IMG/VR virus record: IMGVR_UViG_3300047378_000694
Span: 106,116-170,115 of that record
Strand: one strand, 5' to 3'
Length of the DNA stretch: 64,000 bases
DNA from: a virus
Made by a program: the position numbers and the translations under genes. Position 1 is the stretch's first letter. Each line of letters begins with the position of its first letter. This document shows positions 1 to 64,000 of this stretch, one piece after another. Under the pieces are notes generated by a model that saw only the letters and a list, made by a program, of their open reading frames with translations, was not told the origin of the DNA and made no database searches.

Positions 1-582
1 AAATATATCTCCGCTAAATGTTGTTTTCCAGTCTAACATCCTTTGTTTTTTTGGATTTGGAAAATGTTCAAATTTATAATCTTTGCTAACTTCATATGCG
101 TTCCAAGATACATGTCCATAATCTTGTAATTTAGACTTGTACATAGTGTCAATAAACATACACCTGTGTGGATGCCCTTTACCGTTTGTTGATACAAATA
201 GTTTATTAATTGTTTCGTGTGTGGCCAAAGGAAGTTTGTGTTGTATTAGTCGACTAATACAGATATTTGCAAAGAAATGCATCAAGGGTGTTTGTCTTGC
301 ATCATTAATATAATAACGATTATTTAAACTGCCTTTGTATGCCGGAGATATTAAGTGTACTTTAACATCAACCGAAGATGCATATTTAGAAAACTTCTTC
401 CATGTTTTTGCACTATCAAAAATATAAACTGCTTCGTATTCTTCAAACGATGCAATAATAACTTGTTTGCAATTTGGATGTGCCATAGTACGCTTTAAAT
501 CTTGAAACATTTTCTCGCTTGTGGCGTGTTTCCACACAAACCACCAAACTGTGCCATTGTTATCTATTGGAAACGGAATCAT
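1..582 (-). CDS. Glycosyltransferase-like protein, N-terminal part (cut by window edge)
   Basis: An open frame starts at an ATG at 582 and runs off the left edge, giving 194 residues. The start overlaps the stop of the upstream gene as ATGA, so the two are translationally coupled. The protein begins MIPFPIDNNGTVWWFVW. Around residues 140-170 it has a stretch with HPHRCMFIDTMYKSKL followed by YGHVSWN. That pattern is typical of a phage protein family whose C-terminus carries a glycosyltransferase-like SEKT...P block. The gene at 3144-4493 shows such a C-terminal block, so the two are probably distant relatives. The C-terminal half with the expected donor-binding region lies outside the window. 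The family call is inference from pattern memory. Confidence 0.5.
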   Translation of the reverse strand, partial: MIPFPIDNNGTVWWFVWKHATSEKMFQDLKRTMAHPNCKQVIIASFEEYEAVYIFDSAKTWKKFSKYASSVDVKVHLISPAYKGSLNNRYYINDARQTPLMHFFANICISRLIQHKLPLATHETINKLFVSTNGKGHPHRCMFIDTMYKSKLQDYGHVSWNAYEVSKDYKFEHFPNPKKQRMLDWKTTFSGDIF

Positions 583-1307
583 TGCATAAACTCTCTTGGA
601 TTAAACGGATACCCTAACTCATCTAGTACTTCATAAATTTTTCTACCTTTGCGTAATTCGTTTACACAAGTGTTTTGTATATCGATCCAATACTGTTCAG
701 TTTTTCTATCTATTTCAATAGGCATTTGTTCTTTTACAATTTGTAGATGTGCAAGGATATCTGGATGTGGATCGTTGTGCAACCCTTCAAAACTAGGATC
801 TCCTGTTTCTAAATTTTTGTATAGCATATCAATAGTAAAATCTTTAAAATGGTCAAGTAGTGGTAAACCGACAACTGCATCTTCATAATGCTGATCAAAT
901 CCACACGCTTGGTACATAATCATATCCCCGTATGTTTTGTTTACATAATGCATTGCAGTAATATTTTTTAATGCATCGTGGCTTGGGCTATTAAATTCTC
1001 GCATAAACTTGCTCCATGTACTGCCGCCATTGCCACTAAACATATTTCCATGCTGTAAATAATTGCCGCCCATTAATCGATCTTCGCGATTCCAACTAGT
1101 CCACATTATAATAATTTTGTCTTCGGGTGTAAATTTATGCATCATATTAGCTTCAAGGATACGATAGCTTATACCAACATTACCAATTCCAGCCATGCCA
1201 TAATTATACACCTCGGTTTGATTTTCCAGTTGCTTTTGTATAATTTCAGGCCAGCAGGGCCATAGATAATGTGTAAAGCTACAACCAAAAGTAAATAATC
1301 TACGCAT
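579..1307 (-). CDS. SGNH/GDSL hydrolase-like protein
   Basis: The protein has 242 residues. The N-terminus reads LFTFGCSFTHY, placing Ser10 in the block I position of SGNH hydrolases. A second block, GMAGIGN at 37-43, provides the Gly/Asn of the oxyanion hole. DPHP near 179-182 fits the C-terminal Asp/His block. SGNH enzymes remove acyl groups from sugars, lipids or peptidoglycan; the substrate here is unknown. No signal peptide or membrane segment is seen, so it should act in the cytoplasm. A good Shine-Dalgarno (AAGGAA) sits ahead of the ATG and a TATAAATA late promoter just upstream. It overlaps the next gene by four bases. It is one of three SGNH-like genes in the first 5.2 kb. Confidence 0.7.
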   Translation of the reverse strand: MRRLFTFGCSFTHYLWPCWPEIIQKQLENQTEVYNYGMAGIGNVGISYRILEANMMHKFTPEDKIIIMWTSWNREDRLMGGNYLQHGNMFSGNGGSTWSKFMREFNSPSHDALKNITAMHYVNKTYGDMIMYQACGFDQHYEDAVVGLPLLDHFKDFTIDMLYKNLETGDPSFEGLHNDPHPDILAHLQIVKEQMPIEIDRKTEQYWIDIQNTCVNELRKGRKIYEVLDELGYPFNPREFMQ

Positions 1308-1326
1308 ATAATTCCTTAAATACTGT

Positions 1327-2331
1327 ATGAGTATTTATAGCACCAATGAGTGGGATCCACTAAAGAAGGTTTGTGTCGGCGTTGCTGATTACTGCCGTAT
1401 ACCCGAAATGGACGAAAGTCTAAGAGTTATCAACTACGCTGATAGAAAAGATGTAAGCGATGTTGTTCCTGGATTGTATCCACAACAAGTAGTTGACGAA
1501 AGCAACGAAGATCTTGAAACATTTGTAAAGTTTCTCGAAGGCGAAAGTGTTGAGGTTGTAAGGCCGCAGCGTACAGAGGATGTAAAGTATTACAACTACT
1601 GTCCAAGAGACACTGTGTTTGTACACGGCAAACGAGCATTAGCTGCGCCTATGGCACTTGAAGCAAGAGCCGAAGAATGGAAACACTTGATGCCTGGAGT
1701 TGCACCGATTGAGGTAGGACATCGTACGGATCGTACTGGATTATATGACGAGTCGTGTGTAGGCGATCCTGACAAACTAGCACTAACAGAAACTGCTCCG
1801 TGTTTTGATGCAGCAAATGCTATTCGTGCAAACGATGATATTATGTATTTGGTTAGTAATAGTGGAAACAAAGCAGGTGCTACATACTTGCAAGACTGGA
1901 TGAATAAACCTGCTAGTAGTTTTGACGAACCTGGAAACTTCAAAGTACATACGCTAGAAGATGTGTATAGTTATATGCACATTGACAGCACTATTGCTTT
2001 TTTACGTGAAGGGCTATTGCTTGCTAATCCGAGCCGTATCAAAAGCAAGGACGATCTCCCAGGACCGTTCAAAGACTGGGATATTATCTGGGCACCAGAC
2101 GCAGTAGACGCTGGACATTATCCAGGATTGTGCAATAGTAGTATTTGGACATGGAATGTAAACCTGTTTAGTGTCAATCCTAATTTAGTAGCACTTGAGG
2201 AACACCAAGAACCTACACGTAAAGCACTAGAAGCACATGGTATTGAATGTGCTATGCTACCACTACGTCATGCACGTACACTCGGCGGGTGTTTCCATTG
2301 TTGTACATTAGATTTAATTAGAGAAACATAA
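1327..2331 (+). CDS. Amidinotransferase (glycine/inosamine amidinotransferase family)
   Basis: The protein has 334 residues and is full length for the family. It would move an amidino group from arginine to an amine through a Cys-linked intermediate. Family landmarks are all present: CPRDTVFV at 92-99, FDAAN with Asp161, VSNSGN at 177-181, MHIDST with His218, and GGCFHCCTLDL near the C-terminus with Cys325 as the likely catalytic Cys (FHC of the human enzyme's FHCWT). The acceptor amine is unknown; glycine, an aminosugar or an inosamine are all possible. No Shine-Dalgarno is visible before ATG 1327, and TTAAATAC lies just upstream, so the mRNA leader may be very short. Its 3' end overlaps the convergent gene by 18 bases. 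An arginine deiminase role is less likely, given the good match to amidinotransferases. Confidence 0.85.
   Translation: MSIYSTNEWDPLKKVCVGVADYCRIPEMDESLRVINYADRKDVSDVVPGLYPQQVVDESNEDLETFVKFLEGESVEVVRPQRTEDVKYYNYCPRDTVFVHGKRALAAPMALEARAEEWKHLMPGVAPIEVGHRTDRTGLYDESCVGDPDKLALTETAPCFDAANAIRANDDIMYLVSNSGNKAGATYLQDWMNKPASSFDEPGNFKVHTLEDVYSYMHIDSTIAFLREGLLLANPSRIKSKDDLPGPFKDWDIIWAPDAVDAGHYPGLCNSSIWTWNVNLFSVNPNLVALEEHQEPTRKALEAHGIECAMLPLRHARTLGGCFHCCTLDLIRET
1332..1339 (-). promoter_or_regulatory. Late promoter TATAAATA
   Basis: The minus strand reads TATAAATA here, a perfect match to the T4 late promoter box read by gp55-containing polymerase. It lies 25 bases ahead of the ATG at 1307, the usual spacing for the late boxes in this window. 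It overlaps the first codons of the divergent amidinotransferase gene. Confidence 0.65.
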
Positions 2332-3090
2332 AGTTTGTAAATACTTTTGTGTTTCGATATGAAAGTTAACCCCGTCATGTTCTCTGTCTCGGGCTTCGTG
2401 ATTTCCAGTATTTGGAGAGATTTCGTGTATCTTAGTAAACAGCGGAATCTCGATAGGTTCCCAAGAAAAATTAATTACTGGTACTCCCAAACTTTCCCAT
2501 ACTAAATTAAATCCTTCGATCTGCTGGATAACAGATTTATCACGTTCACCATTATCAACAATATAGCGTCTTTCCCACCATCTTCCATCGTGCGTTTTAG
2601 TTTCACTCATGTCTGCTATTTCAATATCATCTTGCTTTGTAAAACCAAACATTTTCCTGCCAATTTGTGGCCATTGACAGACTACTAGCTTAGGCTTTGG
2701 TAAATTATTTCTTTTCCATAACAATGCATTTATATACTGCGCTTCAGGGCTAGTTGATTGTTTAGCACAATTATACAAATCTAATTTTAAATTTGTTGCA
2801 AGCATACTTGCCCATATATCCTCTACATTTAACCCTACGCCCTCAGTATAACTACAACCGAATGTTAGTAAAAAATCTTTATCAAGACTTTCTATTTCTT
2901 TTGTGCGATGACCAAGACTGTTAAACTTATATTCAATAGTTTCTGTGTGATATTGCCAGTCTTTGTTTTTTAATTTTTTACAATTAAATTTAAATGTTTT
3001 TTGATCGTCGCTAGAATAAAAATTTACTGTTTGATTTACAAAAGGTCTATCAACTAACAAATTATAGTTTTTATTAAAACACAGGTTCAT
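2314..3090 (-). CDS. SGNH hydrolase-like protein
   Basis: The protein has 258 residues. Its first 70 residues are a leader domain I do not recognise. It is followed by LLTFGCSYTEGVGL, with Ser80 in the SGNH nucleophile position. NCAKQSTS follows in the block II region and VVCQWPQIGR lies at the end of a central strand. Near the C-terminus DGVNFH (Asp239 to His244) fits the Asp-x-x-His block. A clear AGGAG lies eight bases before the ATG. Proteins of this shape are common in cyanophages and other T4-like marine phages, where their substrate is not known. Deacylation of a polysaccharide is a reasonable guess, given the neighbours. No signal peptide is seen. Confidence 0.65.
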   Translation of the reverse strand: MNLCFNKNYNLLVDRPFVNQTVNFYSSDDQKTFKFNCKKLKNKDWQYHTETIEYKFNSLGHRTKEIESLDKDFLLTFGCSYTEGVGLNVEDIWASMLATNLKLDLYNCAKQSTSPEAQYINALLWKRNNLPKPKLVVCQWPQIGRKMFGFTKQDDIEIADMSETKTHDGRWWERRYIVDNGERDKSVIQQIEGFNLVWESLGVPVINFSWEPIEIPLFTKIHEISPNTGNHEARDREHDGVNFHIETQKYLQTLCFSN

Positions 3091-3143
3091 TTTAAAATCT
3101 CCTACTAAATATATACGTACTTAACGAAAATTGGAGTAGTATT

Positions 3144-4493
3144 TTGCATAACTGGTTTAACTGTCTTTATTTCTTACCTCGAAATAAATCTAAGCCCGAA
3201 CTAATTCGAAATGATGGTAACACAACACCATTAACACAGATTGGTAAAATTGAAGGATTAATGGATTTAACTAATGAAAGTTTTATTGGAAAATTTACCG
3301 AGCCTACTATAATCTACAATGGCACACATAATATTCCAAATTTAGATAAACTTTTTATATCAGATAAGCATACTCAAATTCTAAAAACCCAAACTATACA
3401 TTTTTTCTTTTTTGAAGTGTTAACACACTATATTCCAAACAAGCATGGCAGACTTGAACCTCATATTTTAAAAATAGATAACGAACCTGAAAAAATGTCA
3501 CAAATTCGTTGTTATGAATTAGATACGCTAAATGCATGGGCAAAACAACACGATATAGATCTTGTTGTATATTGTACAGATCATAAAAGTTGGGAGTACT
3601 ATCAAGATATCTATCCAAATATTACACTACGTTCTCTAGACTTATTTGTAAGTTGGTTTAGCCAACGATTTAATATGCAAGAAGAATATAACCGAGCCGG
3701 AATGATACCCGGTGATGTATATCCTATTATTCAACACAAGAAAGTTATTAAGAAGTTTTTTAGTGCAGCATGGCGATACGATCCTACTAGACATTTTATC
3801 AATGCATTTTTAGCAAAAGAAGGAATTACCCAATCGAACGAAGTTAGTTTTTATCATAAAGTTAGCAATGACGATATGATAGCAAATATGTGGTTTGACT
3901 GGAAAAAATTTGAAAAAAGACATCCGCAAATGGCAAGTGATTTGATTGAAGGTAATGAAATATTACAAACACAAGTTCCGTTGAGTTTTGAAACAAAAAA
4001 TCCAATGGCTTGTGATATAACACAATCTGATCCTGATTATAATACACCTGGGCAATATAATAGACGACGAACACAAGATCCCAACAGGACATATTCGCGG
4101 TGTTTTGTTGCTATTATTAATGAAACAAGAGTAACACAACCATGGCCAAATATTAGTGAAAAAACAATGAATCCAATAAAGGCATTTCGACCAATGATTC
4201 ATGTTGCTGCGCCAGGTACATTAAAATATTTGCAAACTATGGGCTTTAAAACATTTGATGATTTTTATCCCGAAGACTACGACAACATCAAATGCACCAG
4301 TGACAGATTAGTTTCTATATGCGATACAATTAAGTATGTAAATAGCTTTGATATTAAAGATTTGCGTAAAATGTATGTTAAATTAATACCACGAGTAATG
4401 CACAACTACGAAGTATTGCAGCACACTTATAAATGGTTTGACGAATACAACTTAAAACTCGATTCCCAAAGTTCATCTGCCCAATATGTATGA
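3144..4493 (+). CDS. Glycosyltransferase-like protein
   Basis: The protein has 449 residues and starts at TTG 3144, seven bases after GGAG; no ATG lies in frame upstream. The N-terminal 200 residues are unrecognised. The C-terminal part contains ISEKTMNPIKAFRPMIHV, then PGTLKYLQTMGFKTFDDF. This is the Ser-Glu-Lys-Thr donor-site pattern seen in fucosyltransferase-like and related GT-B enzymes, and in a marine phage family of unknown substrate. The gene lies alone on the plus strand between minus-strand SGNH genes. Its 3' end overlaps the convergent SGNH gene by 67 bases. A transferase acting on a host or virion glycan is inferred. Confidence 0.55.
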   Translation: MHNWFNCLYFLPRNKSKPELIRNDGNTTPLTQIGKIEGLMDLTNESFIGKFTEPTIIYNGTHNIPNLDKLFISDKHTQILKTQTIHFFFFEVLTHYIPNKHGRLEPHILKIDNEPEKMSQIRCYELDTLNAWAKQHDIDLVVYCTDHKSWEYYQDIYPNITLRSLDLFVSWFSQRFNMQEEYNRAGMIPGDVYPIIQHKKVIKKFFSAAWRYDPTRHFINAFLAKEGITQSNEVSFYHKVSNDDMIANMWFDWKKFEKRHPQMASDLIEGNEILQTQVPLSFETKNPMACDITQSDPDYNTPGQYNRRRTQDPNRTYSRCFVAIINETRVTQPWPNISEKTMNPIKAFRPMIHVAAPGTLKYLQTMGFKTFDDFYPEDYDNIKCTSDRLVSICDTIKYVNSFDIKDLRKMYVKLIPRVMHNYEVLQHTYKWFDEYNLKLDSQSSSAQYV

Positions 4494-5185
4494 GCCGGTA
4501 ATCGATGATGCCAATACATTTGTCCTTCAACACTATGCCCTTGTGCTAAACAATTTTCAAAAAAGCTATAGCTTTCATCATCCCAGTATAAGAAATTTTG
4601 TTTATCAATTTTACTAGCATAGTACTTGTATCTTTTTGTATTTGAACATGCTTGAAGACTATTTCTAAAAGTATAACTAAAATTATTTGCTTTTAAAAAA
4701 CTTTGTAACTCAATAATATTCATGTATCGATTAATCTGCCACTGCACCGGATTAATAAACAAATGATCACCTAGTATATCTAAATTTTTGCGCCAAGCCT
4801 TGGGTGCCCAATCAGGATAATGCTGAGGATGCAAATGCAGTACTTTTTTATCTGGAGTATAAGGAATAAATTTATTTAAATTATATCTGTTATTGTCCCA
4901 ATTATCATAAAAATATTCAGTGCGTTCGGCACCAGTCCAGTTAATAAAAAAATGTGTATTTTTAGCACGTTCTGGATTATCAAGTATCCAAAGCATAGTA
5001 GTACGTTTGATATAATCGTTACTTCCGCCAGGCATGGCAATATTAGTATATTCCCAATTTAACTTTTTAGCAATTTGTGCTGCATAACAATTTTGTCTAT
5101 TATAATTGCCTTCACCAACTCCGCTGCCTTCGATTTCGCTACCGGCGGTATGACTACATCCGTTTACAAGTAGATGACTATGCAT
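4427..5185 (-). CDS. SGNH hydrolase-like protein, last gene of the radical SAM operon
   Basis: The protein has 252 residues. LLVNGCSHTAG at 5-15 puts Ser11 in the nucleophile position, and MPGGSNDYI at 51-59 gives the Gly and Asn of blocks II and III, making it the best-formed of the three SGNH-like proteins here. A WHHRLPAH stretch near the C-terminus may supply the catalytic His. AAGGAA lies eight bases before the ATG, and the start overlaps the upstream radical SAM gene by eight bases. It is therefore the last gene of the eleven-gene minus-strand operon. Its substrate is unknown. Being co-translated with radical SAM genes suggests it acts on the same product. Confidence 0.65.
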   Translation of the reverse strand: MHSHLLVNGCSHTAGSEIEGSGVGEGNYNRQNCYAAQIAKKLNWEYTNIAMPGGSNDYIKRTTMLWILDNPERAKNTHFFINWTGAERTEYFYDNWDNNRYNLNKFIPYTPDKKVLHLHPQHYPDWAPKAWRKNLDILGDHLFINPVQWQINRYMNIIELQSFLKANNFSYTFRNSLQACSNTKRYKYYASKIDKQNFLYWDDESYSFFENCLAQGHSVEGQMYWHHRLPAHTYWADELWESSFKLYSSNHL

Positions 5186-6149
5186 TAATTGGTTCCTTTG
5201 GTATAATAATATCTGTGCCGCAATGACAGTGTTGTTTACTACATATAACAGGTTTCATGTCAAATGTCAAGTCTTTATCTAAAATATTTCCATGAGTGTT
5301 GCCAACGCCGCAACTTGCACTTGACATTTCTCCTCTTGGATTGATAAACAATGCATCGTCAACAGAGCATTTCCATCCTGTAAAGAAGTTCTGTCTATCA
5401 GCAATAATAGTGTTGCTGTTTGTTGGCACAATTGTTCCGTTATCATAATGGCTATTACTAATTGCTTTGTTTTGTCTATACGGCTTTGGTATAGATATTT
5501 TAGTTTCAAACTGAGCAGCTTCTAAAAATTTTACTTTATCAGGATCTTTGTATTGCCACGGACCAGCATTAACACTCATTTCGTCAAACAACGGTGTCCA
5601 TTCTAAATTGTAATTAGGCACTTCGGCTTTTACACGTTTGCCAAATTCAACTACTTCCCAAAAGCGCTCTTCGTGCATCAACATCTTTGTGCATAGATAG
5701 TCAACTTTGTTGCATAAAAATTGTGCATTTTCAATATAACGATCTTTCTTACAAAATTCTACATGAAAACTAGCAACAATATCGTCAAACAAGTGACAAT
5801 GCTTTTCCCAATATCTTACTGGACGTGATAAGTTTGTATTTACTGCTACTGTAAGATTGTCACCTAATTCGTCTTTTAAATATTCTGTAAGAGGAATAAA
5901 GTTTTCCCAGTGTGTAGGTTCGCCGCCGCTGTAAAATATCTTAAAGTATTTGTATCCTTTGTCTTGATACTGCTGAAATATGCCACGTACATTTTTCATA
6001 TATGTATCAAGATTACTGTTGTTACGATTTGATCCTGCCCAATTACCTGGATTGCAGTATGTACATTGAAAATTACAGAAGTTGTTTACTTGCCACGTTA
6101 TTGTAGCATATGGTTCTGCCATTGGAGTAATTTTTGTTAAGTTAGACAT
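5178..6149 (-). CDS. Radical SAM protein with C-terminal cysteine cluster
   Basis: The protein has 323 residues. The iron-sulfur motif CNFQCTYC has Cys25, Cys29 and Cys32 spaced CxxxCxxC, and GGEP lies at 75-78. Unlike its four neighbours it has no N-terminal cysteine domain. Instead the C-terminal third carries a Cys-rich segment: WKCSVDDALFINPRGEMSSA, then C, then PVICSKQHCHCGTD. This resembles a SPASM or twitch domain that binds auxiliary clusters. Such enzymes often modify peptides or sugars by hydrogen abstraction. The gene overlaps the genes on either side by eight bases. The Shine-Dalgarno is weak (AAGAAA), which fits coupled translation. The substrate cannot be told from sequence. Confidence 0.85.
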   Translation of the reverse strand: MSNLTKITPMAEPYATITWQVNNFCNFQCTYCNPGNWAGSNRNNSNLDTYMKNVRGIFQQYQDKGYKYFKIFYSGGEPTHWENFIPLTEYLKDELGDNLTVAVNTNLSRPVRYWEKHCHLFDDIVASFHVEFCKKDRYIENAQFLCNKVDYLCTKMLMHEERFWEVVEFGKRVKAEVPNYNLEWTPLFDEMSVNAGPWQYKDPDKVKFLEAAQFETKISIPKPYRQNKAISNSHYDNGTIVPTNSNTIIADRQNFFTGWKCSVDDALFINPRGEMSSASCGVGNTHGNILDKDLTFDMKPVICSKQHCHCGTDIIIPKEPINA

Positions 6150-7425
6150 ATTTTCTTAACCACTCTAGTTCAGGAAACGTACTCCAAAAGTCTTCTTTAC
6201 GATGCTGATCAAGTCCATGATTTTTGTCAAAGAACTGTTTTAATTTATCTTTGTTTAACTCGCCTGTGTTCATAAATTGTATCACACTATCAATTTTACC
6301 AAGTACATCTTTTACTACTGCTGGATTGTTTGCTATGCGATCTTTAATTTTGTCGTATGCCCATGCTTTATAGTCAATGTATTTACTACGTAACTCAATC
6401 TTATAATCATTTGGAATATTATCTAAACGCATAAAATCTGGATCAGTTAACATGTTTAATCTACAATTTTCAATATCAACCAATCCACGTTCAACCCAAT
6501 CCATATGGAAGTCGGGCCAGTTCCAAGCATTGTACATACTTATTGTTGGTGTTAGTTCAAAATGAATATTAGGCAAGTGTTCAAGCATTTCTTGTCTATT
6601 ACGTTCAACAGTATCCCATACTGTGCCAAACCGCATAAACTCAGCTCTTGCACCCATTGCATCTAAACTTGCACTAACTTGAATATCTGGAAACTCTTTC
6701 CAATAATCAATAATGCTTTTTTGTTTAAATCTTAGATTACTAAAATTAGTTGTATAACGTAGTCGCACATCAGTTTTACCAATATCAATCCAATGATCTA
6801 ATATTTTATAATGTTCGTCTGTAATAAGCGGCTCGCCGCCTGCCCAATATACTTCTTCAACATCTGGCAAGTATTGCTGTAGTTCGTTCCAAAAGTCTTT
6901 GTGCTTTGCTACATTAACAATATTACTGCCATTATTTTTAAGTATGTTAGCAACTTCATGTTTTCCATATAGCTCGCCATGTTCTTGTGCGTGTAGACTA
7001 CTCAATTCAGGTCCACATGTTCTACACTTCATATTACATATGTTACTAAATCGTATATCCATATACGCCATACGCATTTCATCAATGCTGCCATCTGCGT
7101 TTGTTTTTTCAACTAGATCAAAATGTTTATCGCCGAACCACTGATTATGATTTTTACGCAGTGTCCAGATGTAAGTACTATCTTCGAGTTCGTAGCAACG
7201 TCTGCAACAATCTAGTTTTTCACCATTAAGCATTGCTAAACGTAGTTCTTTGTATTTGTCACTATTCCAAACTTCTTTGATACTATTTTCTTTAACATTG
7301 CCAAAAGGCTGATCGCTATCCGCAATACAGCAAGGCATTGCCCTGCCATCGGGCCAGGCGTGCATATGTATCCACGGAAGAATACAAAATGCTTTGTTGC
7401 GTTTTAGTAAATTATCTTTATCCAT
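6142..7425 (-). CDS. Twitch-domain radical SAM protein (paralogue 1)
   Basis: The protein has 427 residues. The N-terminal domain, about 10-80, is a twitch-like cysteine domain with FCILPWIHMH, MPCC at 30-33 and CCRRC at 73-77. The radical SAM core follows: CNMKCRTC with Cys130, Cys134 and Cys137, and YWAGGEP with GGEP at 196-199. This N-terminal twitch plus radical SAM layout is a known family, frequent in marine phages and polysaccharide loci, with no proven reaction. It overlaps its neighbours by eight bases on each side and has no clear ribosome site, so translation is probably coupled. It resembles the next gene (7418-8635) more closely than the other two paralogues. Confidence 0.87.
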   Translation of the reverse strand: MDKDNLLKRNKAFCILPWIHMHAWPDGRAMPCCIADSDQPFGNVKENSIKEVWNSDKYKELRLAMLNGEKLDCCRRCYELEDSTYIWTLRKNHNQWFGDKHFDLVEKTNADGSIDEMRMAYMDIRFSNICNMKCRTCGPELSSLHAQEHGELYGKHEVANILKNNGSNIVNVAKHKDFWNELQQYLPDVEEVYWAGGEPLITDEHYKILDHWIDIGKTDVRLRYTTNFSNLRFKQKSIIDYWKEFPDIQVSASLDAMGARAEFMRFGTVWDTVERNRQEMLEHLPNIHFELTPTISMYNAWNWPDFHMDWVERGLVDIENCRLNMLTDPDFMRLDNIPNDYKIELRSKYIDYKAWAYDKIKDRIANNPAVVKDVLGKIDSVIQFMNTGELNKDKLKQFFDKNHGLDQHRKEDFWSTFPELEWLRKYV

Positions 7426-8635
7426 TTATCATTGATGCCAGTTCAGGAAATGTTTCTACAAAATTTTCATTTCGTATTTTATCTCTTCTTACAGTATTAT
7501 GTATAAATTCTTTGCCGTTTTGTTCCCAGGTATGATCGCTATTGGCAAAATTCAATGCATTTTGTATATGCTGTGTACACCAAAAGTCATCCTTAATTTC
7601 ATTAATAACTTTTAATAATCCAAGTGTGCCTTGTTCTTTTAATTCTAAAGGAAGATTTTGCGCACTGTAAAAACTAGGATTTAACAAATGGTAAATGCTA
7701 ATGTAATCGTGCTTACGTAATAAGTCTTTATCAATCATATATCTAAAAAAGTCACCAAGTGTAACATAATTTAAATTACTCAATACGCAATTGAATTGGT
7801 AGTTGATAAAATCAACATCTCTAATTGTACGTAAATTATTTTCTACTGTAAACCAATGAGTACCGTTGCGAATATATTCGGCCTTTGGACCAAAGTGATC
7901 TAAACTAGCACTAACTTCAATTTCTTTAAAATTACTCCACATGTCAAGTATGTCGTATTTTTTGTATCTAAAGTTACTCATGTTTGTATTGTAGCGTAAT
8001 GTAATATCTTTACAACTACCATTAGCAATCATTTCATTGAGTATTGTATAGTGTTCGTCTGTAATAAGTGGCTCGCCGCCAGCAAAGTATGCTAATTCAA
8101 TATTAGGTATCTGTTCTAATACTTGATCTAATAATTTGCCACTACTATCTGCATGTTGTACAACTTTAAATCCTGGAGGGGGCGCATCGTGTTCTTTGTG
8201 TTCTTGTCCCCACTTGCTACTAAATTCACTGCCACAGGTTCTACACTTAAAATTACAAATGTTACTAAAGCGTATATCGTAATATGCCATTGTAAATTTA
8301 TCTAAGCTGCCGTCTTGATTAGTATAGGGTACTAATTCTTCGTACTTGTCTGCAAATTTCTCAATACTATATTTTCTAAAACTGTAAGGAGAACTTTCTT
8401 CGTGTTTATAACAAAATGTACATGCTTCGTTTTTACGACCAGCTAACATATCGAGTCGCAACTGTTTCATCCGTTCAGTATTAAATGCTTGTTCTAATGT
8501 TGTGTCTTTTACATTAGCAAAAGGTTCAACATAGTCGCTACTACAACACGGATATACATCTCCCTTGGGTGTTACATTTAAGTGTAGCCAAGGAAACATG
8601 CAAAACGTTCCATTTCCTAAATGTTCTTCCTTCAT
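7418..8635 (-). CDS. Twitch-domain radical SAM protein (paralogue 2)
   Basis: The protein has 405 residues when started at ATG 8635. That ATG overlaps the upstream stop as ATGA, so I prefer it to the TTG 15 bases further upstream. The N-terminal cysteine domain shows TFCMFPWLHLN, YPCC at 28-31 and ACTFC at 71-75. The core has CNFKCRTC (Cys127, Cys131, Cys134) and AYFAGGEP (GGEP 186-189). FSNICN and GGEPLITDEHY are shared almost word for word with the gene at 6142-7425, so these two are recent paralogues. Role as for that gene: radical chemistry on an unknown substrate in the cytoplasm. Confidence 0.87.
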   Translation of the reverse strand: MKEEHLGNGTFCMFPWLHLNVTPKGDVYPCCSSDYVEPFANVKDTTLEQAFNTERMKQLRLDMLAGRKNEACTFCYKHEESSPYSFRKYSIEKFADKYEELVPYTNQDGSLDKFTMAYYDIRFSNICNFKCRTCGSEFSSKWGQEHKEHDAPPPGFKVVQHADSSGKLLDQVLEQIPNIELAYFAGGEPLITDEHYTILNEMIANGSCKDITLRYNTNMSNFRYKKYDILDMWSNFKEIEVSASLDHFGPKAEYIRNGTHWFTVENNLRTIRDVDFINYQFNCVLSNLNYVTLGDFFRYMIDKDLLRKHDYISIYHLLNPSFYSAQNLPLELKEQGTLGLLKVINEIKDDFWCTQHIQNALNFANSDHTWEQNGKEFIHNTVRRDKIRNENFVETFPELASMING

Positions 8636-9798
8636 ATCTTGTCCAACCAATCAATAATATAAGAATTAAGATAATCTCGATAGTTTTGATTTCTATTTTT
8701 ATCAAACTGCATTACTTCTTCTTTAATTTCTTTCCATTTGTCTTTATCGTAGTCATTGTACTTATTGTCTTCCATGCATTGCACTATGTAGTTTTCAAGA
8801 TTTTCAGTTTGATAAACTGTATCTAATATCATTTCTCTTGCCATAAGCAATATTGGTATTGGTAAATGACATATATCAATATTACGTTTAGCAGGAAAAA
8901 CATTTGTAATTATAAAATTGTTAATTGGATATTGTTTTGCCCAATACTGTGTGTTGCGTATATCTAACACATTATATATAGATACTACATAATTAATTTG
9001 TGCTGTATATTTTTTTACTTTGTCAAAAAAATTCTTAAGGCTATTTTCTAATATTTGAAATGCAAAAGGGTATCTCACATATTCATAAATTTTACGTACA
9101 CCGTCAATACTAAATGTAACATTTACATGTTTAAACTTGCTTAATCTATCTACATTAGCATTATTAAATTTTGTAGCATTAGTGTGTAGTTCTAAAGTAA
9201 TATTATGTGCTAGATTATTTTCTATACAATAATCCAGCAACTCTAAATATTCATTTGATAACAAAGGCTCGCCACCGCTGACACGTATATTTGTTATTTT
9301 GTGTAGTACAGGATACAACACAGAAATATCATGCGGAGCAATATCAGGAACACTATCCCACCAATATTTGTAACCATCTTGTTTAAATTTTTCTGCATCT
9401 TTGTTGAGTTGATTGCTCAATGCCGGATGACACATTCTACATCTAAGATTGCACTTATTACCTAAGTGTATATCTAGCCATTCTAGTTCATTGTTTACAT
9501 TTGTATCTAACATTAGTCTAGGACTAGTTCCGTGCTTTTCTGCTTCATAGCAACCATTGCAAGCCTTTGGATATTCTCCATTTAGCATTTGTGTACGAAT
9601 ATTTTGCAGTTGCGGTAGATCGAATAATTTCTCTACATCATTGTGTATATCTTTTGCTGTGTTTAACGGATCAGGGTTCAACGGACTTGCCATATTGCAG
9701 CAAGGATTTACACACTGAATACCTTTGCTATTCCAATGACTAATAGCAAGTTGTTTAAAAGGATAATAACAATATGAATTATCTTTAGAAGGTATCAT
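8632..9798 (-). CDS. Twitch-domain radical SAM protein (paralogue 3)
   Basis: The frame is open to 9915, but the ATG at 9798 has AAGGAAG just upstream and begins directly ahead of the conserved NSYCYYPF block, so it is taken as the start. This gives 388 residues and a 14-base overlap with the upstream gene. The cysteine domain has YC at 9-10, NPCC at 31-34 and ACNGC at 79-83. The core has CNLRCRMC (Cys116, Cys120, Cys123) and RVSGGEPLL (GGEP 175-178). It is more diverged than paralogues 1 and 2; its LGNKCNLRC wording is closer to the upstream 9785-11170 protein. Confidence 0.86.
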   Translation of the reverse strand: MIPSKDNSYCYYPFKQLAISHWNSKGIQCVNPCCNMASPLNPDPLNTAKDIHNDVEKLFDLPQLQNIRTQMLNGEYPKACNGCYEAEKHGTSPRLMLDTNVNNELEWLDIHLGNKCNLRCRMCHPALSNQLNKDAEKFKQDGYKYWWDSVPDIAPHDISVLYPVLHKITNIRVSGGEPLLSNEYLELLDYCIENNLAHNITLELHTNATKFNNANVDRLSKFKHVNVTFSIDGVRKIYEYVRYPFAFQILENSLKNFFDKVKKYTAQINYVVSIYNVLDIRNTQYWAKQYPINNFIITNVFPAKRNIDICHLPIPILLMAREMILDTVYQTENLENYIVQCMEDNKYNDYDKDKWKEIKEEVMQFDKNRNQNYRDYLNSYIIDWLDKI

Positions 9799-11170
9799 TT
9801 GCTTCCTTGCATAGCGCAAAGAAGTCTGCCATTTCCGGAAATGTTTTTTCAAAATCGAGATTGCGTCTGCGATCATGTTCCTTGAAAAAGTTCCAAAAAT
9901 CTTTGCGACCTTCACGTACTTTGTTTACATCATAAGTTGTATTTTTCATGTAGTCAACTACTCGGCGAAACTTTTCATATTCCATTTCGCTAAAATGTTC
10001 TTTACTGCCTTCTTTGGTGTTATCTTTAATAAATTGTAAATGACTTTCCATGTACGGCAAATACGTTTCTTTAGGCAAAATATTAATATCGTGCTGCAAA
10101 GGCTCTTTTAGATAAGGAGTATCAAAGTGTATACGCTGCCAACGTCCACTATCTACATTATTATACTTACGTCTTTGTTCTAATATTTTTTCTAGCAATG
10201 TTTCAAATGTTGTTACACTAAACAAACTAAACGTAATCATATATGTTACTGGTGCTGTTGTGCTTTGCATAAAATAATCAAAGTTGCGTTCAAACACATT
10301 AAGATCAAGTCCGTCTCTAATATACTCAGCACGTTCGTTCCATGTGTCTAAACTTGTAAACAACTTAAATGATTTAATTTTATTTTGTGTAAGCAAACTG
10401 TTCACACTATCAGTAAACTTAGCCAGCTGACGTTCTTTGCCGCCAAAGTTACTGTTTACATTAAGTTCAAGATTTGGCTTAGGTTCTTTTTCAAGTTCGT
10501 CAAATAGTCTATATGTACTTTTTTGCATCGTAGGCTCACCGCCTGTAACACGTAAAATGTTTAGTGTTTTACTAACTTCAGGCCACCAGTTCCACCATGC
10601 ACGTACATATGGATTGCTGTCTTCTTCATATACTTTAAACCAGTCAACATCGCATCTATGATTCTTTGCCATATCGTAAGGACCGTGTTGTCTAATTTCT
10701 TGGTGAAAGCGACTGCTTGCTTTTGGATGACAATAACTACACCGGAAGTTACACTCATTACCAAACGAAACTTCAATATACTCAGGATTTACATTAAAGT
10801 CCCAAGGATTAAATTTAATTTCTTGCAAACGTTGTTCGTTATAGATACTACCACTGCGAATGTGTCTATCACTAATATAGTCATCGCCCATATTTTCAAT
10901 ATTCCAGCAATAGTTACAACCAACACATTGCTTGCCTTCTAACATCTCTTTGCGTTCTTGTTTTTTATGTTTGGTGTTGTGTAACGCACTTGGATTGGTT
11001 AACAGTTCGTCAACATCGATCTTGTGTGGTGCTGGATGATAACAACTATGTGTTTCACCTGTTTGTAAATATATTGTTGTATGATACCATTTTGCAAAAC
11101 AAAAAGTCGGCGAAAAATGCCGAGTAGTAATATCATTAATGTGTTTTACTCTATCTGTTTGATTTGACAT
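9785..11170 (-). CDS. Twitch-domain radical SAM protein (paralogue 4)
   Basis: The protein has 461 residues, the longest of the group. The N-terminal domain has TFCFAKWYH at 22-30, a lone Cys in HSCYHP near 43, and CVGCNYC at 82-88. The core has CNFRCSYC (Cys140, Cys144, Cys147) and RVTGGEPT with GGEP at 210-213. A Trp-rich insert (YVRAWWNWWPEVS) just ahead of the GGEP strand is unlike the paralogues. The start overlaps the glycosyltransferase stop by one base (TAATG), so expression is coupled. The function is radical SAM chemistry on an unidentified substrate. Confidence 0.87.
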   Translation of the reverse strand: MSNQTDRVKHINDITTRHFSPTFCFAKWYHTTIYLQTGETHSCYHPAPHKIDVDELLTNPSALHNTKHKKQERKEMLEGKQCVGCNYCWNIENMGDDYISDRHIRSGSIYNEQRLQEIKFNPWDFNVNPEYIEVSFGNECNFRCSYCHPKASSRFHQEIRQHGPYDMAKNHRCDVDWFKVYEEDSNPYVRAWWNWWPEVSKTLNILRVTGGEPTMQKSTYRLFDELEKEPKPNLELNVNSNFGGKERQLAKFTDSVNSLLTQNKIKSFKLFTSLDTWNERAEYIRDGLDLNVFERNFDYFMQSTTAPVTYMITFSLFSVTTFETLLEKILEQRRKYNNVDSGRWQRIHFDTPYLKEPLQHDINILPKETYLPYMESHLQFIKDNTKEGSKEHFSEMEYEKFRRVVDYMKNTTYDVNKVREGRKDFWNFFKEHDRRRNLDFEKTFPEMADFFALCKEANDTF

Positions 11171-12099
11171 TATCGACCTTTGCGTGGTATCCTTGACGGA
11201 TTTTGATATAGTGTTTTAAAGAAATGACTTTGCTGTGCATTTAGACATTCTTCGGCAATCGGAATTTCAAGTTCGTTAATTAACATACTTCCAAGTTCTT
11301 CAATTGTTTCATTTAGATTTTCTTCAGTTACTTCTAACGATTCCCAATACCGATTGAGCCATTCAAAGTCACGAACATTTACAAAGTCCCAATCTGTACA
11401 CATTGTTTTGTATAAGCCTTCTCTAGCACCGTATATTGCCCAACGTCCGTTTTCTGCATCTGCGCCAATCATTAGCCAGACATACAATCGGTGTAAGTTT
11501 TTCCAATGATTTTTCTTAAACGCATCTACACTAGGCTTCATGCCTCTATCAAGTGCCATTTTAACACCTTCTCTAAATCCGGCACGCCATGCTTGGTGTG
11601 GTGTATGATTATTCATAATTTCACTGTGGCACTGATTAATCTGGATATATTCCATATCCCAACAAAAGTCAACTTGTGCATGTGGATTATTTGGGTCTGC
11701 ATTTTCATGTGTGCGCATGTTAAGCACTTTTTCTTTAGGCCAACACTTAATACCGCCATTGCCATACATTAATCCGTTGATAGTGTTTTTTGCACTCCAA
11801 CTTACTACACAGTCTTCAAACTTAATTGCCTTATTCCAATGTGCATCTTCGTGTGAATCTAAATCAAACTCTCTGCCAAGAAACTCTGCATTAACAATAT
11901 TATCGCCATCAATAGTAATAAAGCGATCAGTTTCGCTTAGTTCGGCACAAGCCTTGTGTGCAGCGTCTGAGCCTTCGACTCCATGCACACGTTTAGCCCA
12001 AGGAACTTTACTACACAAATCTGCATAATTTTTTTCTGCATTTGGCTCGTCATAACTTAGATAAATGATATCATAATCTAAAATACGGAATTTGCTCAT
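11170..12099 (-). CDS. Glycosyltransferase-like protein with DGDN motif
   Basis: The protein has 309 residues. After a short beta-alpha-beta start (IIYLSYDEPNAEKNY) comes RFITIDGDNIVN, with Asp64 and Asp66 as the metal-binding DxD pair of GT-A glycosyltransferases. The C-terminal half carries WRAGFREGVKMAL and a Trp-rich stretch, a layout seen in hypothetical proteins of T4-like marine phages. It would move a sugar from a nucleotide-sugar donor; acceptor and sugar are unknown. It overlaps the genes on both sides by one and four bases, inside the radical SAM operon. Confidence 0.65.
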   Translation of the reverse strand: MSKFRILDYDIIYLSYDEPNAEKNYADLCSKVPWAKRVHGVEGSDAAHKACAELSETDRFITIDGDNIVNAEFLGREFDLDSHEDAHWNKAIKFEDCVVSWSAKNTINGLMYGNGGIKCWPKEKVLNMRTHENADPNNPHAQVDFCWDMEYIQINQCHSEIMNNHTPHQAWRAGFREGVKMALDRGMKPSVDAFKKNHWKNLHRLYVWLMIGADAENGRWAIYGAREGLYKTMCTDWDFVNVRDFEWLNRYWESLEVTEENLNETIEELGSMLINELEIPIAEECLNAQQSHFFKTLYQNPSRIPRKGR

Positions 12100-12668
12100 A
12101 GTAAAACCTCGTGATAATATTCTTCGAATCTCTTTATAGTATAAATGCTAATTGCATTTGCGTCAAGTTCTAAATCACTTGAAAATTCAAATTTAAGAAC
12201 ATCGTTTGCTAAATCGGCTGTGTTAACACTAATAAACTGATGCAGTACATGCGGATCATTTTTATTTGTAATACTAAATCCTAACTGACTTTTATATACA
12301 AGTTTACCTTTGCGTAAATTATCAGATATAGCTTCGTCAAGTTTTATTTGCCAACAACTATTTTTTATATCTTGTGTAATAGTAATATCAGGACGAGATA
12401 AGGAAATATTTGGAATTTGATATATTTGATCGTTAATATCAAACCGATGTTCGTCTTCGATAAATCGATGCATTAATTTATGTGCTTTTGTTAAATTATC
12501 AAATATTACAACATAATTACTTACAACTTCTTTGCCAGTAATTAAATTAGCAACTTCGTCATAGTCAACTTTGATATAATTACTACCCTCCTTGAAACTG
12601 TTGCCAATTTGAGTAATTGAGCCTTCTTCATCGAAATATACATATCGTGTTGTTGATAATTGTAGCAT
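12096..12668 (-). CDS. Hypothetical protein between glycosyltransferases
   Basis: The protein has 190 residues and I do not recognise it. It is rich in beta-type sequence, with no cysteine cluster, membrane segment or signal peptide. Segments such as ITITQDIKNSCWQIKLDEA suggest a beta-sandwich. The ATG overlaps the next gene as ATGA and the upstream stop by one base. Lying in the middle of a tightly coupled operon of transferases and radical SAM enzymes, it could be a partner, carrier or substrate protein. That is inference from position only. Confidence 0.7.
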   Translation of the reverse strand: MLQLSTTRYVYFDEEGSITQIGNSFKEGSNYIKVDYDEVANLITGKEVVSNYVVIFDNLTKAHKLMHRFIEDEHRFDINDQIYQIPNISLSRPDITITQDIKNSCWQIKLDEAISDNLRKGKLVYKSQLGFSITNKNDPHVLHQFISVNTADLANDVLKFEFSSDLELDANAISIYTIKRFEEYYHEVLL

Positions 12669-13507
12669 TATATTCCTAGTTGTGTTTCGTATGTTTTTAT
12701 AATTTTTTCATTACAAAAATTATCTTCTGTATAATGAAAAATACCTTTTTGTGTGTAATTTCCAATTGTTAGTTGACACTTGTTATTTAAGTAAACACCT
12801 AGCTGTTGTTGCCAGTTGTTGACATATAATTTATCCCAATTTTGGTTGTGTAATTTCATGTGAGTGAACGTAGGATAACTTGTGTTTAGTGTAACGTTGT
12901 GTTCGCATCCTAAAATTTTTGTAGCAATTGCACAACTGACGTCCATACTTGGCCATTTTTGGAAATACTTACCGCCGGCATATTGCCCATAAAATAGTTC
13001 CCAATTGTGCATAATAAGTTCAACTAATTTAAAAAATTCATGTGCAGTATTGCTTTTTTTAAACCAATGACACCCAACATATATATTAGGCAAATGATGA
13101 TTTCTAAATGCTTTTCTGTAATATGTATTATCAGCTATATCGCCACGGTATGTCAACACCTTATTTACAAAATACAAATCTTTGTTTTTCATTAAATCGT
13201 GCCAATGTGAAATATCAGATAACACCAGCATATCAGTATCAATTACTACTGTTTCATCAAATGGAGTCGCATGATATATTTTCCATCTATTTTCAATTTT
13301 CCATTGACTGCTTTCAGCTTCGTCTTTCCACGGAATGTCAACAACATGATCAAATAACTGTTTGTATTTTTCTGGAATCTTGTCGTTTGTAATTAGTGCA
13401 ATTTTACTTTTTGGATTTGTTAGTTTAATGCTCATAGCTGCAACACTAGCTTGTTGTACGTAATCAACTTCGCTATTTTGTGCAAACATTGTAAAATTAA
13501 TACTCAT
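12668..13507 (-). CDS. Glycosyltransferase-like protein with DTD motif
   Basis: The protein has 279 residues from ATG 13507, which follows AGGAT by seven bases; a TTG one codon upstream is also in frame but less likely. SKIALITND near 34-42 starts a GT-A fold. FDETVVIDTDMLVLSDI carries the metal-binding Asp90 and Asp92, resembling GT8-type enzymes. The WHDLM and CHWFKKS segments that follow are shared in outline with the next upstream gene, so the two look like paralogues. The donor and acceptor are unknown. Overlaps by 11 and one bases tie it to its neighbours. Confidence 0.65.
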   Translation of the reverse strand: MSINFTMFAQNSEVDYVQQASVAAMSIKLTNPKSKIALITNDKIPEKYKQLFDHVVDIPWKDEAESSQWKIENRWKIYHATPFDETVVIDTDMLVLSDISHWHDLMKNKDLYFVNKVLTYRGDIADNTYYRKAFRNHHLPNIYVGCHWFKKSNTAHEFFKLVELIMHNWELFYGQYAGGKYFQKWPSMDVSCAIATKILGCEHNVTLNTSYPTFTHMKLHNQNWDKLYVNNWQQQLGVYLNNKCQLTIGNYTQKGIFHYTEDNFCNEKIIKTYETQLGI

Positions 13508-14339
13508 CAATCATCCTATTCAAACTAAATTTATTCATGATATGAACATTACAATCCTTTATGTAAAGCGGAAAATAATCTACTCTATCTTTCTTTTGCA
13601 TCAATAACTTAATAGTATTATCCTTAATTTCATAACATACATCTTTATCAGTTGAATAATACTTTTTACCAGGCATTTGTCCAATAAAGTTTCCTGACAT
13701 ATGTCCGTTGAGTATATGTGCTGCAATACTAAATGCAAAGTCATTTCTAAATGTTAATGATTGTATTCTATATAGATTACGATAGTGTGCCCAATTATCT
13801 TTTATATGTGTAACTAAATTAAAGTACATTTTAGTTTTTGGAGATTTTTTAAAATAGATAATAGTTGCCCAATAAAAATCAATACCGTTAGGAGAAATGT
13901 GATTAAATTCAGCAGTATCTCGCCAACCCGATAAATCAACTGCATCTTTGTACAACAAAAGATCATTATGTTGTTCGAAGCAATGTTTTAGTGTATCATT
14001 ACATAATATGTAATCAGTGTCCATTACGATAGTTTCGTCATAAGGAGACAGATCGTAAACTTTATCTCGACTAGCATTTTTCCATTGTAACTTATATTCT
14101 GTATGAGCACCGTCTCGAAATGTTTTATAATTGTTTATACTAGAATTGTCAATTTCAACGATGTTATCAAACACAGATACTTTATCTTTATAATTTTCAT
14201 AAAGATATCCACTGTTACTTGTAACTAGAGTAACAGGTATTTCTAAGTAGTTTTTTATTCGTTCTGCACAAAATATTGCTTGTTTTATATAATCGACTTG
14301 ATTGTTATTACATGCAATTAAAAGAGCACCTTTGCTCAT
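13497..14339 (-). CDS. Glycosyltransferase-like protein with DTD motif (paralogue)
   Basis: The protein has 280 residues. It opens with ALLIACNNNQVDYIKQAIFC, similar in plan to the MFAQNSEVDYVQQASVAA opening of its downstream neighbour. YDETIVMDTDYILCND holds Asp107 and Asp109 as the DxD pair. The shared opening, DETxVxDTD block and length show a tandem duplication. The start overlaps the upstream gene as ATGA. It is the second gene of the operon that begins at 14680. The product is likely a cytoplasmic GT-A enzyme with an unknown acceptor. Confidence 0.65.
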   Translation of the reverse strand: MSKGALLIACNNNQVDYIKQAIFCAERIKNYLEIPVTLVTSNSGYLYENYKDKVSVFDNIVEIDNSSINNYKTFRDGAHTEYKLQWKNASRDKVYDLSPYDETIVMDTDYILCNDTLKHCFEQHNDLLLYKDAVDLSGWRDTAEFNHISPNGIDFYWATIIYFKKSPKTKMYFNLVTHIKDNWAHYRNLYRIQSLTFRNDFAFSIAAHILNGHMSGNFIGQMPGKKYYSTDKDVCYEIKDNTIKLLMQKKDRVDYFPLYIKDCNVHIMNKFSLNRMIDEY

Positions 14340-14680
14340 GTTTCGATAATACCTTCAACTGATCTATTTGATATAAGTTTGTCGTATTCGACAAAGTACT
14401 TGTTGCTTGCTTGAAAGTATGTGTTACTAATACCTTCTTGAAAATTATCAATTTCTACATTTACTGGAATGTTATTATTGTCAGTAATTACAATTTCGTC
14501 TTGACCAGAATTTTTCATTGAATAACAAAATGTAATCAACTCCTTCGTAGCTGTAAAAGTTCCACCTTTATAATAATAAAGTAAATCTTCTTGATATTTT
14601 TCTTTTAATATGCGCCGCTGATTGTCTAGAGTAATCATATAATTACTAAATTCAAGTGCTTTTTGTAGCCGTTCGTCCAT
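14336..14680 (-). CDS. Small conserved-type hypothetical protein, first gene of operon
   Basis: The protein has 114 residues, with a helical first half (LQKALEFSNYMITLDNQRRI) and a second half containing IVITDNNNIPVNVEIDNF. It resembles small proteins of unknown role in other marine T4-like phages, but I cannot name the family. GGAG lies eight bases before the ATG. It is the first gene after the sigma70-type promoter at 14703-14731 and overlaps the next gene by four bases, so it leads an eleven-gene operon. Confidence 0.7.
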   Translation of the reverse strand: MDERLQKALEFSNYMITLDNQRRILKEKYQEDLLYYYKGGTFTATKELITFCYSMKNSGQDEIVITDNNNIPVNVEIDNFQEGISNTYFQASNKYFVEYDKLISNRSVEGIIET

Positions 14681-14693
14681 TACAAATCTCCAT

Positions 14694-14715
14694 TATCGTT
14701 TTATTATATACGATA
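14694..14715. promoter_or_regulatory. Possible operator: inverted repeat around the -10 box
   Basis: TATCGT at 14694-14699 and ACGATA at 14710-14715 form a six-base inverted repeat with a ten-base spacer holding the -10 box. This could be a repressor site or an RNA hairpin at the very 5' end. Chance is also possible in AT-rich DNA. Confidence 0.3.
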
Positions 14716-14731
14716 AATGAACAAATGTCAA
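14703..14731 (-). promoter_or_regulatory. Sigma70-type early promoter of the radical SAM/glycosyltransferase operon
   Basis: Reading the minus strand, TTGACA (14731-14726) and TATAAT (14708-14703) are both perfect consensus boxes with the ideal 17-base spacing. The start of transcription would fall near 14696, leaving a leader of about 16 bases before the ATG at 14680. It should be read by host polymerase early in infection. An inverted repeat surrounds the -10 box. Confidence 0.85.
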
Positions 14732-14734
14732 CGA

Positions 14735-15769
14735 TTATTCTGGTTGTGGATTTGCGTCTTCGAGTGTGTGTATGTTTGTAATATTAGTGCCATTTACAGG
14801 ACCTGTATTATCTACCGCAGTATAGGTTGCACTATTGTAAGTAAATGAACTGTCAGCATCATATGTAGTTACAGAACTATTAAGTGTACCGTTTACTGTT
14901 TCGTCAATTGGATCGTCATCGCCGCCTGGATCAACACCTTGGCCACCTGTACCAGTATCGCCATCAACAAAGCGAATTTTTAAACGTAGTTTGTCAGCAG
15001 TAAAATATCCAAGTATATCATAACGGTTATCTGAGTATACTCCACTGCCCGTTTTACGAAACAGTATTCTGTATTCAGTTGTTGAAAGGTCTTTTAACCC
15101 TCTGTATACTGTTCCTGAATCGGCACTAGTATTGCATTTATCTATTTTAATTGTACCACAGGCCGATAGTAGATCAGCCCAGTCTAACGACTTAGCTCCA
15201 GATGCGCCTGTGAGAGAAGGATTGAAATAAATGCGTCCGCCGCTGTCAATCCATTTTTGCATACGATTTGCAGTACTAAAATTAATTGTCAAAATGTGAT
15301 GCAGTGTAGCATTATTTGCAGCTACACCCCAATTTGAAGTTCTTCCGGCGCCGGCACTAGCAGCAAGAGCAAAACTAGCATCAGGAAATCTTAGATGGTC
15401 TGCATCAACACTAAACGAAAATGCTTCAATGCTAGTTGCTACTGCTTCGTAATCGTTATAACCCATTTGTGCAGAGTTTGCTACTGCACTTTGAGATCCA
15501 TCAGATTGATCATGTGCTAAAGAAGTATCTGCGCCAATTGTTTGTCCAGTTGCCGGAGGTGTAAGTGCAGGCAAGCTATCATTTTGATGCACGTATGCAC
15601 TGGTTAGATCTAAAAATAAATTAACATGCTCATCATCTTCAACAGTAGTATCGTCTACTTGATCAGCACAACGTATTGTCTGACCGTACAAGGTGTCATA
15701 CACATTATCAACCGAGTCTTTGATACTATTGTAGTTTGCTGCTGTAATTGATCCACCGACAGCTACCAT
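14735..15769 (-). CDS. Virion structural protein (tail/fibre region, paralogue A)
   Basis: The protein has 344 residues. It opens MVAVGGSITAANYNSIKDSV and contains AYVHQNDSLPALT, a 'WIDSGG' segment and a DPGGDDDPIDETVNG linker near the C-terminus. The same landmarks appear in the neighbouring gene, so they are tandem paralogues. Proteins of this type are found in virions of marine T4-like phages, but their place in the particle is not known to me. AGGAG lies six bases before the ATG. It is the last gene of the minus-strand structural block, ending just before the early promoter of the accessory operon. Confidence 0.65.
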   Translation of the reverse strand: MVAVGGSITAANYNSIKDSVDNVYDTLYGQTIRCADQVDDTTVEDDEHVNLFLDLTSAYVHQNDSLPALTPPATGQTIGADTSLAHDQSDGSQSAVANSAQMGYNDYEAVATSIEAFSFSVDADHLRFPDASFALAASAGAGRTSNWGVAANNATLHHILTINFSTANRMQKWIDSGGRIYFNPSLTGASGAKSLDWADLLSACGTIKIDKCNTSADSGTVYRGLKDLSTTEYRILFRKTGSGVYSDNRYDILGYFTADKLRLKIRFVDGDTGTGGQGVDPGGDDDPIDETVNGTLNSSVTTYDADSSFTYNSATYTAVDNTGPVNGTNITNIHTLEDANPQPE

Positions 15770-15770
15770 G

Positions 15771-16703
15771 CTATACTCCTAGTGTTTGTGTATTTGTATA
15801 AACCGGAGATACAACTTCAACATAGTCGCTTGATAATGCGTTTGAATAAGTTGCACGTTGTTGTTCTACAATACTTCTAAATGTGCCGCCTACTGGTTCG
15901 TCAATGCCAGAAGCACCATTGCCTGGATCTAATGGTTCTCCGTCAGTGTACGATACTTTAAAAGTTATTTTAGTTGATGTACTATTCATTTTTGCTTGAT
16001 AGGTGATATTATTATTTTCATATGCACCTGCTCCTGGTTCGTAATACCATATATTAACATAGTTTCCGCCTGGTGTCAAGTCATAAGCACCAATATTATA
16101 ATCAGTACCAGAGCCAGCAACTGTATCTGTATAACTAAACTTTACAACTCCTACAGTAGTGCAGATGCTATTCCAGTTTGAATATTTTGCACCAGATCCA
16201 TCAGATATTGACGAGCGAGTTCTTACTTCGCCGCCACTATTAAAAAATGCACGTAACTGATCAGCATTACTAAAAGTTACTTCCCATTCGTGTATAATGA
16301 CAGGAGTTCCAGGCTGCCCCCAATCAGTGCTGCGGTTTACTGCTAGTTTAGATTCAGTTGATACTTGATTAATATTATAGCTTAAGGCATTGGTTTCAAC
16401 GTCAACTGCAATTGATTCGTATTCGGCGTATACACTATCAGTAATATCGTCACTTGTAACAATATCAGTTAACGCCGGAAGACTATTATTTTGATGTGCA
16501 TATGCTTTTGTTAAATCAGTTTTAAGAGTTTGCATATGAGTAGAATTAACCACAGTTGGGCTATTATTTACATTTGTAGGCAAGCTACTACTTGAAACAG
16601 CTTGTCCATATCCAAATGTTGTTGATCCGATACCCAATACTTTGCTTGCTCTTGCTTGTATTTGATTGTACCTTGCAACAGAGATAATATCTCCGACAGC
16701 CAT
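15771..16703 (-). CDS. Virion structural protein (tail/fibre region, paralogue B)
   Basis: The protein has 310 residues. MAVGDIISVARYNQIQARAS at the start, AYAHQNNSLPALT, FFNSGGEVRTR and DPGNGASGIDEPVGG match the layout of the following gene. The VGD-x-I-x-x-x-x-YN-x-IQ opening is common in cyanophage structural proteins. A ribosome site AGGAG and a TATAAATA late promoter precede it. The single base before the next gene suggests one mRNA for both. The function is unknown beyond being structural. Confidence 0.65.
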   Translation of the reverse strand: MAVGDIISVARYNQIQARASKVLGIGSTTFGYGQAVSSSSLPTNVNNSPTVVNSTHMQTLKTDLTKAYAHQNNSLPALTDIVTSDDITDSVYAEYESIAVDVETNALSYNINQVSTESKLAVNRSTDWGQPGTPVIIHEWEVTFSNADQLRAFFNSGGEVRTRSSISDGSGAKYSNWNSICTTVGVVKFSYTDTVAGSGTDYNIGAYDLTPGGNYVNIWYYEPGAGAYENNNITYQAKMNSTSTKITFKVSYTDGEPLDPGNGASGIDEPVGGTFRSIVEQQRATYSNALSSDYVEVVSPVYTNTQTLGV

Positions 16704-16726
16704 ACGATTCTCCTATTTTATGTGTA

Positions 16727-16734
16727 TATTTATA
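16727..16734 (-). promoter_or_regulatory. Late promoter TATAAATA
   Basis: A perfect minus-strand TATAAATA lies 24 bases before the ATG at 16703. It overlaps the last codons of the preceding fibre gene. It would be read by gp55-programmed polymerase. Confidence 0.7.
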
Positions 16735-18223
16735 CCTTTAAAATACACTCTACTAATTTTTCGGCTTCGTCGCTGTTTGTTTCTAATGCTACACCTACTA
16801 ACGATCCACCGTTGATTGCAGTATTTGCACATCCATTATCGTGTACATATACTGCCTGTCCTTTTTTAACTGGTCCAGTAATACGCACCGGAACACGGCC
16901 TTTAAGACCAATGTATTGTCCTTCGGCTTCACTATTCATCATAATTGCAGGGTCAGTTGATACAACACCTATTGCTATACAACCCATACTAGTTGCTTCT
17001 ACTTCATACTCTTCGTGTGAAGAAACACAAACTACTGTTCCAGGAATTAATTCTTCTGCTGTTGTATACTTTTCTGCTAAATCAGCATAACGTGCCTGTG
17101 TTGCTGTTCCAGTAAAAATATTTGCAGTTAAATTACCGCTTGCATCTCTGGCTGCAATTGTATTATTATTTGCACTAGTCGACGCACTTCGATAATTTCC
17201 TGATACTTCTAGTGTATTTGCTTGTGTTGCTGTTCCAGTAAATGTTGTAGCATACATATTAACTAATGGGTTAGATGATGTGCCTATGGTACTAGTTGTA
17301 ATTCCAGGAAAAATTGCTGTATCTGTAATTATCCAACGATCAGAATCAGCATTGTTTGAGATACGTATTTCGTCTCTATGCATTTGCATTCTTGGTGTTT
17401 CATTGTCTGCGCCAATTTTTACTGTTAAGTCAGTGCCATCGCCTAATGTAAATCCAGCATCGCTAAAATTTGCAATGCTGCTAAAGTTTAACGAGCCAGT
17501 CTGAACAAAATCACTTGGACTGTATGTGTTTGTTCCGTCAGTAAGTTTTAGTGATGCGCTTGATGTACCCCAATAATAATTTACATTACCCCTTGAGTCG
17601 GTGTTTGATTTACCCGAAACATCAACTGCTCTTAGTGTATATCCTGCTTTGATAGTAGTCCAATCACTCGATGACCATTCATCACTTAGTTCAGGTTGCG
17701 TAGCATTTACTGTAAATTCTGCCTCGCTAATTATTCCAACAATAAAATCATCTGCATATGCTGCAATTACATTACGATCAACATTTGCACTATCTTTAAG
17801 TTTGATTGTTTTCATTTCAGTTACTTGAGCAGCAGTTGCCTGCGGTCCAATTAAGTTCCATTCATTGTTTGAATTTTTACCATATAACTGATTGGTTGTA
17901 GAATTCCACCATAGATCACCTTCTGCAAAACCTACAGGCTGCAAATCACTGACTTCGGCACCAGCTGTTGTTTTAAAATTAGTTCCATCATATACTTTTA
18001 ATCTTTCAGCAGTTGCATCATACCATAGTTGGCCTGTAATTGCTTTTGTAGGTGCAGCAGTTCCTTGGAAGTTTTCTAGTAAGAATAAAAAGTTTTCGTT
18101 TTGTTGCTCGCCATAACCAGCAAAGTTTTTACCAATTAACTTTAATTCGGTCGTGTTATCAACTGTTCCATCTTCAACTGTAACTAGTTGTGAACCATTA
18201 TATTTGTTAATTATATAAGCCAT
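16730..18223 (-). CDS. Tail fibre protein
   Basis: The protein has 497 residues. Its N-terminal module (about 1-140) contains VEDGTVDNTTELKLIGKNF, then GYGEQQNENFLFLLENF and GQLWYDATAERLKVYDG, and is repeated in the next two upstream genes. The middle is repetitive with NTLEVSGNYR and FTGTATQARYADLAEKY. The C-terminus carries a compact beta module with GVVSTDPAIMMNSEAEG and GRVPVRITGPVKKGQAV that caps many marine phage fibre proteins. It probably forms a trimeric fibre that contacts the host. The N-terminal module is likely the attachment part and the C-terminus the tip. A GATAAATA late box precedes it. Confidence 0.7.
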   Translation of the reverse strand: MAYIINKYNGSQLVTVEDGTVDNTTELKLIGKNFAGYGEQQNENFLFLLENFQGTAAPTKAITGQLWYDATAERLKVYDGTNFKTTAGAEVSDLQPVGFAEGDLWWNSTTNQLYGKNSNNEWNLIGPQATAAQVTEMKTIKLKDSANVDRNVIAAYADDFIVGIISEAEFTVNATQPELSDEWSSSDWTTIKAGYTLRAVDVSGKSNTDSRGNVNYYWGTSSASLKLTDGTNTYSPSDFVQTGSLNFSSIANFSDAGFTLGDGTDLTVKIGADNETPRMQMHRDEIRISNNADSDRWIITDTAIFPGITTSTIGTSSNPLVNMYATTFTGTATQANTLEVSGNYRSASTSANNNTIAARDASGNLTANIFTGTATQARYADLAEKYTTAEELIPGTVVCVSSHEEYEVEATSMGCIAIGVVSTDPAIMMNSEAEGQYIGLKGRVPVRITGPVKKGQAVYVHDNGCANTAINGGSLVGVALETNSDEAEKLVECILKV

Positions 18224-18249
18224 GTATATCTACCCTTTTTATGTTACAG

Positions 18250-18257
18250 TATTTATC
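18250..18257 (-). promoter_or_regulatory. Late promoter GATAAATA
   Basis: The minus strand reads GATAAATA, fitting the NATAAATA late motif of marine T4-like phages, 27 bases before the ATG at 18223. It overlaps the stop codon of the preceding gene. Confidence 0.55.
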
Positions 18258-20110
18258 TAAACGCTGCTTGTTAGGTCTTCTTGCCAAACCCAAGCGCCTG
18301 CTACTACTGCAAATCGTTTTAATGTCCTAGTTACAGTTAGTGTTACTGTATCGCTAACATCAGTAAAACTAAAATCAGTAACAACCGATTGGTTCTGTAC
18401 GCCCGCACTGTCAACTGCTGTAAAACTTTTTGAAACTCCATCGGTTGCATTATAGGTATACGCACCTGCATAACTTGTACAATGTACTCTAGCATTTACT
18501 CCGTTATTTTTTGTAGTAGACGGACATAAATCGTTTACTAATAATGCAAGTTGAATGTCAGTTAATCCAGTTGAGTCAACACTAAGTTCAATATCGTGTT
18601 CTTTATAGATATCGTCGACATATTTTTTATGAGCTGCATCGTTGTCAGTACCAGGTGTTGCTAAGTTTCGAATCTTTGTTGTACCCGACATAGTTATATC
18701 ACCGTTGATATTTAGACTCATATCGTTGGTACAAGCAATAGTTGACCCATTTAAATTAATATTGTCAACATCAAGAATTGATAGTGTACCAATACTTGTA
18801 AGACCGCTTGCTGTTGTAACACTTGAATGCAGTTCATTAATAGTTAGTATATCGGTTCCGTTAATTTTATAACCAAGGCCATCAGCAACATCAATGTTCA
18901 CACTCGAAGTCCAAGAGTTAGTAGAATTTTTCCAAATAAGTTCTTTGTCAAGCCCTGACGATTTTAAAATTATACCACCTTCGTTGGCTTGGGCATCGGT
19001 TAACAACGAACTATCGTCATTGATGCCAAGTTCAATTTGTTTGTCTTGTACTCTTAAATTAACTACTTCAAGTGCAGTGTTCGAACCTTTAACTGTTAGA
19101 TTGCCTTCAATAATTACATCACCGTTTGATGCAGTAGTGCCGACATGTAATGCTGCTTGTGGCGCAGAATTAAATATACCAACATGTTGGTTACTTGTTT
19201 CAATTTTAAACGAGCTTGACTGAGCACCAGAACTTGACGTTTGAATATCAATATTTGCATCGTCACGTAAAGCAGTAAGAACAATATCTCTATCTACTGA
19301 TGTAGTATCGGTTGCTATACTAAATCGTGATACATCGCCTGTTAAGAATCCTCTATCATTGTTAATATGTAGATGCTGATTGGTAGTTTGATAAGTTGCA
19401 ATTGGCAACGAAGGACTTACTTGCAAGAAACTTGCAGCACTATAAGAAATGCCTCCGGAAATTAAATTATCTGCATTAGTAGCACTACCATTCCAATAAA
19501 AGTCACTATATGTTGGAACAATATTTACACCTTGTTTAATAGCATACGGTGTTGGAAATCCGGTTAGTAATACAGCGTTTACATCAATTACTGCTGGAGT
19601 AAATGCTTCTTTACTCACAAGAGCAACAGTACTGTTGCCAACACTCCAGCGTCCAACAATTTTGTCAACGCCGTAAATATCAACCAATGTAATAGCATCG
19701 TATTCTGTTTTGCCTTGTGTTCGAGTATAGCTCGGTCCTGCTAAAAATTCTGTAGTACCATCACTAAAATAAAGTTGTTTATTAGTTGCGTCAATCCACA
19801 AATCGCCTGCAACCATCTCAGGCTTTAGAGCTGCATAAGTTGTAGTATCGGTGCCTCGGAATTGTGTTCCGTCCCATACTTTTAATCTACCTGCTGATGT
19901 ATCATACCATATTTGTCCTCTTAGAGGATTTGCTGGAGCACTAGTAGCAGCAAAGTTTTCCATCATCTTAATAAAGTTTTCGTTAAAGGCTTCGCCGTAT
20001 CCTGTATAGTTTCGACCTACAAGTGTTATATCAGTTGTTGTAGAGTCAACTGACCCATCAACTAGGTCTACTAACAATGTTCCGTCAGTTTGGTTTAGTT
20101 TATAACTCAT
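18257..20110 (-). CDS. Tail fibre protein
   Basis: The protein has 617 residues. The N-terminal module repeats that of its neighbours: LVDLVDGSVDSTTTDITLVG, then GYGEAFNENFIKMMENF and GQIWYDTSAGRLKVWDG. The central part has phage-fibre phrases such as EGNLTVKGSNTALEVVNLRV and NEGGIILKSSGLDKELIWKN. The C-terminal 120 residues, after KKYVDDIYKE, have no known relative that I recognise. The start overlaps the stop of the upstream fibre gene by four bases, with AGGAG nine bases before the ATG. The role is host contact as part of the tail fibre set. Confidence 0.7.
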   Translation of the reverse strand: MSYKLNQTDGTLLVDLVDGSVDSTTTDITLVGRNYTGYGEAFNENFIKMMENFAATSAPANPLRGQIWYDTSAGRLKVWDGTQFRGTDTTTYAALKPEMVAGDLWIDATNKQLYFSDGTTEFLAGPSYTRTQGKTEYDAITLVDIYGVDKIVGRWSVGNSTVALVSKEAFTPAVIDVNAVLLTGFPTPYAIKQGVNIVPTYSDFYWNGSATNADNLISGGISYSAASFLQVSPSLPIATYQTTNQHLHINNDRGFLTGDVSRFSIATDTTSVDRDIVLTALRDDANIDIQTSSSGAQSSSFKIETSNQHVGIFNSAPQAALHVGTTASNGDVIIEGNLTVKGSNTALEVVNLRVQDKQIELGINDDSSLLTDAQANEGGIILKSSGLDKELIWKNSTNSWTSSVNIDVADGLGYKINGTDILTINELHSSVTTASGLTSIGTLSILDVDNINLNGSTIACTNDMSLNINGDITMSGTTKIRNLATPGTDNDAAHKKYVDDIYKEHDIELSVDSTGLTDIQLALLVNDLCPSTTKNNGVNARVHCTSYAGAYTYNATDGVSKSFTAVDSAGVQNQSVVTDFSFTDVSDTVTLTVTRTLKRFAVVAGAWVWQEDLTSSV

Positions 20111-22203
20111 ACTACAATATCTCCTACGTAAATAATATATTCAACTGTTGTAAACGGACTTGTATGATAGTACGGATCATTTTGTATATCAAGCATTGCG
20201 CCAGTTTGGCTAATGCCTGTGCCAGTTGTTGTTCCAATAATATTTTGCGCACTTGCACCGGTATCTGTTCCGCCTGTAACATTAGTGCTTGCATAATATT
20301 GTTCACCGTTGTCGCCTTGTAAACTGTGTTGATGATCTGGTAGCATAGGTTGTGTAATTGTACCTGTTTCGCTACCGCCAGTTAAACCTACAGTATTTGC
20401 TGCTGCATCATTTAGTAAACGATTGCCAGTAGTAGCGTCACCCAAATGACCTACTAAGCCTCGTCCTCTAAAATCTGGTAAATTAAAAGTAGTTGCGCCG
20501 CCGTCTGTTGAACCGTATAATATTCCAATAATTAAATACAACGATTCTTCGCTACCTCCACCACGGGTAAGTTGTTGTCCGTGGCATAGTGCCCAACCTG
20601 TTGGAGCTGCTGTTCCTGCATATGGCATTATCATACCTAATTGAAATGATGGTACTGTGCTAACAATTTGTGCTTGTGTCATATAACGCAAGCCTTCGCT
20701 GTTTTCAACTAAAAACTTATCACTGCTTGCTACATCAACTGCAATTGCAGTTTGGTCAGTAACAAAACTTGGCTTAATATTAAGTGTCCACTCTTTTGTA
20801 GTTCCACCAACTTGCCCATCAAATTGCACACTACCAGTTGCAGTAACATCGCCAGTACTATTAAATTGGAATGTAGTTGGACTTGCTAGTTTACCTGCTG
20901 TTTGAGCACTGCCACTTACATTACCTGTTACATTTCCGACTAAATTACCGTTGAATGTATTTGCATAAACATTTGCATATCTTAAAATAGGTGTACCAAT
21001 GTTACTTGCTAAGTCTTCGTATGGCTGAATATTTCGAGCATAAATTGAATCTGATGATTGTCCGTCGTTTACATTAAAGTACGCATCGCCGCCAATATTT
21101 AAATCACCGTTAATACCTGCGCCGCCTGCTACAACTAATGCGCCAGTTGTTGGATTACTACTAGGATTCGTATTTGTTGCCTCAATTTTACCACTGTTAG
21201 CTCCGGACATTGTAGCTTTTATATTACCACCTACATCAAGCACTTCAGTAGGCGATGTATTCATCAATCCGTGTTTTCCGTCTGCTGTAATTAATAATGC
21301 TGTTGTGTTTGCGCCAGCATTGTTTACATTAAAGTTAATCGGGCCATCTGTTGCTTTGTTTCTAATAATAACACCGCTACCTGTAACACTAGCAGTTAAG
21401 ATGCCATTTTCACCAATTGTCAAACCAGTATTTGTTTGGATGCGCACATCTTTGTCAAATCTATTTGCTGTATCAAGTCTTGCTACATTTTCATATACTA
21501 AACTAGCTGTACCTGCTGTATTTACAAGTGCTTCTGCTTTTTCACTAGTTCCATAATACTTTGCTTTTGCACCATTAAACGCAAGTTCTGTTGGAATATT
21601 TACACCAGGTTTTACAACATACCCAGTTGGAAATCCTGTAATTTTTAATTTTGGCGTAAATTCAATATAACTATAAACTGACATTATGTTATTTTGCACA
21701 TAATTAATTAATACTGTATGATCAACGTCGGTGCCTAGCTGTGTACTGGTACCTACTAGTGTAGCAATTTTACTACCAGTTGCAGTTGATTCACTGTAGT
21801 CAGGCCCAATCAATACCCATCCACTACCACTGTAAATGTATGCTTGTAAATTTGCAGTATCAACCCATATGTCGCCAAGTACACTTGCACTTGCTTCAGG
21901 TTGTGCTTGTGCTTTTTTAATTCCGCCTGCTGCTACCCAAGCTGCGCCATCGTAAACTTTTAACTGGTCAACTCCAGTTGTAGTATCATACCAAAGTTGT
22001 CCTTCTACTGGACTAGCAGGAGCTGTTGTATTTGCAAAGTTTTCTAGTAAATGTAAAAAGTTTTCATTGACATACCCGCCGTAACCTGTTAGGTTTTGAC
22101 CAACTAATTTTAAACTAGTATCAGTATTGTTAAGTCCGTTTTCTTCAACAGTAATACTACCGTTGTTTGTAAAATCAGTAAATCGTACGGTGTAGTCTGC
22201 CAT
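20107..22203 (-). CDS. Tail fibre protein with C-terminal collar domain (gp12-like)
   Basis: The protein has 698 residues. The N-terminal module matches the two downstream fibres (VEENGLNNTDTSLKLVGQNL, GQLWYDTTTGVDQLKVYDG). The C-terminal 180 residues are a phage tail collar domain: GMIMPYAGTAAPTGWALCHG, then FNLPDFRGRGLVGH and a final YHTSPFTTVEYIIYVG. In T4 this domain is in the short tail fibre gp12, which binds LPS irreversibly. GAGGG lies six bases before the ATG, and the gene follows the 22207 gene by three bases. The collar domain call is firm; equating the whole protein with gp12 is inference. Confidence 0.82.
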   Translation of the reverse strand: MADYTVRFTDFTNNGSITVEENGLNNTDTSLKLVGQNLTGYGGYVNENFLHLLENFANTTAPASPVEGQLWYDTTTGVDQLKVYDGAAWVAAGGIKKAQAQPEASASVLGDIWVDTANLQAYIYSGSGWVLIGPDYSESTATGSKIATLVGTSTQLGTDVDHTVLINYVQNNIMSVYSYIEFTPKLKITGFPTGYVVKPGVNIPTELAFNGAKAKYYGTSEKAEALVNTAGTASLVYENVARLDTANRFDKDVRIQTNTGLTIGENGILTASVTGSGVIIRNKATDGPINFNVNNAGANTTALLITADGKHGLMNTSPTEVLDVGGNIKATMSGANSGKIEATNTNPSSNPTTGALVVAGGAGINGDLNIGGDAYFNVNDGQSSDSIYARNIQPYEDLASNIGTPILRYANVYANTFNGNLVGNVTGNVSGSAQTAGKLASPTTFQFNSTGDVTATGSVQFDGQVGGTTKEWTLNIKPSFVTDQTAIAVDVASSDKFLVENSEGLRYMTQAQIVSTVPSFQLGMIMPYAGTAAPTGWALCHGQQLTRGGGSEESLYLIIGILYGSTDGGATTFNLPDFRGRGLVGHLGDATTGNRLLNDAAANTVGLTGGSETGTITQPMLPDHQHSLQGDNGEQYYASTNVTGGTDTGASAQNIIGTTTGTGISQTGAMLDIQNDPYYHTSPFTTVEYIIYVGDIVV

Positions 22204-22206
22204 GGT

Positions 22207-22815
22207 TTATCCCTCAATTCCGCTTAAACTTTGAATTCTCACAGTATAATCAACTTGGATTAAACGGTTTAAACTCTTTTGTACAGGATGAAAAATAACA
22301 TGTGTAATTAGTCTACCTGTACCGCTTGCCGAATAGCTGCGTAATCCTAGTTCGTCAAAAACATAAAGATTTTCATTACTACCGGCTGTATCAAATGCAT
22401 CTTGTCCTGCTGGTTCACCGTAGTCTAACAAACATCTAACTAATATGTCAGTATAGTTTGTACCACTTACATGACGAATTTCTGTCTTGTTTCTTATCGG
22501 ATCGTTGTTGTTTACACTACGCTCGTCTACTACTTTAGTGAACGTTTGATTGTACAAACTTGCATTTGTACCTGTGCTGTTTGGTGTTAGGTATGTTACA
22601 ATACCTGTTGGATCAACACTAGTTCCGCCATTGCCAAAACTCATATCGCTAATAAAGCCTTGTCCTTGATTAGCCAAACTTTCAGCAAGTGCTAAACTCA
22701 TATTTTCATAATGAATAGCATTGCGTTTGTTTACAAAAACTTCGCCATTATCAGGATCTGAAATCTTGATATGTCCTTCTACGTGTATTCCATTTAAGTC
22801 ATTAAACTGTGTCAT
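22207..22815 (-). CDS. Virion structural protein, fibre region
   Basis: The protein has 202 residues. It opens with GIHVEGHIKISDPDNGEVFV and continues with ISDMSFGNGGTSVDPTGIV and a C-terminal RLIQVDYTVRIQSLSG, a pattern seen in structural proteins next to fibre genes in cyanophages. It may be a fibre connector or tail-end protein, but no function is known to me. An AATAAATA late box lies 19 bases ahead of the ATG. The ribosome site is weak. Confidence 0.6.
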   Translation of the reverse strand: MTQFNDLNGIHVEGHIKISDPDNGEVFVNKRNAIHYENMSLALAESLANQGQGFISDMSFGNGGTSVDPTGIVTYLTPNSTGTNASLYNQTFTKVVDERSVNNNDPIRNKTEIRHVSGTNYTDILVRCLLDYGEPAGQDAFDTAGSNENLYVFDELGLRSYSASGTGRLITHVIFHPVQKSLNRLIQVDYTVRIQSLSGIEG

Positions 22816-22833
22816 CTTTTTTACCTTATACTG

Positions 22834-22841
22834 TATTTATT
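22834..22841 (-). promoter_or_regulatory. Late promoter AATAAATA
   Basis: The minus strand reads AATAAATA, fitting NATAAATA, 19 bases ahead of the ATG at 22815. It overlaps the end of the giant structural gene. Confidence 0.5.
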
Positions 22842-25800
22842 TAGGTAGCTCAATAGTTGCTCCGCGGATAAATCTTGCAATTGCAGAATTGCTGTTTCTT
22901 AATGTTTCACCGGCAGCAATCCATTTTTTTCCGGTTCTTTTAACTACACGGATCTCTGTATCTACTGCTGGCGTTGTTGTAAATTGAATGTACTTGTTAC
23001 CTCCAACTGTTACAACTTCATATTCTTTTGTTTGTGTTTGGTCTGCTTCAGGACTATCTTGTGCAAGTGTTTTATTGTAAACTGAAATATCAACTTTACT
23101 TAACTTGCGTCCTCCCACAAACACTTCAATTTCGTTTGCATTATCAATATCAAATCCTAAATCAACAATTTGATTTGAACCATCGGCTCTGTCTCTGTAT
23201 ACACTATATGTATCCCTATAGTCAATAGTTTCAGCTGAACCTTGGCCATACGCTATATCGCCAGCTGCGTGTAAATCTTTTACACCAGTTCCTAATGTAC
23301 CTCTTCTAAGCTGAGATAATGTATTTTCTTGTACTGCAAAATACTCAATACGTTCTCCGTCTATCCAAATAATACCAGGTAAGTTTAATACAATATCAGG
23401 TTCTTGAATTCCGGTAGCATCAACTAGAACAATTTTATTGTCATACGGACTAACAGGATTAGCAATCATATAACTGTTTTCTTTACTAAGACGTTTATAA
23501 TGTGTTCTGCCTAGCATGTCTCTAAATATTCTATATCCAAACTTATCTGACGACACTGGTGCTGCCCAATGCATTACTTGGATACGATCGTTTTCGTTTA
23601 CAATATCTTTAAGACGTACTGCATTTAAATTTTCCATTACTTCATAATCAACAATTGGATGCAATAGTCTTTTGTTTTTAACAACCCAAACATATTGAGC
23701 ACCAGCAGCCGCTGATTCAAGTTGTACAATTCCACTTGATAATAAATTTCGTCTAGCAAATTCATCAGTGTTTTCATTAACTACTGTTTCAGTTAAAACA
23801 TCATATGTGAATCTTCTAAATTGATTAATATCGTGGTTACTAAAGTGCATTGCTCTATATGTAGTAAAGAGATCGTCGTATATTTCAGGATTAATACTGA
23901 TACTATCGCTATCGATAAATTCAACTTCACTAATTTTTACTGCGGTTGAATCTGCTGTTACATAAAAATCTTCGTCTGCTATAAATTCATCTCTTATGTC
24001 TTTAGCCATACTTTGTACAACAACAGTATTTCCATTTACTGATTTTACTATAGGTTCAAAACGTGTTGAAGTAGCTCCACTAACTAATAGCAACGGTTCG
24101 CCTACTGTTACTTGAGATTCCATATCAAATGCTGTACTGCCATCAAGTGTAGTAAATGTTAATGCAGTATCAATAAAATAATAGTCAGCGTTTTGTAAAC
24201 AGTAAATATCTAGCTTACTTCCTGCCGGAGCAACATTAGTATTAAGTAGTGTAATTCTAGCGTTTACATTATCCCAAGACCATTGAGAAACATCAAGTCT
24301 TACATCGTTTACATATACCATAAAATCAATTTTTGCCACTGATGATAAATTTGCAAATTGCCATCCGTCAATATCGTAACTTAAACTACTTGTAGTTGTA
24401 AACCTAATACTATATCCAGGGCTTAAAATATCTTCGTCGCCAAACACTAATAAGTTGTGTCCTAATGGCAAGTCATTAATTGGTGTAAATGTATCAGTAA
24501 AATTCCAATAATTTCCAGTGCCGTTTGACCAAGAATAATCATTATTAATTTGACTATACGAAGTAATTCCACTGTCGTATACAGCATATTGTATAACATT
24601 ACCCTGATCTAATCTTACTCTGCCTCCTGAGATCTCAATTACCAATTTGTCTGCAGGTTCAGTTGTATTGCTAGTATTCAAGAAATAGTCACTACCCTCT
24701 GTTTGAACAGAGCCATTTAATATTACAATGCAACTTGCATCGCTGCTATAATCCGCTGCTGTTACAAAACGCCAGTTATCGCTTTGGATTGCACTTGAAT
24801 CCTGTAAGTCAAACTCGTTAATTTCAATTGTTTTACTATCTATTAAACTATTACCGTTTGCACCAAATGTCATTACAGTAATAATTGATCCTACATTAAT
24901 GTCAATATCGCTGTCAATAAATACGCTTTCTAAACTGTAATCGTTACTGTAAGTATCAGTTCTTAGTACAACTTTATCAAGCATTACAACAACATTATCT
25001 TCACCAAATGGCTTTTCAGGATATGCAAATTCTCTAGTCGAGCCATCAAAGATATAATGAGCTACATTTATTTGCGCTTGTCCGTCGTTTTGTCTAGTAT
25101 AAACTTGTAAATCAAGTGTATCAGTTACAGTACCTGGAACTAGTTCTTCAGGGCCGCCGCTGTTCGTTGGAGTAAAGAATCCGTCGCCGTCAACTGTTAT
25201 TTCACCTGACGGTATACCTGTAGCAGTTGTTCTGTCTAATGCTCCGCCTTGAAGTGCAGTATCAAATGTTGATCCTACTGGAGAGAAGCTGCCATCACTT
25301 GATTGTTTTCTAATAATAATTTCGTCATCAGCAGTTGTACTAAATGCTCCATTAATATCAATTTCTGTTTGTACACCATCTCCGGTAATTGTAGCCATTA
25401 CAGCATTTTTATTAGCAGTAATGGTGCTTCCGTCATATTGAGGATCATCAAGTCTTACACCGTTTAAGTATAGATTGTACTCTACGCCGCTTTCTAATGG
25501 AGAAGACAATGTGATTATATTTGTGCTACCGTCTAATTTGATAATTTCATCATCATATGTATTATCAAATGTGTCCCACGGCAGATCACTAAATCCGCCT
25601 ACGCCAAACCCTTGTTCGCCGCCAAAGTCAAAGCTATCATACAATGCGCCTTCGTATTCAACACCGGTCATTAGTTGGCTAAATTCTTTGCCAGGCATGC
25701 CTGTTGTTGGATCATATTCGTAGAATATTCTATCTGCTGCGTGTAACAATGCTGTATCTTTTTTGTATTTTACAACAAGTGTATCATCAATTTTTGGTTC

Positions 25801-28800
25801 AGTAACTAGTGTAATTTCACCTATGTATCTGTCGTAACCTTTTGTAGTATCAAGTTTATTAACAACACTATATTCAGTATCTAATAATTCAACATTGTTG
25901 AGTAATACAGAGTATGTTGTAATATTTTGATTAATTGGCCATTGTAGTGTAAAAATTTCCTGGGCACCTGTGCCTGCAAATGTTTCAGTTTTGTCAATTG
26001 TTTCAAAGTACTTTTTACCGCTAATACGATCAAATTTTACAGTCATATGTGTGCTTCGCACATTTGGATTACCTAGTACTGCGGTTGCTCTAACTGATGT
26101 GCCGTCATTTGATTGATTGCCCGAAACTGTAATAGTCGGTGCAGATAAAACTCTACTACCTTTATTTAAGATTTCAATACTCTTGACTTTACCCTTGGCA
26201 ACATATGCTTTTGCAGTTATTCCACTTTCGCCACTTATAGTAACCGCCGGTGTATCATAAAAGCCACTGCCGCCATCGGCAACGTCAATTCTTATAATTT
26301 CGTATGTGTTGTTATCAACCCAATTTTTATAAGGATATGTAAAATATTTTTCCCAAAGATTTGTTACTTCGTTGTTGTTAAACTTAGCAGCACTTGGAGT
26401 GATTTTCCCGCCAATATAACTTGGTGGCAAATCAAAGTCAGAAATTATACTTTGCGTTGGTTCAATCTTTTGATATGCACTAATGTACTCTCTTACTTTT
26501 GTTTTAAATGGTTTTACTTCGTTGATATAATCTTGATAATTTTCAAGATTATCGTTTTGATATGCAACTTTTTGTGTTAGATCTCCAACATTGTGTTTGG
26601 CACGTAAGAAACTAGACTTAAATACCCAATCAACGTTATCCTGTTCTGATAGAACATATCTAACACTTGCAAAGAATAATTTATTATATTCAACTGCTAA
26701 ATCACTAACAAATATGTTAGTTTTAATTGCATCAATAATATTACGCAATTCGTTTACTGGTTCTCTATCGTAAAAAGTAGTATCATAAACTCCAGCATCG
26801 TATCCGGTAGTTTCTGTAGTATAATTGTAAATTACATCTAATAATTTAATTGTTCCATTTTCTCGACCAACTGTATCGTAATTAATAGTGTAATCTTCAG
26901 TGTCTTGGTTGTCTGTTTTCTTTAATAACAGCCAGCCGCCTGTACCAATGTTTTTAATTTTTACTACATCGCCAATTGAATTATCTAATCCAAATAGTTG
27001 ATAACTTCCATCTATAACTTGATGAATTACAGTTGACTCACTGTACCCCGGTGCATACCAATCAGCGTAATTCCAATACTTTGTTGTATCAAAACTTTGG
27101 TTGTCGGTTCTTTCCCAGGCTGCTGTAGTTTTATTATAAATGTAAATTGTCCAGCGTCCGCCAATTGTTTCATCAGCTGTGACCAAAACACTAAACGGTC
27201 TTACTTTTAAGAAAGTAGTTGGTGTATAATCGTATCCTTGATCTTTCACCGTAACACTAGTAATTTGTCCATTGCTATTAATTGTAGATATTATCTCAGC
27301 ATTTTTACCGGTAACATCTTCAATTTCAATACTTGGTGCTGTTTTATAACCATTGCCTGGATTATTAATAGTAACACCAGTAATTTTACCAAATTCAACT
27401 ACAGGAGTTAGAACTGCTTGTGTATTCTTTGCAGTACCAACAAATTGCAATTCGCTAACAGTATCAATTTGTCTATCAAAGTTTCCTTCAGCAGCCAATG
27501 GTAATGGATCAACTAATAAAAGTTTGCTTATATCGTAGTTGTCAACAATTAAGTTTTTAACAAATACACTGTTTATTCTATCAACAAATTGTTTAACTGC
27601 TTCAACACGATTAATAAACATACTCTGACGTGGCTGATTTAGAACTCCGTATTTTTTTGTGTCTGATAGTGTAATATCAGGTACTGGATTTCCAACATTA
27701 TCGTAACCAATTAAACTATCAATCCATTTTTGTTCAATAGAGGCATTTGGCATTGACAAATCAAGACCTTCAGTCATTAAGTCATATTCTCTATGAATTG
27801 GAACATTAATTGTTGTATCTTTTTCTTTTCTAAAATGCAAAATAGTATTAGTTTCTTGTACTAAATTTTTACAATTATAAAGTGCAAATTTATTATTTTC
27901 TAACAACGAAACAAATCTATATCCTGTACCAGCCGGATCTGCTATTAAGTTTGATATAGATTCGCAACTTAATGAGCGTCCTGCAACACGAGGTACAATT
28001 TGTGCATTTTCAACCCAATAGTAATATTTGGTTGTAAACCCTTGTTTTGTTCTATCATAAACTTGCTTACTGCTAACTGTGTCGTCGTCATATAAAGCTG
28101 TACCGCTTATGCCTTTTGTGTAACCAGCAGTTGTACCTGTTTGTGCATTCCACTCACTTGGTAATAAGTTAGTTTCAACCCATTCGCAAACTTGTATACG
28201 TGAGTTAGGCAATAATTTATTAAATGTATTTGTTCGATACTGACTATTACCTTGATAAGGGTTGTACCAACTTGCTTCCTTAAGGTTCCACCAAAGTTTT
28301 CCAACATAACGATCGGTCCAATTTGATTGAACATCGACAATAACATCACTAGTATCACTAGACGACGAATATGTAGCTGGATCGTACCATGTTTTAAAAC
28401 TTAGCTCTTGTTCTGCAGGTCCTGCAATTTTACCCTGTCGTGGATCAATTACGTCTAATCTTTGAATTATGTCAGCAGTATCTTTTGCATATAAAAATAC
28501 TTGTTGCAATTGTTCAATATTTGGTTTAGCAATTTGTGTTGTAAGTTCGCTCCAAGTATTTTTACCTGTTGCAAAACTAAAGTCAACTAGTAGTCCCGGA
28601 TTTGGTGATGTTACATACCTTGGGTCATTATTGTAAGGCCTAGGCATAGCTGTTGCAACTATTGTTGGAATATTTAAATATAGATGATTGTCATTTAAGA
28701 CAATATTTTCCATTTCGTGGGTAGCAGTATTGCGGCTATAGTCAACATCTTCGGCATACACATACAAATCATTAATTTCTTGGAATAAAATAATTCTTCC

Positions 28801-31800
28801 TGTATCTGGAATAATTTTTTTAATATCTGTATTACCGTTATCTAATAACATTCCGTTTTCATCAAATGTTGTCATTTCAACTAAATCACTATTTTTACCA
28901 GTAATTGCTAATTTGTTTTTACTAAAACTTACACTTGATCCAAACGCTTCGCATTTGTCGGTATACGGACTTCTAATATTTTGTTGTAGTTCATACACAT
29001 TATTTGAATTTTGTTTATATACATAAACTGTTCCTGCATCAGTGTCAACATCATCGTTGTAAGGTGCAGCAACGGCAATTTTTGTACCATCGTCGTTGAT
29101 ATCAAAATTCTTGCCCCAAGTTTCTCTTTTTAATACATCTTCGTCAAACGATTGAATAAATTTCCATCTATCTACTGGTTGGTGATAAACAGTTAATCTA
29201 CGTAATCCATTTACTGTTGAGCTAACAACAATTTTATCACCTAAAGTATCAATTGCAATTTTTTCACCAAAATTTTCTTCACCAGTGTCTAAGTCTCCGT
29301 CAAGATCCTGATCTCTATTTGGAACAAATCCTGTGTGTTCGATATCTTCACTTATTTTCCAACTTGCAATATCGGTTGGCAATTTTTGTCCTGTTGGTGT
29401 TGATGACGGTCTTTCAACTAGTGCTTCGTATAATTGTCCTTGATAGAAAACAATATCAGTTGTTCTATACTCTTCGTTTTGATCAAACACACCTTTATAA
29501 TTACGGTTGCGTGTCCAGCGCCAGTCTGTATCATATTCAAAGAAATACACTCGTCCTTGTCCTGCGCCAGTTGCACCAACAAATAATTTATAGATACCAT
29601 TACTAGTTTTTCTAATTTGTAAAGTTGTACCAAAATTTTCACTAGCATTTGGATCAGGACTTGTCATAACAATTTTTTGTTCATATTGACGGGTTTTGTC
29701 ATCAAGTTCGTAAATATAAATTACACCTTGATTACTCAATCCTGAAGATGTTCCAACTCCGGCAGGAATATAATATGCTGGTTCCCAATCTCTATTGTCG
29801 CTAGTTCCAATTGAACTACTATCACTTGCATCAGTGTGCCAATTGCTTACGTCATTTTTAGCACGCCACAAGGTACCTCTATCAACAACAATATCTCCTG
29901 TAAGATATGCTTCAGTAGGATCTAGTGTTCCTTTAAATTGTGATAGTGCATTATCGGCTAATGGTGCGCCAACTACAATAAACTTACTGTCAGGTGATAC
30001 AGCAACACTTGTTCCGTATCCACTATTGTCGTCAGTAGCATCAGTTGCTGACAGTATTTGATCATTTGTAAATGCAAAGGTTGGCGAGTTTCTACGCTTA
30101 ATTGTTGCAGTGCCTGTAAAATCTAAAGACGCATCGTTAGGATCTCCAGTGACTAAAGTTGTATTTGAATTGTTTATATCAGTTGATTTAGCAAATGTTG
30201 TATTAGCATTAGCATATTCTTGTTGCAAACTTACAATACTGTTATTTTCGTATACACTAAAGTTTCCAGTACCGTTGTTGTCAATCCATAATCTGTCTTT
30301 TTGATCTTTTTGTATATCTTCAATAAGATTATTTAAATCTTCAATGTTTGCAAATCTACGCTCAACAAATCTACTTAAACTTGCTCCGCCAACTCCACTA
30401 AAGCTATCATCTTCTTCTTCAAAATCAATTTCACCGTCAGTGGTTGATACTGCAAATGTAATAGTGTTTGCTAATACATCTGATACTTTATAGAATCCTT
30501 TAAAATTTGGAATACTTGAAAAAATACCAATTATATCGTCTTTGGCAATATTTTCAACTTGTCTATCAAGTGTAATTTTTACAGCAGATGATCCATCTGT
30601 GTTTGTAATATTAACAAATCCAGTAACCTCTAAATCACTTCTTGTGTGTTTTAGTACTGTCCATGATTGTTTGTCTTTTGTAATCCAAACATGTTTTCCA
30701 ATTTCAAGCTCGTCAATATTAATACTAGTAATATCGCTTCGAGATGTTACAATATATTCAACATCGTTGTTTCTTACATAGCCCGAATCTTTTGTATAGG
30801 TTGAAGTCGATGTTGTTGAAGATACGATAGTATGATCATAATCATCTGGAACTTTGTATCCTCCAGTACTAGGTATTTCAATAATTAAATCCGAACGCCC
30901 AATTGTTTTGCTTGCATTTAATTCATAAATCTGTGGTTCTAACTTATAATCTTTTTCAGTTAATTGATATTCAATTTCTGCAATATTTTCAATTGATCCA
31001 TATTGTCCTAGTCTAATTGCCCATTCTTCGTATAATTCGACACTGTCGTTGTCAGCACTACTAAGTGCATCAAATAATTTTGTTACACTATTTGAAGTAC
31101 CCTTTTCTTGTATAAATCCTTGATAGAATTTATATTGACTTACACTATCGGTAATAATGTTTTCTAAGTACTGTCGTTTTTGATAGCCAATCAAATGCTG
31201 TGCAAGACGTTGCTGTTCACTGTCAAAGTTATCAGTATCAAGATCATAAAAATCAGCAAATTGGTTTGCTTTGTAATCCCAATTTGGATAAATTTGAGAT
31301 ACAGGACGTTCATCTAATCTACGCCATTTGCTATCGTTAAATGTTTCTCCTGATGTATGATTTGCAAACGCACTATAATAAAATTCTTTATGCTTTACAA
31401 CGTCACTAACTCTATAATCTGAATTTGGAACCCATTGCATAACTTTAGCTTCGTCATAAAAGAATCCCGGAATTGATAAACTACCATTCCAGCCGTCTGT
31501 TCTATATCCAACAAGTTTTATTCTTTCTTGTCTAAATCCTGCTGACTTATCATAGATTGTATCGGCAAAGACTGTTTTGTTATCAAGTAAGACAGTGTGT
31601 TCTTTTTGTACTAACGGTAATTTAATTAAATAAATCGGTCTATCAGAATCAACTGTTCGTATAGTAAACGTATTGTCGTCGTTGCGGAAGATACTTGTAA
31701 CGCTGCTATCCATAAAGTTACCGCTACTATCAAGTATGTTTACATCATAAAATGCATCAAACAAATTATCAATTGTAAACTTATCACGTTTAAATTCTAC

Positions 31801-34800
31801 TTTATTTGCAGCTGGACTTATTGCTAATACAGTTTCGTTGTCCCAATTTTGTGTTGTAAAGAATAAAAACTCTTTTACAAGTAGCAAGAAATCTTCAGGT
31901 AATCCACTTTCAGGATTTAAATTTTCAAAATTCCATCCTTGTACTTTTAGATATTCTTCGTATCCTAATAAAAAGTCAACAACTTCTTGTTCTGTTTTAT
32001 AAATTGTACCATAAGGAATTGTAGTTTGATTATCTTTATCAAACATTTTTCTAATAATTGCATCTTTGCCGCCAGTTATTGGAAGTTCGGCAAGTTTAGT
32101 ATATTTTTCAATCTCAAAGGTTTCTTCACTCTCGTGACTAACTTTTGCTCTATAAAAATTATTTTCAAATCTTACAATAGTACCAATAACATAAGTTTGA
32201 TCAGAACTCCAATTAACAAAATCTTCACTAACGCCGCCAACATTAATTGCACTATCGCCATTACGATTCATATATGGATAAATTGTAAATGTTGGATTTA
32301 AAGTATCATATCCTCCAATAATATATCCATTTTGTGTTTTAGTAATAATTACACCTGACAATACTGCAATATCTTGTATTCCACTGGTGTTTAAAAATAT
32401 TTTGTAATTTTCATCAGGAACAAATACTGTAGTTTTGTTTAGTGGGCTACGACTATCAAGTAATAATTTTAATTTTGTTTTTTCTGCAAAGCCCCCGAGT
32501 TTTACAGATAATTGATTGTCAAGTCCGTTTACTATTGTTTGATAATTTGCATACTTGCTTTCTACAGACCATTTTACGTAGTTTGCAATATAATTTACAA
32601 GTCCACTAGTGTAAACTTGTGTTGTCTCATTTGCAATACTTGGAAACACTAGATCCTTTGTAGAAATTTGTTGGTTAGTTTCTGAGTAGACATAATTTCC
32701 AGCCATATCTTTTTTGATACGACTTGCATCAAACCCAAGTCCAAATACTTTACTAGGCTGTGTTAGTGTCCAGGCTTTTAGTAATCCAAATCTATATTCA
32801 CTACTATTTCTAAATGCTGATTCAACCGGTCCTTGGTCGCCGTAAGTAAAATCTTCAGACGATGCAGGTAGCAAAAATCCTTTAGCAATTCCGCTATCAA
32901 GCGGACTTTGTAGCTCGCCGCTGTCATTTACTGGAATAATACTTAATAGATTTGGCCTCATATATTTTGTTAATTGTACAGTTGCTTTGCCAGGTTCTTT
33001 AACAAACCCGTCTCTTAAATCTTGCCACAGCACTGTGTTAGAATATGTGTAAGGAGCAGGGCCGTATTGTGTTTCCCACCAGCTCGGCTTAATTGAAAAC
33101 CCTAACATCTCCCATGGATGAGTATGCGGACGATCGGTATCATAATGCTGTTTAAAGATTGCTCTCCAACCGCCGGGTAGACGATTACCATTTTCGTCTA
33201 CTGAATTACGATAGTTAAATGTAAACCCATTTGTGCCGTCCCAATTAGTATTTTCAGTATAGTTTGGATTTCCAGCAGCACTTAACCAGCTACTAAATTC
33301 ATCTAAGATCAATCCATCGATTGTTTCTTTTGTAACATTTGTATCTCTATATGTTCCGCCGATAAATTCATGTATGTTTAGATATTCAGGATTATAAGGC
33401 TGTTTACAGTTGTTGTAAATACGTTTTTCAAGTTCAAGTAATAAGTCATCTCTGTAATCGCCAAATTCAACTGTATAGCTACCATCGTGTCCTACAATAA
33501 CATTTTGTGTGCCTAGTGCATTAGTAATGACAGTTCGCTCAGGAGTATATAGTGGATACAACCCTAATTTAGTAGGAGTTGGAGGAACATAACATCCGTT
33601 TGTATTTTCATATTCATATACAACTATGTCTTGTCCTACAGTTGGGTTAGTGTACTTAATGAAGCCATCTTCAAATGTATAATCAACATTGTGTAATTTT
33701 TGTTCATCATTAACATATACCAATACTGCTGTTTTACCTAATTTTGTTAAAGTAAAGTTTGAAAAACTAGTTGGTAGATATGCAGTTTCGTTGTATTCAA
33801 CTGTATTTGTTGTTGCTGTTGATGCATTAATTGGAATCACATCAGATGAAAAGAAAGGCGCCGACTCTGTTTTATCTTTATTCAGCGTATTCATAATCAA
33901 ATCAACATGTTGTCTTGCATCACCATGAAATCCTGTTCGAGATGCTTCGTATAAAAATGCACGTTTAAATCGGCTGTATTCTTTTGAAGCGTATTGAATA
34001 GACTTCATAATGTTTGCTTCTTTGTCAACAATATGATAAGCTGCTAGATTAAACGGTCCACTGTGTTTAACAAACTGAGTACCAAAAGAACTTTGTGTTT
34101 TTGGAAAAAGATCTCTTAGATTGGTGTTTCCAGGAGCTTGTCCTCTTCCGCTGGATCCAAGATTTTCAAGTATAGTATTAACATGCTTTGTAACCTCGCC
34201 TAGAGTAAAAGTAGTTAAATTTTCATTTAACGGATTGCTCTCTAAATTTTGAGGAATTTCATAATACCCATTTAAATTTTTAGTTGCAGCACTGTAGCAT
34301 TTAAGAGTTACAATACTTTCACTTGTTAAATTTTTAAGAAATCTAACACGCTTGTAAGGCACACTATTTTCAACTACGTAATCTGTATCTTGTATCTTAC
34401 GTTTTCCGTTAACATAAACTTTTACAATTAAATCAGTTAAATTATTACTATCATTAAACATATCAATGTCAAAGTTATTTAATTGACTGTTGTATTGTCT
34501 AATTACTGCTTGACGTGATTTAAATTTAGTTTTAGTCCATACATTTTTATATTCATAATTTCCATTAGGATCAAATAATTTAAAAAATCCACTATCAGTT
34601 TTTGCATTTATTTTATTTTGTATTTCGTCTTGATAATTCCAAGTATCTGTATGATAATTAAAATCAAAAACAATATCGCCAAAGTTGTTTATACTTTCGT
34701 ATGCAAGCGGAAATCCTAGTTCTGTATCGTTTGTACCTGTGCCAATTCTATAAGAAAATAATTTTGTTCCTGTAAAACTCGATGCTAGATATTGTGTTTT

Positions 34801-36582
34801 ATCGCCGTAGCTATTACCGTTGGTATCAAACAAATCAAAATGCGGCTGTTCGTTTACTTTTGTTTTTTCCTGTCCCGGTATCCATTTATTATCGTGATAG
34901 TGATACATTTTACCAGCATTAACATTACCTTGTTTTACTAATACCGTATCTCCTTGTGATGGTGTTGTATCACTAGTTTCAATTAAAGCAATTTGTCTAT
35001 TTTTTACAGTGCCGGTACCAAAAAGAATAAACTTAACTTCATAAATTTTTCCGTTTACTGTTATGTCAGGATCTGCTGAAAACAACACACGCATACCGTT
35101 GGTTACTTCTACTCCGTCAATTATATAACCTCCGGAACCTTCGATTGTACTAAACGCATCTTTTGTAAATGTATCGATTAAATCAACATTTGTTTTTGCA
35201 AGATTTCCGTGATTGTATAATTGTAATCCGGCCTTATATTCAATAATTGGACGTTTAGCTCTTGCAGTTTCATCAAACTTTATAGGTAGTCCGTTGGCTA
35301 CAAAACTCGATTCAATGATATCTCGGTGGAACCAACGATTGTATCTACTCCATGGATTTCTATCAGGACTAGCACGGTTAATACAAATGTAATCTTTTAC
35401 TGATAAAAATGCTGATGCATCTTCATAAGGATATTTGTCAAATCCAAACTCTTCTCCGTCAAAGGGTACCTCTTTTGTAGATGTAAATGTAGTTGGAATT
35501 TCAAGGTCTTGTTCGTTTACTAATTGTATACTGCTGCCAACACCTTCAACAAAATAATACCCTGAAGCATATTTTGTAGGAGTAACTTCACCTTGAAAAT
35601 AAACTTTCATACCATTACTAAGGTTTATAGTATCGTTTTCGTATGTTTCCATTCCAAGTATTTCTGTCTCAACGTTAATTTGAGAGTTTTCAACTATATT
35701 ATAAAAACTAAAAATTCCAGTTAAGTTTGCATTATTTTGACTTAGATAAAATAGTGTGTCCGGTACTTCGTCTGGTACAACAAAAACAATTTTACCCTGT
35801 TCAATAAAAGTATCTTGTGTTTCAATATAAGTGCCTTCTTCATTTACTTTATATTTTGTAATACCAGTGTTATATAGTGTACTAACATTTTCAGCGTCAA
35901 CTTGTAGTAAAGGATCGTTGTCAACAAAAGCAATGTTGCTTGCTATACTAAAAGGATGCCCAGGACAATCGATAACAAATTCGTATGTCTGTCCTTTGTA
36001 TAACTTGATGCTCGGATTCTTTGTAATACCGTCTGGCGTAAACAAATAACTTTCGACTTGATCGTCTTGTCCTAAAACAATATTGTAAACACTGGTTGTA
36101 TTTCTTGTTCGTCCTGCAATACCTACTGGTTCGGGTCCAAGCGGTAACCAAAAATATTCTCTAAAGTTTGTAAACTTATCCCAATCAATCTGCGGATCCC
36201 AGCTATAAGATTGCTGACTATTTAAAGCACTATGATTTGTACTAGCACCTTTGAATGTTTTTACCATTCCCATATAATCATTGTAGGTTGCAAAAAAATC
36301 TACATTATCAAGCTCGTCTTTGTAAACAATGCTTGATTCAAATTGATAATTTTCTCTGTCAGTTGAAATGTCAGGTAAGAAATTGTCTGTTACAACAGTC
36401 GACGGACTATTGCGTCGACCAACATATGCATCAAGTTTTTCAACAACACCCTCTGATATCATCGAGTCAATAGTTGACTGTATAAATTTTGAGTTTGTTT
36501 CGGTTCTGAAATACCTAGGAAGAAGATTTTTAGCCGAACGTTTGGTGTCGCCTACTGGCAAGGGATAATCTTGGTTTTCCAT
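22837..36582 (-). CDS. Giant baseplate/virion structural protein (4581 residues)
   Basis: This single frame of 13.7 kb is among the largest phage proteins. The N-terminus (LLPRYFRTETNSKFIQSTID, then SYSWDPQIDWDKFTNFREY) matches the very large structural proteins found after gp6 in cyanophages, the place where T4 has genes 7-10. It is therefore probably a baseplate wedge component that also replaces or carries peripheral parts. Four short W/Y-rich modules resemble chitin-binding CBM5/12 domains (around residues 1452-1490, 1714-1760, 2214-2250 and 2364-2397). Five FG-GAP-like blades lie between about 2180 and 2600. Glycine-rich GNGYKTAPSIEIEDV and GSGFYDTPAVTISG repeats follow near 2960-3350. 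The start overlaps the gp6 stop by one base. No frameshift is seen along its length. Confidence 0.8.
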   Translation of the reverse strand: MENQDYPLPVGDTKRSAKNLLPRYFRTETNSKFIQSTIDSMISEGVVEKLDAYVGRRNSPSTVVTDNFLPDISTDRENYQFESSIVYKDELDNVDFFATYNDYMGMVKTFKGASTNHSALNSQQSYSWDPQIDWDKFTNFREYFWLPLGPEPVGIAGRTRNTTSVYNIVLGQDDQVESYLFTPDGITKNPSIKLYKGQTYEFVIDCPGHPFSIASNIAFVDNDPLLQVDAENVSTLYNTGITKYKVNEEGTYIETQDTFIEQGKIVFVVPDEVPDTLFYLSQNNANLTGIFSFYNIVENSQINVETEILGMETYENDTINLSNGMKVYFQGEVTPTKYASGYYFVEGVGSSIQLVNEQDLEIPTTFTSTKEVPFDGEEFGFDKYPYEDASAFLSVKDYICINRASPDRNPWSRYNRWFHRDIIESSFVANGLPIKFDETARAKRPIIEYKAGLQLYNHGNLAKTNVDLIDTFTKDAFSTIEGSGGYIIDGVEVTNGMRVLFSADPDITVNGKIYEVKFILFGTGTVKNRQIALIETSDTTPSQGDTVLVKQGNVNAGKMYHYHDNKWIPGQEKTKVNEQPHFDLFDTNGNSYGDKTQYLASSFTGTKLFSYRIGTGTNDTELGFPLAYESINNFGDIVFDFNYHTDTWNYQDEIQNKINAKTDSGFFKLFDPNGNYEYKNVWTKTKFKSRQAVIRQYNSQLNNFDIDMFNDSNNLTDLIVKVYVNGKRKIQDTDYVVENSVPYKRVRFLKNLTSESIVTLKCYSAATKNLNGYYEIPQNLESNPLNENLTTFTLGEVTKHVNTILENLGSSGRGQAPGNTNLRDLFPKTQSSFGTQFVKHSGPFNLAAYHIVDKEANIMKSIQYASKEYSRFKRAFLYEASRTGFHGDARQHVDLIMNTLNKDKTESAPFFSSDVIPINASTATTNTVEYNETAYLPTSFSNFTLTKLGKTAVLVYVNDEQKLHNVDYTFEDGFIKYTNPTVGQDIVVYEYENTNGCYVPPTPTKLGLYPLYTPERTVITNALGTQNVIVGHDGSYTVEFGDYRDDLLLELEKRIYNNCKQPYNPEYLNIHEFIGGTYRDTNVTKETIDGLILDEFSSWLSAAGNPNYTENTNWDGTNGFTFNYRNSVDENGNRLPGGWRAIFKQHYDTDRPHTHPWEMLGFSIKPSWWETQYGPAPYTYSNTVLWQDLRDGFVKEPGKATVQLTKYMRPNLLSIIPVNDSGELQSPLDSGIAKGFLLPASSEDFTYGDQGPVESAFRNSSEYRFGLLKAWTLTQPSKVFGLGFDASRIKKDMAGNYVYSETNQQISTKDLVFPSIANETTQVYTSGLVNYIANYVKWSVESKYANYQTIVNGLDNQLSVKLGGFAEKTKLKLLLDSRSPLNKTTVFVPDENYKIFLNTSGIQDIAVLSGVIITKTQNGYIIGGYDTLNPTFTIYPYMNRNGDSAINVGGVSEDFVNWSSDQTYVIGTIVRFENNFYRAKVSHESEETFEIEKYTKLAELPITGGKDAIIRKMFDKDNQTTIPYGTIYKTEQEVVDFLLGYEEYLKVQGWNFENLNPESGLPEDFLLLVKEFLFFTTQNWDNETVLAISPAANKVEFKRDKFTIDNLFDAFYDVNILDSSGNFMDSSVTSIFRNDDNTFTIRTVDSDRPIYLIKLPLVQKEHTVLLDNKTVFADTIYDKSAGFRQERIKLVGYRTDGWNGSLSIPGFFYDEAKVMQWVPNSDYRVSDVVKHKEFYYSAFANHTSGETFNDSKWRRLDERPVSQIYPNWDYKANQFADFYDLDTDNFDSEQQRLAQHLIGYQKRQYLENIITDSVSQYKFYQGFIQEKGTSNSVTKLFDALSSADNDSVELYEEWAIRLGQYGSIENIAEIEYQLTEKDYKLEPQIYELNASKTIGRSDLIIEIPSTGGYKVPDDYDHTIVSSTTSTSTYTKDSGYVRNNDVEYIVTSRSDITSINIDELEIGKHVWITKDKQSWTVLKHTRSDLEVTGFVNITNTDGSSAVKITLDRQVENIAKDDIIGIFSSIPNFKGFYKVSDVLANTITFAVSTTDGEIDFEEEDDSFSGVGGASLSRFVERRFANIEDLNNLIEDIQKDQKDRLWIDNNGTGNFSVYENNSIVSLQQEYANANTTFAKSTDINNSNTTLVTGDPNDASLDFTGTATIKRRNSPTFAFTNDQILSATDATDDNSGYGTSVAVSPDSKFIVVGAPLADNALSQFKGTLDPTEAYLTGDIVVDRGTLWRAKNDVSNWHTDASDSSSIGTSDNRDWEPAYYIPAGVGTSSGLSNQGVIYIYELDDKTRQYEQKIVMTSPDPNASENFGTTLQIRKTSNGIYKLFVGATGAGQGRVYFFEYDTDWRWTRNRNYKGVFDQNEEYRTTDIVFYQGQLYEALVERPSSTPTGQKLPTDIASWKISEDIEHTGFVPNRDQDLDGDLDTGEENFGEKIAIDTLGDKIVVSSTVNGLRRLTVYHQPVDRWKFIQSFDEDVLKRETWGKNFDINDDGTKIAVAAPYNDDVDTDAGTVYVYKQNSNNVYELQQNIRSPYTDKCEAFGSSVSFSKNKLAITGKNSDLVEMTTFDENGMLLDNGNTDIKKIIPDTGRIILFQEINDLYVYAEDVDYSRNTATHEMENIVLNDNHLYLNIPTIVATAMPRPYNNDPRYVTSPNPGLLVDFSFATGKNTWSELTTQIAKPNIEQLQQVFLYAKDTADIIQRLDVIDPRQGKIAGPAEQELSFKTWYDPATYSSSSDTSDVIVDVQSNWTDRYVGKLWWNLKEASWYNPYQGNSQYRTNTFNKLLPNSRIQVCEWVETNLLPSEWNAQTGTTAGYTKGISGTALYDDDTVSSKQVYDRTKQGFTTKYYYWVENAQIVPRVAGRSLSCESISNLIADPAGTGYRFVSLLENNKFALYNCKNLVQETNTILHFRKEKDTTINVPIHREYDLMTEGLDLSMPNASIEQKWIDSLIGYDNVGNPVPDITLSDTKKYGVLNQPRQSMFINRVEAVKQFVDRINSVFVKNLIVDNYDISKLLLVDPLPLAAEGNFDRQIDTVSELQFVGTAKNTQAVLTPVVEFGKITGVTINNPGNGYKTAPSIEIEDVTGKNAEIISTINSNGQITSVTVKDQGYDYTPTTFLKVRPFSVLVTADETIGGRWTIYIYNKTTAAWERTDNQSFDTTKYWNYADWYAPGYSESTVIHQVIDGSYQLFGLDNSIGDVVKIKNIGTGGWLLLKKTDNQDTEDYTINYDTVGRENGTIKLLDVIYNYTTETTGYDAGVYDTTFYDREPVNELRNIIDAIKTNIFVSDLAVEYNKLFFASVRYVLSEQDNVDWVFKSSFLRAKHNVGDLTQKVAYQNDNLENYQDYINEVKPFKTKVREYISAYQKIEPTQSIISDFDLPPSYIGGKITPSAAKFNNNEVTNLWEKYFTYPYKNWVDNNTYEIIRIDVADGGSGFYDTPAVTISGESGITAKAYVAKGKVKSIEILNKGSRVLSAPTITVSGNQSNDGTSVRATAVLGNPNVRSTHMTVKFDRISGKKYFETIDKTETFAGTGAQEIFTLQWPINQNITTYSVLLNNVELLDTEYSVVNKLDTTKGYDRYIGEITLVTEPKIDDTLVVKYKKDTALLHAADRIFYEYDPTTGMPGKEFSQLMTGVEYEGALYDSFDFGGEQGFGVGGFSDLPWDTFDNTYDDEIIKLDGSTNIITLSSPLESGVEYNLYLNGVRLDDPQYDGSTITANKNAVMATITGDGVQTEIDINGAFSTTADDEIIIRKQSSDGSFSPVGSTFDTALQGGALDRTTATGIPSGEITVDGDGFFTPTNSGGPEELVPGTVTDTLDLQVYTRQNDGQAQINVAHYIFDGSTREFAYPEKPFGEDNVVVMLDKVVLRTDTYSNDYSLESVFIDSDIDINVGSIITVMTFGANGNSLIDSKTIEINEFDLQDSSAIQSDNWRFVTAADYSSDASCIVILNGSVQTEGSDYFLNTSNTTEPADKLVIEISGGRVRLDQGNVIQYAVYDSGITSYSQINNDYSWSNGTGNYWNFTDTFTPINDLPLGHNLLVFGDEDILSPGYSIRFTTTSSLSYDIDGWQFANLSSVAKIDFMVYVNDVRLDVSQWSWDNVNARITLLNTNVAPAGSKLDIYCLQNADYYFIDTALTFTTLDGSTAFDMESQVTVGEPLLLVSGATSTRFEPIVKSVNGNTVVVQSMAKDIRDEFIADEDFYVTADSTAVKISEVEFIDSDSISINPEIYDDLFTTYRAMHFSNHDINQFRRFTYDVLTETVVNENTDEFARRNLLSSGIVQLESAAAGAQYVWVVKNKRLLHPIVDYEVMENLNAVRLKDIVNENDRIQVMHWAAPVSSDKFGYRIFRDMLGRTHYKRLSKENSYMIANPVSPYDNKIVLVDATGIQEPDIVLNLPGIIWIDGERIEYFAVQENTLSQLRRGTLGTGVKDLHAAGDIAYGQGSAETIDYRDTYSVYRDRADGSNQIVDLGFDIDNANEIEVFVGGRKLSKVDISVYNKTLAQDSPEADQTQTKEYEVVTVGGNKYIQFTTTPAVDTEIRVVKRTGKKWIAAGETLRNSNSAIARFIRGATIELPK

Positions 36583-39500
36583 TAATAACTGCTGCCTCCG
36601 CTCGAGCTACTTGTACTTACTACTACTTCGGCTTGACTTCCAACAGTTTGTCCTGTTTGCTCAGCTGAAGTTACAATAGCACCATCTGCTTTTAATCTAT
36701 CAGCTGTGATTGCTGTGATTATTTCAACATTATCAACAGTTGCACCGCTGATAAAAATTTCGTCGTTTTCACTTCTTACTTCAAACAAACTGCCAAATGT
36801 ATCTGTTGCTGAATCAGGTACAAGAACAATACTATTTAAATTAGGCGCTAGTTGTTGCATAATATATGCACTTAGTTCGCTCCAATAAAAAGTATCGCCA
36901 AATTCCCAATTTTCTAAAGCAAAGAATCGATTTGTTGCTTCAATAACTTGTGTTTTGATATCTTGATCATTAACAACACGGGCAGAATTTTTTACTACCT
37001 TCATTGTAGCTTGCAATCCTGGTTTAGCTTTTTTTCCAAATAAAACTTTAAATTTAACTGGATGATATATAACTTCGTCGCTAATTGATTTAATTTTGTT
37101 GATATCAGTGCCGTAATTTCTATAAAGTTGATCGGAACTTTGAGGAAGTGGTTCAGTTTCAAGTGTGCCTGCAAGGTATTGTCTATAGTTTGTATCATAT
37201 GTTTTTGTTAAAAGATATGTGTCCATAATATTACTACTACTTGGATCAATTCTAGCATTTTCATCACTAGCATGTGCATATTGGAATTTTAATCCACTAC
37301 GTCCTTCGTATGCTTTATAATTAAAAACTTGTGTTCGTGTTCTGTTTGTACTATCAATTTTTAAAAATGCATCATTTGCAATTACATAATAAATTGGATT
37401 ATTTGGTGTAGTTACACTAGCTGCTGCTTCAGATTGTACAACTAAAATATTTTCTGTAGTTTGATCTACATAACTATAAAACTCGTTGTCATCGTTTGCT
37501 TTTTTTACAAATACATATTTGTTAGTATCACCAACTGATATAGGTGCAACAATATCGTTAAAAATTTGTGGATTATCAACTACACCATCATCATCGCTAT
37601 CAAAAAATACTACTTCAACTTTTTTACTATTTACATACCCAATGCCGTCTGTAAATTCTGCACTTACTGCCCACGGATAGTCAACTGTAAAAGGCAACAA
37701 GCCGCCGGTTGACGCTAAATCTTTATTAATGTTTAATACACTAATTTTATCTCGAACAATTTCACCGGTTTTACTGTCATATATTTTTTTACTTTTTTCA
37801 AAAAAGAATCTTACTTCATTATCGCTTTCAAATACATAACGTAGCGATCTACTTGTAATAGTGTAATCAACTCCATTTGTTTCAAATAAGAATAACCAAC
37901 TTCGGTCCAATGACTGTTGTGTAGAATCTCCTGATAGTGCATACGACCATGTGTCGTTTACATTTAAGTTTTCTTGTGTTACTACCTGCCAGCGACGATT
38001 GTTAGTGTCGTATCTTAATCCTACTGTTCTGTATGCAAACAATTGGTTAACTAAAGAATTTTTAACTTCATTGATTAAATCTCTAGTAAATTTTGGTTTT
38101 ACACTATTAATTACTGCACCTGCTGGAATTGCATCGTTAAGAACAATTCCGCCTAAGCCTGTTGCTGATAATTCGTTACCGCCGTTTGTAACACTTATTA
38201 CCTTTGTCCAAAGATATGTTACAGCGCCTTCGTGATCTGGAAGACCTTGCATTAATTTGTTATTATCAGTTTTCATAAAATGATAACCCGATGGTGCTGT
38301 AAATTTAATTAGTGCGCCAGGCTCAATGTATCTAAAAACTCCTTCGGTAAACGAAGAAACTATATATTTAAATGCAGTAGTATCATTTTCATTATTAGCG
38401 TCAACTACAAATCCACTACTGCGATTAGTGTCCTGTGTTGTTTGCTGCCAAACAATATTTAAATCTGTATAATCTTGATCTGTAAATTGATCATAATAAA
38501 AATTGCGTGTATTTTTATCCTGCAATAATGGCTCAATTGTATTTGCTACAATTCCTTCAACATCAGTTTTTGTAACAAAACTAAATTTTGTTTTTTCTTC
38601 TTGGTAATCTTTGTAGACTACACCATCAGTGCCAAATAAATTTGTTGAACTGTACTTGCCAGTGCTATCACGCAGATCATAGTATCTATTAATGCCGCTG
38701 CTGGTTCTATTAACACTCTTTACTTTAATAATATTTTGACTTATTCCAAGAGGTCCAAGATTATAATCTTCTGCTGTAATTAAACGATTCTGTGTATAAT
38801 ATGTACTAGGTGCATTGTCTTTAATACTTTGTGTTGTTTCGCTACTGGATGCAGTTGCTACTGATTGTTTTAAACTACAAAGCATTGTAAGAGTTTCGTT
38901 TTTGCCATTTGCACTTATATACGGAATTGAAATTTTAATGTTTTGTACATTATTTGGAAAAATTGTATAGTCAAGATTTGCACTTGTTCTGTAGTAAGAT
39001 CTAAAATTGCCTTTAGGAAGATTACCAAATACACCATCAGCAAAAATTAAATTTATGCGGTCATTTGTTCTTGATAGCACACTGTAGATATTTTTAATTT
39101 TTTTACTAACACTATTATAAATTACATTGTTGCCTTCGACAGCATCGACCTTTGTCCAAAGATCTTGTTCTTGTCCACTACTATCTAAACTATATAACCA
39201 TACATCAGTATCGTTTACATTTGCAGCATCAACTTCAACTGTTTGATTTGGTGTTGGTAAATCAATTTGAAAATCGCCACGCTGCAAGCTACCTTGTCTA
39301 AAATGAATAAAAAATCCAGTGTTTGCACTGCCGGCACCTTGTCCGTTGTCTTTGTATAAAAACGAAAATTTATTTCCAACACGAGGTGCTTCTTCAACAA
39401 TATCATTTTTGTCAATGTCTGCGCCAACTGCTTCAAAATCTAAATTAGTTCCGTTTATCACTTTACTAAAACTATAAACAGGAAATGATTCTGGAGATGA

Positions 39501-40070
39501 ATTAATATTATATTTTTCAGTCGGAATACCGCCAACAATAGCTGATTTTCTTGGAGATCCAAATTGGTTAGTATCAAGCATACTTGCATTAAGTGCTTTA
39601 ATAAATTGATCATACCAATTTTCGTTTGTTTGATCATTCCATTTAATTGATCTACCTGATAGGTTAGTACCTGTTGTATCCGATACACTTTCAGTTGTAG
39701 TAATACTATCAACTTTTAAAAATCCAGCAGCTGGTTGATTTCGAGTTACATTATAACTAATTAAACGAGCTAGTCTAAGAACACTTTCTCTGCGCTCAGC
39801 TAATTCAATAAAGTTTTCTCTTGCATTTAAATCAACTCGGAAACTAATGTTTTGTCCAAGAAATGCAATTAGATCAATTAATGAAAGATATTCACTACTT
39901 TCAATATAATCGTTAAAATCTTCTGGATAATTTTGTCTAATATAATTAACCATTGTTCGACGTAGATTGTCAAAGTCGTAACTTTTGAAATCTGCATACT
40001 TGAAACTCTGGTATATTTTCTGCCAGTCTTCGGCTAATAAAAGTCTATTTTGTCTATCGGTTGCAGACAT
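36582..40070 (-). CDS. 6: Baseplate wedge protein gp6
   Basis: The protein has 1162 residues, longer than T4 gp6 (660). The N-terminus reads RQNRLLLAEDWQKIYQSFKY, then ADFKSYDFDNLRRTMVNYI and LIAFLGQNISFRVDLNARE, which are hallmark gp6/baseplate J-like sequences. The C-terminus has ALENWEFGDTFYWSELSAYI followed by LAPNLNSIVLVP, again typical. Two gp6 copies join wedges into the inner ring of the baseplate. GAGGAA precedes the ATG, and a CATAAATA late box lies 25 bases further up. It abuts the giant gene downstream and lies 52 bases after the start of gp25. The extra length sits in the middle of the chain. Confidence 0.93.
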   Translation of the reverse strand: MSATDRQNRLLLAEDWQKIYQSFKYADFKSYDFDNLRRTMVNYIRQNYPEDFNDYIESSEYLSLIDLIAFLGQNISFRVDLNARENFIELAERRESVLRLARLISYNVTRNQPAAGFLKVDSITTTESVSDTTGTNLSGRSIKWNDQTNENWYDQFIKALNASMLDTNQFGSPRKSAIVGGIPTEKYNINSSPESFPVYSFSKVINGTNLDFEAVGADIDKNDIVEEAPRVGNKFSFLYKDNGQGAGSANTGFFIHFRQGSLQRGDFQIDLPTPNQTVEVDAANVNDTDVWLYSLDSSGQEQDLWTKVDAVEGNNVIYNSVSKKIKNIYSVLSRTNDRINLIFADGVFGNLPKGNFRSYYRTSANLDYTIFPNNVQNIKISIPYISANGKNETLTMLCSLKQSVATASSSETTQSIKDNAPSTYYTQNRLITAEDYNLGPLGISQNIIKVKSVNRTSSGINRYYDLRDSTGKYSSTNLFGTDGVVYKDYQEEKTKFSFVTKTDVEGIVANTIEPLLQDKNTRNFYYDQFTDQDYTDLNIVWQQTTQDTNRSSGFVVDANNENDTTAFKYIVSSFTEGVFRYIEPGALIKFTAPSGYHFMKTDNNKLMQGLPDHEGAVTYLWTKVISVTNGGNELSATGLGGIVLNDAIPAGAVINSVKPKFTRDLINEVKNSLVNQLFAYRTVGLRYDTNNRRWQVVTQENLNVNDTWSYALSGDSTQQSLDRSWLFLFETNGVDYTITSRSLRYVFESDNEVRFFFEKSKKIYDSKTGEIVRDKISVLNINKDLASTGGLLPFTVDYPWAVSAEFTDGIGYVNSKKVEVVFFDSDDDGVVDNPQIFNDIVAPISVGDTNKYVFVKKANDDNEFYSYVDQTTENILVVQSEAAASVTTPNNPIYYVIANDAFLKIDSTNRTRTQVFNYKAYEGRSGLKFQYAHASDENARIDPSSSNIMDTYLLTKTYDTNYRQYLAGTLETEPLPQSSDQLYRNYGTDINKIKSISDEVIYHPVKFKVLFGKKAKPGLQATMKVVKNSARVVNDQDIKTQVIEATNRFFALENWEFGDTFYWSELSAYIMQQLAPNLNSIVLVPDSATDTFGSLFEVRSENDEIFISGATVDNVEIITAITADRLKADGAIVTSAEQTGQTVGSQAEVVVSTSSSSGGSSY

Positions 40071-40094
40071 GATTACATTCCTCGGCTAATACTA

Positions 40095-40102
40095 TATTTA
40101 TG
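40095..40102 (-). promoter_or_regulatory. Late promoter CATAAATA
   Basis: The minus strand reads CATAAATA, fitting the NATAAATA motif, 25 bases ahead of the gp6 ATG. It lies in the 52-base gap between gp25 and gp6 and would drive gp6 and the giant gene. Confidence 0.6.
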
Positions 40103-40122
40103 TATATTAAAATGTACGCACA

Positions 40123-40569
40123 TTAAAGTATGGCGTTTGACTGATTGTCAAATTTTAAAGTCATTTGTTCACTGATGTTATATTCAATGTACGTAAGCTC
40201 TGCATATATTTGTATACCTGATTCGTATGCATCAACAATAATATTACTTGCATTTACTCTTGGATCATAATTTACTATTTGGGTTACATTATCAAGCACT
40301 GCTTTTTTAATCGAGTCGGTCATTGGTTCAAATAGTACGTCCCAAATTATAGTACCAAAGGTTGGATTCTCAAGTTTTTCACCAATTCGAATATGAAAAT
40401 GATTTAATATATCTTGTTTGATTAATTCTATATTTCTTAATTTAAAATTTTTATCTTCGGTGTTGACTGTGCTCAGTCCTTTGTAGCTTTTATCTACCAG
40501 AGGCTGATTCATAGTCTTAGGTGACGTAATTTTTAAATTTTTATAAAGATTTTTCTCTAGTGTGCTCAT
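40123..40569 (-). CDS. 25: Baseplate wedge protein gp25
   Basis: The protein has 148 residues, close to T4 gp25 (132). The core reads DILNHFHIRIGEKLENP, then TFGTIIWDVLFEPM and an amphipathic helix, the standard pattern of the gp25/GPW lysozyme-like fold family. In all contractile tails this protein sits at the base of the sheath and primes sheath assembly. The 28 N-terminal residues, KNLKITSPKTMNQPLVDKSY, are an added arm. It follows the hydrolase gene by 12 bases. Confidence 0.92.
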   Translation of the reverse strand: MSTLEKNLYKNLKITSPKTMNQPLVDKSYKGLSTVNTEDKNFKLRNIELIKQDILNHFHIRIGEKLENPTFGTIIWDVLFEPMTDSIKKAVLDNVTQIVNYDPRVNASNIIVDAYESGIQIYAELTYIEYNISEQMTLKFDNQSNAIL

Positions 40570-40581
40570 ATTGTATTTACC

Positions 40582-41376
40582 CTATAAAGCTGAGTCTGTT
40601 TTAAAGACGTTTGTGTTTTGTGGCTGGGGAGGTTGGTTATTTTGAACTTCAACTAGAGGTAAATCAAAACCTGCAGGAATGTCCCAGTTTCTACGAATTT
40701 GATTTACATAAAGTCCTGATTGCCCAGCAGGGCGAAAAATAGCAAAGTTACTTAATTTGTAATTATTTGCCTGATTGCCACCAAATACTTTTATTTTGTT
40801 GTTTGCAGGATCTATACTGTGTACAAAACAGATATGCCCTTTACTAGAGTTTTCTCTACGTGTCATTACACACAAATCGTATTTTCTAATTTTTGTAAAA
40901 TCTCGCCAGTCAATAGATCTGCCATAACGCAAATAAGATTGACTACCTACTCCTGGAACATTGTGCTCTTGTCCTGCTTTCCAAAGTACCCAGGTAGCAA
41001 ATCCGCCGCACCAAGGATAATTGTTTCCGTCGTTTGGCATTGTTCCTCCTCCAGCAACTCCCCATGCTTCTGCAATCAATGGATTTGGAGGGGTTCCTTT
41101 TTCTGTCCAATCTAATTGCAAATTATCTTCTAACACAGCCTGAATACTTGCATATGCTGTTCCTGCAGGTGCTGGATTTGCAGGAGGTTGTACTGGAGTT
41201 ACTGCGCCGCCTACACTTGGATTAAAATCGCCGACACCAGATAAATCGTCAGGAGCACCTGGTTGAAACCCAGGTGTACTTGTACTAGCTGGTAAAAAAT
41301 ATCTATCTATTTCTGTTGGCTCTAACGCTCTTGCCGGTGATCCTACTTCGCTTGCTGGAATTACTATTTGACACAT
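40582..41376 (-). CDS. Cell-wall hydrolase, TIGR02594/NlpC-CHAP-like
   Basis: The protein has 264 residues. Residues 1-75 are a Pro/Gly-rich linker. The catalytic domain then shows PWCGGFATWVLWKAG with Cys123, KGHICFVHSI with His181, and KVFGGNQANNYKLSNF with Asn201. This Cys-His-Asn set is that of papain-like peptidoglycan amidases or endopeptidases of the TIGR02594 type. Placed between gp5 and gp25 and overlapping gp5 by one base, it is more likely a virion-associated wall-cutting enzyme of the baseplate than a lysis endolysin. No signal peptide or membrane segment is seen. Confidence 0.8.
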   Translation of the reverse strand: MCQIVIPASEVGSPARALEPTEIDRYFLPASTSTPGFQPGAPDDLSGVGDFNPSVGGAVTPVQPPANPAPAGTAYASIQAVLEDNLQLDWTEKGTPPNPLIAEAWGVAGGGTMPNDGNNYPWCGGFATWVLWKAGQEHNVPGVGSQSYLRYGRSIDWRDFTKIRKYDLCVMTRRENSSKGHICFVHSIDPANNKIKVFGGNQANNYKLSNFAIFRPAGQSGLYVNQIRRNWDIPAGFDLPLVEVQNNQPPQPQNTNVFKTDSAL

Positions 41377-44357
41377 TATGCTGTAAACCTTCCGTTATTT
41401 GATACTGTTGCACGACCAAGGGCAACATACTCGTCTATTTTTGTTCCGTACCCGTCTGTGCCAACAGAATTTCCTTGTCTCCATTTTCTAGCATCATTTG
41501 GACCTTTTAGATGAGCTCCCATTAGTATTCCTGCAACTAAAGAAACACTGTCGCCATCTTTAATAGCACCGTTACTTTTGCAATATCTTAGATTTGCATT
41601 TGTATAAAGTATCATGGCTTTTTCTTGACAATCGTTTTTGTTTGCAAGCCAATCTTCAACATTATTAATTCCGTCTTTACCAGTGTAATTATTTGGATTC
41701 AATCTAAGTCCGGTGCCTCCGCCTCTTGCTGACATTTTTATGTAGCCGCCTTCTTTTAGAGCATATCCACCAAACTGATATTTGCCTGCAAAGCCAATAC
41801 TATTTGTACAATTATATTTTAATCCACTTTCTCTAAATCCTAATGCATTTAAATAGGCAACTGTTTCAGCTTCGTTGAGTCCGTTGATTGCACCTGCTGG
41901 AGCAGCACTTAGTGGTCCATCACTTGGTCCACTACATCCGTAAGAGCCACCTTCTGTGCCTGCTGCTGGATAATCCTGCTGCAAAGATGCGTTAGCTACA
42001 TCTGCTGATTGTTCTGAAATATCTTGAGTGCTAGATGCGCTGTTAGCTGTAGCACCACTTAACCCTGCTACTGTTTGAGCAACTGTATCGCCGTAGTAAA
42101 CTGCTGTGCTACGATATTTGTCTGCAATTTCTTGTGCTGCGTCTGGATCGATTATTAATGGATCTTCTTGAGTATATTTTGGATTTTCTACAATAGCACC
42201 AAGTTCTGTACCTGTAGCGTTTATAGCATTTCCAAGTATACGCAAATCGTTTTCTAACGGATGCCCAAATGCTGGATTAATATTTGGAGCGATAACAACT
42301 ACACGATAACCAGCAGCAGATAGGTTAGCATAACCTTCTCTAAGATTTTGTTTGGCTTTTTCAACATCTCCAATATCGCCTACGCCAACTTGTATAATTG
42401 CATACTGTCCTGATGTTGAGTTTGGAAATGCAGCCGGATCACTTGCTACACCAGCATTTGTATCAGCTTCTGCTGATGAACTAACTGCTGGAGTTTGAGA
42501 TCCTGTACCTACAGCGGCATATGTATCTGGTAGTACATTCTGCAAGAATGAATTAGTTTGTTGTTGACCGGCTCTTGTTCTATCTGGAGTGTATGCTGCT
42601 GGATTAATATTTTCATGTTGCGGCCACGGCTCGTGTTCTGGAATTCTTGCTGCAAGATTTGCTCTTACTGGTGGCACTGGAATAAACGGATTTGGTGCAG
42701 GAGGTAAGGTTGCTGGGCGAGACTCTATCGATACACCAGCTGTTGCTGCTGGACTTCCAGGTGAGTTTAAATGTATTTGCGCATCTGAAGATAATTGTAT
42801 GTTACCTTCAGCTTTTACACTTAGTACACCTTTTGCTTGTACATTGACTGTGTTTGCTATACTCGATATATCCATTGATTCTTGCGCAGTTACTTTAACT
42901 GCGGCAGCAGTACTATATAATTCTAGTGTATTTGCGGCTGTAATATATGTTTGTAATCCACTGCTAGAATGAGATTGTCCGTCAACTTGATTATAACTAT
43001 TACCAAGTGCTTTCATATGATAATCGCCGTCGGTTGAAACTTTTACAAAACTACAACCTTCAATACCAACACTTTCGGCACTACCTAGTGCTAAATGCTG
43101 CTGACTTACTACATCTAGAGATCCTTTACTTGTAACTGTAACTTTTGAATTACCATAAACTGCAACACCATCTTGTCCTGTTAAACTTACATTAGCTCCA
43201 GCATTTAATGATATTTCGTTTTGTGCCGATACACCATAACTACCACCTACATCAATTGCAAGGTCTTTGCCCGAACTAATATTCATATTTTCCATTGCTG
43301 TTAGATTTATATCTCTATCTGCGGTGAAGTTGATATCATTTTCACTGTGTACACTAACACTATCTTGCGCATACACATCAATTTTACCATTGCTGGACAT
43401 TTCTATCCAGCTAGAGCCTTTGCTGTTACTGATATAAATTAAATCTTCGGTGTTATGCAAAAGTATTTGATGTCCGGTGCGTGTTCTAATTCTAAACAAT
43501 TCGTTTGCTGGTCTAGTAACATCTCCAGTATCAGTTGTCTTTTCAATGTCTGCATATTCGAATGGCGTTGACTCAGGGTGACCTTTTCTTAAAAATTTAT
43601 CATCGCCGTCATCCATTACAATACTTGATCCGCCAAGTCTTGCTTTATAAAATTCTGTTTCGTTTTCACCGTGTTGATACAATGGAGCATTAGTACGTTT
43701 ATCAAACGGACCAGGCGTATTCATTCCAAATACTGTACTCGGAAGTTCTCTTCTTGCGCCACTAGTGGTTAGTCCTCTAACATCGTCGGTTATTAATCCT
43801 GCACGATTTAATCTTTCAACAAAATCTGTGTTTACAGGCTTTAAGAATTTTGTTGGTTGTGTTTCGCCATCAGGTGATGTAATGGCTTTGTTGTATTCAC
43901 CTACTGGTAATTTTTGTCCTAGATCATTTAGATAAGTTGAAGTACGCCCGTCTGGAACTGTAAAGTTTGTAAATGCATCAGGAACGCATGCCATCCAAAA
44001 ACCAAAGTCTTTTCTGCCTTCAACAACTAACACAATTACCTTTGTTCCAATGTCCGGAGGTACTGCCCAGAATCCATAACTCTGTTGTGAACTAGCAAAT
44101 GTATTATCCGATCCTGTTTGATGCAACGGAGTTTGTCCAGCAAAAGGACTTGCATATTGGCACTGTAAACTTTGTCCTATTTCATCCCAATCACTGCCAT
44201 TTGCGTTTGCTGTTAGCAACGAAACATTTAGTCCGCCCATAAATGTTTGATCAAGATGACCAATTACACGCCCAATGTAAATACCCGGATCAGCTGGACG
44301 TGCGGCGTTGTCACTTTTTCTTGTAAATTCACTGCGTATGTTTTGCGGTTCGGGCAT
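41376..44357 (-). CDS. 5: Baseplate hub and tail lysozyme gp5
   Basis: The protein has 993 residues (T4 gp5 has 575). The N-terminal OB-fold region has GIYIGRVIGHLDQTFMGGLN and GTKVIVLVVEGRKDFGFWMA. Residues about 325-540 are a repetitive beta-helix (DINLTAMENMNISSG, NEISLNAGANVSLTG and similar), forming the central spike. Residues about 650-750 look like a degenerate SGNH domain. The last 170 residues hold a lytic domain with FRESGL (Glu near 840) and GFAGKYQFGGYALKEGG, like a transglycosylase. In T4 the lysozyme lies between OB fold and helix; here it is at the C-terminus. AGGA precedes the ATG. Confidence 0.88.
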   Translation of the reverse strand: MPEPQNIRSEFTRKSDNAARPADPGIYIGRVIGHLDQTFMGGLNVSLLTANANGSDWDEIGQSLQCQYASPFAGQTPLHQTGSDNTFASSQQSYGFWAVPPDIGTKVIVLVVEGRKDFGFWMACVPDAFTNFTVPDGRTSTYLNDLGQKLPVGEYNKAITSPDGETQPTKFLKPVNTDFVERLNRAGLITDDVRGLTTSGARRELPSTVFGMNTPGPFDKRTNAPLYQHGENETEFYKARLGGSSIVMDDGDDKFLRKGHPESTPFEYADIEKTTDTGDVTRPANELFRIRTRTGHQILLHNTEDLIYISNSKGSSWIEMSSNGKIDVYAQDSVSVHSENDINFTADRDINLTAMENMNISSGKDLAIDVGGSYGVSAQNEISLNAGANVSLTGQDGVAVYGNSKVTVTSKGSLDVVSQQHLALGSAESVGIEGCSFVKVSTDGDYHMKALGNSYNQVDGQSHSSSGLQTYITAANTLELYSTAAAVKVTAQESMDISSIANTVNVQAKGVLSVKAEGNIQLSSDAQIHLNSPGSPAATAGVSIESRPATLPPAPNPFIPVPPVRANLAARIPEHEPWPQHENINPAAYTPDRTRAGQQQTNSFLQNVLPDTYAAVGTGSQTPAVSSSAEADTNAGVASDPAAFPNSTSGQYAIIQVGVGDIGDVEKAKQNLREGYANLSAAGYRVVVIAPNINPAFGHPLENDLRILGNAINATGTELGAIVENPKYTQEDPLIIDPDAAQEIADKYRSTAVYYGDTVAQTVAGLSGATANSASSTQDISEQSADVANASLQQDYPAAGTEGGSYGCSGPSDGPLSAAPAGAINGLNEAETVAYLNALGFRESGLKYNCTNSIGFAGKYQFGGYALKEGGYIKMSARGGGTGLRLNPNNYTGKDGINNVEDWLANKNDCQEKAMILYTNANLRYCKSNGAIKDGDSVSLVAGILMGAHLKGPNDARKWRQGNSVGTDGYGTKIDEYVALGRATVSNNGRFTA

Positions 44358-44359
44358 AT

Positions 44360-47101
44360 TTAAAATCCTAAGTTTCTTGTTATTCGACTTACTTCTGTAT
44401 TAAATTGATTAGCAGCAGTATTAATAGTGTTGCTGGCTTCATTAATATATCCAGGAATTTTTCCTGCACTTACACTACCAAGTAACTCTTGTTGTGCTGC
44501 TGCTAATGATGTATTTAATCCTTGCGAAAGTTGCTGTTGAGCTTGCTGAAGTGCGCTGCCTGATAGCCCTGAAAGCGATCCAAGTAATTGATTTGTTGCT
44601 GGATTGGTGCCAAGATTTTGAAATATTCCAGGTACTTGAGAAGTAATGGCGCCAATTGTAGTATTTAAGTTTGCTGCAATTGCATTGACTTGACTAAAAG
44701 CGCTGAAAACATTTTCAGCAAGGTTAGCTACTTCAGTTCCCGATAATATATTTTCAAAATTATTTAAGCCGTTTTGAGTAAAGCCAGTTAGTAATTGCTG
44801 CTGTGCTTGCTGTAACATATCTTGAGTTTGGTTACTAGCAGCAGATATTTGATTGTTAAGTTTTTGCATAACAAGATTTGGATTGCCAAGTTTAGTAGCT
44901 TGGACAACTGAAGTTGCTGCATTAACATCGTCGAGTGATTGATTTGGCATTCTCAATAGATTTAGTTGTTGTGTAAACATTCCATTTGAAAATTCATTTT
45001 TAAATGTCGTAACTTTGTACAATCCACTAAATGCACTAGCAGGATCAAGTGCTGTTAAATTACCAAAAAAGTCAACTGCTGTTTTAAAACTTATTAGTAC
45101 ATAAATTTCGCCTCTTGTAAAATCTAATTGTCCTTTGGTTGTGTACCCTGTTGCAGATGGATTAGGATGGTTATTTCCGATATCAACTTCAGTAAAATAA
45201 AAAGGATCTCCCCAAATTCTTAAATCTAGTGTAACATTATCAGTATCACTGTTTAATACCATTTTATTAAAATGATTTGCAATACGTACCTTTGCTGAGT
45301 CGTCGCTGCTGCCTCCTTCGGGTGCAGTAGTTCCGCTGCCTATTGCAACATTAGCTGATGCAATGGCGCCTGTTCCTTGAGGATTAGGTCCTGCGCCAAC
45401 TGACGGAATTCTTTGTGCAACTTCTTCAGTAACTACTGGATTTCCAGAATTATGCTGTGTATCTTGGCCACCTTGGCTACCAATACGTGACATTTCTTTA
45501 TAAAATGCATTATTAATGCTAAAATTAAAATCAATAATGTCAGTGTTTAATCCAGTATAGGTGTAATTGTAGTGCTTGACTGCATCTTTAATTTGTGGAG
45601 AATAACTCTGTGAACTTGATTGGTTAGACAAGCGACTAATGTGAATTTCATAAGGCGTAACAATATATTCAAATCGTGTTGCAGGCATACCTGTTTTTGC
45701 AATCATGCCAGTATCAATAATAGTGGTTTTTGAATGTATTTTAAACCATGTAATAGTATTTCCTCTAGCTCTTTGTAAAAATTCTGCTTTTGATTTCCCC
45801 CATTCACTACCAAGCAGCACACTTTCAATAATTTTTTCAATTTTTTGTCCTGTGCCAAACTGAAATTCTCTTTGATCTTGATCGTATGTCATTCCGGCTC
45901 TAGTTACAATTCGTGTTCCGTCATCTTTAACAGTTACAGTAGTGTTATCAAATGCTTTAAAAGGAATAGTTCCATAATCAAAAGCTGATGAAGTAATAAG
46001 AGACTGTCCCATTTCATTATCGTTGGTGTTAATAACTGTGTTAGCAGGACTACTTGTTAGATTAGTTATAGCAGACGCTCTATTACTAATTGCATTATTA
46101 ATTTGATTATTAATTGCTACGTCTTCTAAGGCAGTGTCTAACCCAAGTGTAGATTCTAATGCTGAAATTCTATTTTGATAAGTTTGATTAATTAAGTTTC
46201 TATCTGAAGCTATATTATCTTCAATAGTGTTAACTCTATCTCTAAGAGATTGTTCAAATGAGTTAGTTTGCGAACCAGCCCATATGCCGCCGCCACCTAT
46301 GCTTTGATCAAAAGCAGCTATTTCATAATCTGATGACAAGTTTGAAACTCCAGCTGCGCCTCTTGGTTGACTTCTTATAGAAATATCTTTTGGAAAATTA
46401 ATTTCGTATTGATGAGGAACATAATTTGAATCAGCTTCTGCCATGTCAGTTTGTATTTTATTTAGATAGGCTTCTAAACTATTTTCGCCCCAACTTAGTA
46501 CTTCACTTACACTTGCTCCTTGTAGTTTAGTTTCAGTTGGTATTTTTTCAACTTGATCAAAAAATGCTTGGTGGTTCCAAGGAATTGCTGTAACATGATA
46601 TGTTGATCCAGCGGCTGTAACATCAAAAGTTACGTTAACTAGACTTAATACTAGGTTAGTACTTGGTAATACTTGTGGATTGTTGTTGTCATCAAATCCT
46701 TTAAAAGTTCCTTGTAGTAAGAAAGGAGCATTAAGATAACTTACTCCTGTTCCAAGTGCTTGTTCAGCAGCAATACTCAGTGACTGGAAAAACAATCCGA
46801 CACTTTGCGGTTCAGTAACTGTAAATTCTATTTGAATAGCATTACTAAAGCTAGTGCCTGGATTAGGAGCAACTAGATATTCACTGATAACATTATCAAT
46901 AAAAAATTCGACATTAGTTTTGGTTGCATCTTCAATTAAAGTTGTAACTGGTTTATCTGGAAAGCCTCCAGATTTAATAATTGGAACTGCTGGACCGTTT
47001 TCGTAAGATTCAGGATAAGGCACTTGTTGAGGGCTTAATACTCCAAATACCCAATTGTAATTGTAAGTGGCAAGATTATTTAGAGTATTCTCTAATGTCA
47101 T
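44360..47101 (-). CDS. Baseplate hub protein (gp27 position)
   Basis: The protein has 913 residues. The N-terminal 350 residues have a beta-rich tail-hub character (VEFFIDNVISEYLVAPN, then IQIEFTVTEPQSVGLFFQSL). The middle has TWFKIHSKTTIIDTG and FEYIVTPYEIHISRLSN. A Pro-containing segment, VTLDLRIWGDPFYFTEVDIG, is followed by YKVTTFKNEFSNGMFTQQL, which resembles the tail end of gp27/gpD-like hub proteins. The last 220 residues are Gln/Asn/Ala-rich and predicted helical. The spot next to gp5 is where a hub partner is expected, because gp27 holds gp5 in T4. The identity as the gp27 equivalent is inferred. Confidence 0.6.
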   Translation of the reverse strand: MTLENTLNNLATYNYNWVFGVLSPQQVPYPESYENGPAVPIIKSGGFPDKPVTTLIEDATKTNVEFFIDNVISEYLVAPNPGTSFSNAIQIEFTVTEPQSVGLFFQSLSIAAEQALGTGVSYLNAPFLLQGTFKGFDDNNNPQVLPSTNLVLSLVNVTFDVTAAGSTYHVTAIPWNHQAFFDQVEKIPTETKLQGASVSEVLSWGENSLEAYLNKIQTDMAEADSNYVPHQYEINFPKDISIRSQPRGAAGVSNLSSDYEIAAFDQSIGGGGIWAGSQTNSFEQSLRDRVNTIEDNIASDRNLINQTYQNRISALESTLGLDTALEDVAINNQINNAISNRASAITNLTSSPANTVINTNDNEMGQSLITSSAFDYGTIPFKAFDNTTVTVKDDGTRIVTRAGMTYDQDQREFQFGTGQKIEKIIESVLLGSEWGKSKAEFLQRARGNTITWFKIHSKTTIIDTGMIAKTGMPATRFEYIVTPYEIHISRLSNQSSSQSYSPQIKDAVKHYNYTYTGLNTDIIDFNFSINNAFYKEMSRIGSQGGQDTQHNSGNPVVTEEVAQRIPSVGAGPNPQGTGAIASANVAIGSGTTAPEGGSSDDSAKVRIANHFNKMVLNSDTDNVTLDLRIWGDPFYFTEVDIGNNHPNPSATGYTTKGQLDFTRGEIYVLISFKTAVDFFGNLTALDPASAFSGLYKVTTFKNEFSNGMFTQQLNLLRMPNQSLDDVNAATSVVQATKLGNPNLVMQKLNNQISAASNQTQDMLQQAQQQLLTGFTQNGLNNFENILSGTEVANLAENVFSAFSQVNAIAANLNTTIGAITSQVPGIFQNLGTNPATNQLLGSLSGLSGSALQQAQQQLSQGLNTSLAAAQQELLGSVSAGKIPGYINEASNTINTAANQFNTEVSRITRNLGF

Positions 47102-47401
47102 TTAAGCTCCAAGCACTGTGTCAAGTGTTGTTTTTTGTGGTAAACGAATAGTAGTTCCAGCAACAAAATCAAACACTGGATCTTTTATAGTATCTATATT
47201 TCTTACTGCAAATACCCACCATAATTTGGATGTACCGTATAGATCATACGAAAGCAAATCAGGTCTGTAAGTATATTGAGGTTGAATTGTGTATGTAACA
47301 TCATTGTCAAGTGCAGGAATATCTCTTTTTTGATAGATATCTAAATAATCACTTCTTAGTCTTGTTTCAGCATAAGGACTTGATGACGAATATTTAATCA
47401 T
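47102..47401 (-). CDS. Baseplate wedge protein gp53-like
   Basis: The protein has 99 residues. YTYRPDLLSYDLYGTSKLWW followed by VFAVRNIDTIKDPVFDF and AGTTIRLPQ is the compact LysM-like pattern shared by gp53-type baseplate proteins of T4-like phages. T4 gp53 is longer (196) and joins wedges to the hub. GGAGGG lies ahead of the ATG, and the stop is followed directly by the hub gene. The call is family recognition with moderate certainty. Confidence 0.65.
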   Translation of the reverse strand: MIKYSSSSPYAETRLRSDYLDIYQKRDIPALDNDVTYTIQPQYTYRPDLLSYDLYGTSKLWWVFAVRNIDTIKDPVFDFVAGTTIRLPQKTTLDTVLGA

Positions 47402-48297
47402 TAAATAAACCCTCCTGGTTTTTTGTTGCCAATATATTCACCTTTTATAAACGATTCAAGATTAAAATCTTTTGTTGCTGTTCTGCTGTATGCTGGCGAC
47501 ACTGTTACGTTTAGTGTACTCAAAGTTGGCACATAACAATAATCACCAGAGGCAACAAGATTAGGATCTCCAAATGAATCAAAAGAATTTTTGTTAATTG
47601 GTACTTGGATATAATCAACTGCATTTGGCAAATCAAGGTTAAACATTTTAACAATTATTGGAGTTTCGTCAAATATAAAATTACCATATCCACTTAATGC
47701 AACACGAGGAGGTGGATGCCCTTGTAACGGTCCGTCGCCGTAAAACATTTTTGTAATACTGCGTAAAAAATGCACTGCGGCAATCCAATACTGCCCATCT
47801 GATTCATTTTCTACAGGAAATTCTGCACTAATTGTAATATCTTCAATTCTACTTGATTCATAAACATGATAAGGATAGTTTGTATGTACAGGCTGCACTG
47901 TATCGTAGTTTGCCATGCTGGATAACAATATTTGCGGAGTTGTAGGAAAAACTAAACTTTGATTACTTGTTTGTAATGGAGCAAGTATTGGAGAATTTAC
48001 AAAATAATCTGGAGATGCAGGTAAATGTATTCGTACACGCCAATCTTGAGAATTATTATCTGAAGAAGCCGATAATTGTGCTGTTTGAGCAAAAGATTGT
48101 ACCGGAGTTGCTCCAAAATTTAAATCGCTTCCTAATCTACCCTGACTAATAAACTGAACAAAGTCAGAAGCATTGCCATTTGTAAATACCCGATTGATAT
48201 TTTGCACTGTATTAACAGCTCTTCCAATTGGAGTACTATTAAAACTGTTTCGTAAACTGTTTGTAACTGCACTTCCAATAACTTTAAATAAACTCAT
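47401..48297 (-). CDS. Baseplate tail-tube cap-like protein (gp48/gp54 type)
   Basis: The protein has 298 residues from ATG 48297, chosen because AGGAG lies eight bases upstream; an in-frame ATG five codons earlier lacks a site. The middle has WRVRIHLPASPDYFV and YWIAAVHFLRSITKMFYG. The C-terminal part, GYGNFIFDETPIIVKMFNLD and then a beta stretch ending in SPAYSRTATKDFNLESF, resembles the tube-cap proteins that start the tail tube on the baseplate. It is the first gene of the minus-strand baseplate block. A CTAAATAC box just upstream is a weak late-promoter candidate. The gp48 assignment is tentative. Confidence 0.55.
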   Translation of the reverse strand: MSLFKVIGSAVTNSLRNSFNSTPIGRAVNTVQNINRVFTNGNASDFVQFISQGRLGSDLNFGATPVQSFAQTAQLSASSDNNSQDWRVRIHLPASPDYFVNSPILAPLQTSNQSLVFPTTPQILLSSMANYDTVQPVHTNYPYHVYESSRIEDITISAEFPVENESDGQYWIAAVHFLRSITKMFYGDGPLQGHPPPRVALSGYGNFIFDETPIIVKMFNLDLPNAVDYIQVPINKNSFDSFGDPNLVASGDYCYVPTLSTLNVTVSPAYSRTATKDFNLESFIKGEYIGNKKPGGFI

Positions 48298-48321
48298 GTG
48301 AATCTCCTGCATAGTATTTAG

Positions 48322-48350
48322 TTGACAAAATTAACTACGTGTATTATAAT
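48322..48350 (+). promoter_or_regulatory. Sigma70-type early promoter of gp55
   Basis: TTGACA (48322-48327) and TATAAT (48345-48350) are perfect consensus boxes 17 bases apart. Transcription would start near 48357, about 15 bases before the gp55 ATG, leaving just room for AGGAG. It should be active with host polymerase at once after infection. Confidence 0.88.
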
Positions 48351-48371
48351 AAATATAACATAGGAGAAAAC

Positions 48372-49202
48372 ATGGCAAGAAGAGTAAATTATCTTAACAA
48401 TAAAGATATGTTGGCAGAGATACATAAATCAAAAAATACATTTGCTAGTTACGTTGACCCAACAAATGCAGATTACGATATTATTCTGCCTAGTGTTGAC
48501 AAGATTAACATACGCACAATTGCAGAAGCAAAGCGTAATAAAGCAAAAAAACTAACAACTAGAAAATACGAAGCTGAAAAAGCAGCTGGCAAGAAAGTAA
48601 AGCAAGCTGACTGCGAGGTAAGCTATCAAAGTATTACAAAAGAAGAATTAATTTTTCGTGTAATGACGTTTGACCATATACCTGAAGAACCAGGACGTAA
48701 AAAGAATCCAAAAACTGTTGCAGATACAAAAACTAAACTGCCATTTCCGCCATATGTACATTATAAATTTGACAACGATGGAAATTTACAACTAGTTGGT
48801 AAATCACACTGGGAAGGTGGCATGGAGAACGGACACTTTTCAAAAGAACACGGCAAAGCAACAAATAAACTTGCTATGATGTGGATGAAACTTGTTGATC
48901 GCTATGCTACAAGAGGTAATGTTCGTGGTTACACCTACAACGACGAAATGAAAGGTCAAGCAATTCTACAACTTGCACAGATTGGCTTGCAATTTGACGA
49001 ATCAAAGAGTCAAAATCCTTTTGCTTACTACACAGCAGCCGTTACTAATAGCTTTGTGCGTGTTATCAACTTAGAAAAACGTAATCAGAACATTAGAGAC
49101 GATATTCTCGAGATGAACGACTTAAATCCTTCGCATACAAGGACACATTCTGGAGAATGGGAAGCTGCTCTTAAAAGAGAAGCAGAAGCAGCAAAAAAGT
49201 AA
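48372..49202 (+). CDS. 55: Late transcription sigma factor gp55
   Basis: The protein has 276 residues, longer than T4 gp55 (185). ATG 48372 is preferred over an ATG 33 bases upstream because TAGGAG lies just ahead and the upstream codons cover the promoter. The C-terminal half reads NDEMKGQAILQLAQIGLQFD followed by NPFAYYTAAVTNSFVRVIN and LEKRNQNIRDD, the sigma region 2-like core that binds host polymerase and reads the late box. The N-terminal half is Lys-rich (KRNKAKKLTTRKYEAEKAAG). It directs polymerase to the NATAAATA promoters in this window. Being behind its own early promoter fits the T4 timing. Confidence 0.92.
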   Translation: MARRVNYLNNKDMLAEIHKSKNTFASYVDPTNADYDIILPSVDKINIRTIAEAKRNKAKKLTTRKYEAEKAAGKKVKQADCEVSYQSITKEELIFRVMTFDHIPEEPGRKKNPKTVADTKTKLPFPPYVHYKFDNDGNLQLVGKSHWEGGMENGHFSKEHGKATNKLAMMWMKLVDRYATRGNVRGYTYNDEMKGQAILQLAQIGLQFDESKSQNPFAYYTAAVTNSFVRVINLEKRNQNIRDDILEMNDLNPSHTRTHSGEWEAALKREAEAAKK

Positions 49203-49231
49203 TTGACAACTTAACTAAAATACCATATAAT
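49203..49231 (+). promoter_or_regulatory. Sigma70-type early promoter of gp47/gp46
   Basis: TTGACA (49203-49208) begins right at the gp55 stop codon region and TATAAT lies at 49226-49231, with 17 bases between. Both are perfect consensus. Transcription would start near 49238, eight bases before GGAG. Confidence 0.88.
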
Positions 49232-49256
49232 AGTATTCTATGATAGGAGTATTTCT

Positions 49257-50270
49257 TTGTTTAAAAAAGCTGCGGTCTTTACAGACATACACTTTGGATT
49301 AAAAGGCAATTCACGTGTTCACAACCAAGATTGTGAGGATTATGTGGATTGGTTTATCCAAACGGCCAAGGAACATGGGTGCGAGACTGCCTTGTTTACT
49401 GGTGATTGGAACCATAATCGCAATAGTTTAAATTTAACTACTATGGATGCTGGGCTTCGGTGTCTTGAGAAGATAGGTGCAGCATTTGATAAGTTTTATA
49501 TGTTTGCAGGTAACCACGATTTGTATTATAAAGATAAACGTGATGTAAAGTCAACTGAGTTTGCTCGACATATTCCTGGTGTTACTGTAATTGAAGACAT
49601 ACTTGTCGAGGATGATGTTGCATTGGTACCGTGGTTAGTAGGCGATGAGTGGAAAAAGATGAAAGACATCCAAGCAAAATACTTGTTTGGACACTTTGAA
49701 CTGCCTAGCTTCTATATGAATGCAATGGTACAGATGCCCGATCACGGAGAACTAAAGAGCGAGCATTTTGTAAATCAAGAGTATGTGTTTAGCGGACACT
49801 TCCACAAACGTCAAAAACAAGGTAAGGTGCATTACATTGGTAATGCATTCCCCCATAACTATGCCGATGCATGGGACGACGATCGCGGTATGATGATACT
49901 TGATAAAGAGAATGATGCAGAACCTGAATACATTAATTGGGTCGATTGCCCTAAGTACCGCACTATTAAGCTATCGCAACTGATTGATGAGAAAGATACA
50001 CTTCTCAAAAGCAGAATGTACCTAAGAGTTACACTTGATTTACCTGTAAGCTACGAAGAAGCAAGTTTTATCAAAGAAACATTTATAAACGATTACGATT
50101 GTAGAGAGATTACACTAATTCCTCACAAACAACTTGAAGAAATTAACACCGAACTTGATATTGCACAGTTTGAAAGTGTAGATCAAATTGTTTCAAACGA
50201 AATACTAGCAATTGACAGTGATAACTTTGACAAAGCAATGCTACTAGATATCTATAACGGATTAGAATGA
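49257..50270 (+). CDS. 47: Recombination endonuclease subunit gp47 (Mre11/SbcD type)
   Basis: The protein has 337 residues, as in T4 (339). It starts at TTG 49257, seven bases after GGAG. Metallophosphoesterase motifs run in order: FTDIHFG (Asp10, His12), FTGDWNH, FAGNHDLYY, LFGHFELP and FSGHFHKRQ, giving all the metal ligands. With gp46 it resects DNA ends for recombination-dependent replication and host DNA breakdown. The stop overlaps the gp46 start as ATGA, ensuring equal synthesis. Confidence in identity is high. Confidence 0.95.
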   Translation: MFKKAAVFTDIHFGLKGNSRVHNQDCEDYVDWFIQTAKEHGCETALFTGDWNHNRNSLNLTTMDAGLRCLEKIGAAFDKFYMFAGNHDLYYKDKRDVKSTEFARHIPGVTVIEDILVEDDVALVPWLVGDEWKKMKDIQAKYLFGHFELPSFYMNAMVQMPDHGELKSEHFVNQEYVFSGHFHKRQKQGKVHYIGNAFPHNYADAWDDDRGMMILDKENDAEPEYINWVDCPKYRTIKLSQLIDEKDTLLKSRMYLRVTLDLPVSYEEASFIKETFINDYDCREITLIPHKQLEEINTELDIAQFESVDQIVSNEILAIDSDNFDKAMLLDIYNGLE

Positions 50271-52045
50271 TAAAAATTAAAGACTTAACAGTAAAGAACT
50301 TCATGAGTGTGGGTAATGTTACCCAAGCAGTTGACTTTGACGAAGAGCAACTAACCCTTGTGTTAGGCGAGAACTTGGATCAAGGCGGTGACGATACTGG
50401 ATCACGCAATGGCACTGGTAAAACCACTATCATTAATGCACTATCCTATGCATTATATGGACAGGCTCTTACAAATATCAAACGCAACAACCTTATTAAC
50501 AAAACTAACTCAAAAGGTATGCTTGTTACTCTTAACTTTGAGAAAGCTGGAAATCAATATCGTATTGAACGTGGTAGATCGCCAAACATACTCAAGTTTT
50601 ATGTCAACGAAAACGAACAAATTGATGAATTAGCTGATAACAGCCAAGGCGATAGTCGTAAAACACAGGAATCAATTAAAGACCTGCTAGACATGAGTCA
50701 CGATATGTTTAAACATATTGTTGCGCTCAATACCTACACCGAACCTTTCCTTAGTATGCGGACAAATGACCAAAGAGCTATTATTGAACAGCTTCTTGGT
50801 ATTACGATACTAAGTGAAAAGGCATCATTACTCAAAGACTCGGTCAGACTTACTAAAGATACCATTACCGAAGAAACTTTAAAGATTGAAGCTATACAAA
50901 AAGCAAACGAAGGTATCCAAAGTACTATTACTAACCTTGAAAAAACACAAAGAGCCTGGAAAGCCAAGCAACGTACCGATATTGACAAGCTAACAAGTGC
51001 AATTGAACAACTTGAAAAGTTAGATATCGATAAAGAATTAGATTCACACGACAAATTAGCAAACTGGACCAAGCATAACAATGCTATTTCGTCACTAAAG
51101 AAAGAATTAGCTACATTAGAACCTGCATTGGTACGTGCTGATAAGAGTGTTAGCAAATTAAACAAGGATATTGTTGAATTAAAGGATGCAACGTGCTATA
51201 CTTGCGGACAAGAGCTTCATGCAGACAAAAAAGCTGAAATTGAGTCAAAGAAAGCAAAAGAACTTGAAGATGCAATAGCGTATCAAAAAGAAATTACTCG
51301 AAAAGTAACAGATGTTACTGTTGAACTAGATACAATTGGTGATATTAACGGTAAGCCTACTACATTCTACGAAGCTGCTAAAGAAGCATACGAACATAGA
51401 AACAACGTAGATAACTTAAAGCAAACACTGCTAAGTAAAGAGCAAGAGGCAGACCCATATCAGGCACAAATTAACGATTTAACAAACACAGCACTACAAG
51501 ATATCAACTGGTCAACAGTTAACGAACTTACTAATGTAAAAGAACACCAAGACTTCTTGCTAAAGCTATTAACCAACAAAGATAGCTTCATTAGAAAGAA
51601 AATTATTGATCAGAACCTAGCATATCTTAACAATAGGCTAACATATTACTTAGATAAACTTGGTTTACCACATCAAGTGGTATTCTTAAACGACTTAGCA
51701 GTTGAAATTACACAGCTAGGACAAGATCTTGACTTTGATAACCTGTCACGTGGCGAACGTAATAGGTTAATTCTTGGTCTTTCGTTTGCATTCCGTGATG
51801 TTTGGGAGAGTTTGTATCAAAGTATTAACTTACTGTTCATTGATGAGCTTATTGATAGCGGAATGGACACAGCAGGCGTAGAAAACAGTATAGGCGTACT
51901 TAAAAAGATGACTAGAGAGCGTAATAAGAATATTTTCCTTATCTCACATAAGGATGAACTAGTTGGCAGGGTCAACAATGTTCTAAGAGTGGTAAAGGAA
52001 AATGGGTTCACTAGTTATGCAACAGACATTGACATTGTAGAATGA
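50267..52045 (+). CDS. 46: Recombination endonuclease subunit gp46 (Rad50/SbcC type)
   Basis: The protein has 592 residues (T4: 560). Walker A is GSRNGTGKTT at 45-54. Coiled-coil arms (about 180-300 and 320-420) flank a zinc hook CYTC near 309-312. The ABC signature LSRGERNRL is near 494 and Walker B LLFIDEL near 522. It forms the ATPase that gates the gp47 nuclease. It overlaps both neighbours by four bases, so gp47, gp46 and the next small gene form one coupled unit. Confidence 0.96.
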   Translation: MIKIKDLTVKNFMSVGNVTQAVDFDEEQLTLVLGENLDQGGDDTGSRNGTGKTTIINALSYALYGQALTNIKRNNLINKTNSKGMLVTLNFEKAGNQYRIERGRSPNILKFYVNENEQIDELADNSQGDSRKTQESIKDLLDMSHDMFKHIVALNTYTEPFLSMRTNDQRAIIEQLLGITILSEKASLLKDSVRLTKDTITEETLKIEAIQKANEGIQSTITNLEKTQRAWKAKQRTDIDKLTSAIEQLEKLDIDKELDSHDKLANWTKHNNAISSLKKELATLEPALVRADKSVSKLNKDIVELKDATCYTCGQELHADKKAEIESKKAKELEDAIAYQKEITRKVTDVTVELDTIGDINGKPTTFYEAAKEAYEHRNNVDNLKQTLLSKEQEADPYQAQINDLTNTALQDINWSTVNELTNVKEHQDFLLKLLTNKDSFIRKKIIDQNLAYLNNRLTYYLDKLGLPHQVVFLNDLAVEITQLGQDLDFDNLSRGERNRLILGLSFAFRDVWESLYQSINLLFIDELIDSGMDTAGVENSIGVLKKMTRERNKNIFLISHKDELVGRVNNVLRVVKENGFTSYATDIDIVE

Positions 52046-52287
52046 GCGAATTAGACACACATGACAAAATAGTGTTAGCAGTACTTGAATATTTTGAACT
52101 AAACGAAATATTCAACCACAGGCCTGCAGAACTAAAGCGTAGGAAGGTACGTAAAAAGCTATCTGCACTACGTGATTTATGTACTGTAAGACGAGAAGAA
52201 ATACTACAAGAGCATGTTAGGCATGTAAAAGACGGCAGAGCAAAAAATAATCCAAAAAAGGCACGTGAGGCACTGAAGAAGAAGTAA
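52042..52287 (+). CDS. Small basic conserved-type protein downstream of gp46
   Basis: The protein has 81 residues and is strongly basic, with HRPAELKRRKVRKKLSALRD and a Lys-rich tail (KNNPKKAREALKKK). The start overlaps gp46 as ATGA. It is mostly helical and may bind nucleic acid. Similar small proteins follow gp46 in other marine T4-like phages, but I know no function. Coupling with the recombination nuclease suggests a helper role. Confidence 0.7.
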   Translation: MSELDTHDKIVLAVLEYFELNEIFNHRPAELKRRKVRKKLSALRDLCTVRREEILQEHVRHVKDGRAKNNPKKAREALKKK

Positions 52288-52294
52288 CTACAGT

Positions 52295-52744
52295 ATGAAT
52301 TGGACATACAAAGGTGAAGAAATAACTGAAATACCAGATGAGTACGAAGGATTTGTTTATCTTATTACCAATTTAACTAACAATCAAAAATACATAGGCA
52401 AAAAACTAGCAAAGTTTAAAACTACCAAGCCACCACTTAAAGGCAAAAAGAATAAACGTAGAGGCTACAAAGAAAGTGACTGGAAAACCTATTGGGGATC
52501 CAGTGATAGGCTTAATGCAGACGTAGCCGCACTAGGCGAAGACAAGTTTACAAGAGAAATACTATACCTATGTAAAGGTAGGGGCGAAATGTCCTACATA
52601 GAGGCACGAGAGCAGTTTGACAGGCGAGTACTTGAAACAGATGATTACTACAACGGTATCATTAATGTTAGAGTGGGCGGATCAGACAAACTAAAACAGG
52701 CATTGCTAGAACATCACATACAGGCAAAACATTCCAACACATAA
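52295..52744 (+). CDS. GIY-YIG-like nuclease
   Basis: The protein has 149 residues. FVYLITNLTNNQKYIGKK near 26-43 is a variant GIY-YIG motif (VYL for GIY, YIG kept), followed by a basic loop (KGKKNKRRGYKESDWKTYWG) and later SYIEAREQFDRRVL with the conserved Glu region. Such enzymes in T4-like phages are homing or Seg-like endonucleases. The gene sits seven bases after the small basic gene and just before a 480-base non-coding stretch. No DNA-binding C-terminal repeat is present, so it may be a stand-alone nuclease of short type. Confidence 0.75.
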   Translation: MNWTYKGEEITEIPDEYEGFVYLITNLTNNQKYIGKKLAKFKTTKPPLKGKKNKRRGYKESDWKTYWGSSDRLNADVAALGEDKFTREILYLCKGRGEMSYIEAREQFDRRVLETDDYYNGIINVRVGGSDKLKQALLEHHIQAKHSNT

Positions 52745-53226
52745 GGTTGGCGGGCCAGAATAAAAATACCGCTGTGGAAAAAGCTCTCGTATAGAAGCAC
52801 ACGTACATATTGATTGACACACCAGAGTGTGGAAGCCACCAAACAAATTGGGCTCACTAGTTGATATAGATTGCATGTTGGCAGTCAAAAAACACAAACA
52901 CAGTACATAAAAACTCTTTAGCAATAGGAACGAAGCAAGAGGTAGCGTAAGCGATGTCGACGTAGGTTGGGAAAGGTCAGAGCCCATTGTACTTTGTGTA
53001 TAAACAATTACCTACTTCCAAGTTCTCGGCTGGATAAGACTCACATGAAGTTTTTTTTGAGAAAGATGGGACCGTAACAGGTTCCGTCTGACTGAAACGA
53101 TCTACATGAAACTTAAACATATCACTTACGTGATATGCTATTATAAATATTATAAATAATAAAAATGTGTAGAGCGATAGCGATACACAGATGAACGTTA
53201 GTTCATCTTGATAATTGAAAGTTATT
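52745..53226 (+). ncRNA. Non-coding stretch with several strong hairpins; possible structured RNA
   Basis: No convincing gene lies in these 482 bases. A T8 run at 53051-53058 could end transcription, although the stem before it is weak (ACTTC with GAAGT). Then follow four hairpins: 53064-53089 (10 pairs, two of them G-U, loop GTAACA), 53118-53137 (8 perfect pairs, loop TTAC), 53166-53189 (TGTGTA with TACACA and an inner GC stem) and 53189-53208 (8 perfect pairs, loop GTTA). Two tandem TATAAATA boxes sit between the second and third. The first 300 bases contain only weak pairings. I recognise no tRNA and no known riboswitch. A phage small RNA or leader RNA is inferred. Confidence 0.4.
53142..53158 (+). 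promoter_or_regulatory. Two tandem late promoters TATAAATA
   Basis: Perfect TATAAATA boxes lie at 53142-53149 and 53151-53158, one base apart. Transcription from them would begin around 53155-53165 and include the two hairpins at 53166-53208 in the leader of the gene at 53227. Confidence 0.7.
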
Positions 53227-53706
53227 ATGTCATCACCTTTGCTAAGAGCTCTTGTTAAAAAATCAAATGATCTACATAGTTGTTGGAAAACTGGAAACAG
53301 TGGACAGTGTCAAAAGTGTGAGCGTAATCAAGATAATAGTGATGGTTATCAGTTAACAGACTTTGACCATGAAGACTTAAAACTACTTGAAGAGATGATT
53401 GTAGATTATGAATATAATCAAATATCTCACCCAAAAAAAGTTACTGCTATCTACAACGGAGAATTTACACTTCCGGTTGGAGCAAAATCGTCTGATACAA
53501 CTCGACAACCAAGAATTGTTTGGGTGCTAGATCGAACTATTGGTAATGCAATTATATCTGGCAAAGTTATACAGGCAGCAAACACTTTAGGATGGGCAAG
53601 CACTTGTGAATCAAAAGATGATAAAATATTAATTGGTCTTGGATTTCGCGATAGAGGCGGTTCAGAAGCCTATGACGAAGCATTTGTCAAACAGATATAC
53701 AAGTAA
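53227..53706 (+). CDS. Hypothetical protein, late
   Basis: The protein has 159 residues from ATG 53227; a TTG four codons upstream is in frame, and neither has a clear Shine-Dalgarno. CWKTGNSGQCQKCERN near the N-terminus holds three Cys that could bind a metal. The rest is a compact alpha/beta sequence with PRIVWVLDRTIGNAIISGKV and ends KQIYK. I do not recognise it. Two late boxes and two leader hairpins lie upstream, so it is expressed late and may be controlled by RNA structure. Confidence 0.65.
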   Translation: MSSPLLRALVKKSNDLHSCWKTGNSGQCQKCERNQDNSDGYQLTDFDHEDLKLLEEMIVDYEYNQISHPKKVTAIYNGEFTLPVGAKSSDTTRQPRIVWVLDRTIGNAIISGKVIQAANTLGWASTCESKDDKILIGLGFRDRGGSEAYDEAFVKQIYK

Positions 53707-53709
53707 TTG

Positions 53710-53717
53710 TATAAATA
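53710..53717 (+). promoter_or_regulatory. Late promoter TATAAATA
   Basis: A perfect TATAAATA lies in the 39-base gap, 29 bases ahead of the ATG at 53746. AAGGA follows at a good distance from that ATG. Confidence 0.75.
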
Positions 53718-53745
53718 ATAGTAACACAAACAAGGATGTACTACG

Positions 53746-54372
53746 ATGAACGTATTTCAAATTATTGCTGAAGATCAAGAACTAGATGAAGTGATTCCAT
53801 TTACTAAAAAAGCTAAGATGATGAAAAAAGCTGGTAAAGCAGCCAAAGGTGCTACCAAAGACGAAGCACGTCAGCTAGAAGTTGAACTACTTACATATTT
53901 AAAAACATCTGGACAGACAGCAACAGCTGATGCTGTTTTGAAATACTTTGATCAAAAAGGTTATGGCAATGTTGCAGCGCCAATTATTGCTAATCTAAAA
54001 ACCAAAGGAAATAAAAAAGCTGATCGTCAAACAGCAAAAGCTGACAAGCGTCAAGCCAAAGCAGATGCTAAAGCAGCAGCACAAGCCGATGCAGAAAAGG
54101 CAGCAGGTTTAGAAAAACAACGTCAAGGTATGGCAGCAATGTCAAGTATGTACAGTGAAGCAGAAGGCCAAGATGTATTAACTAAACGTGAAGTGCGTGG
54201 TATTATCAAACAGGTTGTACAAAAAGGTTATGGCGGAGCAGCAGGATTTGGTAAAGGAAAGTTTGCAGCACCTGATCCAAAATTTAAGTCAGCAAATGCT
54301 AAAATTGATCCAGCAATCCAAAAAGCTTCTGACATGTTGAAAAAAGCAGGATACACAGTAACTAAAACTTAA
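53746..54372 (+). CDS. Lys/Ala-rich hypothetical protein, late
   Basis: The protein has 208 residues. After a short acidic start it becomes very rich in Lys and Ala (KKAKMMKKAGKAAKGATKD; DRQTAKADKRQAKADAKAAA), like histone H1 tails, around a small folded part (LLTYLKTSGQTATADAVLKY). The C-terminus has GGAAGFGKGKFAAPDPKFKS. It may bind DNA or be an internal virion protein that is injected. It lies behind a late box, which supports a virion or packaging role. The 3' end overlaps the convergent frameshift ORF by four bases. I recognise no family. Confidence 0.65.
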   Translation: MNVFQIIAEDQELDEVIPFTKKAKMMKKAGKAAKGATKDEARQLEVELLTYLKTSGQTATADAVLKYFDQKGYGNVAAPIIANLKTKGNKKADRQTAKADKRQAKADAKAAAQADAEKAAGLEKQRQGMAAMSSMYSEAEGQDVLTKREVRGIIKQVVQKGYGGAAGFGKGKFAAPDPKFKSANAKIDPAIQKASDMLKKAGYTVTKT

Positions 54373-54599
54373 AAGTAAGGCTGTCCAGTTTTTTGAGCAG
54401 TCTCTAGATTTTCTGTGGCTAGTTTAGATATAACTTCTTTATCATCTGGCGAAAGCATATATGCATCATCATAAGATAGAGATCCTCGCATGTGCCAGCA
54501 TATTTTTGCCATATCGTATCTAATTTGTTTTACTTCGTCTTCAAGGACCTTAACTTCTTTAAGAATGTCTTCAACTGAAAGTGCTAAGATCCTGATGCG
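54369..54599 (-). CDS. -1 frameshift extension of gp26 (76 codons)
   Basis: This frame is open from a TGA at 54615-54617 down to TAA at 54369-54371 but has no ATG, GTG or TTG in its first 100 bases. The first ATG is at 54512, inside the conserved-looking part and with no ribosome site. It is entered exactly by a -1 slip on A AAT TTT TTC at 54599-54608 in gp26. The product would add 76 residues: VEDILKEVKVLEDEVKQIRY, then WHMRGSLSYDDAYMLSP and ENLETAQKTGQPYF. That ending matches, from memory, a small conserved protein of T4-like marine phages. Alternatives are a separate gene with a rare start, or an indel error in the A6 run. Confidence 0.65.
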   Translation of the reverse strand, partial: RIRILALSVEDILKEVKVLEDEVKQIRYDMAKICWHMRGSLSYDDAYMLSPDDKEVISKLATENLETAQKTGQPYF

Positions 54600-55447
54600 A
54601 AAAAATTTGAAGCATCAAAGTTGATTGGTATTTCCATAGTATCTGGAGCACCGTCAGCTCTGTCCTCTTCGCTAGTTACAATTTTTCTTGGCTTAACTGT
54701 AAACTTTTTTCTTTGTTCATCAACATGATCGAGAATTGATTTGTAAACATCAACTGGAGCATTTTCTAAAAAGTCAGCTAAGTGTCTTGTGTCGGTAACA
54801 GTATTTCCGTCAACTGTAATTGACTTTACACTATTAAACACATTAGCAATATTAATATCAGTTAAACGCTGAAATGTTTCGTTGAACTTTTGAATCTTTT
54901 CACCTTCGCTCATGTCGTCGTCGTTAACAATTTTAAGAATACGCTGTTCCTCAAATGTTTTAAGAGCAACATCGGTAAACTGTTTGTACGTCATTGGAGC
55001 AGTTTCGATTGTAAATTCGTTATGTGTAAAACTAGTTTGATATTCGTTAACAACTAATTCGTCTAAGATTTCAACTAGATTTGCTTCAAATGCACGTTCG
55101 TTTTCAGTACCCGGAATAGTAAACTCTAACGATAGTGACTCTCCGTATGTAGCAATACGTATTGCCGTTAACAATGCATCGAGATCAATATTTGGAACTA
55201 ACCAAGCGTTTTTAATACCAGGACAGCAATTTTGAATTACACTTACTGTACTTTGTCCATTTAACAAAGCATCTGGTGTTTTAATCATAATTTCATCTTT
55301 AGCTGTCATAGCATACACTGCAACTTTACCATCTTCGGTTAATTCAATTGTACCTTGCGGATAGAACAAACCTTTGCTAGGTAGGTCGATATATAGTTTA
55401 GGCTGACGAAAATGTTTCATCAGTGGATTTGGTTTAATCTCAGTCAT
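54584..55447 (-). CDS. 26: Baseplate hub/assembly protein gp26
   Basis: The protein has 287 residues (T4 gp26: 208). The N-terminus has NPLMKHFRQPKLYIDLPSKG, then LFYPQGTIEL, AMTAKDEIMIKTPDALLNGQ and a Cys-containing SVIQNCCPGIKNAWLVPNID, the signature of gp26 in T4-like marine phages. In T4 gp26 is needed to build the baseplate hub. The gene is alone on the minus strand amid plus-strand genes and back to back with the tape measure gene. Its end carries the slippery sequence leading into the -1 ORF, so two products are expected: the 287-residue form and a longer fusion. A good ribosome site (CCGGAG) precedes the ATG. Confidence 0.88.
   Translation of the reverse strand: MTEIKPNPLMKHFRQPKLYIDLPSKGLFYPQGTIELTEDGKVAVYAMTAKDEIMIKTPDALLNGQSTVSVIQNCCPGIKNAWLVPNIDLDALLTAIRIATYGESLSLEFTIPGTENERAFEANLVEILDELVVNEYQTSFTHNEFTIETAPMTYKQFTDVALKTFEEQRILKIVNDDDMSEGEKIQKFNETFQRLTDINIANVFNSVKSITVDGNTVTDTRHLADFLENAPVDVYKSILDHVDEQRKKFTVKPRKIVTSEEDRADGAPDTMEIPINFDASNFFASGS
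54599..54608 (-). other. Slippery sequence for -1 ribosomal frameshift
   Basis: In gp26 frame the minus strand reads TCA AAT TTT TTC GCA. Two overlapping X XXY YYZ heptamers are present: A AAT TTT and T TTT TTC. Both lead to the same -1 frame. The zero-frame stop comes only five codons later. No strong downstream hairpin is obvious; only short stems can be drawn. Confidence 0.6.
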
Positions 55448-55457
55448 AATTTCTCCG

Positions 55458-55465
55458 GATAAATA
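55458..55465 (+). promoter_or_regulatory. Late promoter GATAAATA
   Basis: GATAAATA fits NATAAATA and lies 57 bases ahead of the tape measure GTG start, in the divergent gap with gp26. On the other strand a weaker TTAAATA (55488-55494) may serve gp26. Confidence 0.5.
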
Positions 55466-55521
55466 CTTTGTTAAGTATATATCTATGTATTTAAGTGCGC
55501 AGTTAATTTAGGAACACAGTC

Positions 55522-58122
55522 GTGGCAGAAACAGAAATTTTAAATGTAGGCGGTCCTCAGGGCGTTGCTAGTGAAGCAACCCTACTAAAACTTATTGATT
55601 TAACACGCCAGCAACAGCGTGGCCAAGGATCGGCTGCCCAAGCTGAAGCAAAACTAAGGCAAACACACAATGCTGCAATCAAAAAAGGTTCAGATAATGT
55701 TGGTGTACTTGGCAAAGCAGCACAAGCCGGCGCAAAGGCATTTGATACATACACAAAGGTTTTAAAAGACGGTGTTGGCGGAGTAAGTGACTTCACTGAC
55801 TCAATGAAGTTTTTACCTAGCACAATGAAATCTCTAATACGTTTTGCAGATGCAAGCACACATCAGTTTAGAGAACTTAGTCAAGTTGGTGCAGGATTTG
55901 GTAATAGTATTTTTGAAATGAACAAAGTAGCTGCAACCAGCGGAATGGCAATGACAGATTTTTACGAAACTGTAAACGCAAATTCTACTACAATGCGTTT
56001 TTTAAGTGGCAGTGTACAAGAAGGTGCTAAACGTTTTGCAGAAGTGTCGCATGGATTGCGTTCAAGCGATTTAGGTGAAACACTTTTTAATATGGGTTTC
56101 TCAATTGGAGAAATAAACGAAGGGTTCCTAACCTATACAAATAATATGCAACGCCAGGGTATGCTGCAAGGCATGTCCAATCGAGAACTAATTGAAGGTA
56201 GTGCAGATTATCTAAAACAAATTGATTTGTTAGCAAAAGCAACCGGCGCAAGTAGAAAAGAATTTTTAAATCAAACTGAAGCACTACAAGAAAGTTCTCA
56301 GTTTCAGTCATTACTAGCAAGAGCCGGAGAAGGTGCTGACGATTTAACTAATAACCTTGCGTTTGCTGCACAAACTCTAGGCGGACAGTTTACAGACGAT
56401 TTAGTTCAAATTTCAAGTGGCACAGGCGGACTAACTGATCTAGGTATAGCACTACAACAAGTAAATGGCGGCAAGGCGTTTACAGATCTTATGAAAAATG
56501 CTGAGAACATGGATCCAAATGAGTTTATGAGACAATTTAGTGCTCTTGCTCCTGATATTAGAGACAGTATCAAAAGCCAGTTTAGCCCAGCCGAAATGAG
56601 ATTATTACAAGGTACACCTCTAGGTGCATTGTTTGATACACTCGGAGGGTTTTCAAGAGCCGCAGGAATTAATGTTGATAAAATAATCGAAGAACAAGAA
56701 CAACGAGATGCAGTTACCTCTGCGTTTGCAGGGTTCCAACAAGCTGTTGCTGATCTATCAAAGTTTATAACAGATAACTTTCTAAAAAGTGAAACATTTA
56801 AAAGTTTAAAAGAACTAGGTACTAGTTTGTCAGCTTCGTTTGCTACGTTGTTTGGTCCTGTTTCGCAAGACGGATCATTTAAAAATGCATCAGACGGCAT
56901 TTCAAAATTTGTAACAATGGTTGACACTTTTGTAAAAGAAAATTTAATCGATCCAATAACAGCAGAAGTTAACAAATTTACTACTCATATGAAAAACGAT
57001 GGCGATGCAGGAACATATTTTAAAGATAAATTAACAGCAGCTGGTAATAAGATTTTAGATTTTTTCTTAGGTGCAGTTGGTGAAAATGAATTTGGCGAAG
57101 CAGGTAGAGGACAACGCGAAGGCGGACTGTTTTCAAAAGTTGGAGATGCACTTTCAAGCGTATTTGAAAATGAAGGATTTAGAGCAAGAATAAAAGGAAT
57201 GTTTAGCGATGTTGCATTGTTAGCATCAGATTCAATTGCAGGTTGGTTTGACTCTGAAGCAGCAAAAGCCTCACTTGGAGAACTTAAAAACGGTATACTA
57301 AAAGCAATGGGCTTTAAAACCGAAGAAGGGTCAAAAACAGTTTTTGAACAATTAAAAGATAGAGTATTAGGCGAGGCAGCCTCGCCTAGTGATAGTTTAA
57401 TGAAACGAATAGAAACAAAAATATTTGGAGTAAGAGACGAATCGCAAGGAGAAATGTCAGTAATGGGTCGTGTAATTGATGAACTAATAACTGGTATTAC
57501 AAATGCGTTTGCTTCGGAATCGTTTAAAACTAAAATGGACGAAATTGTAGATACACTAAAACCTGTAATAGATTCTTCTATAAGAAAGTTACTAGAAGCA
57601 TTAAACAGCACATTTCTTGGATACTTTATTCCAAATTCATCATTTGCAGGTGCCGAAGAACAACAATCAGGACTAGCAGATCAACTAAGAGTATTGGCAG
57701 AAACACCCGGCTTGGGTTACTCTGCGCCACGCAATCAAGGCGAAACTGATCGTCAGTATATAGCACGAATAATAGAAAGTGGCGACTTAATGGGTGCATA
57801 TGCTGAGAGTGGTAGAAATATATTAGGACAACTTGGTAATCTTGAAGCTAATAATCCAAACTTAGTTCCTATAAGACATGTTGGTACATTGCGAGCTACT
57901 GGAAAAACTACAGAACCTGAAGGTGGTTTAATGAATATTAGTCAAGGTGAGCGTGTACTCAACCCATCAGAAGCAGCAGCATACAACAGTCAATCTGACC
58001 TTGGAGGTGCTATCAATAGACTAAATACTACTACCGCACAATTAGTAACACTAATGAAACAGAATAACAGAATCACCAGCGGTATCAGTAATGACTTCTT
58101 GAAAGGATCGTTAACAGTATGA
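55522..58122 (+). CDS. Tail tape measure protein
   Basis: The protein has 866 residues and starts at GTG 55522, eight bases after AGGAA. It is long, helical and Gly/Ala-rich with repeated amphipathic stretches (GKAAQAGAKAFDTYTKVLKD; ISKFVTMVDTFVKENLIDP), and has the loose low-complexity feel of tape measure proteins. Its place, next to gp26 and just before the portal gene, is that of the tape measure (gp29 equivalent) in cyanophages. It sets tail length and is injected with DNA. The C-terminus has NISQGERVLNPSEAAAYNSQ, a motif common at tape-measure ends. It overlaps the portal gene by four bases. Confidence 0.8.
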   Translation: MAETEILNVGGPQGVASEATLLKLIDLTRQQQRGQGSAAQAEAKLRQTHNAAIKKGSDNVGVLGKAAQAGAKAFDTYTKVLKDGVGGVSDFTDSMKFLPSTMKSLIRFADASTHQFRELSQVGAGFGNSIFEMNKVAATSGMAMTDFYETVNANSTTMRFLSGSVQEGAKRFAEVSHGLRSSDLGETLFNMGFSIGEINEGFLTYTNNMQRQGMLQGMSNRELIEGSADYLKQIDLLAKATGASRKEFLNQTEALQESSQFQSLLARAGEGADDLTNNLAFAAQTLGGQFTDDLVQISSGTGGLTDLGIALQQVNGGKAFTDLMKNAENMDPNEFMRQFSALAPDIRDSIKSQFSPAEMRLLQGTPLGALFDTLGGFSRAAGINVDKIIEEQEQRDAVTSAFAGFQQAVADLSKFITDNFLKSETFKSLKELGTSLSASFATLFGPVSQDGSFKNASDGISKFVTMVDTFVKENLIDPITAEVNKFTTHMKNDGDAGTYFKDKLTAAGNKILDFFLGAVGENEFGEAGRGQREGGLFSKVGDALSSVFENEGFRARIKGMFSDVALLASDSIAGWFDSEAAKASLGELKNGILKAMGFKTEEGSKTVFEQLKDRVLGEAASPSDSLMKRIETKIFGVRDESQGEMSVMGRVIDELITGITNAFASESFKTKMDEIVDTLKPVIDSSIRKLLEALNSTFLGYFIPNSSFAGAEEQQSGLADQLRVLAETPGLGYSAPRNQGETDRQYIARIIESGDLMGAYAESGRNILGQLGNLEANNPNLVPIRHVGTLRATGKTTEPEGGLMNISQGERVLNPSEAAAYNSQSDLGGAINRLNTTTAQLVTLMKQNNRITSGISNDFLKGSLTV

Positions 58123-59840
58123 GTTGGAAAAAGCACTTTACACCAGTTGCAACCAGTATGAATGTTTCGGGTAGTTATTCTCCTTTTAGTTTTTCAAAAG
58201 GAACTGGCGTTGGTCCTGCGGCAGCAAATTATAGTAGTCATCTTCCTGATGTATATGTAGGCTCACCAAATCGTATCGAACGCTATGGCCAATACAATAC
58301 TATGGATAATGACAGTGAAGTTAATGCTGCATTGGATATCCTTGCAGAATTTTGTAGTCAAAAAAACAAAGAGAACGAAACACCGTTCAAAATGAAATTT
58401 AACAAATCGCCAACCAATAGTGAAGTACAAATTATTGGACAGTACTTGAAGCAATGGTGTAAGATTCAAGAGTTTGAAAAGCGTATTTTTAAAATTATCA
58501 GAAATACTTTTAAATACGGTGACCAATTTTTTATTAGAGATCCGGAAACACAAAAATGGTTTCATGTTGATCCTGCTAACATTACAAAAATTATTGTTAA
58601 CGAAAGTGACGGCAAACGTCCAGAACAGTATATTGTAAAAGACCTTAATATTAGCTTTGAATCGCTAAGTGCAACTAAATTAAATACCAACCAGGCATAT
58701 GGTCCACAGGGCGGCGCTGGTTATCAAACACTTGACCAAAAATTTATGACAGGCAGAACACCCGACGGTAGTAGCAGCAGATGGAGTACTGAAAGTAACG
58801 AAACTGCTATTGATGCACAGCACGTAGTTCACCTGAGTATGAGCGAAGGATTAGATCAAAATTTTCCTTTTGGCAATAGTTTACTTGAAAGTATTTTTAA
58901 AGTATACAAACAAAAAGAATTACTCGAAGATGCTATTATTATCTATCGAGTACAACGTGCGCCAGAGCGCAGAGTATTCTACGTTGATGTGGGCAACATG
59001 CCGTCACACCTTGCTATGCAGTTTGTGGAGCGTGTAAAAACGGAAATCCATCAGAGACGAATCCCATCCAAGACCGGAGGCGGACAAACTGTCATAGACA
59101 GCAGCTACAACCCTCTGTCAATCAACGAAGACTACTTCTTTCCTCAAACTGCTGAAGGTAGAGGATCTAAAGTTGAAACACTACCAGGCGGTACTAATTT
59201 AGGTGAAATTGACGATTTAAAATATTTTACCAACAAACTACTTAGAGGTTTAAGAATTCCTTCAAGTTACTTGCCAACTGGCGCAGACGATAGTGCAAGC
59301 CAGTACAATGACGGCAGAGTTGGTACTGCATACATTCAAGAGCTACGCTTTAATAATTACTGTGAACGCTTGCAAAGTATGATTACACAGGTTTTTAACA
59401 ACGAATTTAAATTGTACCTAACCAACAAAGGTATCAATGTTGATGTTGCTATGTTTGACTTAACAATTCAACCTCCGCAAAACTTTGCAAGTTATAGACA
59501 AGCAGAACTTGATAGTAATAGAATTAGTACATTTACACAAATGCAGCAGGTTCCGTTTATTTCTAACCGTTTTGCACTACAACGTTTCCTAGGAATGAGC
59601 AAAGAAGAAGTTGCTGAGAACGAACGTATGTGGCGTGAAGAAAATGATGAATTTTTCTCAGCTGGCCCAACTGATGCCGCAGCACAGCTAAGAGACGCAG
59701 GCATTAGCGGAAGTGACATTTCAGACGATACAGAAGCAGCAATGGGCGATGAACTAGACGACAACGATCCAATTACAGGAGATGCTGGAGATGTAGGTGG
59801 CGCTGGCGGCGGCACTCCAGATACTACACCAGAGGCATAA
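58119..59840 (+). CDS. 20: Portal vertex protein gp20
   Basis: The protein has 573 residues (T4: 524). Hallmark gp20 sequences are present: GQYNTMDNDSEVNAALDILA, FEKRIFKIIRNTFKYGDQFF, RVQRAPERRVFYVDVGNMPS and GGTNLGEIDDLKYFTNKLL followed by IPSSYLPTG. The last 60 residues are acidic and Gly-rich (ISDDTEAAMGDELDDNDP). Twelve copies form the DNA gate at one capsid vertex and dock terminase. The ATG overlaps the tape measure stop. Confidence 0.97.
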   Translation: MSWKKHFTPVATSMNVSGSYSPFSFSKGTGVGPAAANYSSHLPDVYVGSPNRIERYGQYNTMDNDSEVNAALDILAEFCSQKNKENETPFKMKFNKSPTNSEVQIIGQYLKQWCKIQEFEKRIFKIIRNTFKYGDQFFIRDPETQKWFHVDPANITKIIVNESDGKRPEQYIVKDLNISFESLSATKLNTNQAYGPQGGAGYQTLDQKFMTGRTPDGSSSRWSTESNETAIDAQHVVHLSMSEGLDQNFPFGNSLLESIFKVYKQKELLEDAIIIYRVQRAPERRVFYVDVGNMPSHLAMQFVERVKTEIHQRRIPSKTGGGQTVIDSSYNPLSINEDYFFPQTAEGRGSKVETLPGGTNLGEIDDLKYFTNKLLRGLRIPSSYLPTGADDSASQYNDGRVGTAYIQELRFNNYCERLQSMITQVFNNEFKLYLTNKGINVDVAMFDLTIQPPQNFASYRQAELDSNRISTFTQMQQVPFISNRFALQRFLGMSKEEVAENERMWREENDEFFSAGPTDAAAQLRDAGISGSDISDDTEAAMGDELDDNDPITGDAGDVGGAGGGTPDTTPEA

Positions 59841-59843
59841 ATA
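59836..59843 (+). promoter_or_regulatory. Late promoter CATAAATA
   Basis: CATAAATA covers the portal stop codon and ends six bases ahead of the next ATG. Transcription would start at or just inside that gene, so it either gives a leaderless mRNA or serves the genes further on. Confidence 0.4.
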
Positions 59844-59848
59844 ATTAC

Positions 59849-60100
59849 ATGATACTAAGAGAGCTATATTATTTTGATAAACAAACAATGGAACCTCAAG
59901 AAGACCAGAGGTATGTTTCTGATGACGATGAAACACCAATTTCAATCGATGATACTCGAAAAACACGATTAACTCTTAAAGACATCAATCGAGCACGTAG
60001 GGCGGACGATGCTCATAGAAAAGAATCTGAAAATGATTTATTATACATTAGGGCAATGTATGGAATAGCTGCTCAAGGCGGTGAAGAAGCTATAGCATAG
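59849..60100 (+). CDS. Small prohead core-type protein (gp67 position)
   Basis: The protein has 83 residues. LRELYYFDKQTMEPQEDQRY followed by RKTRLTLKDINRARRADDAH resembles a small protein placed directly after gp20 in many marine T4-like phages, where T4 has core gene 67. ATG 59849 is kept because the ELYYFD block is part of the usual start, although no ribosome site is visible. Coupling to the portal stop eight bases away is likely. The core role is inferred from position. Confidence 0.65.
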   Translation: MILRELYYFDKQTMEPQEDQRYVSDDDETPISIDDTRKTRLTLKDINRARRADDAHRKESENDLLYIRAMYGIAAQGGEEAIA

Positions 60101-60109
60101 GAGTAAATT

Positions 60110-60871
60110 TTGCCCAAAATTTTTATTCCTGGTGAAACTAAAGCCCAACGGAAAGCTCGAAAGCGTGAAGAGAAAGCAGCTCACAATCAGCGACTTAAAG
60201 TTGCACAAAGAAGTGTACTTCCACCAAAACCAAAACCAGCTCCCGACAGCCCGGGCCCAAATGATCAAATCAAAAGAAGCGACATTGTTTTTGTTTTAGG
60301 CAATGGAACTAGCCGAAAACCAGTCAAATCAGAGGAATTGCGAGCGCACGGAACTATCTATGGCTGTAATGCATTATTTAGAGAGTTTATTCCTGATTAC
60401 TTGATAGCAGTTGATACTAAAATGATTAGAGAGATATCAACTGCTGGGTATCAGCACCATCATCCAGTTTGGACAAATCCTAACAAATACACTAGATCTG
60501 TTGAAAAATTAAACCTTTTTAATCCAAATTTAGGTTGGAGTAGTGGACCAACTGCACTTAACTTTGCAAGCAATCAGTTCCCTAAAGAGGTGTATATTTT
60601 AGGCTTTGATTATCAAGGAATTGGAAGAAAGAACGAATTAGTAAACAATGTGTATGCTGGTACCGAAAACTACAAAAAGCTACATGATAGAGCAACATAC
60701 TTTGGAAACTGGGAAAGACAAACATCTACAGTAATTCAAAAAAATCCTAGAATTAGATATATAAGAGTAGTTGAAGTTGAACCGTACTTTGTACCAAATT
60801 CATTAGAAGGACATGATAATCTTAGACATATTACTGTAGAAAAGTTTAAACAAAAGTTCAAATTATCATAA
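60110..60871 (+). CDS. Sialyltransferase/DUF115-like protein in the head gene cluster
   Basis: The protein has 253 residues and starts at TTG 60110, six bases after TAGGAG. A basic N-terminal arm of 45 residues (KAQRKARKREEKAAHNQRLK) leads to IVFVLGNGTSRKPV, then YGCNALFREFIPDYLIAVDT, SSGPTALNFASNQF and KEVYILGFDYQG. GNGxSR, a CN pair, a central SGxTAL and the GFDY strand are the landmarks of GT42 sialyltransferase and MptE/DUF115-like folds. It lies among head genes where T4 has only core genes. It may glycosylate a virion part. The enzyme class is inferred; the fold call is moderately firm. Confidence 0.6.
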   Translation: MPKIFIPGETKAQRKARKREEKAAHNQRLKVAQRSVLPPKPKPAPDSPGPNDQIKRSDIVFVLGNGTSRKPVKSEELRAHGTIYGCNALFREFIPDYLIAVDTKMIREISTAGYQHHHPVWTNPNKYTRSVEKLNLFNPNLGWSSGPTALNFASNQFPKEVYILGFDYQGIGRKNELVNNVYAGTENYKKLHDRATYFGNWERQTSTVIQKNPRIRYIRVVEVEPYFVPNSLEGHDNLRHITVEKFKQKFKLS

Positions 60872-60878
60872 AAATTAT

Positions 60879-60906
60879 AAAATGGGCCGTTTTGAGCCCA
60901 TTTTCA
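60879..60906 (+). terminator. Hairpin terminator
   Basis: AAAATGGGC (60879-60887) and GCCCATTTT (60896-60904) form a perfect nine-pair stem with an eight-base loop, ending in a short T run. It closes the tape measure-portal transcript before the core gene. The flanking A and T runs mean it could work in both directions. Confidence 0.7.
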
Positions 60907-60925
60907 GCGTATATTTTTCAAAAAG

Positions 60926-60937
60926 TGTAAATATAAT
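60926..60937 (+). promoter_or_regulatory. Possible promoter ahead of the core-gp21-gp22-gp23 genes
   Basis: TGTAAATA (a one-base variant of the late box) runs into TATAAT at 60932-60937. No -35 match is seen at the right distance. A start here would give a leader of about 25 bases before ATG 60967. Its place right after the terminator supports a promoter. Confidence 0.4.
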
Positions 60938-60966
60938 AGACAGCCTTGACAATGAAGGAGAACGAC

Positions 60967-61944
60967 ATGACTGATCAAACAAAATTCGAGGAAATGCTCG
61001 AAAAATTAGTAAACGAGGATCGTGAAGGTGCAGAAGCACTATTCCACGAAATCGTTGTAGAAAAATCAAGAGAGATTTATACAAACATTTTAGACGAAGC
61101 TGACGAGGAAGTTGAAGAAACAACTGACGAAGAAGTAGATGAGTCCGACGACGAAGATCTAGATGAAACAACTGATGAAGAAGTAGACGAAGCTGCTGAT
61201 GAAGAAGTTGAAGAATCAGACGACGAAGACCTAGACGAAATGTTTGGCCTTAACGAACCAGAAATGGAAGCAGAGCCAGATCCAGCAATGGACATGATGG
61301 GCGATATGGAACCAGAAATGGGCGGTGACGAAGAAGGCGACGACGAAGAAGGCGAAGCTGACGGACCAGAAGCTGCAATGGATAACCTAGAAGATGCACT
61401 TGAAGAGCTTAAAGCAGCATTTGCTGATATGATGGGCGACGAAGAGCCAGGTGACGAAGAGCCAGAAGAAGAAGCAATGGCATTCGAAGCTGACGAAGAA
61501 GTAGAAGAAGCTGCTGACGAAGAAGTAGAAGAAGCTGCTGACGAAGAAGTTGAAGAAACAACTGATGAAGAAGTTGAAGAAGCAAGAACAACTCCAAAAT
61601 CAGCATCAGAAACAATGCGTGAATACGTAGAAAAAATTGCAGATCCATCAAACCAAGAAGGCGCAGACAACAAAAAATCAACAGTTGCTGGCAAGAATGA
61701 CATGGGCGGAACAGCATCAAATATGAATCAAGGCCAAGATGGTAATCATCCAGAAGCCGGTGCAGGTTCAACTGTACAAGGTTCAGCACTAAGTGATACA
61801 AGTGCAAAAGAAGATAACGCAGGGAATGTAAACGTTCCAGGCGGTAAGGCTTCAAAATCAATGAAGTCGCAACCTGGCCACGGCGCTGAGAAAAAGGGCA
61901 AGCCAGAGAACGCTGCTAATAAAAAGTCAATGACTGGCAGCTAA
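60967..61944 (+). CDS. Acidic prohead core protein (gp68 position)
   Basis: The protein has 325 residues from ATG 60967, which follows AAGGAG; the longer frame from 60946 has no ribosome site. The N-terminal 45 residues (FEEMLEKLVNEDREGAEALF, then HEIVVEKSREIYTNIL) match the start of the core protein that precedes gp21 in cyanophages. After that come two blocks of acidic DEEVEE-type repeats and a middle rich in Met/Glu/Asp. The C-terminal 110 residues are Gly/Asn/Lys-rich and disordered. It is probably part of the scaffold cleaved and expelled by gp21. The acid repeats are unusually long. Confidence 0.7.
   Translation: MTDQTKFEEMLEKLVNEDREGAEALFHEIVVEKSREIYTNILDEADEEVEETTDEEVDESDDEDLDETTDEEVDEAADEEVEESDDEDLDEMFGLNEPEMEAEPDPAMDMMGDMEPEMGGDEEGDDEEGEADGPEAAMDNLEDALEELKAAFADMMGDEEPGDEEPEEEAMAFEADEEVEEAADEEVEEAADEEVEETTDEEVEEARTTPKSASETMREYVEKIADPSNQEGADNKKSTVAGKNDMGGTASNMNQGQDGNHPEAGAGSTVQGSALSDTSAKEDNAGNVNVPGGKASKSMKSQPGHGAEKKGKPENAANKKSMTGS
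61093..61239 (+). repeat. Acidic DEEVEE/DEDLDE repeat block 1
   Basis: Imperfect repeats of about 24 bases encode units such as TTDEEVDE, AADEEVEE and SDDEDLDE, six in a row. They lie inside the core protein gene and keep the frame. Confidence 0.8.
61488..61583 (+). repeat. Acidic DEEVEE repeat block 2
   Basis: Four near-identical 24-base units encode AADEEVEE or TTDEEVEE. Their DNA is more alike than in block 1, which suggests recent unequal exchange or slippage. Confidence 0.8.
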
Positions 61945-61957
61945 GATAGGACTGAAG

Positions 61958-62584
61958 ATGTTAAACTTAACTGAAACATTATCCTTCGACCAAGCTAGAA
62001 TGGTCGTTGAGTCTGCTGATAACGCTTCGGGTGGAAAGGACCTTCATATGAAGGGAATTTTCATTCAAGGTGGTGTTAAAAACGCTAACCAGCGTGTTTA
62101 TCCGGTAGAAGAAATTGGCAGGGCTGTCACCACGCTCAATGAGCAGATAGCTGAAGGATATTCGGTTTGTGGTGAAGTAGATCATCCAGAAGGACTTAAT
62201 ATTAACTTAGACCGAGTGAGTCATCTAATCACAGATATGTGGATGGACGGAGCAAACGGTTTTGGTAAATTAAAAATACTACCAACACCAATGGGAAACC
62301 TAGTTAAAACAATGCTTGAAAGCGGAGTTAAACTAGGAGTTTCATCTAGAGGTAGCGGAGAAGTTGACGGCTCAGGCAATGTCAATGGATTTGAAATAAT
62401 CACCGTGGACGTTGTGGCTCAGCCCAGCGCCCCCGGTGCATATCCTACACCAATTTACGAGCATTTAATGAACGAAAGAGGCGGGTATAAGGCATTTTTA
62501 ACTTCGAAAGAAGTAACAGGCGACCCAAAGGCACAAAAATATATTGCAGAGAGCTTATTAAACATAATAAGCAGGCTCCAATAA
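61958..62584 (+). CDS. 21: Prohead core scaffold and protease gp21
   Basis: The protein has 208 residues (T4: 212). GEVDHPEGLNINLDRVSH carries the catalytic His76, and LGVSSRGSGEV near 127-135 carries the catalytic Ser, as in gp21 and herpesvirus-type assemblin proteases. ILPTPMG and VDVVAQPSAPGAYPTPIYE are conserved landmarks. It matures the head by cutting the scaffold and gp23. AGGA precedes the ATG. Gene order core-21-22-23 follows T4. Confidence 0.95.
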   Translation: MLNLTETLSFDQARMVVESADNASGGKDLHMKGIFIQGGVKNANQRVYPVEEIGRAVTTLNEQIAEGYSVCGEVDHPEGLNINLDRVSHLITDMWMDGANGFGKLKILPTPMGNLVKTMLESGVKLGVSSRGSGEVDGSGNVNGFEIITVDVVAQPSAPGAYPTPIYEHLMNERGGYKAFLTSKEVTGDPKAQKYIAESLLNIISRLQ

Positions 62585-62595
62585 AGGAGAAATTA

Positions 62596-63684
62596 ATGGA
62601 AGCACTTAAATCCCTATTAGAGAGCGATGCAATTTCAGAAGCAATGAAAACAGAAATTGAAGAAGCATGGAACAAAAAGATCGATGAAAATCGTCTTTCC
62701 GTTACTTCTGAACTTCGTGAAGAGTTTGCAACAAAATATGAGCACGATAAAGGTGTTATGATTGAAGCAATCGATTCTTTGATGACTGAAAAGTTAGCAG
62801 AGGAAATGAAGGAGTTTGCCGAAGACCGTAAACAACTAGCTGAACAAAAAGCTAAGTATGCGGTAGCAATGAAAGAAAATGCAAATCTTATGAGTAGATT
62901 TGTATCGGAAACATTGGTAAAAGAAGTAAACGAATTACACGAAGACCAGAAAGCAATGGCTAATAAGTTCACTGTGCTTGAAGAATTTGTTGTCGAACAA
63001 CTAGCTAAAGAAATTGCAGAGTTTGATGAGGACAAAAAAGATCTTGCTGAAACAAAAGTACGTCTAGTACGTGAAGGCAAAGCTCACTTCGAAAAGGTCC
63101 GTAAAGACTTTATCGAAAGAAGTGCAAATGCAATATCTGAAACTGTTGACCGCGGCTTACGCAGCGAAATCAAACAGTTAAAAGAAGATATTGACTCAGC
63201 ACGTAAAAACGATTTTGGTCGTAAAATATTTGAAGCATTTGCTAACGAATATATGGGTTCACACCTAAATGAAAGATCAGAAACTAAAAAACTACTTAAA
63301 GTTGTAGACACTAAAAATCAACAAGTTGTAGAAGCAAAAGAACTAGCACTAAAAGCTAAAGCAATTGCAGAAGCAAAAGACGCACAAGTAAAGCGTTTAG
63401 TTGAGTCTAATCAGCGTAAAGAAGTATTAAACGAACTTACTGGACCACTTAACACGGCCCAGAAAGAAATCATGGCAGATTTACTGGAATCAGTTCAAAC
63501 AGCTAAACTACGTTCAGCGTTTAACAAGTATCTACCGTCAGTTATTGACAGTAAAGCTCCAGCGAAGCAGAAGGCAACACTTAAAGAAGGCAAAGAAATT
63601 ACAGGCAACAAAACAAACAGTTCTATCGAGTCAAGCGAATCAACACACAATGTAGTTGATATCAAACGCTTGGCCGGATTATAA
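62596..63684 (+). CDS. 22: Prohead core scaffold protein gp22
   Basis: The protein has 362 residues (T4: 269). It is almost all charged helix and coiled coil (SELREEFATKYEHDKGVMIE; FDEDKKDLAETKVRLVREG), as expected for the main scaffold. Conserved pieces include KIFEAFANEYMGSHLNE and a C-terminal LRSAFNKYLPSVID. It is cut to small peptides by gp21 during maturation. AAGGAG lies eight bases before the ATG. Confidence 0.93.
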   Translation: MEALKSLLESDAISEAMKTEIEEAWNKKIDENRLSVTSELREEFATKYEHDKGVMIEAIDSLMTEKLAEEMKEFAEDRKQLAEQKAKYAVAMKENANLMSRFVSETLVKEVNELHEDQKAMANKFTVLEEFVVEQLAKEIAEFDEDKKDLAETKVRLVREGKAHFEKVRKDFIERSANAISETVDRGLRSEIKQLKEDIDSARKNDFGRKIFEAFANEYMGSHLNERSETKKLLKVVDTKNQQVVEAKELALKAKAIAEAKDAQVKRLVESNQRKEVLNELTGPLNTAQKEIMADLLESVQTAKLRSAFNKYLPSVIDSKAPAKQKATLKEGKEITGNKTNSSIESSESTHNVVDIKRLAGL

Positions 63685-63694
63685 GGAGATAAAT

Positions 63695-64000
63695 ATGTCA
63701 GAACTACTAACAGGTCGCTGGCAGGAGACAAAAGGTGCCTTAGTCGAAGGCCTTACAGGCAACAAAAAAGCAGTTATGGAAACAACTCTTGAAAATACTC
63801 GCAAGTATTTGTCAGAATCCGCAACTGCAGGTGCAACTTCTGCTGGTAACGTAGCAACCCTAAACCGTGTGATCCTTCCAGTGATCAGACGTGTTATGCC
63901 AACCGTTATCGCTAACGAACTAGTCGGCGTACAGCCAATGACTGGTCCAGTTGGTCAAATTCATACACTACGTGTACGTTATGCTGATGCTTTCAATAGT
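63695..64000 (+). CDS. 23: Major capsid protein gp23, N-terminal part (cut by window edge)
   Basis: 102 codons are visible from ATG 63695, which follows AAGGAG. LNRVILPVIRRVMPTVIANE followed by LVGVQPMTGPVGQIHTLRVR is the signature region of T4-like gp23. The first 60 residues are the part removed by gp21. LVEG at 16-19 and LSES near 39-42 resemble gp21 cleavage sites (L-x-E before a small residue). The rest of the gene lies beyond the window. Confidence 0.97.
   Translation, partial: MSELLTGRWQETKGALVEGLTGNKKAVMETTLENTRKYLSESATAGATSAGNVATLNRVILPVIRRVMPTVIANELVGVQPMTGPVGQIHTLRVRYADAFNS

Follow-up and report, generated by a model that had tools for sequence, protein, structure and literature searches.

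In the 64,000-nucleotide stretch of the viral record IMGVR_UViG_3300047378_000694 analyzed here (the window), gp26 and the -1 frame that extends beyond its stop very probably form a single recoded gene for a pair of tail assembly chaperones. gp26 (54584-55447, minus strand) encodes a 287-aa protein of the family PF12322 (T4_baseplate), the putative short chaperone form (TAC-N). Its last codons read TCA AAT TTT TTC GCA TCA GGA TCT TAG, with TTC as the fifth codon ahead of the stop, and they hold two overlapping slippery heptamers in the gp26 frame, exactly as the initial annotation had described: T TTT TTC (54599-54605, minus strand), whose Phe-Phe pair corresponds to residues 282-283, and A AAT TTT (54602-54608, minus strand). 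The -1 frame (54369-54599, minus strand) is open for 76 codons up to a stop at 54371-54369, and behind the slip it reads RIRILALSVEDILKEVK...ENLETAQKTGQPYF (76 aa). Its early part was confirmed to lack a start codon, the first ATG, GTG or TTG being the ATG at 54512 (codon 29). Ribosomes that shift at the site are predicted from the sequence to pass over the gp26 stop TAG (54584-54586, minus strand) and to yield a product of 359 aa. The sole ATG-started ORF inside the extension (54369-54512, minus strand, 47 aa) is probably not a gene of its own, with the conserved FFRIRIL... located upstream of its ATG.

The 10-mer AAATTTTTTC is present twice in the AT-rich window, where 1.27 copies are expected. 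The site alone therefore proves nothing and the case rests on relatives; rarity of the site was dropped as evidence. Relatives of gp26 were found by tblastn in jumbo phages (28-36% identity), and IMG/VR was scanned twice, giving 19 loci and then 80 loci (583 relatives in the second scan). The 79 distinct loci with a complete gp26 end covered marine IMG/VR records, jumbo phages, cyanophages (P-SSM2, S-PM2) and Delftia phage W-14. T TTT TTC was present in the gp26 frame at 79/79 of these (59 clusters at 70% nucleotide identity), and the -1 frame was open through the site at every locus. The codon preceding TTT TTC was always NNT, the heptamer was followed by G at 78 of the 79 loci, and in 69 the gp26 stop came after one codon. 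A AAT TTT occurred at 61/79 loci; of the two heptamers proposed initially, T TTT TTC is thus universal in this set, whereas A AAT TTT is an accessory. From the Phe codons of the same genes (905 TTT to 171 TTC), TTT TTC would be expected in 13.4% of cases, a figure that serves as a guide and carries no p-value because the loci are phylogenetically related; the other FF pairs of these genes were written TTT TTC in 5 of 39.

The site was also recovered from its downstream side. The -1 extension as query matched Agrobacterium phage Atu_ph07 and Sinorhizobium phage Phosso. When only conserved parts downstream of the site (W-[YFH]-MRG and the C-terminus) were used for retrieval, T TTT TTC was found at 71/71 distinct loci, a set that overlaps the 79 above. 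The gp26 frame was open upstream, as far as testable, at 70 of the 71, and none of them carried a stand-alone extension gene. The sequence signature from which a short and a frameshift-extended form are predicted was accordingly present at 79/79 and 71/71 loci. A single window could show such an arrangement through a sequencing or assembly error, or as a chance overlap with a decaying frame, given that the 10-mer is common in AT-rich DNA. This explanation is refuted by the comparative data, and we give it practically no credence: the heptamer is identical letter for letter in metagenome assemblies of independent origin and in completed genomes of isolates, and the extension is of fixed length and under purifying selection.

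Among cultured lineages, KVP40, D483, Mendera, S-CAM9 and RaK2 have T TTT TTC, HTVC008M and Cr30 have T TTT TTT, and phiM9 has T TTT TTG. In Ackermannviridae the -1 ORF is kept without a canonical heptamer. A -1 ORF with an MPWH-type motif follows gp26 in Vi01, Ds9CZ, Bue1 and BX-1 of this family and in Vibrio phage D504 (L039, L131-L134). The gp26 ends of these five read ATT TTC ATT TAA, CTT TTC AAG TAA or GTT TTT CGC TAA, and both a canonical X XXY YYZ heptamer and conserved start codons were absent from them; entry into the second frame would call for a different explanation there.

The extension evolves as a protein. Its length was constant in the marine relatives, with zero indels, and FFR, W, MRG and N were invariant among 30 aligned extensions. 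Just past the gp26 stop, heterozygosity at -1 codon positions 1, 2 and 3 was 0.49, 0.27 and 0.615, a pattern similar to that of gp26 itself (0.375, 0.27 and 0.554), which indicates coding in the -1 frame. An AlphaFold model of the extension was helical (pLDDT 89; helices at 11-38 and 53-73). Pfam and PHROG gave no identity for it, and a fold search with the extension alone returned nothing significant, with the T4-type gp51 of phage ZZ1 at rank 16 (E 3).

Alternatively, the small ORF could be a gene in its own right, expressed from its own start or by termination-reinitiation, and no fusion protein would then be made. It is annotated as a separate gene in Phosso, 121Q, XbC2, KVP40 and P-SSM2 ('gp51'), and an ATG overlaps the gp26 stop (ATGA or TAATG) at 9/69 marine loci and in several other lineages; the -1 frame can be entered from such overlaps as well. 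The initial annotation had named a small ORF with its own ATG in relatives as evidence against frameshifting. Such an ATG does occur in some of them, but these also retain the heptamer, and coupled re-initiation could there add a free C-terminal domain. Against a separate gene, 36/69 marine loci have no ATG, GTG or TTG in the first 12 extension codons, codon 29 being the first such position in the window. In most loci the conserved joint FFR.R precedes every start codon, and there it is readable only via the heptamer. Moreover, re-initiation would not keep T TTT TTC and a stem at fixed spacing, and T4 gp51 unites both parts in one chain. A separate gene is therefore improbable in our judgment. 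Alignment of the related loci, suggested at the outset as a check on frameshifting, revealed a kept slippery site and a kept -1 ORF, usually with no usable early start. In Atu_ph07 (L003, 2109-2231), Bue1 (L132, 1253-1375) and D504 (L133, 1296-1400), the extension is annotated solely as a truncated ORF with an internal start.

Downstream of the heptamer, the window RNA can form a stem of 11 bp. A 5-nt spacer, GCATC (54594-54598, minus strand), leads to the 5' arm AGGATCTTAGC (54583-54593, minus strand), which includes the gp26 stop, and the 3' arm is GTTAAGGTCCT (54544-54554, minus strand). The stem thus begins within the distance of about 5-9 nt 3' of the heptamer that is typical of -1 frameshift cassettes. 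Its predicted folding energy was -16.1 kcal/mol (z -2.30). Across 76 loci, RNA just behind the site was more stable than dinucleotide shuffles (mean z -2.0), whereas most other windows were not. Against synonymous variants that kept the -1 protein, z was -2.44 ± 0.20, compared with -0.42, 0.16 and -0.27 for controls. At the 5-nt spacing (1-nt offset allowed), 53/68 marine loci have a helix of 6 bp or more, and 15/68 lack one at this anchored position. Helices of 8 bp or more with the spacing fixed occurred at 42/68, compared with 0-17 in shifted-window controls. Several jumbo phages fold weakly behind the site. Rfam gave no identity for the RNA element.

Two alternative 3' arms serve as partners of the 5' arm AGGATCTTA in the marine group, one ending at nt 44 (short register, 27 loci) and one ending at nt 62 (long register, 23 loci, the window among them). 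Covariation supports both. In the long register, 18 double-changed cells were counted against 5.4 in shuffled data, and in the short register 22 against 9.0; none of 500 shuffles reached 18 or 22, respectively. Pairing was 91.7% in the long and 86% in the short register and fell to at most 52% and 46% when the partner was slid by 1-3 nt; these percentages are biased upward, as the register classes were picked by having a helix, and the double changes are the better evidence. The stem also bears on whether RNA polymerase, slipping on the T6 run, might shift the frame in place of the ribosome. A homopolymer run does exist at the site, but such short runs are poor polymerase slippage sites. Precisely six T and then a final C are found at 79/79 loci, and the phase of the run relative to the codons, together with the RNA stem at 5-nt spacing, fits ribosomal slippage; polymerase slippage is thus very improbable. 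The kept site, the kept -1 ORF and the covarying 3' stem together support -1 ribosomal frameshifting in gp26 as first proposed.

The initial annotation had further suggested that gp26 is the T4-type tail assembly chaperone. The protein matched Pfam PF12322 with 34.5 bits (cut-off 24.5) and phrog_150 (baseplate hub) with an E-value of 3.2e-9, and its AlphaFold model (pLDDT 82.5) matched predicted T4-like baseplate hub assembly proteins (best E 1e-21). The Pfam scan of gp26 gave PF12322 only and no Phage_TAC family. An annotated phage TAC was a borderline match to the model in the fold search (E 0.14, probability 0.95), and sequence and fold searches of the PDB returned no significant match and no solved structural match. 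In BFVD, the model also matched uncharacterized large-phage proteins of 450-690 aa at E 1e-7 to 1e-3, from Erwinia phages Special G and phiEaH2, Ralstonia phages RSF1 and RP12 and Klebsiella phage Eowyn; from the models, these are possible unrecognized PF12322-like chaperones.

T4 gp26 and gp51 both belong to PF12322 (8.8e-64 and 3.9e-52), and gp51 consists of a gp26-like domain and an additional C-terminus in one chain. By sequence the two are paralogues. The -1 extensions of cyanophage/KVP40 type matched gp51 C-termini in one hhalign comparison (97.3%, E 2.4e-11), and the marine extension matched the cyanophage extensions (81.7%, E 1.1e-5), while its direct comparison with T4 gp51 was weak (44.7%). 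By way of the cyanophages, the extension is thus probably homologous to the C-terminus of T4 gp51. Together with the published identification of gp26 and gp51, this probable homology supports the suggested role of gp26.

T4 has two PF12322 genes, and every heptamer-bearing record searched has one, several of the IMG/VR records being fragments; genome record G000 holds a single copy. The heptamer was absent at the gp26 end of five two-gene phages inspected (T4, 44RR, ZZ1, KPN6 and EC-F2), the two-gene status of the last four being taken from annotation and sequence rather than from a family search. T4 gp26 keeps the FF pair, written TTC TTT. The long form would thus have either of two sources, a frameshift within a single gene or an additional, fused gene of T4 type. 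In the record of Acinetobacter phage ZZ1 (L128), gp51 was recovered by tblastn in two pieces (1501-2255) and is annotated from 1680; the record mentions a further, overlapping CDS under this name, which probably reflects an irregularity in the sequence or its annotation.

gp26 had been described as lying back to back with the tape measure gene. Adjacency and divergence hold: the neighbor on the plus strand (55522-58122) encodes 866 aa. It is the probable tape measure protein by synteny, with the same place and strand as the 'putative tape measure protein' of Erwinia phage pEa_SNUABM_47; by sequence, there was a weak alignment and no family match. In the window and in jumbo phages, the gp26 gene and the probable tape measure gene are adjacent and divergent. 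In Cr30 gp26 lies just upstream of the tape measure gene on the same strand, with one small ORF in between. T4-type late promoter motifs (TATAAATA) were not enriched, and none was present in the gp26 intergenic region. Elsewhere on the plus strand, adjacent ORFs of 337 and 592 aa (49257-52045) resemble, by eye, subunits of a gp47/gp46-type recombination nuclease, and a 149-aa ORF (52295-52744), likewise by eye, has a GIY-YIG-like start (GFVYLITNLTNNQKYIGKK).

We infer the following mechanism, including ribosomal slippage, its rate and the roles of the products. Most ribosomes would stop at the gp26 stop and release the short, 287-aa form (TAC-N). In a minority, both Phe tRNAs would re-pair one base back on U UUU UUC, with help from the RNA stem, the first base pair of which is 5 nt further 3'. 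Slipped ribosomes, now reading the -1 frame, would run past the stop and make the 359-aa form with a helical, T-like C-terminal domain (TAC-NC). On the model of lambda gpG/gpGT, TAC-N would cover the tape measure protein, and TAC-NC would bring in subunits of the tail tube.

A single-gene T TTT TTC frameshift may be ancestral for the T4 superfamily as a whole, with its cyanophages and jumbo phages, a reading that we favor by a small margin of confidence. T4 and its close kin would then have duplicated the gene (gp26 short, gp51 fused) and afterwards lost the slippery site, and in the marine group the stem would have switched its partner between the two 3' arms while the 5' arm stayed fixed. 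The frameshift layout is found in KVP40, a member of the Straboviridae, so that duplication is more likely to be the derived state. This would explain how the assembly factors gp26 and gp51 evolved. On the comparative evidence, T4-superfamily phages with one chaperone gene, cyanophages and jumbo phages among them, appear to follow the general rule of long-tailed phages, to which T4 had been thought an exception. Many public records named 'gp51' or 'hypothetical protein' are probably C-terminal parts of a fusion.

According to the initial annotation, such a pair is not known to have been described for T4-like phages; that is outdated. T4 gp26 and gp51 were listed as hub assembly chaperones (PMC3004832), and Vladimirov, Gautam and Davidson (2022; doi 10.1016/j.virol.2021.11.003), as cited in PMC10885494 and PMC12846349, identified them as tail assembly chaperones. 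The PRFect paper (PMC10885494) cites that work for T4-like phages in which a short gene and a long fusion gene replace the frameshift, and PMC12846349 credits it with poly-T frameshift signals in T4-like TAC-N genes. The gp26/gp51 relation in T4 is therefore not new. No earlier description of the invariant heptamer with a covarying stem in marine and jumbo lineages was found in the literature searched. This cassette may be new in detail.

The frameshift of lambda gpG/gpGT, and of tail assembly chaperones in general, was reportedly described by Xu, Hendrix and Duda in 2004. As with lambda G/GT, the chaperone gene of the window adjoins a (probable) tape measure gene, but it is divergent from it, whereas the lambda-type gene lies upstream on the same strand, and a sequence relation to lambda G/T is undetectable. 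A review of the lambda gpG/gpGT roles sets T4 apart from the conserved pattern (PMC5009743). T4 gp26 and gp51 share PF12322 with gp26 of the window, and gp51 joins to its gp26-like domain the domain that the window phage has in the -1 frame. T4, 44RR, ZZ1, KPN6 and EC-F2 thus differ in having two separate genes, in contrast to the one gene with a frameshift cassette in the window phage. The TAC of Vandenendeviridae and Andersonviridae (phage Adele, PMC12846349) likewise has a conserved poly-T site (GTTTTT) and a stop-free -1 extension; it belongs to another phage lineage, and the likeness considered is one of frameshift layout. The closest parallel in place and -1 frame is found in the small 'gp51, baseplate hub assembly catalyst' ORFs of KVP40, phiM9, Cr30 and cyanophages, which follow T TTT TTC (or TTT TTT, TTT TTG) at the gp26 end. 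The KVP40 record already notes the similarity of its small ORF to the T4 gp51 C-terminus. These ORFs are annotated as free-standing, from an internal or overlapping ATG, and their sequences suggest that they are C-terminal parts of a fusion.
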